The notes below the pieces were generated by a model. It did not search any database. It had not been told where the DNA came from and saw only the letters and a program-made list of their open reading frames with translations. From positions 1 to 38,847 of the forward strand of contig NZ_JAAHBQ010000034.1 of assembly GCF_020144665.1 (NCBI RefSeq): a stretch of 38,847 nucleotides of DNA, given 5' to 3'. Source of the DNA: Oscillatoria salina IIICB1 (GTDB taxonomy: Bacteria > Cyanobacteriota > Cyanobacteriia > Cyanobacteriales > SIO1D9). Shown here piece by piece: positions 1 to 38,847 of this stretch. A program made the position numbers and the translations under genes. Numbering within the stretch: position 1 is the first letter of the stretch; the number at the start of each line of letters is the position of its first letter.

Positions 1-6
1 CTCAAG

Positions 7-42
7 AAAAAGCTGCCTCCTTAATTGGGGGCGCTTTTTTTT
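7..42 (+). terminator. Rho-independent terminator of a gene lying left of the window
   Basis: An A-rich arm (AAAAAGC, then GCC.CC) pairs with GG.GGC and GCTTTTT around a TTAATT loop, and the T-run continues to about 42. The arms are A-rich on one side and T-rich on the other, so it could work in both directions. No gene is visible to its left. Confidence 0.7.
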
Positions 43-122
43 GTGCATTTTAGCTTCTATAGCTGTAAAATTGCGCGCGATCGCCTATCCTAAACTTTAG
101 AGCGATCGGGGGTAAGCATCAA

Positions 123-536
123 ATGAATGATTTTCTGTTTGGAATTTTCCTAATGTTGGTAATTTTGGGGGTATATTCCTGGTTATCAACTTCACCGGCA
201 TCAGCGCAAGTAGCGATCGCTGAAATTAACTACAAAGGAAAAGTCAAGGGTTCTGAATCAGACGAATATATCGAAATTGTTAATAATGGTTCAACTCCTG
301 CCGATTTGTCTGGTTGGCGAATTGAAGCTGGTAATGTTGACCAAGTTTTCTATTTTCCTGCCAGAACTATCTTAAATCCTGGCGATCGCATTCGAGTATA
401 TACGAATGAGATTCATCCAGAGTGGGGAGGCTTTAGCTTCGCTAGTAACCAACCAATCTGGAATAATAAAGGCGATGAAGGACTACTTTACGACGCAGCA
501 GGGAATTTAGTTGCTAGTCAGCGCTATAGTTCTTAG
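123..536 (+). CDS. small secreted lamin-tail-domain (LTD) protein
   Basis: A 137-residue protein. Residues 1-29 form a hydrophobic signal peptide or anchor ending in SPASAQ, with likely cleavage near residue 29. The rest matches the lamin-tail beta-sandwich pattern: AEINYKGK, then DEYIEIVNNG, DLSGWRIE, LNPGDRIRVYTNE and a final NKGDEGLLYDAAGNLV. LTD domains in bacteria occur on exported proteins, often nucleases or surface proteins, and are thought to mediate binding. Here the domain stands alone with no catalytic partner. The gene follows a terminator and is probably its own transcription unit. The family call is from the sequence pattern; the function is not known. Confidence 0.75.
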   Translation: MNDFLFGIFLMLVILGVYSWLSTSPASAQVAIAEINYKGKVKGSESDEYIEIVNNGSTPADLSGWRIEAGNVDQVFYFPARTILNPGDRIRVYTNEIHPEWGGFSFASNQPIWNNKGDEGLLYDAAGNLVASQRYSS

Positions 537-628
537 GGGCGCTTGAGTTCAGTTTGCCCCTTGGTAAGTAGTCACCAACTGCATTTAATGATTCCTACAA
601 AAGGTGGAAAGCGGATTGTTAATCCAGA

Positions 629-671
629 CGAAGCTTCTGTTTCTTAGTTACGAAAAACGAAACAAGCTTCG
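629..671. repeat. inverted repeat upstream of carB
   Basis: CGAAGCTT (629-636) is the exact reverse complement of AAGCTTCG (664-671). Inside it GTTTC (639-643) pairs with GAAAC (659-663), giving a long hairpin about 100 bp before the carB start. There is no T-run, so it does not look like a simple terminator. It might be a leader structure or operator for carB, but only the symmetry is seen. Confidence 0.45.
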
Positions 672-777
672 CTTAAACCTCGCAAGTCAATAAATGCGAA
701 CAAAACGAACAGCAGATCGAGACAAGAACCGATAAAATAGTCTGGATTTAGTGTTAATCGATATACGACAAAAGCCT

Positions 778-3700
778 ATGCCGCGCCGAGATGACCTTCA
801 TAAAATTCTGATTTTGGGTTCTGGTCCGATTATTATCGGACAAGCTTGTGAGTTTGACTACTCTGGAACCCAAGCTTGTAAAGCACTTCGTGAAGAAGGT
901 TACGAAGTTGTATTAGTTAATTCTAATCCTGCCTCGATTATGACTGACCCGGAGACGGCGGAACGTACCTACATTGAACCGCTCATTCCGGAAATTGTCG
1001 AGAAAATTATCGCTAAAGAACGTCCAGATGCGCTACTCCCGACGATGGGAGGTCAAACAGCTTTGAATGTGGCTGTGGATTTGGCAAAAATGGGCGTTCT
1101 GGATAAGTATGGTGTAGATTTAATTGGCGCAAAGTTACCTGCAATTGAAATGGCGGAAGACCGCAAGTTGTTTAAGGAGGCGATGGAACGAATTGGCGTT
1201 CCGGTTTGTCCTTCGGGAATTGCCAGTAATTTAGATGAAGCGAAAGCACTGGCTGCGGAAATTGGTTCTTATCCGCTTATTATTCGTCCGGCTTTTACTC
1301 TGGGTGGTACTGGTGGCGGTATCGCTTATAACCAGGAGGAATATGAGGAGATGGCGGAAGCAGGTATCGATGCTTCTCCAGTGTCGCAAATCTTGGTGGA
1401 AAAGTCGCTTCTGGGTTGGAAGGAGTATGAGTTAGAGGTGATGCGCGATTTGGCGGATAATGTGGTCATTATCTGTTCGATCGAAAATCTTGACCCGATG
1501 GGTATTCATACGGGAGATTCGATTACGGTTGCACCCGCACAAACGCTGACTGATAAGGAATATCAGCGTTTGCGGGATATGTCGCAGAAAATTATTCGCG
1601 AGATTGGGGTGGAAACTGGAGGGTCGAATATTCAGTTTGCGGTGAATCCGACGAATGGCGAGGTGATTGTCATTGAGATGAATCCTCGCGTTTCTCGTTC
1701 TTCGGCTTTAGCATCGAAGGCGACGGGTTTCCCGATCGCTAAGTTTGCGGCGAAGTTGGCTGTGGGTTATACTCTCGATGAGATTAGTAATGATATTACT
1801 AAGAAAACTCCGGCTTCGTTTGAACCGACGATTGATTATGTGGTTACCAAGATTCCTCGCTTTGCTTTTGAAAAGTTCCCTGGTGCCCAACCTGTTTTAA
1901 CCACGCAAATGAAGTCTGTGGGCGAAGCAATGGCGATCGGACGGACTTTTTGCGAATCTTTCCAAAAAGCTTTGCGATCGCTGGAAACGGGGCGTTCTGG
2001 TTGGGGTTGCGATCTCAGTGAAAAGTTACCTTCTCTGAATCAGGTTCGCGCTAGTTTGCGTACTCCTAACCCGGAACGTATTTTTAGCGTTCGTCATGCA
2101 ATGCTGTTGGGGATGTCCTCGGAGGATATTTACGAACTAACGGGAATTGATATCTGGTTTTTGGATAAGATGCAGCAACTTCTGGAAACGGAAAAGTTTC
2201 TTAAGCGTACTGCCCTGAAAAGCTTGACAAAAGAAGAATTGTATGCAATAAAACAACAAGGATTTAGCGATCGCCAAATTGCTTTTGCCACGAAAACCAA
2301 CGAAGATGAAGTTCGCGCCTATCGCCAAGAGTTAGGTGTAGTTCCAGTTTACAAGGTTGTGGATACTTGCGCGGCGGAATTTGAAGCGTTTACTCCTTAT
2401 TACTATTCTACTTACGAGGAAGGAGAATCGGAAGTAGCGCCTTCTGACAAGCGCAAAGTAATGATTTTGGGTGGCGGTCCGAACAGAATTGGACAAGGAA
2501 TTGAGTTTGACTACTGCTGCTGTCACGCTTCCTATGCGTTACGCAAAGAAGATTTTGTGACAATTATGGTCAACTCCAACCCAGAAACAGTATCCACAGA
2601 CTACGATACCAGCGATCGCCTTTATTTTGAACCCCTGACCAAAGAAGATGTTCTCAACATTATTGAAATTGAAAATCCCGAAGGGGTAATTATTCAATTT
2701 GGCGGTCAAACTCCCCTAAAATTGGCAGTTCCCTTACAAAAATTCTTGCATAGTTCCCTGGCTGAGAAACTGAAAACGAAAATTTGGGGTACCTCTCCAG
2801 ATTCCATTGATACCGCGGAAGACAGGGAAAGATTTGAACAAATTCTGCGAAAATTAGACATCAAACAGCCTCCCAATGGAATCGCGCGCAGTTACGAAGA
2901 AGCCTTAGCGATCGCCGGACGCATCGGTTATCCTGTAGTCGTGCGTCCTTCCTATGTTCTCGGCGGACGGGCAATGGAAATTGTCTATTCGGATAAAGAA
3001 TTGGAACGTTACATGACGTTTGCGGTTCAGGTAGAACCAGACCACCCCATTTTAATCGATAAATTCCTCGAAAACGCAGTCGAAGTCGATGTAGACGCGA
3101 TCGCCGATCGTACAGGTAAAGTTGTGATTGGTGGGATTATGGAACACATCGAACAAGCAGGTATCCATTCTGGTGACTCAGCTTGTTCTGTACCTTACAC
3201 CAGTCTCGCTCCCGCCGCTTTAGAAACAATTCGTACTTGGACGCATAAACTAGCCAATGCTTTAAAAGTCATTGGTTTAATGAACATTCAATATGCAGTT
3301 CAAGGCGAAACTGTTTATATTTTAGAAGCAAATCCACGGGCATCGAGAACCGTTCCTTATGTTTCTAAAGCCACAGGTTATCCTTTAGCTGGATTTGCTT
3401 CCCGAATTATGGCAGGACAAACTTTAGCAGAACTGAAATTTACTGAAGAACCCACTTTAAATCATGTCGCAGTTAAAGAAGCTGTGTTGCCTTTTGGCAA
3501 GTTTCAAGGAACAGATATTATTCTTGGACCGGAAATGCGTTCTACAGGCGAAGTAATGGGTATTGACGCTGATTTTGGGAAAGCATTTGCCAAGGCAGAA
3601 TTAGGCGCAGGAGAACGTTTACCTTTGTCAGGAACGGTATTTGTTTCTACTAACGATCGCGACAAACCTTTAGTAGTGACCGTTGTCCGAGACTTTATTG

Positions 3701-4035
3701 AATTAGGTTTCCAGGTTATTGCTACCGAAGGAACTCAAGCAATCCTTGAAGAACATGGTTTAGATGTGGAATTAGTCTTGAAATTGCATCAAGGTCGTCC
3801 TCACGTTTTAGATGCAATTAAAAACAAGCAAATTCAACTGATTATCAATACACCTTCGGGACAAGAAGCGCGAGAAGATGGACGTTTAATTCGTCGTACT
3901 GCTTTAGCTTACAAAATCCCGATTATTACCACAATTGCTGGGGCAAAAGCTACTGTTTCCGCAATTCGATCCTTGCAGTCTCAACCTTTAGAAGTTAAGG
4001 CTTTGCAAGATTATATTACTACCAGTGTGAGTTAG
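778..4035 (+). CDS. carB: carbamoyl-phosphate synthase large subunit
   Basis: CarB makes carbamoyl phosphate from bicarbonate, ammonia (delivered by the CarA glutaminase) and two ATP, feeding arginine and pyrimidine synthesis. The protein (1085 residues from ATG 778) has the normal full length and internal duplication: an N-terminal ATP-grasp half beginning [22 protein letters not shown], an oligomerisation region, a second ATP-grasp half beginning [20 protein letters not shown], and a C-terminal MGS-like allosteric domain of about 150 residues. An in-frame GTG at 751 would add nine residues, but [11 protein letters not shown] is the usual cyanobacterial start. carA is not in this window, as is common in cyanobacteria where the two genes are unlinked. 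The TAG stop is embedded in the first TTAGGGA unit of the repeat block that follows. Confidence 0.97.
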
Positions 4036-4115
4036 GGATTAGGGATTGGGATCTTGGGATTGGTGATTAGGGATTAGGGATTAGGGATTGGGGATTAGGG
4101 ATTGGGGATTAGGGA
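4032..4115 (+). repeat. G-rich heptanucleotide repeats (GGGATTA/GGGGATT) starting at the carB stop codon
   Basis: About twelve 7-bp units of the type TTAGGGA, ATTGGGG or ATTGGGA run from the carB stop codon to a closing AGGGAGACAAGGAG at 4111-4124. They resemble the short tandemly repeated repetitive (STRR) heptamers described in filamentous cyanobacteria. The G-rich strand is the carB coding strand, so the repeats would be transcribed as a G-rich 3' tail. Confidence 0.85.
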
Positions 4116-4128
4116 GACAAGGAGTATA

Positions 4129-4154
4129 AACTGATAACTGATAACTGATAACTA
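4129..4154 (+). repeat. AACTGAT heptanucleotide repeats
   Basis: Three and a half tandem copies of the heptamer AACTGAT (AACTGATAACTGATAACTGA and on). It separates the G-rich block on its left from the C-rich block on its right and has the same 7-bp period. Confidence 0.8.
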
Positions 4155-4162
4155 TTCACTGA

Positions 4163-4282
4163 ACCCAGTCCCCAGTCCCCAGTCCCCACCTCACCAGTCC
4201 CCACCTCCCCACCTCCCCAGTCCCCAGTCCCCACCTCCCCAGTCCCCACCTCCCCACCTCCCCAGTCCCCAGTCCCCAACCA
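4163..4282 (+). repeat. C-rich heptanucleotide repeats (CCCCAGT/CCCCACCT)
   Basis: Roughly sixteen units of CCCCAGT and CCCCACCT fill the space up to the start of the cytosine deaminase gene. Polarity is opposite to the block at 4032-4115, so the two halves can partly pair with each other. No promoter-like sequence is recognisable inside it, leaving the promoter of the next gene unexplained. Confidence 0.85.
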
Positions 4283-4292
4283 GGTGAGAAAG

Positions 4293-4724
4293 ATGGATGA
4301 ATTTATGGCTGCCGCGATCGCTGAAGCTAAACAAGGTTTAATCGAAGGAGGAATTCCCATTGGTTCTGTCTTAGTTAAAGATGGTAAAATTATCGGTCAA
4401 GGACACAACCAACGCGTTCAAAATGGCGACCCCGTAACTCATGCCGAAATCGATTGTTTGCGGAATGCGGGACGCATTGGTAACTACCAAAATACGATTT
4501 TATATTCTACTTTAATGCCTTGCTATCTTTGTGCAGGCGCAGTCGTCCAATTTAAGATTAAAAAAGTAATTGCTGGAGAGTCAAAAACCTTTCCCGGTGC
4601 CAAGGAATTTATGGAATCTCACGGTGTCGAAGTTATTGATTTAGACTTAGATGAATGCCAGCAATTAATGAGAGATTTTATCGCCAAAAACCCCTCATTA
4701 TGGAATGAAGATATTGGTGAATAG
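4293..4724 (+). CDS. cytosine deaminase, yeast FCY1-like
   Basis: A 143-residue cytidine/deoxycytidylate-deaminase fold enzyme predicted to convert cytosine to uracil for pyrimidine salvage. From ATG 4293 the zinc site is His50 with proton-shuttle Glu52 (THAEID), plus Cys77 and Cys80 (PCYLC). The family assignment to cytosine deaminase rather than guanine or tRNA-adenosine deaminase rests on two resemblances to yeast Fcy1: GQGHNQRVQ before the zinc site, and the C-terminal LWNEDIGE, which matches the WFEDIGE tail containing the cytosine-contacting Asp. A GTG at 4284 would add three residues. ATG 4293 is preferred, although no strong ribosome site is visible. The gene lies directly after the repeat block and 55 bp before the next gene. 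Function is by homology only. Confidence 0.82.
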   Translation: MDEFMAAAIAEAKQGLIEGGIPIGSVLVKDGKIIGQGHNQRVQNGDPVTHAEIDCLRNAGRIGNYQNTILYSTLMPCYLCAGAVVQFKIKKVIAGESKTFPGAKEFMESHGVEVIDLDLDECQQLMRDFIAKNPSLWNEDIGE

Positions 4725-4779
4725 TTACTAAATTTAAGAATATTTTCTCAGTATTTATTGCTTAATTAAACATAGTCAA

Positions 4780-5910
4780 ATGCCCAAAATAATTGCTATA
4801 TTTGCCTTTCTGGCTACGACACTATTCGCCAAATCAGTTTGCGCTAATGTCGGAGTTTTCGCAGGATACGGACATACAATTGAACTTACTGAAACCAAAG
4901 ATGTTGCTATGATTAGCGAAGAGGTAACTATCATTCCTGGAAGAGGACGCTTCTTATTTGATGGCACAATTCCCGGAATGAATAGAGTTGAATATGTTTG
5001 TCAATTTAAACTCCGGAATTTATCAAACGAAAAAGTAAGTATTCAAGTTGGTTTTCCTCTCAATTCGCAGTTTTTCAGTCCTCCCTATAGTAACACACGA
5101 GAAACAAGCGATTTAATAGTTGAATATGATTTTATTGCCCAAGAAAAAGGAAAAATATACAACGTCGAATATTTTCCTACTGATAGAAGCGAGCGACTAA
5201 AAAATATTTTTTCCTGGACAATCGAATTTGAGGCAAATGAAGAAAAAGATTTAGTAGTAACTTATTCTCTGCCAATTTCAATGGGTTTAAGTTCAACAGC
5301 TATTAGTAACGATTTAAGTTATCAAAAAGACTGGTATAAACAACTAGAAATGGCCTTTTTAGAATTATTCGGATATGTTACCGAAACAGGCAAAAGTTGG
5401 TCGGGAGTAATCGAAAAAGCAGAATTTGAAGTTTATATCCAAGGATTTGAAGATTATTTAAACAATCGTCCCCTATCCGAGAAAGTTGATGATGAGGGGA
5501 AAGACAATTTAATGCAAATGTTTAAGGTTTGGAATCCTTTATTTTGGCGACAGACAACTTGGAATGATTGGTCAGAAGATGAACAAGGTTTTCTGAGAAA
5601 GACTTATGAAAACTACGAACCAGAAACCAATTTAGAGTTTAATTATTATATATTATCATTCTTTCCCAAAAATATCGCCGAAGCAACTCTACTTCTGAAA
5701 AATTTAGCTAAAAATAACTTTCAAAAAGATGATTATGAAGATTTGAGAGACATTTTTCGAGAATATAATGGTGAAACGACAGGTAATCAAAGAATTCAAG
5801 AGTTTCTGAAGAATCAGAAATGGTATCAGGAAGAAAAGCAGCATAAAATTCCTGACGAAGTTATCGAATTGATTAACGAATATATCGATAATTATGAACG
5901 ACAAAACTGA
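4780..5910 (+). CDS. secreted protein of unknown function
   Basis: A 376-residue protein with a clear signal peptide (MPKIIAIFAFLATTLFAKSVCA, likely cut after residue 22). The mature N-terminus, with a glycine-rich start, a run like VAMISEEVTI, then VEYVCQFKLRNLSNEKVSIQVGFP, looks like an immunoglobulin-like beta domain. It recalls DUF4424-type exported proteins, but the match is by eye and weak. The C-terminal third (about 285-376) is charged and helical, with acidic and aromatic residues. No catalytic motif or membrane anchor after the signal is seen. It starts 55 bp after the deaminase gene on the same strand and may be co-transcribed, though the two products have no obvious link. Base composition is more A/T-rich than in carB. 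Confidence 0.6.
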   Translation: MPKIIAIFAFLATTLFAKSVCANVGVFAGYGHTIELTETKDVAMISEEVTIIPGRGRFLFDGTIPGMNRVEYVCQFKLRNLSNEKVSIQVGFPLNSQFFSPPYSNTRETSDLIVEYDFIAQEKGKIYNVEYFPTDRSERLKNIFSWTIEFEANEEKDLVVTYSLPISMGLSSTAISNDLSYQKDWYKQLEMAFLELFGYVTETGKSWSGVIEKAEFEVYIQGFEDYLNNRPLSEKVDDEGKDNLMQMFKVWNPLFWRQTTWNDWSEDEQGFLRKTYENYEPETNLEFNYYILSFFPKNIAEATLLLKNLAKNNFQKDDYEDLRDIFREYNGETTGNQRIQEFLKNQKWYQEEKQHKIPDEVIELINEYIDNYERQN

Positions 5911-6064
5911 GTAAATTTGCTTGTGAGTTGAGAAACATCGTCTATAGCAGAGAATGAGTTGGCTGTTGAGATCCTCATTTTCGGAAAACCTTGCTAGCAT
6001 AGGCTCTGTTGCTGCGCTGCTATAGCGGTGCTGGCACTACTGCGCCATTAACCGCTAAGATCGC

Positions 6065-6982
6065 TTAAATGATAAAGGATTCGCTGATGCTACTCTCACC
6101 TAAAGCCACTTTCACGCTAAAACTCTCTCCGATTTCGCCGCTAAACTGCAACTGGACGTTTTCAGTCTGTTTGGCGATCGCCTGCATCACTACTTCTTCA
6201 TTATCATTTAACACCATTAATTGCAAATCTTCTGGTAAATAAATTTCCTCACCGTAAGGATAAATATCTACCCAAATTTCCATTTCTAATCCTGTTGTTG
6301 GCGCAATTTTTACTAACAAAATTACCTCTTCGCCCCTTGGGGTCAATTTTAATAACTTAGCTCTTTGACGAGGTTCTACCTTAGTAGTTAAACTTGGTAA
6401 ATTACGGAAACTTAAAGCTATTTTCTGAGGTTGTAAGTAAGTTTCTACTTGCGACCAACCATCAGCAAAAATATTATTTATCCAGTCGCTTAACTTAACT
6501 ACTGAAGGCTGGTGATTTAAATATTCTAGCAAATATTCCAAAGATGCTAATTCATTTAAAGGCAATTCTTCTCTATTCACCTCAGAAACAAATCCTATTA
6601 GCGTTGCTTGGGCTAAAGATTGGTCAAACTGAACTGCTACATAGCCAATTCTCTCAGACCATACTTCCGGAGAAACTTGACAAATATCCGCTCCTGGTAA
6701 CACAGGAAGACACTCAATTTTACCGAGATTTTTAATTTCTAAATCTGCTGTATTTGTCAGAGTTTGCATGACTGGGTTCCAACTATTACTAGCTGCTAAG
6801 TTAGTAGCAATTCCCAAGCAGTTAAGATAGTAATTCACCGCATAAACTGCTAAAGTATTTAAATAAACTTGTTTGATTTTGTGTTCAACGCGATGCTGAC
6901 TAGAAAACTCTTGTGCTTTTTGGTGTGCAGACAAGCTTAAAGAAACGGTGAATGTGAGATTATGTTTAATTTTTTCAATCAT
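6065..6982 (-). CDS. DUF1822 family protein
   Basis: A 305-residue protein of the cyanobacterial DUF1822 family. The family signature is clear in the first 140 residues: VYLNTLAVYAVNYYLNCLGIATNLAASNSWNP, here split by eye into helix and turn, followed by ADLEIKNLGKIECLPVLPGA and VWSERIGYVAVQFDQ. No signal peptide, membrane segment or enzyme motif is visible, and the C-terminal part is a predicted beta-rich domain. A good ribosome site (GGAG about 8 nt before ATG) supports the start. It follows the sigma-factor-like gene by 23 bp on the same strand, an arrangement known from other cyanobacteria, so the pair probably form one operon. The molecular function is unknown; a role tied to its sigma factor is inference. 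Confidence 0.88.
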   Translation of the reverse strand: MIEKIKHNLTFTVSLSLSAHQKAQEFSSQHRVEHKIKQVYLNTLAVYAVNYYLNCLGIATNLAASNSWNPVMQTLTNTADLEIKNLGKIECLPVLPGADICQVSPEVWSERIGYVAVQFDQSLAQATLIGFVSEVNREELPLNELASLEYLLEYLNHQPSVVKLSDWINNIFADGWSQVETYLQPQKIALSFRNLPSLTTKVEPRQRAKLLKLTPRGEEVILLVKIAPTTGLEMEIWVDIYPYGEEIYLPEDLQLMVLNDNEEVVMQAIAKQTENVQLQFSGEIGESFSVKVALGESSISESFII

Positions 6983-7005
6983 TTTGCTTACTCCTATTAG
7001 TTAAA

Positions 7006-7671
7006 TTAGTCAGCTAAATACTCTTTAATAATTGGGGCTAATTTCTGCAAACATCGTAGGTAAAAACTACACAAAGTTGCTTGATGAATCCCTAATTCGC
7101 TTTCAATTTCTCGCCATTTATAGCCAGCAATTCTTTGCAAAGCTAGATAACGAAAATTCGCTGCTGGATTATCGGTCATGTGAGTCGCCTGGAAAATTCC
7201 TTCTGGATCGTCTTCTAGGTATTTAATAATTTGTTCGGAGAGCGAAGGATTTGCTTCATTTTCTCGATTTAACCACAGATCGTTATCTAAATTATAGAAA
7301 ATCCTTTGCGAGATCATCTCTGTTGACAGGCGACTATCTGGTAGAGTTATTTCCCGAATAGCTTCTACAAAAAAACGAGTGCCAAATAAAAAGTTTACCC
7401 ATTGCAATACTTCACCGCGTTCGGGAGAATAATTATCTATTCTTTCATAGATATAACAAAACAGTTTTTGTTTGGCGACATTGTAAATTTCGTCATATAA
7501 ACCAGGAAATTGTCGCCAATAGGGACGAGTTAGTTTACCTGATGTTTGGATAGCTTCAAAAAGCTTGGTAATAGCTATTTGTCTAGCTGGGCTTCTAGGG
7601 GGATACTGCTGCGCTTCAATCGCTATTCTCCTTAAATGTTTATTAAGTTCGTCAATATTCCCGTCAACCAC
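7006..7671 (-). CDS. sigma-70-family-like RNA polymerase sigma factor (cyanobacterial, DUF1822-linked)
   Basis: A 221-residue protein resembling the short sigma-70-like proteins that cyanobacteria encode next to DUF1822 genes. The middle (about residues 70-120: FCYIYERIDNYSPERGEVLQW) looks like a divergent sigma region 2. Residues about 180-212 (IAGYKWREIESELGIHQ, then LCSFYLRCLQKL) form the region 4 helix-turn-helix. The start is GTG 7671, supported by GAGG seven bases upstream. Region 2 is much reduced, so promoter melting ability is uncertain. It may be an alternative sigma factor or a DNA-binding relative. It stands first in a two-gene operon with the DUF1822 gene and is divergent from glgA across a 285-bp space. 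Confidence 0.75.
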   Translation of the reverse strand: MVDGNIDELNKHLRRIAIEAQQYPPRSPARQIAITKLFEAIQTSGKLTRPYWRQFPGLYDEIYNVAKQKLFCYIYERIDNYSPERGEVLQWVNFLFGTRFFVEAIREITLPDSRLSTEMISQRIFYNLDNDLWLNRENEANPSLSEQIIKYLEDDPEGIFQATHMTDNPAANFRYLALQRIAGYKWREIESELGIHQATLCSFYLRCLQKLAPIIKEYLAD

Positions 7672-7956
7672 CTTTTACCTCACACAACTTTTATAATTAA
7701 TTCGCTCCCTTTCACAGAGGTCTCACTTTCAGGAGAGAGAATTTAGGCAGAAAAATAAATTTGTTATAAAACTTTACATAACTCCCCAGTGGGGAAGTGT
7801 GCAATCGGGGCTTGGTGTTTTGGCGCCGCGATCGCAGAAAGCTTTAACCTACCTATTTTTTACCGCTTCCGTAGTCAGGAAAAAGAGGCAGGTTACTTAT
7901 TGACCGGGAAAATGTATACTTTTGTGAAGTTAACTTTTAGAGAGTAACGAGTAACC
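7672..7956. promoter_or_regulatory. divergent intergenic region between sigma-like gene and glgA
   Basis: This space should carry promoters for both directions. TATACT at 7915-7920 is a plausible -10 element for glgA, about 37 bp before its ATG, but no matching -35 with good spacing is evident. A small perfect hairpin, TCCCCAGTGGGGA, lies near 7792-7804. A HIP1 octamer occurs at about 7828. Promoter placement is by eye only. Confidence 0.35.
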
Positions 7957-9432
7957 ATGTACATCATTCAAATAGCCTCTGAATGCGCCCCAGTGATTAA
8001 AGCTGGGGGCTTAGGCGACGTGGTTTATGGACTCAGTCGAGAATTAGAAACTAAAGGTCACTGCGTCGAGATTATTCTCCCGAAATACGATTGTATGCGG
8101 TATGACCACATTTGGGGACTCCACGACGCTTATCTCAACTTGTCGGTACCTTGGTATGGTGCAGCAGTTCACTGTTCAGTGTATTGTGGTTGGGTACACG
8201 GCAGGTTGTGTTTCTTTATCGAACCTCATTGCGAAGATAACTTCTTTAATCGAGGTTGTTATTACGGTTGTAACGACGACACGATGCGCTTTGCTTTCTT
8301 CAGTAAAGCTGCCTTAGAATTTCTGCAACAAAGTAACAAACGCCCCGACGTCATCCATTGTCACGACTGGCAAACCGGATTAATTCCGGTGATGTTGTAC
8401 GAGATTTACAAATATCACGGGATGGGAAACCAAAGGGTTTGTTATACCATTCACAACTTTAAACATCAAGGAGTAGCTGGGGTAGAAATTCTTTGGGCGA
8501 CAGGTTTAAATCGAGAAGAGTATTACTTTCAATACGATCGCCTGCGCGACAACTTCAACCCCTTTGCCTTAAACTTCATGAAAGGAGGGATTAACTACTC
8601 GAATGCGATTACGACCGTTTCGCCCCATCACGCTTGGGAAGTCCATTGTGGCGATTTAGGGGCGGGTTTAGGTCACACCTTACATTTACAGCAAGATAAG
8701 TTTTCCGGCGTTCTCAACGGGATCGATTTAGATTTTTGGAATCCAGAGAGCGATCGCTACATTCCTTATCATTACACCAAGGAAGATGTAAGCGGCAAAC
8801 TGCAAAACAAAAAAGCCCTCCGAGAACGTTTATTACTGCAACATAACGATAAACCCCTCATCGCCTATATTGGGCGCTTAGACCAACAAAAAGGCGTTCA
8901 TTTGGTACATCACGCCATCTACTACGCCTTACACAAAGGGGCACAGTTTGTGTTGTTAGGATCGGCAACAGAACCAGGAATTAACTCTTGGTTTTGGCAT
9001 GAGAAAAACTTTTTAAACAACAATCCCGACTGTCATTTAGAACTAGGATTTAATGAAGAATTATCCCACTTAATTTATGCTGGGGCTGACATGATTATTG
9101 TTCCCAGTAATTACGAACCTTGTGGCTTAACTCAAATGATTGGCTTAAAATACGGGACTGTCCCGATTGTGCGGGGAGTAGGAGGACTGGTAAACACAGT
9201 TTTCGATCGCGATTACGACCAAAATAAACCTCCTGAAGAACGGAACGGATATGTATTTTACCAAAGTGATTTTCAGGCTTTAGAATCAACAATGGATCGG
9301 GCTTTAGGCTTGTGGTTTGACTATCACGACGAATTCCAAAAGTTGATTAAGCAAAGCATGGAGTACGATTACTCTTGGAACCATCCTAGCGATCGCTATA
9401 TCGAGATTTACGATTTTATTCGCCATAAGTAA
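7957..9432 (+). CDS. glgA: glycogen synthase (ADP-glucose type, GT5), cyanobacterial GlgA2 type
   Basis: Transfers glucose from ADP-glucose to the non-reducing end of a growing alpha-1,4-glucan in the cytoplasm. At 491 residues it is full length. The N-terminal ADP-glucose site KAGGLGDV lies at about residues 16-23. HCHDWQTGLIPV and the C-terminal GT-B motif IGRLDQQKGVHL, followed by NYEPCGLTQMIGLKYGTVPIVR, are all intact. The segment YCGWVHGRLCFFIEPH and the rather divergent sequence fit the GlgA2 type of the two cyanobacterial synthases. It is a single-gene unit, convergent with the cupin gene and separated from it by a palindromic hairpin. Confidence 0.95.
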   Translation: MYIIQIASECAPVIKAGGLGDVVYGLSRELETKGHCVEIILPKYDCMRYDHIWGLHDAYLNLSVPWYGAAVHCSVYCGWVHGRLCFFIEPHCEDNFFNRGCYYGCNDDTMRFAFFSKAALEFLQQSNKRPDVIHCHDWQTGLIPVMLYEIYKYHGMGNQRVCYTIHNFKHQGVAGVEILWATGLNREEYYFQYDRLRDNFNPFALNFMKGGINYSNAITTVSPHHAWEVHCGDLGAGLGHTLHLQQDKFSGVLNGIDLDFWNPESDRYIPYHYTKEDVSGKLQNKKALRERLLLQHNDKPLIAYIGRLDQQKGVHLVHHAIYYALHKGAQFVLLGSATEPGINSWFWHEKNFLNNNPDCHLELGFNEELSHLIYAGADMIIVPSNYEPCGLTQMIGLKYGTVPIVRGVGGLVNTVFDRDYDQNKPPEERNGYVFYQSDFQALESTMDRALGLWFDYHDEFQKLIKQSMEYDYSWNHPSDRYIEIYDFIRHK

Positions 9433-9446
9433 ACGAAAATATTTTC

Positions 9447-9472
9447 TAGAGACGTTGTACGCAACGTCTCTA
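9447..9472. repeat. perfect palindromic hairpin between glgA and the cupin gene
   Basis: TAGAGACGTTG, loop TACG, then CAACGTCTCTA: an 11-bp perfect stem between two convergent genes. The GTAGAGACGTTG...CAACGTCTCTAC motif is a recurrent interspersed palindrome in cyanobacterial genomes. It probably acts as a bidirectional terminator or mRNA 3'-end stabiliser, though no strong T-run follows. Confidence 0.8.
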
Positions 9473-9491
9473 CAATCTTAAATTCAGTTAC

Positions 9492-9998
9492 TTAATAACT
9501 TTTTTCTTCTTCCTCAATCGGGCGCGGTGTAAAAAACTGAATCTCATTTAAGTCAATAATATAAGCTTCATTACCGTCGCGAATCACTCGTTTTTGATGG
9601 CGAGGGTAATCACCAATTTCTATTGACTTGCGTTCGCCACCCATCAAGTAAACTAGATCGGTATCGAAAGGATTGCGTAAATGATGAGCAACTGAAGGAG
9701 TGGGAAACCCCATAAAATCTCCCGCACCAACTTCAAATTCTTGGTCAGCAATTTCCGCAATGCCGCGTCCCGATAAAATATAAAGAAACTCTTCTTCGTG
9801 ATGGTGGGCATGATAAATAAAGGATTCTTTACCTGGTGGGATGCGTCCCCAACGCAAAACCAGACGTTGTAAACCGACGAGATCGCTGATATTTCGTAAA
9901 TAAACCTCTGAATTGGGATTAAGCGGGTGTCCAAAGCCAAATTCTGGCGAATTTGCTAAATCTTTAGCTCGAACTAAGTAAGGGTTAGTCTCACTCAT
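9492..9998 (-). CDS. cupin-domain protein
   Basis: A 168-residue single-domain cupin. The first cupin motif is present as HAHHHEEEFLYILSGRG with its metal-binding His and Glu residues, and the second as GDFMGFPTPSVAHHLRNP with the fourth ligand His. Length and pattern suggest a small cytoplasmic metal-dependent cupin, such as an isomerase, dioxygenase or sugar-binding protein; the substrate cannot be told. The start is supported by AGGAG eight bases upstream. The C-terminus ends in a run of acidic residues (PIEEEEKSY). It is transcribed toward glgA and divergent from the MscS gene, with 63 bp between the starts. Confidence 0.82.
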   Translation of the reverse strand: MSETNPYLVRAKDLANSPEFGFGHPLNPNSEVYLRNISDLVGLQRLVLRWGRIPPGKESFIYHAHHHEEEFLYILSGRGIAEIADQEFEVGAGDFMGFPTPSVAHHLRNPFDTDLVYLMGGERKSIEIGDYPRHQKRVIRDGNEAYIIDLNEIQFFTPRPIEEEEKSY

Positions 9999-10061
9999 AA
10001 TTATCTCCTGAAAATTTACGCGATCGCACTACACTTATTTTCTCAAATTTTACTTAATTAA

Positions 10062-11219
10062 ATGGAAAATCTTTTAGACACAATCAAAGACCCCCTGATA
10101 GCTGCCAACGATACCATTACTGACATTTCTCTCGTCAAGATTGTCCTCGTTGTTACTGTTTTCACTCTGAGTCTAGCTTTAAGGCAAATTTTCTCTGCCG
10201 TTGTCATCAAAAGAATCGAAGTTTTAACTAACAATACAGAAACCCAACTTGATGACGAGCTAGTTAGTATTCTCAAGGAACCATTAAGCTGGCTGATTTT
10301 TGTAGGTGGACTTTGGTTAATTCAGATTATTGTCTCAGAAAACCTCAGCTCAGAATTAAATAAATTGAGCATCAAAATTATCAGTTTTCTAGCGGTAACT
10401 GCGATCGCTTATATGGTTTATTTTGCTGCTCCAATCTTGGGTGAGTTTCTCAAAAATTTGACTCTCAAAACCGAAACTGAATTAGATGATTTGCTCGTTC
10501 CTTATCTGCCCAAATTATTTCGCTTACTGGCAATAATTGTGGTCTTATTAAAAGCCAGTGAAGTGTTTTTAGGGGCTTCGGCTGGAGCATTAATCGGTCT
10601 TCTGGGTGGTGCTGGTGTTGCTTTAGGTTTATTATTTAAAGATTTAATTTATGACTTGTGTTGTACGGTGATTATCTACACAGATAATCTCTTTCGCTCT
10701 GGCGATTTGGTGTCAGTAGAAGGAATTGATGGTTTACTAATAGTCAATCATATTGGCTTGAGAAGTACAACTTTAAGTGTTTTGACGACAAATGCTTTGA
10801 AAAAAATGCCTAATTCCAAAATGATTAATGGAGTTGTAGAAAATTGGTCGCAACCTTTACCCGCCGGGGAAGAAAAATCAATTGGAATTACTTTAACTCT
10901 ACAAATTGATTGTATTTCCGCAGAACAAACTGCCCGTTTTTGCGAGCGTTTGCGCGAAATTCCGAAGATGATTGATACCTTAAGCGATCGCTTTTTTATT
11001 TGGTTTAGTGGGATAAATCAAAATGCTCGTGTTATTCAAATTAATGTTTTTGCTAAGGTGAATAATCCTGGTTTGTACTTTGAGACTATTGAACGAGTTA
11101 ATTTGGCAATTTTAAAGATAGTAGAAACAGAGGGGATTGAAATGTTATCTTCGGTGCCAATTGAAATTATTAGTGGTTTTGAGGCTAATTCACAACAAAT
11201 TCAACCAGTGGAAAATTGA
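10062..11219 (+). CDS. MscS-family mechanosensitive ion channel
   Basis: A 385-residue inner-membrane protein expected to open under membrane tension and release solutes on hypo-osmotic shock. Four hydrophobic segments are seen (about residues 22-45, 68-92, 103-125 and 150-200). The last includes the glycine/alanine-rich pore helix ASAGALIGLLGGAGVALGLL, which is the family hallmark, followed by the cytoplasmic beta domain with GDLVSVEGIDG and PNSKMING. The repeated ETQLDDELV and ETELDDLLV between helices is typical of the extended MscS subfamily. The soluble C-terminal domain is complete. It converges on the hydrolase gene with only 32 bp between them. Confidence 0.9.
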   Translation: MENLLDTIKDPLIAANDTITDISLVKIVLVVTVFTLSLALRQIFSAVVIKRIEVLTNNTETQLDDELVSILKEPLSWLIFVGGLWLIQIIVSENLSSELNKLSIKIISFLAVTAIAYMVYFAAPILGEFLKNLTLKTETELDDLLVPYLPKLFRLLAIIVVLLKASEVFLGASAGALIGLLGGAGVALGLLFKDLIYDLCCTVIIYTDNLFRSGDLVSVEGIDGLLIVNHIGLRSTTLSVLTTNALKKMPNSKMINGVVENWSQPLPAGEEKSIGITLTLQIDCISAEQTARFCERLREIPKMIDTLSDRFFIWFSGINQNARVIQINVFAKVNNPGLYFETIERVNLAILKIVETEGIEMLSSVPIEIISGFEANSQQIQPVEN

Positions 11220-11251
11220 TCTTTGCAAAATGCTGAGATAACTTAATTAAA

Positions 11252-12229
11252 TTAGTCGCTCGCTGATAAAATCTGGGCTAGTTCTGGGGCAACTTTTTGC
11301 TCTAAATTTAAACTGGATACAGCCTTTTCAAAAGCAACTTTTGTCACCAGAAAAGCCTTGATTTCTTGTAGTTCCATCCAAGTTATCTCGCTGTTAATAT
11401 AAGCTTTGGCGAGGGCGATAACTAAATCTTGATATTCGTTACCTTCCATCTCAGTCATCATGCGATGGTGAATATCAAATTTGCTATCAAAGCAGTGATA
11501 CCAAGATTTGGGTTGTTGTTGGACGACCATTTTAAATAAAGCTTTTTCATCCCCATGACTGACGACGCGATCGCGATCGCTGGCGACAATTAACATGGGA
11601 GTATTAACTTGGCTGGCGGCTTGTTCGAGTAATTGCTGTCCGAGGTCGTAAAATAGTCGTAATCTGGGAATGGGAAAACCGTGGTAGCCAAAATTTCCTG
11701 ACGCATCTTTGTTCGCCCATTCGTAATAAAAAGGTAAAATTTCTATTAATAAGTCAAGAGGTGGTAAACTACTACTCAGGTAAGGTGCAAATAAAAGTGC
11801 GCGATCGATAGTTTTGGGACTATTTAAAGCTAACCAACCTGTTAAAGTTGCGCCAGTGGATAAACCGCCAATGATAATTTTTTCTCCTAAGTTTTGGGCG
11901 ATTTGTAACCAATCGCGAGCAAAGTTTTGATAAACTCGAATGTTAGTAGGTAAAGGTGGAGGGTTGTCGCCGTTCCAGTCTCCGGCTATACCATGACCGG
12001 GTTGCAAAGGCACTAAAACATTATATCCCGATGCAAACAAAGCTTTTCCCAAGGGCGCAAATTGGTATGGAGCTGCGGTAAAACCGTGGAAGAAAAGGCA
12101 AACTTTTGCTGTGGGATGAGGTTGAAGAAAGAAGCGAGAACGACATTGTTGGTTGCGGAGTGGTAAAGTTTGCTCGCGAGAGCGAACTTGTTCGAGAATT
12201 GTCGCGATTGTGGTAGCGTAGTTCGACAT
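11252..12229 (-). CDS. alpha/beta hydrolase
   Basis: An alpha/beta hydrolase of 325 residues from ATG 12229. The oxyanion segment LFFHGFTAAPYQF, the nucleophile elbow GGLSTGATL with Ser as the likely nucleophile, an Asp in VASDRDRVV and a His in the DIHHRM region complete the triad. The pattern recalls carboxylesterase/monoglyceride-lipase-like proteins. The reading frame stays open to 12403, but that longer form would overlap the 3' end of argG by 95 bp in another frame. The preferred start follows an AGGAGG that is rather far away, so initiation slightly upstream is possible. It follows argG on the same strand. The substrate is unknown. Confidence 0.8.
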   Translation of the reverse strand: MSNYATTIATILEQVRSREQTLPLRNQQCRSRFFLQPHPTAKVCLFFHGFTAAPYQFAPLGKALFASGYNVLVPLQPGHGIAGDWNGDNPPPLPTNIRVYQNFARDWLQIAQNLGEKIIIGGLSTGATLTGWLALNSPKTIDRALLFAPYLSSSLPPLDLLIEILPFYYEWANKDASGNFGYHGFPIPRLRLFYDLGQQLLEQAASQVNTPMLIVASDRDRVVSHGDEKALFKMVVQQQPKSWYHCFDSKFDIHHRMMTEMEGNEYQDLVIALAKAYINSEITWMELQEIKAFLVTKVAFEKAVSSLNLEQKVAPELAQILSASD

Positions 12230-12308
12230 AAATAGATCGAATAAAATCTCGCCTCCTGATTCTAAATTTCTACCAGGGGCAACCACGAGCAGATTGCCCC
12301 TAACGGTT

Positions 12309-13511
12309 TTAACCTCTAGTTTTCTCAGACCAAACTCTGGTAGGTAGTCCCCAGATATAAATAAAGCCTTCTGCGGTTTTGTGGTCGAATTTGTCTCCAG
12401 CACCGTAGGTGGCTAAGTCAGGGGCGTAAATCGAATTTTCTGATTTGCGTCCGACTACGATCGCGTTACCTTTGAATAACTTGACTCGCACAGTACCCGT
12501 AACTCGTTCTTGGGTTTGGTCAATAAAGGCGTCGAGGGCTTCTTTTAAGGGGTTGTACCACAAGCCGCGATAAATTAATTGAGCGTAGGTGTCTTCAATT
12601 CCGCGTTTGTATTGGGTAACGTCGGCGGTAAGGGTTAAACTTTCTAAGTCGCGGTGAGCGTTAATTAAGACTAACAAAGCTGGTGCTTCGTAGATTTCCC
12701 GCGATTTTATCCCGACGACGCGATTTTCCATCATGTCGATGCGTCCGTAGCCGTGTTTGCCAACTAATTCGTTAAGTTGGTTAATTAATGTTACGGGATC
12801 GAGGCTTTGATTATTCAGGCTTGTGGGAACGCCTTTTTCAAAGCCAATATCGACGTATTCTGGTTGATCTGGAGTCTCGGCGACATCTTTCGTCATTAAA
12901 AAGATTTCTGCTGGGGGTTCCGTCATCGGATCTTCCAACGGACCTGCTTCAATCGAGCGACCGAGTAAGTTACGGTCGATACTGTAAGGAGAAGACTTTT
13001 TCACTGGTGCGGGAATGCCAAATTTTTCGCCGTAGGCGATCGTTTCTTCGCGTGTCATCCCCCATTCTCTTGCAGGTGCTAGCACTTTAATATTCGGATC
13101 GAGTGCCATAATACCCACATCAAAGCGCACTTGATCGTTTCCTTTCGCCGTACAACCATGTGCGACTGCATCCGCACCGTATTTATGCGCTGCTTCGACT
13201 AACATTTTTGCAATTAACGGACGAGCTAAAGCCGTTGACAGGGGATAGCGATTTTCGTACAGCGCATTGGCTTTAATCGCTGCAAAAGCGAATTCTTGAG
13301 CGAAAGTTTCCTTACCATCAATAACTAAAGATTCCGACGCTCCCGATTTTAAGGCTTTTTCTTTAATTGGACCGAGTTCTTCTCCCTGACCTAAGTCTGC
13401 GGCTAAGGCGATTACCTCTTCTATTCCCCACTCTTGTTTAAGATAGGGAATACAAACCGAGGTATCAACTCCACCAGAATAAGCAAGCACAACTTTATTA
13501 GCGCGACCCAT
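12309..13511 (-). CDS. argG: argininosuccinate synthase
   Basis: Joins citrulline and aspartate with ATP to give argininosuccinate, the penultimate step of arginine synthesis. At 400 residues it has the normal bacterial length. The PP-loop ATP site [10 protein letters not shown] lies at residues 9-18. Other recognisable segments are [30 protein letters not shown] and the substrate-binding [17 protein letters not shown]. It is a stand-alone biosynthetic gene whose transcript probably runs into the hydrolase gene. Together with carB it makes two arginine-pathway genes in the window, but they are about 8 kb apart on opposite strands. Confidence 0.97.
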
Positions 13512-13619
13512 AAACTTGTCACCATAGAAAAACGACTAATGGGCTATTGTATCTGGTAAAGGAATCGAAATGCGATCGCTACCAACGATCTCTGTCACCA
13601 GATTGTCAGCGATACTTGA

Positions 13620-13856
13620 CTAATCTTCTTTGAACCACATTTTCCAGGTTGCCCCGAAACCCGCAGTTAGTCCCGCAATTAAACCAAAACTCATCCCTTC
13701 TAGCTGTTTCACAAGCGGATCTTTGGTGACGCATTCTTCAGTTGGTTCAACGACACATTGATTAATTTGCGCTTGACTGGAGACGCCACCAAAAACGATT
13801 CCTAATGTGGCACAAATGGTAAAGAAGGCTAAATGACGATTGATTTTTCTATCCAT
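13620..13856 (-). CDS. small membrane protein of unknown function
   Basis: A 78-residue protein with two hydrophobic stretches: an N-terminal one at about 9-27 that may be a signal anchor (ending SSQAQ), and a second at about 54-70 (GMSFGLIAGLTAGFGATWKMWF). Two cysteines (NQCVVEPTEECV) lie in the exported loop and could form a disulfide. The length, start and composition look like a real gene, and it fits in the gap between argG and the selD fusion on the same strand. I do not recognise the family. Confidence 0.6.
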   Translation of the reverse strand: MDRKINRHLAFFTICATLGIVFGGVSSQAQINQCVVEPTEECVTKDPLVKQLEGMSFGLIAGLTAGFGATWKMWFKED

Positions 13857-13945
13857 AGATAGATGCTCATTGCTAAAGGTTATTCTTATTTTGCCCAGAA
13901 CTACCTAATTTAGCAACATCCGGGCGATAATTGTCGCCAATTGTG

Positions 13946-16183
13946 CTATTTCAGCGCGATCGCCGCGCTTAGTTTTTCCCTAGCTTCTCTCACTCTACCA
14001 ATAATTCTCGACTGTTCGTAACCAGCAGTTTGCAAATTCTTTAAACAATCTTCAGCTTTTTCTGCTGGAATTGTTGCTAGCAAACCGCCGGAAGTTTGCG
14101 GATCGAAAAGTAACTGATATGCAGCTAAATTTCTAAATTGCTCGGCATTTTCTAGATAACTAGCAGCACGAAGATTCTGGGTTTGTAAAGAACTCATAAT
14201 TCCTCGCTTAATTGTTTCCATCGCTCCTGGTAAAATTGGAATAGTTTCTAGATTTAATTCTACGCTAAATCCAGCAGCTTTTACCATTTCTAATAAATGT
14301 CCTAATAAACCAAATCCGGTAATATCTGTACAAGCTGTTGCTGAATGTTCGCTAAATATTTTTGCTGCTTCTTGGTTACTCAGCAACATTGAGTTAACTG
14401 CTGTTTCAATCCAGCTTCCTTTGGCTTGATAGCGCAGATCTGCCGCAAAAAGAGTACCCGTACCAATTGCTTTGGTAAGAATTAGTAATTCACCTGGTTT
14501 CATCCCACTTTTACGCCATAATTTCTCTTCTGTTACTAAACCATTACAATTTAAACCAAAAGCTAATTCTGTACCTTCGGTTGTATGACCGCCAACCAAA
14601 ACAGTTTGTGATTTTTCTAGTACTTGAATCGCCCCGGAAAGGAGTTGCCAAAGAGTTGCTTCGCTGGCTTTTTCTGCTGCGTAGGGAAGCGTGACTACTG
14701 CTAAAGCAGTTTGCGGTTTTGCACCCATTGCAAAAAGATCGTTAAGACAGTGATTAGTCGCGATTTGACCAAAAATAAAAGGATCGTTAATTAAACTGCG
14801 GAAATAATCGATTGTCTGGACGATTAATTGATTTGCTGGTACGGAAATAACTGCTGCGTCGTCAGGTGAATTTAGCCCGATAATAATATTACTAGTTTGG
14901 TTGATTTTTAGCTGTTGTAAAACTCGTTCGAGGACGTTACTACTAACTTTTGCTCCGCAACCAGCACAACGCATTATTTCGTTATTTAAAGATCCTTGTT
15001 TAACTTGTTTTTTTGTGGTAAAATTAGCATTCATATCTGGTAAATCATGGAAGCGAGCCATAAATTTACGGTCAAGATAATCTTTCCAAACCCAGATAAG
15101 AGAAGATTGCCAGCCGAAGATACTCCAAGACGCGATCGCGCATTTATTTCCAGTTCCAATTAAACTTAAATAACGCTTTTGTGGTTGATAAGTAACGAGG
15201 GATTTGCCTGTAATAATTCGCTGTAAATTTTTCAACAATGGCTTAGCCATTCTCACCGCAAAAACTCCAGCTTTAGGACGAGAATAATTTTTCATCGTCG
15301 CAATATCGCCAGCCGCAAAAATATGCGAATGAGAAACAGATTGTAGCGTATCTTTAACCAAGATAAAACCTTTCGAGTCGGTAGCTAATCCGGAAGCGGA
15401 AAGCCAATCTGGTGCAGATGCTTGCGTTACCCAAATTGCGCGATCGCAGCCAACTTTTAAGCCAGATTCGCAAATTATTTTGTCGGGAAATACTTCAGTT
15501 ACATTTTCTGATAAATGCAGTTTAATTTGACGAGCTTGGCAAACTTTTTCTAAGCCTTTGCTAACCCAACTATTATGATTAGATAATAATTCTTTGCCGC
15601 GATGAAAAATGTGCATAGTCAACTTCTTTCCTGGCATAATTTTTTCAAGGCGAGTTTGAGCATTTAAAGCTAATTCAACACCACCTGCACCGCCACCGAT
15701 AATCGCCAAAGAAAGAGGTTTTTCTGGCTGGTTAGCTACTTCTGTAAGTAAATTATCCCAAGCTTGTAAAAATTTCCATACTGGTTTAGCAGGAATTGCA
15801 TATTTTGCTGCACCAGATACAGAACTTGTAGCGGGAGTGCTGCCAATATCAATTGATAAGTAATCAAAGTAAACCCGAGGATGGTTAGTACAAATAACTT
15901 GATTTTTTGCCAAGTCTAAACCAACAGCTTTATCGAGATAAAATTGTGCCTTAGCGAAGCGACAAAGACGTTGTAAATCGATATGAGACTCGTCAAAAGT
16001 GTAGAAACCTGCAATCAAACCAGGTAACATCCCGGAATAGGGAGTATGAGTAGTATCGCTGATAAGAGTTAAGCGGATACCTGGAAGAGGAGACATAACC
16101 CACATCAAAAGCGCGATCGCGTGGCTGTGTCCGCCGCCAATTAGCACTAAATCTTTTATAATCGGATCGGTTGTTGCTTGCAT
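13946..16183 (-). CDS. selD: fusion of NDH-like FAD/NAD oxidoreductase and selenide, water dikinase (SelD)
   Basis: The N-terminal part (about 1-375) is a pyridine-nucleotide-disulfide oxidoreductase resembling type II NADH dehydrogenase, with a FAD site LVLIGGGHSHAIAL at about residue 13 and an NAD site LAIIGGGAGGVELAL. The C-terminal part (about 400-745) is SelD, which makes selenophosphate from selenide and ATP. Its catalytic Cys409 and Lys412 (GCGAKV) align with E. coli Cys17 and Lys20, and the Cys is encoded by TGC, so no selenocysteine is needed. The ATP-binding Asp residues in the NSPDDAAVI segment are kept. Such fusions are known in cyanobacteria and some other bacteria. The oxidoreductase may reduce selenium or deliver selenide to SelD, which is inference. 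No selenocysteine or selenouridine machinery is visible nearby. Confidence 0.93.
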   Translation of the reverse strand: MQATTDPIIKDLVLIGGGHSHAIALLMWVMSPLPGIRLTLISDTTHTPYSGMLPGLIAGFYTFDESHIDLQRLCRFAKAQFYLDKAVGLDLAKNQVICTNHPRVYFDYLSIDIGSTPATSSVSGAAKYAIPAKPVWKFLQAWDNLLTEVANQPEKPLSLAIIGGGAGGVELALNAQTRLEKIMPGKKLTMHIFHRGKELLSNHNSWVSKGLEKVCQARQIKLHLSENVTEVFPDKIICESGLKVGCDRAIWVTQASAPDWLSASGLATDSKGFILVKDTLQSVSHSHIFAAGDIATMKNYSRPKAGVFAVRMAKPLLKNLQRIITGKSLVTYQPQKRYLSLIGTGNKCAIASWSIFGWQSSLIWVWKDYLDRKFMARFHDLPDMNANFTTKKQVKQGSLNNEIMRCAGCGAKVSSNVLERVLQQLKINQTSNIIIGLNSPDDAAVISVPANQLIVQTIDYFRSLINDPFIFGQIATNHCLNDLFAMGAKPQTALAVVTLPYAAEKASEATLWQLLSGAIQVLEKSQTVLVGGHTTEGTELAFGLNCNGLVTEEKLWRKSGMKPGELLILTKAIGTGTLFAADLRYQAKGSWIETAVNSMLLSNQEAAKIFSEHSATACTDITGFGLLGHLLEMVKAAGFSVELNLETIPILPGAMETIKRGIMSSLQTQNLRAASYLENAEQFRNLAAYQLLFDPQTSGGLLATIPAEKAEDCLKNLQTAGYEQSRIIGRVREAREKLSAAIALK

Positions 16184-16438
16184 CGCGAGTGAGTGGCTGA
16201 GCTAGGAATTGCATAACTACCTAAATAATAACTGCTAAAGTAATAACTGTCAGCGCAATTTTCTCCTCAAATCCCCAGGATGACTAATAAGCGATCTTCA
16301 AGCAAAAATCTTTTTATCTTAGTAGTTGGTTAATTTTCCTTCTCGAGGAAGATTTCTTCGCTGTGTTCGCTAACTTAAACTATTTATATACTGCCTTAAG
16401 GCACAATTTTAGGAAAAATAAATTCTTAGGTAATTGAA

Positions 16439-17107
16439 ATGATAAAAGCCGTAATTTTTGACGTAGATGGCACCTTAGTAGACACAGTTGATTTACACGC
16501 CCAAGCATGGCAAAAAGCTTTTGCTAAATACGGTTATGAGATTTCTTTAGCTGAATTACGCCAGCAAATAGGTAAAGGAAGTGAATATATTATTCCCGTG
16601 TTTATTTCTCAAGCTGAGTTTGAAGAAAAAGGTGAAGATATCGCGGAATATCGGAAGGAATATTTTCAAAATGAGTTGATGTCTCAAGTGCGTCCTTTTG
16701 AGAAAGTGCCGGAATTATTTAAACGTATCAAAGCCGATAGCAAAAAGGTTGTTTTGGCGACTTCAGCCCGAAAAACTACTTTAGAAACTTATAAAAAATT
16801 GCTTAAAATTGACGATCTAGCTGACGGCGCAACTGCAAAAGACGATGTAGAAAAATCGAAGCCAGAACCGGATATTTTTGCCGCAGCTTTAGCAAAATTA
16901 TCTGGTATTAGTGCTGAAGAAGTAATTGTGGTTGGCGATAGTCCATACGATGCAATAGCGGCAGGTAAAATTAATTTACGCACTGTTGGCGTACTTTGTG
17001 GTGGTTTTTCAGAGGAGGTATTACGAGAAGCTGGTTGTATAGCAATTTATCAAAATCCAGCAGATTTGTTAGCAAATTATGTCGAATCTCCTTTAGCAGA
17101 AAATTAG
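16439..17107 (+). CDS. HAD-superfamily phosphatase
   Basis: A 222-residue haloacid-dehalogenase hydrolase. Motif I is VIFDVDGTLVDT with nucleophile Asp and general-acid Asp at about residues 8 and 10. Motif II is the Thr/Ser in VVLATSARKTT, motif III is the Lys in KSKPEPDIF, and motif IV is VVGDSPYDAIAAG. A small alpha-helical cap lies between motifs I and II (type C1). This is the phosphoglycolate-phosphatase/beta-phosphoglucomutase group, but the exact phosphoester substrate cannot be deduced. The gene is alone on the plus strand, converging on the EamA gene 39 bp away. Confidence 0.88.
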   Translation: MIKAVIFDVDGTLVDTVDLHAQAWQKAFAKYGYEISLAELRQQIGKGSEYIIPVFISQAEFEEKGEDIAEYRKEYFQNELMSQVRPFEKVPELFKRIKADSKKVVLATSARKTTLETYKKLLKIDDLADGATAKDDVEKSKPEPDIFAAALAKLSGISAEEVIVVGDSPYDAIAAGKINLRTVGVLCGGFSEEVLREAGCIAIYQNPADLLANYVESPLAEN

Positions 17108-17146
17108 AGAGTTTTGAGGCGATTTGAGGGTAAATTTTCCGGGAAC

Positions 17147-18010
17147 TTAGAAAATAGTAATAACTAAAACGCCGGCAATCATAACTGCTGCACCTGTTGC
17201 TCTTGCTTTGATACCTTGTTCGTGAAAAATTAAGTAACCAAGTAGCACGGTAATTAAAGCACTAAGTCTTTTAACTGAGATGACATAAGCAACTAAAGTC
17301 ATACTAATTGCTTGCATTTGCAACAAAATTGCTGCACCTTGAAATAAGCCGATAGGAATCAAAGTAAGTAAATTTTGCGGGATTTGTTTAAGGCTATGTT
17401 TAGCTTTAAATAACATAATTGGTAACATAGCGATAGCAATAAAACTGTAGTTAGCGATCGCCCAAAATGTCGGTGAGGAATTTTCTATTCCTAGCTTGTC
17501 AACTGCTGAGGTGATACTCCAAATAAAAGCTACTAGCAACATTAGTTTCGATCCTTTTTCCGTTACCAGTGCTTTTAAGGGAACGAGGTAGCCTTTTTCT
17601 TTTTCTTTTAAGTTGAGAATATACGAACCAATGACAATTAAGAAAATGCCAATTGCATCAATCCAGGTGGGATATTCTCCGATGATTAAGGGAGAAGTAA
17701 TTAACAAAAATAAAGGCGTAAAAGCAATTAAGGGAATGGCAATTGATAAGTCAGAAATTTTTATAGCTTTGATAAAAAAAATGATTGCCACAATATTCAA
17801 ACTTCCTCCTATTAAGAGGGCAAGTTCAAATTTACTTCCTAACTCAGGAATTTGAATAAAAAATAACAGGGGAAGTAACAGAGGTAAAGTAAAAAACATT
17901 AACGCCCAAGAAACAATATATTCGTTAATATTTTTTAAGCCGTACTTGCTAGTTACATCTTTCAAAGATTCAAAAATAGCCGTCAAACTGGCAAAAAGAA
18001 ACCAAAGCAT
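17147..18010 (-). CDS. EamA/DMT-family transporter
   Basis: An integral membrane protein of the drug/metabolite transporter superfamily, about 287 residues from ATG 18010, with ten hydrophobic segments in two EamA repeats of five. The N-terminal LFASLTAIFESLKDVTSKYGL and the second repeat, beginning at the segment with MLLVAFIWSITSAVDKLG, are characteristic. A frame-extended start at 18058 would add 16 residues including a hydrophobic run. The shorter start puts the first helix at the very N-terminus, as is usual for the family, but neither has a clear ribosome site. The substrate is unknown. It is transcribed away from the diguanylate cyclase gene. Confidence 0.85.
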   Translation of the reverse strand: MLWFLFASLTAIFESLKDVTSKYGLKNINEYIVSWALMFFTLPLLLPLLFFIQIPELGSKFELALLIGGSLNIVAIIFFIKAIKISDLSIAIPLIAFTPLFLLITSPLIIGEYPTWIDAIGIFLIVIGSYILNLKEKEKGYLVPLKALVTEKGSKLMLLVAFIWSITSAVDKLGIENSSPTFWAIANYSFIAIAMLPIMLFKAKHSLKQIPQNLLTLIPIGLFQGAAILLQMQAISMTLVAYVISVKRLSALITVLLGYLIFHEQGIKARATGAAVMIAGVLVITIF

Positions 18011-18058
18011 AATTAAAATTAAGAGATGAATAGTTGAAATTTTACTTGGTATTGCCAA

Positions 18059-18517
18059 GCAAAAAAAATCAACAATTTGCAGGGTTATGTTAGCGATGTT
18101 ACACTCGATTTAACACCTTCCGAAAAGAAGATTATGCAAACTGCTGATGTATGCGTACAGGTGCGGTGAAAGTACAATCAAGTGTCAAAAGTGGGAAATT
18201 ACTGAAAATTAATTTAGCTAGTCATCGTCAAAAATATAGATAAATTAAGACTTATGTCGCCCTCCCACGGTGCAGATTTCTTCTTCAGATATCTTTATAT
18301 AGTTGGGGTGCTTGGCTTAGTTGGATTAGTTTAGTTTAATCTCGGATACAGTTTTTCCCAAGCTAACTTAGGCTTGAGAGCGAACTGGTTTGAGTAGAAT
18401 TCTCGTGATTTACAAAAAATGATTTATTATTTAGAAGAAATAGTAAATGAAGTATTAAAACTTTAATAAAAATAAAAAAAAAGTTACAAATCAACCCAAG
18501 ATTTCCAGCATCAAACA
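18059..18517. other. 459-bp gene-poor region before the GGDEF-EAL gene
   Basis: No standard gene is seen. It is AT-rich, with a long A-run (18470-18482) just before the next gene. A 26-codon ORF at 18254-18334 would encode a peptide with a hydrophobic C-terminal half (FFFRYLYIVGVLGLVGLV). It has no ribosome site and is probably chance. The region should contain the promoters of both flanking divergent genes, but none is convincing. Confidence 0.4.
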
Positions 18518-21500
18518 ATGAATTTTAGCGATCGCCTACCACAAGCACTCGGATTAAATGCCAGCAAACAAGCCGCGCTAGGACTGATTATACTTATGGC
18601 TGCGGGGTTTGCAGGTAATTATTTACGTTGGTCGTTTTTTTTTCACATCGACTTTATTTTCGGGACGATCGCTGTATGGTTGGTAGTCTGTCTTTACGGA
18701 AAATCCTGGGGGATCGTCGCTGCACTAATTGCGAGTAGTTGTACCTACTTACTTTGGTTGCATCCCTACGCGATCGTTATCTTTACCTGCGAAGCAATCT
18801 TTGTCAGTTACTTATTTCACCGACGCAAGCAAAACATTCTTTTACTCGATGGCATTTATTGGCTAATCATCGGAATGCCTTTAATTTGGTTTTTTTACGC
18901 TCATGTATTACAAGTAGAACCGATTCAAGCACGAATAATTCTCTTAAAACAACCTGTAAACGGCATTTTTAACGCTCTCATTGCCAGCTTAATGCTTAAC
19001 TATTTACCTATCCACAAATGCTTAGATCGTCCGCCCAAACTTAGTAATCTTAGCCTCCGTCAAACATTATTTAACCTCCTGGTAGCCTTTGTCTTTTTTC
19101 CCACCCTCGGCTTCATGGCTTGGGATAGCCATCGTGTGGTTGATAACATCAAAACCTCAGCCCAACAAGAACTTAATGCTGTCTCAACTCAGTTAATAAA
19201 TGAAATCGAAACTTGGCAGCAGAAACATCTACAAGCCTTAAGAAAATTAGCGGAAATTTCTCCATTATCTTTCCGGGAGCGATTACTAACTTGGCAGGCA
19301 AATATCCAAATAACTAAAGCTATTTTACCAGATTTTGAGAACATTTATTTAGTGGATTCAGCAGGAAAAATTCGAGTATCAACTTCAGCAATTCAAACCA
19401 ATTTTCCTAAAAAAATTAACCTATCTTCAGCCCAAATATCAATTACTGAAAGCAAGAATCTTTCCGAAAAAAGACTTATTTTGACTGTAGCGACAGACCA
19501 GCAAAAACGCAATTTTATTATTGGTGAAATCAATCTCAATACCTTAGAAAAAATTCTCAAATTAAACACTAACGAACAAGGAAGAGAAATTACTCTCGTA
19601 GATCCAAACCAGAGGGTTATAGCTAGTACCAGAAGCAATCTGCAAAGGCAACAAACTTTCGCTCGCCGTCAGGATGGCGAAATTCAACCTTTGAAAGCCC
19701 AATCCAGCTATCATTGGTTGCCAACTACAGGCAGTCCCATATTTATGGTACGGTGGACAAACTCCTTTTTTGTCCGGGAATCTTTAATCGCTAACGAGAT
19801 ACCTTGGACATTAATTGTTGAAGTTCCTGCTGCACCCCACGTCCGCTATATCGAACAAGTATATACTAAAGATTTACTAGTTTTAATTGTTATTTCTAGC
19901 TTGGCTTTAATCATCGCTGAATTAATTTCTCGTCGTCTTGTCGCTCCTCTTTACCAACTAGCAAAAGTAACTACTAATTTACCTCATAAACTTTTAGAAA
20001 GAGAATTAATTCGCTGGCCCCAATCTCAAATTACCGAATTAGCTTCTTTAGTGGATAATTTTCGCTTAATGTCAGTAGCACTCGCCCAAAAATTCCGCGA
20101 AATCCATGCTGCTAAAATCTTGCTAGAGCAACGAGTTGCCGATCGCACTCAAGAACTATTAGCAACAAATCGCGAATTAGAAGCAGAAATTAGAGAACGC
20201 CAGCAAGTAGAAGCCGCATTGCGAGAGAGTGAAGAAAGATTTCGGCAAATGGCAGAAAATATTAACGAAGTATTTTGGATGAAAGACCGCGATCGCTACA
20301 CTAATCTTTATACCAGTCCTGCTTACGAAACAATTTGGGGTCGTAGCTGTGCTAGTTTATACCGCGATCCTACTTCTTACCTCGATGCTATTCATCCAGA
20401 AGATCGCGAACAAGTAGTCAAAGCCCTGAAGAAGAAATCGATCGGTGACTATAACGAAGAATATCGCATTATCAAGCCTGACGGTTCTGTGCGTTGGATT
20501 TGGGATCGCGCTTTTCCGATCGCCAACTCTAAGGGTGAAGTATATCGCATCGTTGGAGTTGCCCGAGATATCACCGATCGCAAACTAGCAGAAGCCCAAT
20601 TATTACGCAACGCCTTTTACGATCCTCTCACAGAATTACCCAACCGTTCCTTATTTATGGATCGCCTCAAACAAGCGATCGCCCGCACTCAACGAGAACT
20701 AAAACGTCGCTTTGCGGTACTTTTCCTCGACTTAGATCGCTTCAAAATCGTTAACGACAGTTTAGGACATTTAGTTGGCGATCGCCTCCTGATCGAAACC
20801 GCCCAACGACTCCAAACTTGTTTGCGTCCCGGAGATACTGTCGCCCGATTCGGTGGCGATGAATTCGCTATCTTATTAGATGATGTCAAAGATGTCGGTA
20901 AAGCTATCTTAGTTTGCGAACGCATTCAAAAAGCATTAGAATCACCTTTTTTCTTGGACAGCTACGAAGTTTTCACCACTGCTAGTATCGGGATCGCTTT
21001 AAGTACCAAAAACGATCGCCAACCAGAAAACTTGCTTCGAGATGCTGATACTGCCATGTATCGTGCCAAAGCCAAAGGAAAGGGTCATTATGCTATTTTC
21101 GATCCCACTATGTACAACCAAGTTGTTGAGTTGTTGCGAGTCGAAACCGATCTAAGAAAGGCAATCGAAAGACAAGAATTGCAAGTTTACTATCAACCAG
21201 TTATCTGCTTAAAAACTGGCAAAATTATCGGTTTTGAAGCCTTAGTTCGCTGGCAACATTCCCAACAAGGATTAATTTCTCCAGCAGCTTTTATTCCCAT
21301 TGCTGAAGAAACCGGACTCATAGTTTCGATCGGACAATGGGTATTAGAAGCATCTTGTCGTCAACTGCTCGAATGGCAAGAAAAATTTAGCTTCTCCAGA
21401 GATTTGATTATGAGCGTCAATCTTTCCCCGAAACAATTTTGCCAGCGAAGCTTGGTTGCCGAAATCGACAAAATTATGCAAAAAACTAGGATTAATGCCA

Positions 21501-21910
21501 AAAACTTAAAATTAGAAATTACCGAAAGTGGCATTGTTGAAAATGCCGACTCTGCCGCCCAAATCTTAGCTCATTTGAAAAACTTAGGCGTACAATTGTG
21601 TATTGACGACTTTGGTACTGGTTACTCATCTTTGAGTCGCTTGCATCAATTTCCCATCGATACTTTGAAAATCGATCGCTCATTTGTGAGCAGAATGGAA
21701 CGAGAAAGTGAAGGCATCAAAATAGTTCAAGCGATCGTCACTCTTGCTCATAACCTGGGTATGGATGCGATCGCCGAAGGAATAGAAACACAAATGCAGC
21801 TAGAACAACTAAAAGCTTTGCAATGCGAACAAGGACAAGGTTACTTTTTTGCCAAACCTTTAGATAATAAAGCAGCAGAAGAATTATTAGCAAAATCACC
21901 ACAATGGTAA
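18518..21910 (+). CDS. membrane-bound sensor with PAS, GGDEF and EAL domains (c-di-GMP turnover)
   Basis: A 1130-residue membrane protein that can make and break the second messenger cyclic di-GMP. The N-terminal 215 residues hold a multi-helix membrane domain. An exported sensing region follows (about 215-445), then a transmembrane helix at about 447-467, a HAMP-like and coiled-coil stretch, and a PAS domain from about 565 (ESEERFRQMAENINEVFW). The cyclase site is intact (GGDEF at 779-783), with the inhibitory RxxD site (RPGD) five residues before it. The EAL site is intact (EAL at 907-909), with DDFGTGYSSL and TLKIDRSFV downstream. Both enzymatic halves appear competent, so the balance must be set by the sensors. 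The signal is unknown. The TRAP binding-protein gene starts 50 bp after it. Confidence 0.93.
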   Translation: MNFSDRLPQALGLNASKQAALGLIILMAAGFAGNYLRWSFFFHIDFIFGTIAVWLVVCLYGKSWGIVAALIASSCTYLLWLHPYAIVIFTCEAIFVSYLFHRRKQNILLLDGIYWLIIGMPLIWFFYAHVLQVEPIQARIILLKQPVNGIFNALIASLMLNYLPIHKCLDRPPKLSNLSLRQTLFNLLVAFVFFPTLGFMAWDSHRVVDNIKTSAQQELNAVSTQLINEIETWQQKHLQALRKLAEISPLSFRERLLTWQANIQITKAILPDFENIYLVDSAGKIRVSTSAIQTNFPKKINLSSAQISITESKNLSEKRLILTVATDQQKRNFIIGEINLNTLEKILKLNTNEQGREITLVDPNQRVIASTRSNLQRQQTFARRQDGEIQPLKAQSSYHWLPTTGSPIFMVRWTNSFFVRESLIANEIPWTLIVEVPAAPHVRYIEQVYTKDLLVLIVISSLALIIAELISRRLVAPLYQLAKVTTNLPHKLLERELIRWPQSQITELASLVDNFRLMSVALAQKFREIHAAKILLEQRVADRTQELLATNRELEAEIRERQQVEAALRESEERFRQMAENINEVFWMKDRDRYTNLYTSPAYETIWGRSCASLYRDPTSYLDAIHPEDREQVVKALKKKSIGDYNEEYRIIKPDGSVRWIWDRAFPIANSKGEVYRIVGVARDITDRKLAEAQLLRNAFYDPLTELPNRSLFMDRLKQAIARTQRELKRRFAVLFLDLDRFKIVNDSLGHLVGDRLLIETAQRLQTCLRPGDTVARFGGDEFAILLDDVKDVGKAILVCERIQKALESPFFLDSYEVFTTASIGIALSTKNDRQPENLLRDADTAMYRAKAKGKGHYAIFDPTMYNQVVELLRVETDLRKAIERQELQVYYQPVICLKTGKIIGFEALVRWQHSQQGLISPAAFIPIAEETGLIVSIGQWVLEASCRQLLEWQEKFSFSRDLIMSVNLSPKQFCQRSLVAEIDKIMQKTRINAKNLKLEITESGIVENADSAAQILAHLKNLGVQLCIDDFGTGYSSLSRLHQFPIDTLKIDRSFVSRMERESEGIKIVQAIVTLAHNLGMDAIAEGIETQMQLEQLKALQCEQGQGYFFAKPLDNKAAEELLAKSPQW

Positions 21911-21960
21911 AATTAAACTTTGCTCGTTAATTGAAAAATTCTTCACTAAAAAATAACCAG

Positions 21961-23064
21961 ATGAAACGCCGACAGTTTGTTACCAATAGCGCGATCGCTG
22001 CCACTAGTACGGTCGCGATCGCTGCTTGCAACCAAAATACCACCACAACCACCACTGGTAGCTTACCCAGAATAGACTGGCGCATGGCAACCAGTTGGCC
22101 CCAATCCCTCGATACAATCTTCGGCGGCGCAGAAACCGTTTGTCAACGAGTTAGCGAAATGACTGACGGACGTTTCACGATCGCGCCCTTCGCGGCTGGC
22201 GAAATTGTCGGCGGCTTAGAAGTTTTGGACGCAGTCCAAAGCGGCGCCGTCGAATGCGGACATACTGCTAGTTACTACTACGTTGGCAAAAATCCCGCCC
22301 TCGGTTTTGGTACCGCAATCCCCTTTGGCTTCACCCCCCAACAACAAAATGCTTGGCTATATCACGGCGGCGGTTTAGAAGCCATGCGAAAAATTTATTC
22401 TGACTTTCAAATCATTAACTTCCCCGCCGGAAATACCGGAACCCAAATGGGCGGTTGGTTTAAGCGACAAATCAACTCCATTAGCGATCTCAATGGCTTA
22501 AAAATGCGTATTCCTGGATTAGGCGGACAAGTAATGTCTCGCTTAGGAGTTAACGTTCAAGTCTTACCCGGAGGCGAAATTTTCCTCGCTTTAGATCGCG
22601 GCGCGATCGACGCCGCCGAGTGGGTTGGACCCTACGACGACCTCAAATTAGGCTTGAACGAAGCCGCCAATTTCTATTACTATCCTGGTTGGTGGGAACC
22701 AGGAGCAACTTTAGAAGTCCAAGTCAATCAATCTGCTTGGGAGAGATTGCCTCAAGAGTACCGCCAAGTCCTGGAAACTGCTACCTATGAAGCTAATCTA
22801 AATATGCTTTCTAAGTATGATGCTTTGAACGGAGAAGCACTACAAAAAATCCTTGCTGGTGGCACTCAACTAACTGCTTATCCCCAAGACGTTTTGGCAG
22901 CAGCACAAAGAGAATCTTTCGCTCTCTATGAAGAAAATGCCAGTCAAGATGCCTCTTTTCGAGAAGTTTACGAACAGTGGCAAAATTTCCGCCAACAAGT
23001 TTCTGAGTGGAATAGTCTTAATCAATTAACTTTTGAAAATTTTGTCGTCCAAAATTCGGTTTAA
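21961..23064 (+). CDS. TRAP transporter solute-binding protein, TakP/DctP-like, Tat-exported
   Basis: A 367-residue periplasmic binding protein for a TRAP-type carrier. It starts at ATG 21961, giving a twin-arginine signal (MKRRQFVTNSAIAATSTVAI) that ends in a lipobox-like AIAAC, so it may be a lipoprotein. A TTG at 21931 would add ten residues ahead of the twin arginine and is unlikely. Mature-region motifs match the 2-oxo-acid-binding TakP branch: RMATSWPQSLDTIFGGAE, PFGFTPQQQNAWLYHGGG, PAGNTGTQMGGWF, LKMRIPGLGG and GGEIFLALDRGAIDAAEWVGP. The carboxylate-binding Arg and the EWVGP loop are present. The substrate is probably a small 2-oxo acid or other organic acid. No DctQ or DctM permease genes are in the window. 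Confidence 0.9.
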   Translation: MKRRQFVTNSAIAATSTVAIAACNQNTTTTTTGSLPRIDWRMATSWPQSLDTIFGGAETVCQRVSEMTDGRFTIAPFAAGEIVGGLEVLDAVQSGAVECGHTASYYYVGKNPALGFGTAIPFGFTPQQQNAWLYHGGGLEAMRKIYSDFQIINFPAGNTGTQMGGWFKRQINSISDLNGLKMRIPGLGGQVMSRLGVNVQVLPGGEIFLALDRGAIDAAEWVGPYDDLKLGLNEAANFYYYPGWWEPGATLEVQVNQSAWERLPQEYRQVLETATYEANLNMLSKYDALNGEALQKILAGGTQLTAYPQDVLAAAQRESFALYEENASQDASFREVYEQWQNFRQQVSEWNSLNQLTFENFVVQNSV

Positions 23065-23076
23065 TTATTAACAACT

Positions 23077-23979
23077 ATGCCCCAAATATTAATTACAGGC
23101 GGAAGTGGTTTTTTAGGTGGAAATCTTTGTCAACTCGCTAAACAAAACTGGCAAGTGTATGCAACTTATAACCAGCACAAAATTGCTCTTGACGACGTGA
23201 ATTTCTTGCCAACTGACTTAACAGATTTTACTCAACTTAAACTTCTGTTTGCTGAAATCAAACCAGCAGCAGTTATTCACACTGCCGCCCAATCTCAACC
23301 TAACTATTGCCAAACTCATCCCGACGAATCATTTCTAATCAACGTCACTGTTTCTCATAATATTGCTGGTTTATGTGCAGATTATGCTATACCTTGTATT
23401 TTTACTTCTACAGACTTAGTATTTGATGGTTTAAATGCTCCCTATCGCGAAACTGATTCTACCACTCCAATTAATACTTATGGCGAGCAAAAAGTTTTGG
23501 CTGAAACAGGAATGTTAGAACGCTATCCCCAAACAGCAATTTGCCGAATGCCGTTAATGTTCGGTCAGGCTACCCCGACAGCTTCTAGTTTTATTCAACT
23601 ATTTCTCAAAGCACTACAAGACGGTAAAAATTTAAGTCTATTTACTGATGAATTTAGAACCCCAGTAAGCGGTAAAACTGCTGCTCGGGGCTTATTATTA
23701 GCTTTAGCAAAAAAAGTTACAGGTATTTTACATCTAGGAGGAAAAGAGCGCATTTCTCGCTATGATTTTGGTTGCTTAATGGCAGAAATTTTTGGTTTTT
23801 CTCAAAAGCAAATTACTCGTTGTTTGCAACGAGATGTCCCGATGGCTGCACCAAGACCATCTGATGTTTCTTTGCACAGCGAAAAAGCTTTTAGTTTGGG
23901 ATATCAACCTCCATCTTTGCGAACCGAGTTACTAGAGGTTAGAAACTGCGGCTTGGGGAGACAAGGAAGAGGGGGATGA
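23077..23979 (+). CDS. RmlD-like NAD(P)-dependent sugar reductase (extended SDR)
   Basis: A 300-residue short-chain dehydrogenase of the dTDP-4-dehydrorhamnose reductase type. The nucleotide site is ITGGSGFLGGNL (residues 6-17), the catalytic YxxxK is YGEQK, and the STDLVFDG segment is the RmlD/MAT2B hallmark. It probably reduces or rearranges a nucleotide sugar or related compound, but no other rhamnose-pathway genes are near. It starts 12 bp after the TRAP protein gene and is probably co-transcribed with it. The final residues (GLGRQGRGG) are encoded by a G-rich repeat (23954-23992) shared with the sequence after carB, so the native C-terminus has probably been altered. Confidence 0.85.
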   Translation: MPQILITGGSGFLGGNLCQLAKQNWQVYATYNQHKIALDDVNFLPTDLTDFTQLKLLFAEIKPAAVIHTAAQSQPNYCQTHPDESFLINVTVSHNIAGLCADYAIPCIFTSTDLVFDGLNAPYRETDSTTPINTYGEQKVLAETGMLERYPQTAICRMPLMFGQATPTASSFIQLFLKALQDGKNLSLFTDEFRTPVSGKTAARGLLLALAKKVTGILHLGGKERISRYDFGCLMAEIFGFSQKQITRCLQRDVPMAAPRPSDVSLHSEKAFSLGYQPPSLRTELLEVRNCGLGRQGRGG

Positions 23980-23992
23980 GGGGGATAAACTG
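23954..23992 (+). repeat. G-rich repeat overlapping the end of the RmlD-like gene
   Basis: TTGGGGAGACAAGGAAGAGG, then GGGATGAGGGGGATAAACTG. It shares GGGAGACAAGGA with 4112-4123 and a following ATAAACTG with 4126-4133 after carB, so it appears to be the same interspersed element. The stop codon TGA (23977-23979) lies inside it. Confidence 0.65.
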
Positions 23993-24056
23993 GTTGCTGT
24001 TCGGCGATCGCCCTATCCCCAAAAATCTCTTTGCCAAAAAAAAAATTCAAAAGGGG

Positions 24057-24087
24057 GTGACACACCCCACCCCAGTTGTGCTATAAT
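24057..24087 (+). promoter_or_regulatory. candidate promoter for a short transcript
   Basis: TATAAT at 24082-24087 is a perfect -10 hexamer. GTGACA at 24057-24062 is a fair -35 with a 19-bp spacer. The predicted start near 24094 is only about 25 bp before the terminator stem at 24117, so the transcript would be about 50 nt. Confidence 0.45.
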
Positions 24088-24116
24088 CTGTTATATTGAT
24101 GCACCCTGATGATCGG

Positions 24117-24146
24117 GAGGGTCACATTCTGTGGCTCTCTTTTTTG
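24117..24146 (+). terminator. strong Rho-independent terminator
   Basis: GAGGGTCACA, loop TTC, TGTGGCTCTC: a 10-bp stem with two G-T wobbles, followed directly by TTTTTTG. It lies in no known gene and right after a TATAAT box. Confidence 0.8.
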
Positions 24147-24437
24147 TCTCTGTCTATCTTACGTGCCGAGAAGAGCCTTCAAAGAAGTATAAATGGCTTG
24201 TTAAGGTCAAAAGATCGCGTCTGGGAAAAATGTCTTTACCCTATTAAGTCATTTTACCCGATCGTTTTGTATTCTACCATAACCCCCTGCTTTTAACCCC
24301 ATCTAAATCAAGGATTTTAGATGCAGACTGCACAAAAGGTTTAGTTCAATATTAGAGCAATTGAAAATAAAAGGCAACAAACTTTTTAGCTGTTATAGAT
24401 CCTAATATATATAAGTAAAATTTTCACTTAATGAATA

Positions 24438-24465
24438 TAGTCCGCATTGGCGGGCTAATTTTTTT
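24438..24465 (+). terminator. Rho-independent terminator
   Basis: TAGTCCGC, loop ATTG, GCGGGCTA: an 8-bp stem with one G-T wobble, then ATTTTTTT. It lies 136 bp before the small secreted-protein gene and ends an unidentified upstream transcript. Confidence 0.75.
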
Positions 24466-24600
24466 AGTAATAATACTTGAGAAAGACGAACAGCAAATTT
24501 AATTCAATTTTGTACTCATTTAGATTTATTTCTCTTGCTAGAAGCACGATGCTTTCTAGAAATTTAAATTAAAAGTAATTGACGTAAGGAGATGATAGTT

Positions 24601-24957
24601 ATGAAACGTTTATTTTTAGGAACTTTGTCTGTGTTAATGTTGTCTGCGGCGGGTATTCCTGCGGCTCAAGCAGAAGTTAATCAAGATAGTTCAATTCAAT
24701 CTTATGGCTATTCCGAGCAGGAATATCGCACAACTCCTTTTGATTTGATGGGTAATGCTTATAATGGTGCTTATGAAGAAATGGGTATTTCTAGTGGCAC
24801 AAATTTACTGAGAGATTATCAAGCAGGAATGGTGACTGCTGAGGATATTGTGACGGCTGGTATTCGCGATGGCGATATTCCCGCACAAGCTTTACAAGAT
24901 CCAGAATATGTAGGTAAAGTTAAGCGTCAGCTTGATGTTTTGAGTAGAGATGTTTAG
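24601..24957 (+). CDS. small secreted protein of unknown function
   Basis: A 118-residue protein with a typical signal peptide (MKRLFLGTLSVLMLSAAGIPAAQAE, cut after AQA, residue 24). GGAG ends 9 bases before ATG 24601, whereas the in-frame ATG 24592 touches it, so 24601 is the start. The mature part is acidic and contains SYGYSEQEYRTTPFDLMGNAYNGAYEEMG, given here as a run of short motifs only, plus RDYQAGMVTAEDIV. I do not recognise a named family. The conserved look suggests a cyanobacterial exported protein. It is a single-gene unit with terminators on both sides. Confidence 0.65.
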   Translation: MKRLFLGTLSVLMLSAAGIPAAQAEVNQDSSIQSYGYSEQEYRTTPFDLMGNAYNGAYEEMGISSGTNLLRDYQAGMVTAEDIVTAGIRDGDIPAQALQDPEYVGKVKRQLDVLSRDV

Positions 24958-25008
24958 GTTTGAAAAAAATACTTCTCTATGTAATAGATTACTCTAAAGA
25001 TTTACCTT

Positions 25009-25037
25009 TTCCTCATCCTAGAGAATGAGGAATTTTT
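25009..25037 (+). terminator. Rho-independent terminator after the small secreted-protein gene
   Basis: TTCCTCAT, loop CCTAGAGA, ATGAGGAA: a perfect 8-bp stem followed by TTTTTG, 52 bp past the stop codon. Confidence 0.8.
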
Positions 25038-25175
25038 GTATAAATCTTCTCAAGCAGAAATTAAGCGATCTGAAACAAAATTCCTTAGCGAACTTTGTTT
25101 GCACCTACTTGTTCGCGCCGTGTTTCCGTAGGAGAAGTGAGAACGGCTCCGCCGAATGGGCGAAACTAAATAATA

Positions 25176-25256
25176 TGCGGATGGCGAGATTTGAACTCGC
25201 ACAGCTTTCGCCACACGCCCCTCAAGCGTGCGTGTCTACCGTTCCACCACATCCGC
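25176..25256 (-). tRNA. tRNA-Leu (anticodon GAG)
   Basis: On the minus strand an 81-nt cloverleaf starts GCGGATG and ends CATCCGC plus discriminator A. The anticodon arm is CACGC-TTGAGGG-GCGTG, giving anticodon GAG (reads CUC and CUU). A long variable arm and a T-loop with GTTCAAATC are present, as expected for a class II leucine tRNA. The 3' CCA is not encoded. The gene is oriented opposite to its neighbours. Confidence 0.95.
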
Positions 25257-25432
25257 AAAAACATAGCTTTGTTTAATATATCACATCAAAAACGAGTTTT
25301 GGGTTAAACAGGAGAAATTATTTATGAGGAGCGATCGCTAAAAATAGTTAAGATAGTGGCAGAAGGCTCGCTCTCGTCTTGGGGCTGAGGTCGTGTCTGT
25401 TGGTTATTTGCCCGGTCGTATTTGTCTGGAAA

Positions 25433-26677
25433 ATGAATTTATCTCTAAAAGAAAATAACAATATATTAATCCGACCCCTACTATATCGCGATTGGGAGGT
25501 GGTAGAGTCTCTTGTTGCTGAGGATCGCCCTGAAGATGGTAATGGTGCTTCGGTAGCTCATCGCCAACTAGAAAATCTCCGTCGCTGGTATGGAATACTT
25601 AAGTTGTTAAGTTTTTTTCCTAATCCTTGCCAACATGACCTTTGCGTGTATGTCGCTGAGTTAGAAGGAACGGTTTGCGGTTTAATTCAAGTTGCACCCT
25701 TCAACAAAACTCGCAGCACTTGGCGGGTTGAGCGGGTAATTGTCGCTCCTGGGGCTTCTCAATTAGATGTGGGCTCTCAATTATTGCGTCACTGTTTTGA
25801 AACGATTTGGGAAGCGCGTACTTGGATTATTGAAGTTAATGTTAATGATAGCAGCACCTTGGCATTATACCGACAAAATGGCTTTCAGCCCCTAGCACAA
25901 ATGACTTATTGGGCGATCGCTGCGGAGTTGTTAGCGGATTTGGCTGCACAAGAGCCAGATTTGCCTAATCTCTTACCAGTTAGCAATGCTGATGCTCAAC
26001 TATTGTATCAGTTAGATACTGTTTCTATGCCGCCACTGCTACGCCAAGTTTTCGATCGCCACATCCTCGATTTCAAAACTAGCTTTTTGAATGCTTTCTT
26101 AACTAATGTTAGACAGTGGTTAAACCATTCTCAAAAAATTAGTAGCTATGTCTTCGAGCCACAACGTAAGGCAGCGATCGGTTATTTTAAACTACAATTG
26201 GCTCACAATAACAGCCAACTGCATCAAGCACAGCTAACTGTTCATCCAGCTTACACTTGGTTATATCCTAAGTTACTTTCGCAAATGGCGCAGATTGTGG
26301 TTCAAACTTCGCCCCATCATGCTTTACAATTAGCTTCTGCTGATTATCAACCGGAGCGAGAAGAATATTTGGAAAAAATTGGTGCTAATCGCATCGAACA
26401 TACTTTATTAATGTCTCGTTCGGTTTGGCATAAACTAAGGGAAACTAAGCCAGTTTCTCTCGAAGGTTTGCAACTGTCTGAGGTACTCCAAGGTTTACAA
26501 CCCGCACGCACTCCGATTCCAACTCGGATGTCTTGGCTAAAATCAGTTACAAAGTTACCAAATAATAGTAAACTAGATATTTCTACTTCAGAATCAACTC
26601 TGAATAATTCGAGTTCTCAAAATGATTCAGCACCGACTGAGACAAATGAATCAACAGAAAATGGTCATCTGAGCTAA
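25433..26677 (+). CDS. GNAT-family N-acetyltransferase
   Basis: A 414-residue protein from ATG 25433; an upstream TTG at 25379 would add an unlikely 18-residue stretch. Residues about 10-165 form a GCN5-related acetyltransferase domain: ILIRPLLYRDWEVVESL at the start, CGLIQVAPF, then RVERVIVAPGA with the acetyl-CoA-binding region after it (QLDVGSQLLRHCF), and ALYRQNGFQPL at the end. The second half looks like a degenerate second domain with no clear acetyl-CoA motif. The last 60 residues are a low-complexity Ser/Asn/Thr-rich tail. The substrate is unknown. ruvX follows after 3 bp, so the two are co-transcribed. Confidence 0.8.
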   Translation: MNLSLKENNNILIRPLLYRDWEVVESLVAEDRPEDGNGASVAHRQLENLRRWYGILKLLSFFPNPCQHDLCVYVAELEGTVCGLIQVAPFNKTRSTWRVERVIVAPGASQLDVGSQLLRHCFETIWEARTWIIEVNVNDSSTLALYRQNGFQPLAQMTYWAIAAELLADLAAQEPDLPNLLPVSNADAQLLYQLDTVSMPPLLRQVFDRHILDFKTSFLNAFLTNVRQWLNHSQKISSYVFEPQRKAAIGYFKLQLAHNNSQLHQAQLTVHPAYTWLYPKLLSQMAQIVVQTSPHHALQLASADYQPEREEYLEKIGANRIEHTLLMSRSVWHKLRETKPVSLEGLQLSEVLQGLQPARTPIPTRMSWLKSVTKLPNNSKLDISTSESTLNNSSSQNDSAPTETNESTENGHLS

Positions 26678-26680
26678 TTA

Positions 26681-27109
26681 ATGAGCAAAATTTCGGCACT
26701 AGGATTAGATGTTGGCAAAAAACGCATTGGTGTTGCGGGATGCGATGGCTTAGGTTTGATTGCGACTGGTTTGACGACGATTAAACGTAGTTCTTTTAAT
26801 CAAGATGTGGAACAATTAAGTCAGTTAGTTGCAGAACGCGAAGTAAATGTCCTGGTAGTTGGTTTACCTTATGCTCTGAATGGATCTTTAGGATACCAAG
26901 CGCAACAAGTGCAGAAGTTTGCTCAAAGAGTCTCAGCCGCTTTAAGTTTACCTGTAGAGTATGTAGATGAAAGATTGACTTCGATTGAAGCTCAAGGGTT
27001 AATTATCGCTCAGGGTGGCTCTCCTTCTCGTAATAAAGCACTGATCGATCGCAAAGCTGCGGCGATTATTTTACAACAGTGGTTGGACGAACGCCGCTCG
27101 GCAAAATAG
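26681..27109 (+). CDS. ruvX: YqgF/RuvX-family RNase H-like nuclease (putative Holliday junction resolvase)
   Basis: A 142-residue RNase H-fold protein, the normal length of the family. The first catalytic Asp is in LGLDVGKKRIGVA (about residue 10). LVVGLPYALNGS, VEYVDERLTS and the final Asp in LIDRKAAAIIL are the other conserved blocks. In E. coli YqgF is implicated in 16S rRNA 5'-end processing, and resolvase activity has been shown for some members. It lies just downstream of the GNAT gene and upstream of rpsO, consistent with a ribosome-related role. Confidence 0.92.
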   Translation: MSKISALGLDVGKKRIGVAGCDGLGLIATGLTTIKRSSFNQDVEQLSQLVAEREVNVLVVGLPYALNGSLGYQAQQVQKFAQRVSAALSLPVEYVDERLTSIEAQGLIIAQGGSPSRNKALIDRKAAAIILQQWLDERRSAK

Positions 27110-27124
27110 TTAAGTTTTTTATTC

Positions 27125-27153
27125 TTGACATTAAAATAAAAAGGTGGTAAGAG
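27125..27153 (+). promoter_or_regulatory. candidate rpsO promoter
   Basis: A consensus -35 TTGACA at 27125-27130 is followed 17 bp later by TAAGAG, a weak -10. It lies about 115 bp before the rpsO start, leaving room for an untranslated leader of about 105 nt. Confidence 0.35.
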
Positions 27154-27266
27154 ATTACAGCGATCGCGTAGTTATTGAAGACCTCGGCAGACAATCTTCC
27201 ACTATTTAAGAATCGAATGATAACATGGAAAATTGCGGCAGAAAATAACATCGAGTTGAGAATACT

Positions 27267-27536
27267 ATGAGTCTGACACAACAACGCAAACAAGAATTAA
27301 TGTCTGAATATCAGGTTCACGAAACTGATACAGGTTCGGCGGATCTGCAAGTGGCAATGCTTACCGAAAGAATCAATCAACTGACAAAACACCTCCAAGC
27401 GAATAAACAAGATCATTCTTCTCGTCGAGGCTTGTTAAAAATGATCGGTCGTCGTAAGCGTCTGTTATCTTACATTCAAAAGCAAAATCGCGATCGCTAT
27501 AAAAATTTGATTACTCGTTTGGGCATTCGCGGTTAA
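27267..27536 (+). CDS. rpsO: 30S ribosomal protein S15
   Basis: An 89-residue protein, exactly the usual size. It carries the S15 sequence ETDTGSADLQVAMLTERINQ, the LTKHLQANKQDHSSRRGL segment that contacts 16S rRNA, and RRKRLLSYIQKQN. It binds the central domain of 16S rRNA early in small-subunit assembly. In other bacteria S15 represses its own mRNA; the leader of about 105 nt could allow that here, but no specific structure was identified. The PAM68-like gene starts 17 bp downstream. Confidence 0.98.
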   Translation: MSLTQQRKQELMSEYQVHETDTGSADLQVAMLTERINQLTKHLQANKQDHSSRRGLLKMIGRRKRLLSYIQKQNRDRYKNLITRLGIRG

Positions 27537-27553
27537 AAAAATAAGGTATAGTT

Positions 27554-28021
27554 ATGGTTTCTGAATCCGAAGAACGAGATCGCTTACCGTTTGAACCTCG
27601 TCAGAAGAAGAAAAAAACACCGAAAAAAGCACCAACTGCAACTCCAGCAACTACGGAAAAACCGAACAAAAGCCGATCTGATGCTCAATTAAAGGGCGCT
27701 GTCCCGGAAGTGGTCAGTAAGCGGATGATCCGCCGGATGGCTTTGTTTTGCGGGATTCCTACGGTTTTGGGAATCGGCTCTTTTATCGTCAGCTATTTTA
27801 TTGTCAGCAAAGATTGGTTCGATTTGCCAACAGTAGCGGTACTGTTGATAAGTATGGCATTCTTTGGTTTAGGTGTTGTCGGTTTGAGTTATGGCATCTT
27901 TTCCGCTTCCTGGGAAGAAGAAAGAGTCGGCAGTTGGTTGGGTTTTGCCGAGTTCAAAACGAACTTTGGACGCACAGTTGCCGCTTGGCGATCGCAACGA
28001 CAAGAGGCAAAAGGAGACTAA
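27554..28021 (+). CDS. PAM68-family photosystem II assembly protein
   Basis: A 155-residue thylakoid membrane protein of the PAM68 (DUF3464) family, which helps assemble photosystem II reaction centres in cyanobacteria (Sll0933 of Synechocystis) and chloroplasts. The N-terminal 60 residues are very basic and disordered (RQKKKKTPKKAPTATPAT). Two hydrophobic helices follow (about 68-88 and 93-115), then the conserved SASWEEERVGSWLGFAEFK. The C-terminal motif and two-helix layout are the basis for the call. It follows rpsO by 17 bp, the pairing seen in other cyanobacteria, so both are probably on one transcript. Confidence 0.92.
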   Translation: MVSESEERDRLPFEPRQKKKKTPKKAPTATPATTEKPNKSRSDAQLKGAVPEVVSKRMIRRMALFCGIPTVLGIGSFIVSYFIVSKDWFDLPTVAVLLISMAFFGLGVVGLSYGIFSASWEEERVGSWLGFAEFKTNFGRTVAAWRSQRQEAKGD

Positions 28022-28149
28022 AGAAACTATTAGCGAAAGTTTATCCTTGGGCTTCGGCAACGTAAACTTAAGATAATTGGCGATTCTCAACGAATTTGCT
28101 CCGAAACAGTTTCATAAATCACTAAATTTACTCATTAGGAAATTTTGCC

Positions 28150-29208
28150 ATGATTGTAGTTATGAAGGTTGGTTCCCCAGAAGCCGAAATTGAGCGCATT
28201 AATTCGGAGTTTGAAGACTGGGGTTTGACTCCCGAGAAAATTGTCGGTAAGCACAAAGTTGTCATTGGTTTGGTGGGCGATACCGCCGCCCTCGATCCTT
28301 TGCAAATTGAGGAAATTAGCCCTTGGATTGAGCAAGTTTTACGGGTAGAACGTCCTTACAAACGGGCTAGTCGCGAGTTTCGTCACGGTGAAGCTAGCGA
28401 GGTGATTGTTTCTACTCCCGAAGGTCCGGTTATTTTCGGCGAACATCATCCAGTAGCGATCGTTGCTGGTCCTTGTTCGGTGGAAAACGAGCAGATGATT
28501 GTGGAAACGGCAAAACGCGTCAAAGCGGCTGGGGCGAAGTTTTTGCGCGGTGGGGCTTACAAACCTCGGACTTCTCCTTATTCTTTCCAAGGTCACGGTG
28601 AAAGTGCGCTGGATCTGTTGGCTGCTGCGAGGGATGCTAGCGGGCTGGGAATTATTACTGAGGTAATGGATACTGCTGATGTGGAAAAGGTTGGCGAAGT
28701 TGCTGACGTGCTACAAATCGGCGCCAGAAATATGCAAAATTTCCCTTTGTTGAAGAAGGTGGGAGCGCAGGATAAGCCTGTGTTACTGAAGCGGGGAATG
28801 TCGGCGACGATTGAAGAGTGGCTGATGGCTTCGGAATATGTTTTGGCTGCGGGAAATCCGAATGTGATTTTGTGCGAACGGGGAATTCGGGCTTTCGATC
28901 GCCAGTATGCTCGCAATACTCTCGATTTGGCGGCGATTCCTGTGTTACGCGAGTTGACTCATTTACCGATTATGATCGATCCGAGTCACGGTACCGGACG
29001 GGCTGAGTATGTTCCGACGATGGCGATGGCAGCGATCGCGGCTGGTTGCGATGCTTTGATGATTGAAGTTCATCCTAACCCGGCGAAGGCTCTTTCTGAT
29101 GGGCCTCAGTCTTTGACTCCAGAACGTTTCGACCGTTTGATGACTGAGTTGTCGGCGATCGGTAAGGCTGTTAATCGTTGGCAAGAACCTGCGACGGTTT
29201 TGGCTTAG
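28150..29208 (+). CDS. aroF: 3-deoxy-7-phosphoheptulonate (DAHP) synthase, type I-beta
   Basis: Condenses phosphoenolpyruvate and erythrose-4-phosphate to start the shikimate pathway. The 352-residue protein has a ferredoxin-like N-terminal domain (about 1-70), as in the Thermotoga-type enzymes where it mediates feedback regulation by tyrosine or phenylalanine. A KDSA/DAHPS barrel follows with AGPCSVENEQM, FLRGGAYKPRTSPYSFQG, LQIGARNMQNF, VLLKRG and IDPSHGTGR, which include the metal- and phosphate-binding residues. It is a single-gene unit ended by two hairpin terminators, just before the CRISPR array. Confidence 0.96.
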   Translation: MIVVMKVGSPEAEIERINSEFEDWGLTPEKIVGKHKVVIGLVGDTAALDPLQIEEISPWIEQVLRVERPYKRASREFRHGEASEVIVSTPEGPVIFGEHHPVAIVAGPCSVENEQMIVETAKRVKAAGAKFLRGGAYKPRTSPYSFQGHGESALDLLAAARDASGLGIITEVMDTADVEKVGEVADVLQIGARNMQNFPLLKKVGAQDKPVLLKRGMSATIEEWLMASEYVLAAGNPNVILCERGIRAFDRQYARNTLDLAAIPVLRELTHLPIMIDPSHGTGRAEYVPTMAMAAIAAGCDALMIEVHPNPAKALSDGPQSLTPERFDRLMTELSAIGKAVNRWQEPATVLA

Positions 29209-29223
29209 TTTTCGTTTTTTTGA

Positions 29224-29262
29224 TGTAGAGGCGCGTTATACCACGCCTCTGCATATTTTTTT
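29224..29262 (+). terminator. first of two Rho-independent terminators after aroF
   Basis: TGTAGAGGCG pairs with CGCCTCTGCA (one G-T wobble) around a 10-nt loop, followed by TATTTTTTTG. Confidence 0.82.
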
Positions 29263-29297
29263 GTTTTTCGTTACAAATCTTTGTTAAATTCCTTTGT

Positions 29298-29337
29298 ATG
29301 TAGAGGTGTAGTAGTCCTACATCTCTACATATTTTTT
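29298..29337 (+). terminator. second Rho-independent terminator after aroF
   Basis: ATGTAGAGGTGTAG (29298-29311), loop TAGTC, CTACATCTCTACAT (29317-29330): a 14-bp stem with one G-T wobble, followed by ATTTTTTATT. It shares the GTAGAGG stem start with the first terminator and resembles the GTAGAGACG palindrome at 9447, suggesting an interspersed repeat that doubles as a terminator. It ends 10 bp before the CRISPR array. Confidence 0.82.
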
Positions 29338-29347
29338 ATTGTTTCCC

Positions 29348-29668
29348 GTTTCCATTAATTCAACTTCCGAAGAAGTCGTAAGGGCGATACGAAGAGACCA
29401 AAAGAAAAGGAAGGGTCTTGTTTCCATTAATTCAACTTCCGAAGAAGTCGTAAGGCTTTGCCTTCTGGAAATTTGTGGTGAAATACTGGGCGTTTCCATT
29501 AATTCAACTTCCGAAGAAGTCGTAAGCCGAGAAATTTTATCCAATGGTTCAAAAGCCGCAATTGTTTCCATTAATTCAACTTCCGAAGAAGTCGTAAGCG
29601 AAATTATATCAGGTTGTAAATGGTGCCGAACAAGTTTCCATTAATTCAACTTCCGAAGAAGTCGTAAG
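29348..29668 (-). CRISPR. CRISPR array, 5 identical 35-bp repeats and 4 spacers
   Basis: Identical 35-bp repeats lie at 29348-29382, 29420-29454, 29492-29526, 29564-29598 and 29634-29668. Each begins GTTTCCATTAATTCAACTTC and ends CGAAGAAGTCGTAAG on the plus strand, with an internal ACTTC-CGAA-GAAGT hairpin. Spacers are 37, 37, 37 and 35 bp and unrelated to each other. Read on the minus strand the repeat ends ATGGAAAC, like the 5' handle of many type I and III crRNAs, so transcription is inferred from right to left with the leader at the right. No degenerate end repeat is seen. No cas gene is in the window, so effectors would have to act in trans. The 72-bp period creates spurious open frames on both strands. 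Confidence 0.95.
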
Positions 29669-29850
29669 AGGGTGGATCTAGAACCCCCTTGATAAAAGGA
29701 TTATACCCCCCAAAATTCCCGGGGTCAAGCAACTAGCCAAATAATTGATAAAAATTATCATTAATCTCCTTCATTGGGAAGCTGAAATCAATACAGGATA
29801 AGGCATTCAAGGGGGTCTACGTAAGAATAAGGTTTTCAGCGATTTGTCAA
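29669..29850 (-). promoter_or_regulatory. candidate CRISPR leader and promoter
   Basis: The AT-rich stretch right of repeat 5 has, on the minus strand, a consensus -35 TTGACA (29850-29845), followed by TTCTTA at 17-bp spacing (29827-29822) or TATTCT at 15 bp. The start would lie about 150 bp before the first repeat, as expected for a leader. This supports the orientation inferred from the repeat end. Confidence 0.5.
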
Positions 29851-29876
29851 CCCCCTCGAAAATGCAGTGACATTCT

Positions 29877-30104
29877 CTAAAACTGTAATCTGTGATGAGC
29901 GCGTTGGAGAACATCACCTTCGGCTTCTTGGGGGTACTTAGGACAGTCTATTTGTTCTCCAGTTGAAAGAAAAGCAAACCTATCTAATTCTACATCAATC
30001 CCAATACTATTAGCTTCTGTAGGGATAACTAGAGCGAGCGATTTTCTACACGAATTTGTTAATTTGTCAATAAGTAAATACTCTTTGTAAAACGCGATCG
30101 CCAC
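29877..30104 (-). pseudogene. truncated TnpB (IS200/IS605 or IS607 type) remnant
   Basis: A 75-residue frame containing SIGIDVELDRFAFLSTGEQI, which matches the first RuvC motif of TnpB (IGIDxGL with the catalytic Asp, then a beta strand and Gly), and a following LQRAHHRLQF that matches the LxRAQRRLSR helix. Both ends are missing: intact TnpB is about 400 residues. No TnpA, target-site hairpins or other parts were found around it. It is a degraded insertion-sequence scar, 27 bp from the putative -35 of the CRISPR leader. Confidence 0.65.
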
Positions 30105-30290
30105 TTGCTAAAATTACTTAACTGTTATATACTTAAAACTGAAAATCACTGCATTAACTCTTATCGTTTGCTTACGAGAAACTACTGGCAATATATATGA
30201 AAAAATCTTTGGGTTTTAAGTATTATCTCGGATGGATTTTCAAGTGAATAATGAATAATTTATTAGTCAAGTAAATTCATCTCAGCGACC

Positions 30291-31004
30291 ATGAAAGAAG
30301 TTTTTAGCTTAATCAAAGAAAAAAATTGCCAACTTGCTCAACTACCTTTATTTGAGTTCATGCAAGATCGGAGCATACATCCAGCACAAAGGTTAGTTTT
30401 TGCTCCTTGTTTAATACCCTTAGTTATGGGTTTTGCGGATTTGTGGAAAGAAGTTTTCCGAAAAGAACCAACAAACAATCCCATGCAACAAATTCTTAAC
30501 AAACATACTTACGAAGAAGAAAATCATTGGGAATGGTTGCTAGAAGACTTAAAAAAATTGGGCTTAGACCCCTCAGAAAATTATACTGATACAGTAAGAT
30601 TTCTTTGGGGAGAAGAAACCCAGAAAACTCGCCAAGTTTGTTTTATTCTTCACCAATTTGCCAATCAAGAAAATCCGGTTTTCAAGCTAGTCGTCGCCGA
30701 AGTAGCAGAAGTCACAGCAAATTTATTTTTCTCAATAACTCAGAAAGTAGCTTGGGAACTTGAGGAAATAACTAAACAAGAATATCCATATTTCGGAGAT
30801 TGTCATCTAAATAGTGAGGCAAACCACAACATTAACAAGACAGAAGTGATCGATGGTTTTGAAGCAATAGAACTGACCGAACAAGAGCGTCAGTTAGCTT
30901 TTGAGATAGTTGAAAAAGGATTTGAAGCTTATACAGAAGCAATCAATGAATGGTTCGTATATGCTCAAAAACATCAAAGATCGCCATCCTTGCAAGTTGC
31001 ATAA
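30291..31004 (+). CDS. haem-oxygenase-like (HDO-fold) protein, possible di-iron enzyme
   Basis: A 237-residue all-helical protein. Residues 75-90 (HTYEEENHWEWLLEDL) hold an ExxH pair. A further Glu lies in VVAEVAEVTANLFF (about 139-152), and HLNSEANH (about 173-180) supplies another ExxH-like pair. This spacing resembles haem-oxygenase-like di-iron oxidases and oxygenases such as UndA and SznF relatives, and the TENA/PqqC fold. Metal binding and activity are inferred from the pattern. The substrate is unknown. An ATG at 30291 gives a natural N-terminus (MKEVFSLIKEKN). It stands between the TnpB scar and a palindrome, converging on the large CHAT protein. Confidence 0.7.
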   Translation: MKEVFSLIKEKNCQLAQLPLFEFMQDRSIHPAQRLVFAPCLIPLVMGFADLWKEVFRKEPTNNPMQQILNKHTYEEENHWEWLLEDLKKLGLDPSENYTDTVRFLWGEETQKTRQVCFILHQFANQENPVFKLVVAEVAEVTANLFFSITQKVAWELEEITKQEYPYFGDCHLNSEANHNINKTEVIDGFEAIELTEQERQLAFEIVEKGFEAYTEAINEWFVYAQKHQRSPSLQVA

Positions 31005-31032
31005 TTAAGATGGTTCATAAATAATGAAGTGA

Positions 31033-31075
31033 CATTTGGCTTTATACTTAGTTTCCCTTAAGTTAAAGCCAAATG
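31033..31075. repeat. long imperfect palindrome between convergent genes
   Basis: CATTTGGCTTTA (31033-31044) pairs exactly with TAAAGCCAAATG (31064-31075). After one bulged T, ACTTA (31046-31050) pairs with TAAGT (31059-31063), leaving an 8-nt loop: a 17-bp stem. It lies between the stop codons of the HDO gene and the CHAT gene and may terminate both transcripts. No T-run is present, so a mobile palindromic repeat is also possible. Confidence 0.75.
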
Positions 31076-31192
31076 CACAAGCTATAGCAAGCGAACAGTA
31101 AACAGCGATCGCCGCCTATGGTAGCACTGAATTCCTAATTCCCGTTCCTTTGCCAACAGTTTTAGTCGGAAAAAATAGCTCAAATAACCCTC

Positions 31193-34100
31193 TCACCAGG
31201 GATTCCCGATCGAGGTGAAAGCACTCCAGTAGTAAGGATGGGATAAATCGCGACTGTTTTCCTTTTCTACCTCTGAATCTAAGGGAAATTCTCGTTTGCT
31301 AGTCACGAGATTTCCAGTTTCCAAACGCACTCTCCCGTCCAACATCGCCAATTGTGCTTGTCGTAGCGCTTCTAATTTAGTCGGCGTATCTCGAAGTTGC
31401 TGGTAAAATTCTGACATCAACGCTAGCGTACCAATGTCATTGATATACCACAAACTTGCCACTACTGACTTCACTCCTGCTTGCACCGCCGAACCCGCAA
31501 AACCTAACTCTACTTCGTTGTTACCAAGGGCTGTCCGACAAGCAGAAAGCACTAATAATTCTACTTGAGGATTGTCCCAATCTAAAGAACGCAACTGAGA
31601 AATAGACAACTTACGATCTGCTAGCTGAATGTAAGAATTACTCGGTTTACCAGGAAGAAATTCCGCATGGGTAGCAAAATGAACAATTCCAAAAGGATTT
31701 GTCTGTTGTTGTAACTTGAGGTTTTCCAGGGTAAAATCATCATTGAGGAAAATTTTTCCAGGCCAAATGCGGCTAATTGTCGATAACTCAGTTTCAACTG
31801 CGGGTAAAGGAGCTAACTCTTCAAACTCACTTGCTCCCATAGCTAGTACCTGATAGCGATCGAGATCGGTTTGGCGAGTATCGGTAAGGCTCAAACTGGG
31901 CATTATACCGACACTGTAGCGTTGAATGATATATTCCTGACCATCGTGAAGCGCAGCTAAGGGAAGGGTACGCAAGCCAACATCAGGAATATAAATTAAA
32001 CTCTCAATTTGTAAACGTTGTAAATCAGCTTCAATAGGTGCAACCAGCCATTGATACATTTTTTGTGCTGGAGCCAAATTAGGACTGTGGCGAACATTGA
32101 CGATAGTTTGGTAAAATTCCAGCGCTGTTTGCCTTACTTCCGCTCTAGTGACATTAACAGATTTGCGTAGCAAAGTACCATTACCAGTAATTACTATGAG
32201 TTCCAGGCGATCGCTAGCTTGCGGTGAATGTGAGTAACGCGATCCTCCCAATTCAACTAAACTCGAAGATTTAGCTGCTTCACTTTCCTGAGAAGCCGAA
32301 TCTTGGGATAAACTGGTAGGAACAAATACTGCATAAATTATTGCTGGCTTAATGCCTGTAGTTGCTTCCGACTGACGTAAAATATTACTCGCTTGCGTAA
32401 GATTGAGCGAGGGAACAACTTCTACTTGCAGATATTCCGTATACTCCCGATTGAATGAGTTTTCTAATTTTTCTACTGCTAGATTACTTGCTCGTGTTTG
32501 AGAATATACTTGAGTCGGATTAGGATCGGAAGTAATTTCGGATTCGGATTCTGATTCGGATTCACTGACTTCTACTGACGACTCAGAGTTATTTGGTTGT
32601 GTAGAAGTATCTTGTCCAGTAGTTTGATTTTCTAAAGCTAGTGGATTTAACACTTCAGTAACGGGATGGGGAAAATCAGACGCGATCGCCTCAGACTCAG
32701 ACTCCTCAGCTACTACCTCACTCTCATTATCCTCTTCCTCGTCCTCCTCATCCTCCTCTGATGGTTGAGTAGGATTTTCACCTACTGGATCTGTCGGTTG
32801 AGTGGGATTTTCAGCCACTGGGTCTGTCGGTTGAGTGGGTTCCTCTACTTCGGGGTTGGTCGGTTGAGTGGGATTTTCAGCCACTGGGTCTGTCGGTTGA
32901 GTGGGTTCCTCTACTTCGGGGTTGGTCGGTTGAGTGGGATTTTCAGCCACTGGGTCTGTCGGTTGAGTGGGTTCCTCTACTTCGGGGTTGGTCGGTTGAG
33001 TGGGATTTTCAGCCACTGGGTCTGTCGGTTGAGTGGGTTCCTCTGTTTCGGGATCTGTCGGTTGAGTGGGTTCCTCTACTTCGGGGTCTGTCGGTTGTGT
33101 GGGATTTTCAGCCACTGGGTCTGTCGGTTGAGTGGGTTCCTCTACTTCGGGGTTAGTCGGTTGAGTGGGATTTTCAGCCACTGGGTCTGTCGGTTGAGTG
33201 GGTTCCTCTGTTTCGGGGTTAGTCGGTTGAGTGGGATTTTCAGCCACTGGATCTGTCGGTTGTGTGGGTTCCTCTGTTTCGGGATCTGTCGGTTGTGTGG
33301 GTTCCTCTGTTTCGGGGTTAGTCGGTTGAGTGGGATTTTCACCTACTGGATCTGTCGGTTGAGTGGGTTCCTCTGTTTCGGGATCTGTCGGTTGAGTGGG
33401 ATTTTCACCTACTGGATCTGTCGGCTGAGTGGGTTCCTCTATTTCGGGGTTGGTCGGTTGAGTGGGTTCCTCTATTTCGGGGTTGGTCGGTTGAGTGGGT
33501 TCCTCTGTTTCGGGATCTGTCGGTTGAGTGGGTTCCTCTGTTTCGGGATCTGTCGGTTGTGTGGGATTTTCAGCCACTGGGTCGGTCGGCTGAGTGGGTT
33601 CCTCTATTTCGGGGTTGGTCGGTTGAGTGGGTTCCTCTGTTTCGGGATCTGTCGGCTGAGTTGGTTCGGTAGGTATAGGCGGTTCAAATGACCTATTTAA
33701 CAAGCTAATAATACCGTTGCTACCAGGATTGAGTTCGCCTGTAATAATTTCATCTCTATTGTTTGCTAACAAGGTAATATCTGCACCTTCTTTAGCATTA
33801 CCAAAAGTAGTGTCTATATCACCAACTGTAATGTTTGCTCCTTCGATGGTTATTGGGATGCCACGAGTTCTAATATTATTATTCGGATCGAGATAATAAT
33901 TCCCAATTCCATCACGGTCTGCATCTGCTGTAAAGGTAATTGAAATAGTATCTTTATTTTTAAAGTCTAAGTTAGTATTATTAATTTCAATAGTTATGTT
34001 GTTTGTTGCTTCTATAATAATATTGCCGATTTGATTTTCAAGTTTATCTGCATCGATGCTTATATCTTCTGAGTAAAAATCCTCTTGAAAGATGCTTGAC

Positions 34101-35464
34101 AAAGTTAAAATTAATGTGGGAGAATTAGATTTTCTGGTAATGAAAACATTTTGGGGATCGAGTAGTAAGGTTCCTGGAATTCCGTTACTAGCACTAACAT
34201 CAACTGTGCCATTAAAATTTAAGTTTTCTCTACCTGAAATTTCAACAAAGCCACCATTGCCACTATCTCTACCACCTCTAGCAGTCAGATTACCTTGAAA
34301 ACTAGTTAGTTCGTCAGCCCAGATAATTACTCTACCACCATTACCATTGAGTAAGGCATCGGCGGCGATCGCGCTATCTTCACTGACAAAGGTTCTGACA
34401 GCGTTAGGAATTTCTCCATTTCCTTTGTAATCTCCGCCAATACGAATGTTTCCACCACCGTAGAAGCTGGATGCTGCGATATCGGCACTTACTACACCGA
34501 CGCGATCGCCGATGATATTGATATTACCTCCAATGCGATCGCTCCTCAGTGTTGAGCTATTTATTCTTCCGGAAACGATCGTGTCTCCTGGTTTTGGCGC
34601 TACACTTGCTTGGGAACGATTTAATTGGATTTCTCCTGTGGCTGAAACTCTTATTCCTGTTGCTAAATTTTCTGTTCCTCCTGTGAGTAAAGTTGGTAAG
34701 TCTAAGGGTTTTATGGGTAAGGGTTGTCCGCGATCGTCGGTAGGGATTTCAATTTCTAAACTTAGTAAGTTTCCTGCTTGACTAATTCTTACTAAACTTG
34801 TCCCTGGTACGGCTGCGATCGTAATGTTTCCTCCGGGGGCGTTTAATTGTCCAGTGTTGATGACGCTACCGCCGACTAAGGTAAGGTTTTTTCCTTCTAA
34901 AACTGATAAATTACCCGCATTAACAATACTTCCTGGTTCAATTACATCAAAGGCAAATTGACTGGGATTGCCGACTAAATCTTGGTAGTTATTTGTCCCA
35001 ATTACATCAAACCAATTATTATCGTTGAAGCCGACTCCGGTAGCAGTTGTAGCGGTAAAGTCTCCTGGTACGTTTAAACTTGCACCAGAACCAAAAATAA
35101 TTCCTGCGGGGTTAATTAAATATAAGTTCGCATTACTTCCTGTTAATTGAATTAAGCCATTAATCAGTGATGGATCGCCACCAACAACTCTTCCCAGAAC
35201 ATTGCGAATTTCTGGTTGGGCAAGAAAATTAGCAATTTGTTCGGACGAAAGCCCAAATTGCTCGAAACTGTGAAATAAATTTCCTCCATCGCTGGATAAG
35301 GAACCGCCTGTAATTTCAAAGCGGTTGCCATCGATCGTGACAATTGTCCCTGTCCCATCGTCAGCAGGTTCGATTCTTTCGGCTAAAGCAGAAGTGCTAC
35401 TGATTAGGTGAGAAAAGAAGATTATTGTCAACCATTGCATTAGCTTGGCGACGGAGAGTTTCAT
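31193..35464 (-). CDS. secreted haemagglutinin-like protein with Pro/Thr repeat stalk and C-terminal CHAT protease domain
   Basis: A 1423-residue protein. Residues 1-29 are a signal peptide ending STSALAE. About 30-400 is a filamentous-haemagglutinin N-terminal (two-partner secretion) beta-helix with INPAGIIFGSGASLNVPGDF. About 400-600 continues as beta-rich repeats. About 600-897 is 27 tandem copies of an 11-residue unit, PTQP(T)(D/N)PxxE(E/N), followed by an acidic run (EEDEEDEEED). About 1150-1423 is a CHAT caspase-like domain with the dyad His1266 (VHFATHAEF) and Cys1309 (LVLSACRTALG), and a closing PYYWSAFTSIGNPW typical of the family. It is predicted to cross the outer membrane via a TpsB (FhaC/ShlB) partner, not present here, and display or release a protease. 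Fusions of this kind occur in cyanobacteria but no function is established. Secretion and activity are inferred. Confidence 0.9.
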   Translation of the reverse strand: MKLSVAKLMQWLTIIFFSHLISSTSALAERIEPADDGTGTIVTIDGNRFEITGGSLSSDGGNLFHSFEQFGLSSEQIANFLAQPEIRNVLGRVVGGDPSLINGLIQLTGSNANLYLINPAGIIFGSGASLNVPGDFTATTATGVGFNDNNWFDVIGTNNYQDLVGNPSQFAFDVIEPGSIVNAGNLSVLEGKNLTLVGGSVINTGQLNAPGGNITIAAVPGTSLVRISQAGNLLSLEIEIPTDDRGQPLPIKPLDLPTLLTGGTENLATGIRVSATGEIQLNRSQASVAPKPGDTIVSGRINSSTLRSDRIGGNINIIGDRVGVVSADIAASSFYGGGNIRIGGDYKGNGEIPNAVRTFVSEDSAIAADALLNGNGGRVIIWADELTSFQGNLTARGGRDSGNGGFVEISGRENLNFNGTVDVSASNGIPGTLLLDPQNVFITRKSNSPTLILTLSSIFQEDFYSEDISIDADKLENQIGNIIIEATNNITIEINNTNLDFKNKDTISITFTADADRDGIGNYYLDPNNNIRTRGIPITIEGANITVGDIDTTFGNAKEGADITLLANNRDEIITGELNPGSNGIISLLNRSFEPPIPTEPTQPTDPETEEPTQPTNPEIEEPTQPTDPVAENPTQPTDPETEEPTQPTDPETEEPTQPTNPEIEEPTQPTNPEIEEPTQPTDPVGENPTQPTDPETEEPTQPTDPVGENPTQPTNPETEEPTQPTDPETEEPTQPTDPVAENPTQPTNPETEEPTQPTDPVAENPTQPTNPEVEEPTQPTDPVAENPTQPTDPEVEEPTQPTDPETEEPTQPTDPVAENPTQPTNPEVEEPTQPTDPVAENPTQPTNPEVEEPTQPTDPVAENPTQPTNPEVEEPTQPTDPVAENPTQPTDPVGENPTQPSEEDEEDEEEDNESEVVAEESESEAIASDFPHPVTEVLNPLALENQTTGQDTSTQPNNSESSVEVSESESESESEITSDPNPTQVYSQTRASNLAVEKLENSFNREYTEYLQVEVVPSLNLTQASNILRQSEATTGIKPAIIYAVFVPTSLSQDSASQESEAAKSSSLVELGGSRYSHSPQASDRLELIVITGNGTLLRKSVNVTRAEVRQTALEFYQTIVNVRHSPNLAPAQKMYQWLVAPIEADLQRLQIESLIYIPDVGLRTLPLAALHDGQEYIIQRYSVGIMPSLSLTDTRQTDLDRYQVLAMGASEFEELAPLPAVETELSTISRIWPGKIFLNDDFTLENLKLQQQTNPFGIVHFATHAEFLPGKPSNSYIQLADRKLSISQLRSLDWDNPQVELLVLSACRTALGNNEVELGFAGSAVQAGVKSVVASLWYINDIGTLALMSEFYQQLRDTPTKLEALRQAQLAMLDGRVRLETGNLVTSKREFPLDSEVEKENSRDLSHPYYWSAFTSIGNPW
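32763..33667 (-). repeat. 33-bp tandem repeats coding the PTQPTDPxxEE stalk
   Basis: Twenty-seven full 33-bp units plus a partial one lie within the CHAT-protein gene. Three main unit types differ at the variable positions (ETEE, E[IV]EE, V[AG]EN, with D or N before the Pro). The C-terminal-side units (genome 32790-33050) alternate VAEN and EVEE as near-perfect 66-bp dimers, evidence of recent duplication by slippage or unequal crossing-over. The opposite strand is also open over this stretch because of the repeat period; that frame is not considered a gene. Confidence 0.95.
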
Positions 35465-35782
35465 CGGTATTTGCTCTTTTACACAGGTAAACTTTACTTA
35501 CTGACCATTTTTGGCTAATTTAGCAAGAAGATCAAAATAATAGTTAAAGATCGCTAATATATTAACTCTTGCAGAAATCCGCCTACCTCTATACTACGGA
35601 GTAATTAGCTATTTGCCACCCAAACTAAGTTAAAAGTTAATTTATCGCTCGAAACAAATTTACAGCTTTAGTTTCAAACCAAAGCTGTAATCCCGATCTC
35701 AATTTAAATAAAGTTTTGTAGTTGGCTTGTATTTTCAATCTCTGTCGAGAGATTATTTTTCAGGCAAAAAATTAAGGAGAAT
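35465..35782. other. 318-bp intergenic region upstream of the CHAT-protein gene
   Basis: AT-rich with no gene. It contains the palindrome at 35660-35690 and should hold the promoter of the CHAT-protein gene (minus strand). No clear -35/-10 pair or ribosome site was found by eye. Confidence 0.5.
35660..35690. repeat. palindromic hairpin after kinase 1
   Basis: TTACAGCTTT pairs with AAAGCTGTAA (10 bp, perfect), and inside it GTTT pairs with AAAC. It is 93 bp past the kinase stop codon on the minus strand and may end that transcript, though the following T content is low (AAATTTGTTTC). Confidence 0.65.
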
Positions 35783-37135
35783 CTATAATTGCTTTCGTTC
35801 TCTCTGCAAAAAATGGGTGATTTTAGCTACAATCCACTCTTGCTCTACTTTAGTTAAAGTTGAACCAAAACAGTGTTTTTTGTCTCCTTCCCAGAGAGCA
35901 AGGGTAGCTTGATTATTTTTTGAGTTAGCGTCGATTTCTCTTTCAACTTGTTGTAAATAGAGAGTTTTACCTCGATAGGTAGAAAATTTCCAACCAAATA
36001 AGATTCTTTGCAGAGAAAAAGAATCTAAGTTAATTTCCAAACGGGTTTTACCAGCGATCGCCCAGAAGAATCCCGCCCACATTAGTAAGCCAATGATACC
36101 TAATGGGCTGGTAAGTAACAAAATTGCGATCGCGGAAACAAATTGTCCGGATACTAAGGCTGCTAGAGAAAATACTAAGGGAAAACCTAAAAATGAACCA
36201 AAAACAGGTAATACGATAATCCCGGTTTTCCATCCCGTCGGAGGAATATCTAAGCGTAAATCTCCATTTGTTTCTTTCACCACTACACGACTACCCATCG
36301 GTTGTTTAATCTGGAGTTGGCGCAGTTGCAATTTGCTTAATCTCGCTAAGGCTTTACCCGCAGATGGAAAGCGATCTTCTACCGCAGGTTCGAGCATTTT
36401 TTCCAACCAATCAGCAAATTCAGATGAAATTTGGACTCGCGAACGAAAGTCAATTTTTAACCTTTTTGCAGGTAACTCTTCGGGATTTCTATGAGTTAGT
36501 AAAAATAATAAAGTAGCTCCTAATCCATACAAATCTGAAGCCCAAAAAGCAACTCCTTGAAATTGTTCTGGAGCCATATAACCAATAGTCCCGACAAATG
36601 TACTGCCTTTAATTAAGGTATTGCGATAAACATCTTGTACTGCACCAAAATCAACTAAAAATATCTTGCCGTCGCTTTGGCGAATAATATTTTGTGGCTT
36701 AATATCTCGGTGAATGACTGGTGGCGTCCAAGAATGCAAATATTTCAGGATTTTTAGCACTTGTTTGGCAATATTTTTGACTTCTTCTTCGTTAGCGTGC
36801 CATCCTTTTTGGACTAAATCAGCTAAGGATTCACCAGCTACTAATTCTTGGACTAAATAAAAGCGCCGATCTTCTGGTGTGTCGATATGGAAGTAGTCGA
36901 GATATTGGGGAATATTTGGGTGATTCAGATTAGCTAAAACTTTCGCTTCTCGTTCAAATAGTTCTAACATTTTCCAGTTAGTTGCTGCCCGTAATGAGAG
37001 AATTTTTATTGCTACTCGTTTATAATTAGTTAAGTCTTCGGCTTCGTAGGTTGTACCAAATGCTCCTTCACCTAAAGGCGCAACCAAACGATATCTTCCC
37101 GCAATAATATTTTCTGTTTTCTTTAAAGTTTCCAT
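35783..37135 (-). CDS. membrane-anchored Ser/Thr protein kinase (Hanks type), copy 1
   Basis: A 450-residue kinase from ATG 37135; a TTG at 37144 is less likely because the paralogue begins with the same METL. The catalytic domain (about 14-275) is complete: glycine loop GEGAFGTTYEAE, Lys44 in VAIKIL, HRDIKPQN at about 142, DFGA at about 162, APEQF and a distal conserved Arg. After a basic linker come two or three hydrophobic segments (about 310-370). A C-terminal beta-rich domain follows, with TRLEINLDSFSLQ and ALWEGDKKHCFG ... LTKVEQEWIVAKITHFL. It is predicted to phosphorylate cytoplasmic targets at the membrane. It is a tandem paralogue of the next gene, which lies upstream on the same strand and may share its promoter. 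Confidence 0.92.
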   Translation of the reverse strand: METLKKTENIIAGRYRLVAPLGEGAFGTTYEAEDLTNYKRVAIKILSLRAATNWKMLELFEREAKVLANLNHPNIPQYLDYFHIDTPEDRRFYLVQELVAGESLADLVQKGWHANEEEVKNIAKQVLKILKYLHSWTPPVIHRDIKPQNIIRQSDGKIFLVDFGAVQDVYRNTLIKGSTFVGTIGYMAPEQFQGVAFWASDLYGLGATLLFLLTHRNPEELPAKRLKIDFRSRVQISSEFADWLEKMLEPAVEDRFPSAGKALARLSKLQLRQLQIKQPMGSRVVVKETNGDLRLDIPPTGWKTGIIVLPVFGSFLGFPLVFSLAALVSGQFVSAIAILLLTSPLGIIGLLMWAGFFWAIAGKTRLEINLDSFSLQRILFGWKFSTYRGKTLYLQQVEREIDANSKNNQATLALWEGDKKHCFGSTLTKVEQEWIVAKITHFLQRERKQL

Positions 37136-37194
37136 AGTTCTCAATTAATAATTAATGATTAATAACTAGCTAATTTTTTTCCTACTCTCTACCT

Positions 37195-37232
37195 TCCCAA
37201 TCCCCAATCCCCAATCCCCAGTCCCCAATCCC
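37195..37232 (-). repeat. heptanucleotide repeats (GGGGATT) directly after the kinase 2 stop codon
   Basis: On the minus strand the kinase 2 stop codon TAG runs straight into about five units of GGGGATT or GGGGACT. They belong to the same family as 4032-4282, and again the G-rich strand is the coding strand of the preceding gene. Confidence 0.85.
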
Positions 37233-38551
37233 TATATTTGCTGTAAAAAATTAGTGATTTGTGCGGCTAACCAATTCATCTCTTCTTGTCGGAGATTGTT
37301 GTAATTAAATCCTCTTTGACGCACTCCTTCCCAGATAATAAAACGAGAATCTTCTACTTCAATTTGACAAATATCGGCAGTTCGTCCTTTTTGTTCGCGA
37401 ATAGATATATTTCCTAATCGCCATTGTAAGCGAAATTTGTGTCTATCAATTTCTAAATGTCTGCTACCAGCACTTGACCATAATGCTTCTGGTAATGGTA
37501 GTAAACAGCCAGCTATAATCCAAATTGGTAGCAAATATGTCCAAGAAATTCCCGCAGCAGCAAGGTAAGAGTTAATTAACCATAAAAAGCCGTTTAGTAA
37601 TAACAACACAATGACGGTAATTATCCATCCTGAATGTAAGGGATTGATGTCGGCAACTAATTTTTTGTTGGTTCTATTTAAAGTGATGCGACTGTTAATT
37701 GGTGGTTGAAGTTCCTGGGTTGGGGATGGTGGTATTCTTTGGTTGCTTTGTAAGGTTTTTAAGGCGAGTTTGGCGGAGGAAAAACGATCTTCTAAGGTGG
37801 GTTCGAGCATTTTTTCTAGCCAGTCGCCAAATTGATTGGATATTTTTACTTGGGAGCGAAATTCGATTTTCAGACGCTTTTTTTCGAGTTCGCCTGGATT
37901 ATTCCCAGTTAGTAAAAATATTAGGGTACTTCCTAAACTGTATAAGTCTGATGCTGGTACGACTGTGCCGCGAAATTGCTCTGGAGATATATAGCCGAAG
38001 CTGCCGACAAATGTACCACCGCGAGTAAGGGTGTTGCGGTAAATGTCTTGTACTGCTCCGAAATCGACTAAGAAGATTTTACCGTCGCTTTGGCGAATTA
38101 GGTTTTGTGGTTTGATGTCTCGATGCAAAACTGGTGGTGTGAGAGTGTGGAGGTAGTCTAAGATTGATAAAATTTGGATGGCGATGCGCTTGACTTCGGC
38201 TTCGTCGGGATGCCAACCTTTAGCTATTAAGTCGGCTAAGGATTCTCCGGTTGCTAATTCTTGGACTAGGTAGATTTGGCGATCGCTGCCTGTATATGCT
38301 TCAAAATAATCTAGGTATTTGGGTATATTAGGATGGTTGAGGTTGGCGAGAATTTTCGCTTCTCGTTCAAATAATTCTAATGTTTTCCAGTCTCGGATCT
38401 GATTTACTGTTAAGGCTTTTAATGCTATCCGTCGATAGTTGCTTAAGTCTTCTGCTTCGTAGGTGGTTCCTGCTGAACCTGTCCCTAGAGGGGTGACTAT
38501 TCGATACCTCTGGGCAATAATTTCTTCTGGTCGATGCTGTAGGGTTTCCAT
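37232..38551 (-). CDS. membrane-anchored Ser/Thr protein kinase (Hanks type), copy 2
   Basis: A 439-residue kinase closely related to its neighbour. The catalytic elements are all present: GTGSAGTTYEAE, Lys45 (IALKAL), Glu64, His143-Arg144-Asp145 (HRDIKPQN), Asp163-Phe164-Gly165. The APE motif reads SPE. Two hydrophobic segments (about 300-345) are followed by the same C-terminal domain as copy 1 (RHLEIDRHKFRLQW, then FIIWEGVRQRGFN and MNWLAAQITNFLQ). The shared C-terminal domain suggests a common partner or signal, and divergence between the copies is greatest in the linker. It is probably the first gene of a two-kinase transcription unit. The upstream 296 bp to the window end carry no gene that I can see. 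Confidence 0.93.
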   Translation of the reverse strand: METLQHRPEEIIAQRYRIVTPLGTGSAGTTYEAEDLSNYRRIALKALTVNQIRDWKTLELFEREAKILANLNHPNIPKYLDYFEAYTGSDRQIYLVQELATGESLADLIAKGWHPDEAEVKRIAIQILSILDYLHTLTPPVLHRDIKPQNLIRQSDGKIFLVDFGAVQDIYRNTLTRGGTFVGSFGYISPEQFRGTVVPASDLYSLGSTLIFLLTGNNPGELEKKRLKIEFRSQVKISNQFGDWLEKMLEPTLEDRFSSAKLALKTLQSNQRIPPSPTQELQPPINSRITLNRTNKKLVADINPLHSGWIITVIVLLLLNGFLWLINSYLAAAGISWTYLLPIWIIAGCLLPLPEALWSSAGSRHLEIDRHKFRLQWRLGNISIREQKGRTADICQIEVEDSRFIIWEGVRQRGFNYNNLRQEEMNWLAAQITNFLQQI

Positions 38552-38847
38552 AGTGGAGGTTAGAGGTTAGATGTCAACAACCGATCGTTAATCTGGGTAC
38601 TAATCACCTAAATCCAGGTTGCATAGCTGCTCATCCGGAGTTTTTACTCTTTTCTTGCACTAAAAGGAAAATTTTTTGTGACTTTATCTTGACTTTTTTG
38701 CAAAAATATGCAGCAAGATTTTCTGAGGTTCAGGCGATCGCACTTACTCAAGAACAGTAAAATCAACTAATTCCCAGGCTTTGATAACTTTTTGTAAATT
38801 ATGCTTGACTTTTGAGCAAATATGTGAAGCGAACTTTTTGTTTTTCA
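38552..38847. other. non-coding end of the window upstream of kinase 2
   Basis: The stretch is AT-rich with many T-runs on the plus strand. A short direct repeat GGAGGTTAGAGGTTAG lies next to the kinase start (38555-38570). It probably holds the kinase promoter (minus strand), but none is clear, and no ORF or RNA gene was recognised. Confidence 0.4.

What the first reader, a model, noticed from the sequence alone, without database searches (positions are those of the whole stretch)
31193..35464. Two-partner-secreted haemagglutinin fused to a CHAT caspase-like protease through a 300-residue repeat stalk
Seen: a signal peptide, a TPS/FHA N-terminal domain, 27 copies of PTQPTDPxxEE, an acidic stretch and a CHAT domain with His1266 and Cys1309 in one frame. 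Known: CHAT proteases are mostly cytoplasmic (separase/caspase relatives, some in immune systems), and TPS exoproteins are exported unfolded through TpsB pores. A CHAT domain that crosses the outer membrane on a beta-helix stick would be a surface or released protease that may need maturation outside the cell. The Pro/Thr stalk may act as a spacer or attach to cell wall or slime. Neither substrate nor role is known.
Basis: partly seen in the sequence, partly recalled or inferred. Interest (0 to 1): 0.72.

Follow-up and report, generated by a model that had tools for sequence, protein, structure and literature searches.

The report
Secreted adhesin with built-in separase-like protease
Many cyanobacteria encode long rod-shaped proteins for export across the outer membrane whose tail, where related proteins carry a small two-cysteine segment that looks like an anchor, is a separase-like protease, which suggests surface fibres that may control their own release.

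Summary
The frame is real (minus strand, 31193-35464, 1423 aa): signal peptide, TPS domain and beta-helix, 27 Pro/Thr 11-mers, an acidic linker, and a complete separase/Csx29-like CHAT module (aa 983-1423) with H1266 and C1309. It is not a one-off. TPS-CHAT fusions form a large cyanobacterial family, four of them in this genome. The dyad is kept in 64 of 64 fused proteins examined; in 40 of 64 the catalytic Cys is the only Cys after the signal peptide.

New here: the cyanobacterial TPS exoproteins examined carry one of two C-terminal modules, never both: a Cys-pair segment resembling the HMW1/HxuA/CdrA anchor (35 closed frames) or CHAT (71). The CHAT type has its own TPS clade and its own TpsB clade, and this genome has one TpsB of that clade (contig 54), the likely transporter. 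Anchor-type exoproteins often lie beside a separate TPR-CHAT gene. LapG was not found in 40 relatives.

Best reading: CHAT replaces the anchor as a built-in plug and release protease, CdrA/LapG logic on a separase fold. That step is inferred.

The parts
31193..35464 (-). whole gene, TPS-beta-helix-stalk-CHAT exoprotein, 1423 aa
35381..35464 (-). signal peptide, aa 1-28
   Evidence: sequence read by eye; not run through a predictor
33665..35386 (-). TPS domain and beta-helix, aa 27-600
   Evidence: Pfam TPS aa 38-247; AlphaFold2 pLDDT 88.6, pTM 0.89; Foldseek EtpA, HMW1, HxuA, FHA secretion domains
32756..33664 (-). stalk, aa 601-903: 27 complete 11-residue units and a partial one; no Lys or Arg, net charge -78
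   Evidence: DNA repeat
32519..32755 (-). acidic low-complexity linker, aa 904-982
31193..32518 (-). separase/Csx29-like CHAT module, aa 983-1423, with stop codon
   Evidence: AlphaFold2 pLDDT 92.5, pTM 0.92; Foldseek and VIA-align
31667..31669 (-). codon of His1266, dyad
   Evidence: coordinates computed from the residue number
31538..31540 (-). codon of Cys1309, dyad, only Cys of the protein
   Evidence: coordinates computed from the residue number

Best explanation
It is a two-partner-secretion exoprotein of a cyanobacterial family in which a separase-like CHAT cysteine-protease module stands in the place of a C-terminal Cys-pair anchor. Proposed working: Sec exports the precursor; the TPS domain engages a dedicated TpsB (here most likely the one on contig 54); the beta-helix folds outside; the disordered stalk threads the pore; the CHAT module folds at the periplasmic mouth and holds the fibre; when activated it cuts the fibre free, so anchor and release protease are one domain in cis. 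Relatives keep the two apart: an exoprotein with the Cys-pair segment and a separate TPR-CHAT protein from a neighbouring gene. Shown: architecture, family, dyad conservation, one-module-or-the-other pattern, lineage-specific TpsB, gene linkage. Inferred: transporter pairing, protease activity, periplasmic position, release.
For: Either-or C-terminus: of 110 closed TPS frames 71 have CHAT, 35 the Cys-pair segment, 0 both, 4 neither (three N-masked, one of 268 aa) (at least one gene, L058/L161, is counted twice). In this genome the segment profile hits the six non-fused TPS frames and none of the four fused. Cys parity: 27 of 27 non-fused even, 60 of 64 fused odd. Dyad H and C in 64 of 64 fused frames. 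Fused TPS domains form one group, SH-aLRT 100. The 11 TpsB rows (10 different) beside CHAT-type genes lie in one 16-row clade (99/100) that holds no TpsB lying beside a non-fused TPS. Fused-type CHAT and CHAT-type TpsB: both in 130, CHAT only 19, TpsB only 1, neither 45 of 195 genomes. TPR-CHAT gene on the same strand close to 5 of 6 non-fused TPS frames here, and somewhere in 10 of 20 loci of relatives. LapG family 0 of 40 relatives. Precedent: disulfide anchor in HMW1/HxuA, and LapG cutting the hook of CdrA (passages of PMC5422565; of PMC8472254).
Against: No experiment. That the cyanobacterial Cys pair is a disulfide anchor is itself inferred. Nothing shows that CHAT stays in the periplasm; gingipains, which share the fold, are secreted proteases (recall), and LepA shows that TPS can carry a protease (PMC5422565 passage). 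19 of 149 genomes with fused-type CHAT lack a strong CHAT-type TpsB; one of them, G114, has several long CHAT frames. 9 of 20 relative loci with a non-fused TPS have no CHAT gene nearby, and TpsB lies in only 4 of the 80 named loci. In the CHAT tree the fused group as a whole is not resolved (support 0 on its branch).
Confidence: 0.42

Rival explanations
1. Protease on a stick: the CHAT module is fully exported and acts at the surface or in the medium on sheath, slime, neighbours or attackers; the stalk is a spacer.
For: Sec signal, TPS domain and TpsB present; almost no Cys except the catalytic one; TPS can carry a protease (LepA, PMC5422565 passage); gingipains share the fold.
Against: Does not explain why CHAT and the Cys-pair segment exclude each other or why relatives have TPR-CHAT as a separate gene beside TPS genes; the module would have to cross the pore unfolded and refold.
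Confidence: 0.3
2. Arrested effector: the CHAT module is held back in the periplasm like the FhaB prodomain or the CdiA toxin part and is delivered on contact with another cell or a predator.
For: Many paralogues per genome with a variable middle (199-3141 aa, 24.5% mean identity); the FhaB prodomain is kept in the periplasm (PMC8263021 passages).
Against: The CHAT module is conserved (50% mean identity), not diversified as CdiA toxin ends are (recall); no immunity gene or PADLOC match was found for the protein (immunity genes were not searched for systematically).
Confidence: 0.12
3. The CHAT module is a plain structural plug or binding domain without protease activity.
For: It occupies the place of the anchor, and a folded module of about 440 residues could by itself stop translocation (inference).
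Against: His and Cys kept in 64 of 64 fused frames, the Cys in chains otherwise almost free of Cys.
Confidence: 0.07

Closest known systems
TPS (type Vb) adhesins with a C-terminal disulfide anchor: HMW1, HxuA, CdrA
   Same: TPS domain and beta-helix; Foldseek finds the HMW1 and HxuA secretion domains; TpsB in the genome.
   Different: No C-terminal Cys pair; a CHAT module stands there instead.
CdrA/LapG release system of Pseudomonas
   Same: Proposed logic: periplasmic cysteine protease controls release of a TPS adhesin (PMC5422565 and PMC8472254 passages).
   Different: The protease has a separase-like fold, is fused to the exoprotein, and the LapG family was not found in 40 relatives.
Csx29/TPR-CHAT of Craspase and eukaryotic separase
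   Same: Fold of the module: Z 27.1 over 329 residues at 3.1 A (7y84_C) and Z 24.2 over 315 at 3.5 A (5fby_A); His-Cys dyad.
   Different: No TPR or CRISPR partner in this protein; Sec and TPS export signals; sequence identity about 14-16%.
LepA of Pseudomonas aeruginosa
   Same: A protease carried by a TPS exoprotein (listed in PMC5422565, passage).
   Different: Another protease type (serine, recall).
FhaB of Bordetella
   Same: TPS exoprotein with a C-terminal part kept in the periplasm until processed (PMC8263021 passages).
   Different: There the processing proteases (DegP, CtpA, SphB1) are separate proteins; here the protease-like part belongs to the chain.

Membership tests
TPS / type Vb exoprotein | N-terminal TPS secretion domain | tested here: met
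   Pfam TPS 150.5 bits against a cut-off of 33.5
TPS / type Vb exoprotein | Sec signal peptide | tested here: inconclusive
   typical by eye; no predictor was available
TPS / type Vb exoprotein | beta-helical passenger | tested here: met
   model of aa 27-600 and Foldseek matches
TPS / type Vb exoprotein | TpsB partner in the genome | tested here: met
   5 ShlB hits, one in the clade of CHAT-type transporters; pairing itself not tested
TPS / type Vb exoprotein | export across the outer membrane | not testable with these tools
   needs fractionation
CHAT / separase-like clan CD protease | CHAT domain and separase-like fold | tested here: met
   Pfam 240.2 bits
CHAT / separase-like clan CD protease | His-Cys dyad | tested here: met
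   H1266, C1309; 64 of 64 fused frames
CHAT / separase-like clan CD protease | proteolytic activity | not testable with these tools
   needs an assay
Disulfide-anchored TPS adhesin (HMW1/HxuA/CdrA type) | C-terminal Cys pair | tested here: not met
   single Cys, the catalytic one; segment profile matches 0 of 64 fused frames at E 0.01
FhaB/CdiA type arrested exoprotein | periplasmic retention of the C-terminal part | not testable with these tools
   needs accessibility tests
Known anti-phage defence proteins (PADLOC) | match to a PADLOC model | tested here: not met
   0 families for P0001 at E 0.01; the contig-51 TPR-CHAT protein had weak matches (TPR 7e-8, BovA 1.8e-5)

The most novel reading that the evidence does not exclude
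A self-releasing secretion class: the exoprotein's own separase-like domain is both the plug that holds the fibre in a dedicated TpsB pore and the protease that frees it, a one-polypeptide replacement of the anchor plus LapG pair, widespread in cyanobacteria, with a two-gene sister version (Cys-pair exoprotein plus TPR-CHAT).
Probability: 0.33. Interest if true: 0.85.

Novelty: new variant of a known kind. Interest (0 to 1): 0.7.

Why it matters
[quoted passage not shown] Here a separase-type protease is tied to TPS in cis, or as a nearby gene, in many cyanobacteria. If it controls tethering and release, it gives a testable handle on how filamentous and mat-forming cyanobacteria attach and shed, and a role outside the cytoplasm for CHAT proteins, of which this genome has 29 hits.

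Tried and rejected
Lys/Arg-free stalk as protection from a basic-specific protease: striking in the window (399 residues), but in 62 fused proteins the longest such run ends within 60 residues of the CHAT module in only 12, so it is no family rule. Cleavage specificity: not claimed; PMC9729208 (passages) says that the separase residue for P1 Arg is not kept in TPR-CHAT, and I had no coordinates to map it here.

Immune role: no PADLOC match for P0001. The two upstream kinases match PD-T4-6 models, which I read as generic kinase similarity.

Conserved surroundings of the fused gene: the most widespread neighbour cluster (29 of 80 named loci) is a single-linkage cluster whose printed example is a protein kinase; TpsB lies in 4 of 80. 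Co-transcription with the upstream kinases is unsupported: 318 bases between, one promoter-like match (1.3 expected) and one terminator-like match (0.5 expected).

PDB by sequence: the whole protein matches TPS structures only; the CHAT alignment found nothing convincing (best E 0.03). Only the fold search showed the separase/Csx29 relation.

Literature: ten searches. The five that paired 'CHAT domain' with hemagglutinin/haemagglutinin or two-partner-secretion terms returned no paper. The library lacks most subscription journals, so this is weak evidence of novelty. The six terms sought in the Anabaena exoproteome paper PMC4390845 were absent from its main text.

Limits. The segment profile was trained on 27 of the 35 frames it hits; 6 further non-fused frames (L162, three in L167, two in L168) and 2 TPS-TpsB frames are independent; L172 (268 aa) was missed. 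The cut-offs for fused-type CHAT (1e-85) and CHAT-type TpsB (1e-170) were set after seeing the gaps (nearest values 2.8e-155 and 2.4e-172). Genomes are related, so the Fisher values overstate. Most TpsB neighbours were fetched because they lie close, so they give no linkage rate. A1 counts CHAT domains of the fused type whether or not a TPS domain is in the same frame. Signal peptides were judged by eye; a crude hydrophobicity test passed 48 of 64 fused frames.
Full report
What is there. The frame lies on the minus strand, 31193-35464, 1423 residues. Pfam gives TPS at 38-247 and CHAT at 1131-1421. Between them lie a beta-helix, a stalk of 27 11-residue units (aa 601-897, partial unit to 903, no Lys or Arg, net charge -78) and an acidic linker. 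His1266 and Cys1309 are as stated; Cys1309 is the only cysteine.

Structures. AlphaFold2 on 82 aligned sequences gave aa 983-1423 at pLDDT 92.5, pTM 0.92. Foldseek's best match is Csx29 of Craspase (E 4.2e-15). VIA-align, a second look at Foldseek's matches, gives Csx29 Z 27.1 over 329 residues at 3.1 A, separase Z 24.2 over 315 at 3.5 A, gingipains about 18 and caspases about 13. The module is therefore a whole separase-type protease unit, larger than the Pfam match. Aa 27-600 gave a beta-helix (pLDDT 88.6, pTM 0.89) matching secretion domains of EtpA, HMW1, HxuA and FHA.

It is a family. This genome has three more single-frame fusions, of 3822, 3600 and 3576 aa (TPS in the first). Of these 80, 52 are closed TPS-CHAT frames, 18 have a frame that is open at or starts near the contig edge (rule; L062 among them looks like a short form), and 10 show CHAT alone. 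Of those ten, three are interrupted by masked bases (L083, L094, L122), two are broken or partial (L125, L129), and five are short proteins (L070, L080, L095, L126, L132). In 195 genomes of the order 149 have a CHAT domain of this type at E 1e-85 or better (counted); in a phylum sample 64 of 291. Fused proteins measured from the TPS start run from 849 to 3795 residues, median 1579 (64 frames). Over 62 of the 64 (two with masked residues dropped) mean identity is 59% for TPS, 50% for the CHAT module (421-473 aa) and 24.5% for the middle (199-3141 aa).

Active site and cysteines. The dyad columns read H and C in 64 of 64 fused, 15 of 15 cut and 28 of 29 CHAT-only frames; the exception is L051, with Q and C. 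From the TPS start on, fused proteins hold 124 Cys in 118,932 residues, 64 of them catalytic, against 84 in 7,262 for 14 other genes of the window. Forty of 64 have only the catalytic Cys and 60 of 64 an odd number; of the 24 with more than one, 20 are odd and 21 have a close pair.

The other C-terminus. Closed TPS frames without CHAT, from this genome and 20 loci of relatives, have an even number of Cys in 27 of 27, exactly two in 25. The last two Cys lie at the C-terminus (median spacing 97, last one a median of 3 residues from the end) in a segment in which 4 columns are invariant over the 22 rows aligned, two of them the Cys. In HMW1 and HxuA a disulfide-bearing C-terminal anchor locks the exoprotein in its transporter with the C-terminus in the periplasm (PMC5422565, passages); CdrA has such a hook, which LapG cuts off (PMC8472254, passages; PMC7616799, passages, names a cysteine hook). 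I take the cyanobacterial pair as the same kind of anchor; that is inference. Of 110 closed TPS frames 71 have CHAT, 35 this segment (two are TPS-TpsB single frames), 0 both and 4 neither: three N-masked and one of 268 aa (L058 and L161 are the same gene). In this genome the profile hits the six non-fused TPS frames and none of the four fused; it is found in 34 of 40 relatives.

Lineages. In the TPS tree (100 rows) the 65 fused rows form one group (SH-aLRT 100) with five others whose frames are masked (L083, L094, L122) or run off the locus (L114, L131); the other 30 lie outside. In the CHAT tree the six operon CHATs and L099:11995-14646 form a group (92, long branch) that contains no fused row, but the fused group itself is unresolved. 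Fused, cut and short forms have a longer segment after the catalytic Cys than operon CHATs (median 114 against 88 residues; partial frames included). In the TpsB tree 11 rows (10 different) beside CHAT-type genes, 10 beside fused frames and one beside a short CHAT, fall in a 16-row clade (99/100) with no transporter from beside a non-fused TPS; one of the five TpsB of this genome is in it (C54:36862-38625, P0002), the other four are not. Across 195 genomes fused-type CHAT and CHAT-type TpsB are both present in 130, CHAT only 19, TpsB only 1, neither 45 (test). The 19 exceptions include three incomplete assemblies (G029, G065, G149, 61-71%) but also G114, 99% complete with several long CHAT frames. 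None of the 19 genomes without a ShlB hit at 1e-10 has a CHAT match at 1e-60; all 170 with one have ShlB. LapG: 0 of 40 relatives (the control search found it in Caulobacter).

Two-gene form. Five of the six non-fused TPS frames here have a TPR-CHAT gene on the same strand nearby (contigs 51, 38, 47, 8, 36), with TpsB between or fused in two (38, 36); contig 4 has none; contig 92 has TpsB and TPR-CHAT without TPS. N-termini look exported by eye. Of 20 loci of relatives chosen by a non-fused TPS, 10 hold a separate CHAT gene, one a fused gene, 9 neither. At the CHAT density of this genome about 8% would by chance (P 1e-6); at about twice that density P is 4e-4.

How it may work. Sec export and TpsB engagement follow from known TPS biology. 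The step I add, that CHAT stands in for the anchor and frees the fibre, rests on the either-or pattern, the transporter lineage, the two-gene form, the missing LapG and the intact dyad. A fully exported protease and an arrested effector are not excluded; sequence does not settle where the CHAT module ends up.

Known or new. Both domains are in public libraries, so the architecture is visible to databases; in the ten searches listed I saw no paper that describes it. It meets the testable TPS and CHAT features, fails the Cys-pair feature, and matches no PADLOC model. I file it as a new variant of two-partner secretion.

Noticed in passing
window 29339-29668: Five copies of a roughly 35-base repeat (GTTTCCATTAATTCAACTTCCGAAGAAGTCGTAAG) at 70-72 base spacing, like a small CRISPR array.
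   Followed up: partly
window 35783-38551: Two Ser/Thr protein kinase genes in a row upstream on the same strand as the fused gene, each with a C-terminal part outside the kinase domain.
   Followed up: partly
G000:C38 (L038:5201-10597) and G003:C72 (L135:9267-13619): TPS exoprotein and TpsB transporter in one reading frame, with the Cys-pair segment between them. TpsB hits in frames of 1450-1498 aa in G112, G129, G142 and G174 may be more of them; not checked.
   Followed up: partly
G000:C4 (L041:3766-8595): One exoprotein frame with two TPS domain hits in tandem.
   Followed up: no
L070, L080, L095, L126, L132 and frames of about 450-560 aa: Short freestanding CHAT proteins of the fused-type family with a hydrophobic N-terminus; L095 lies beside a CHAT-type TpsB.
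   Followed up: partly
window aa 593-988: A stretch of nearly 400 residues without Lys or Arg across stalk and linker.
   Followed up: yes
G000:C51 (L037:4054-5076): A DUF928 gene directly after the TPR-CHAT gene; similar small secreted-looking genes lie near other CHAT genes.
   Followed up: no
window 32765-33691, plus strand: A 308-aa open frame opposite the repeat stalk, most likely an artefact of the repeat.
   Followed up: no
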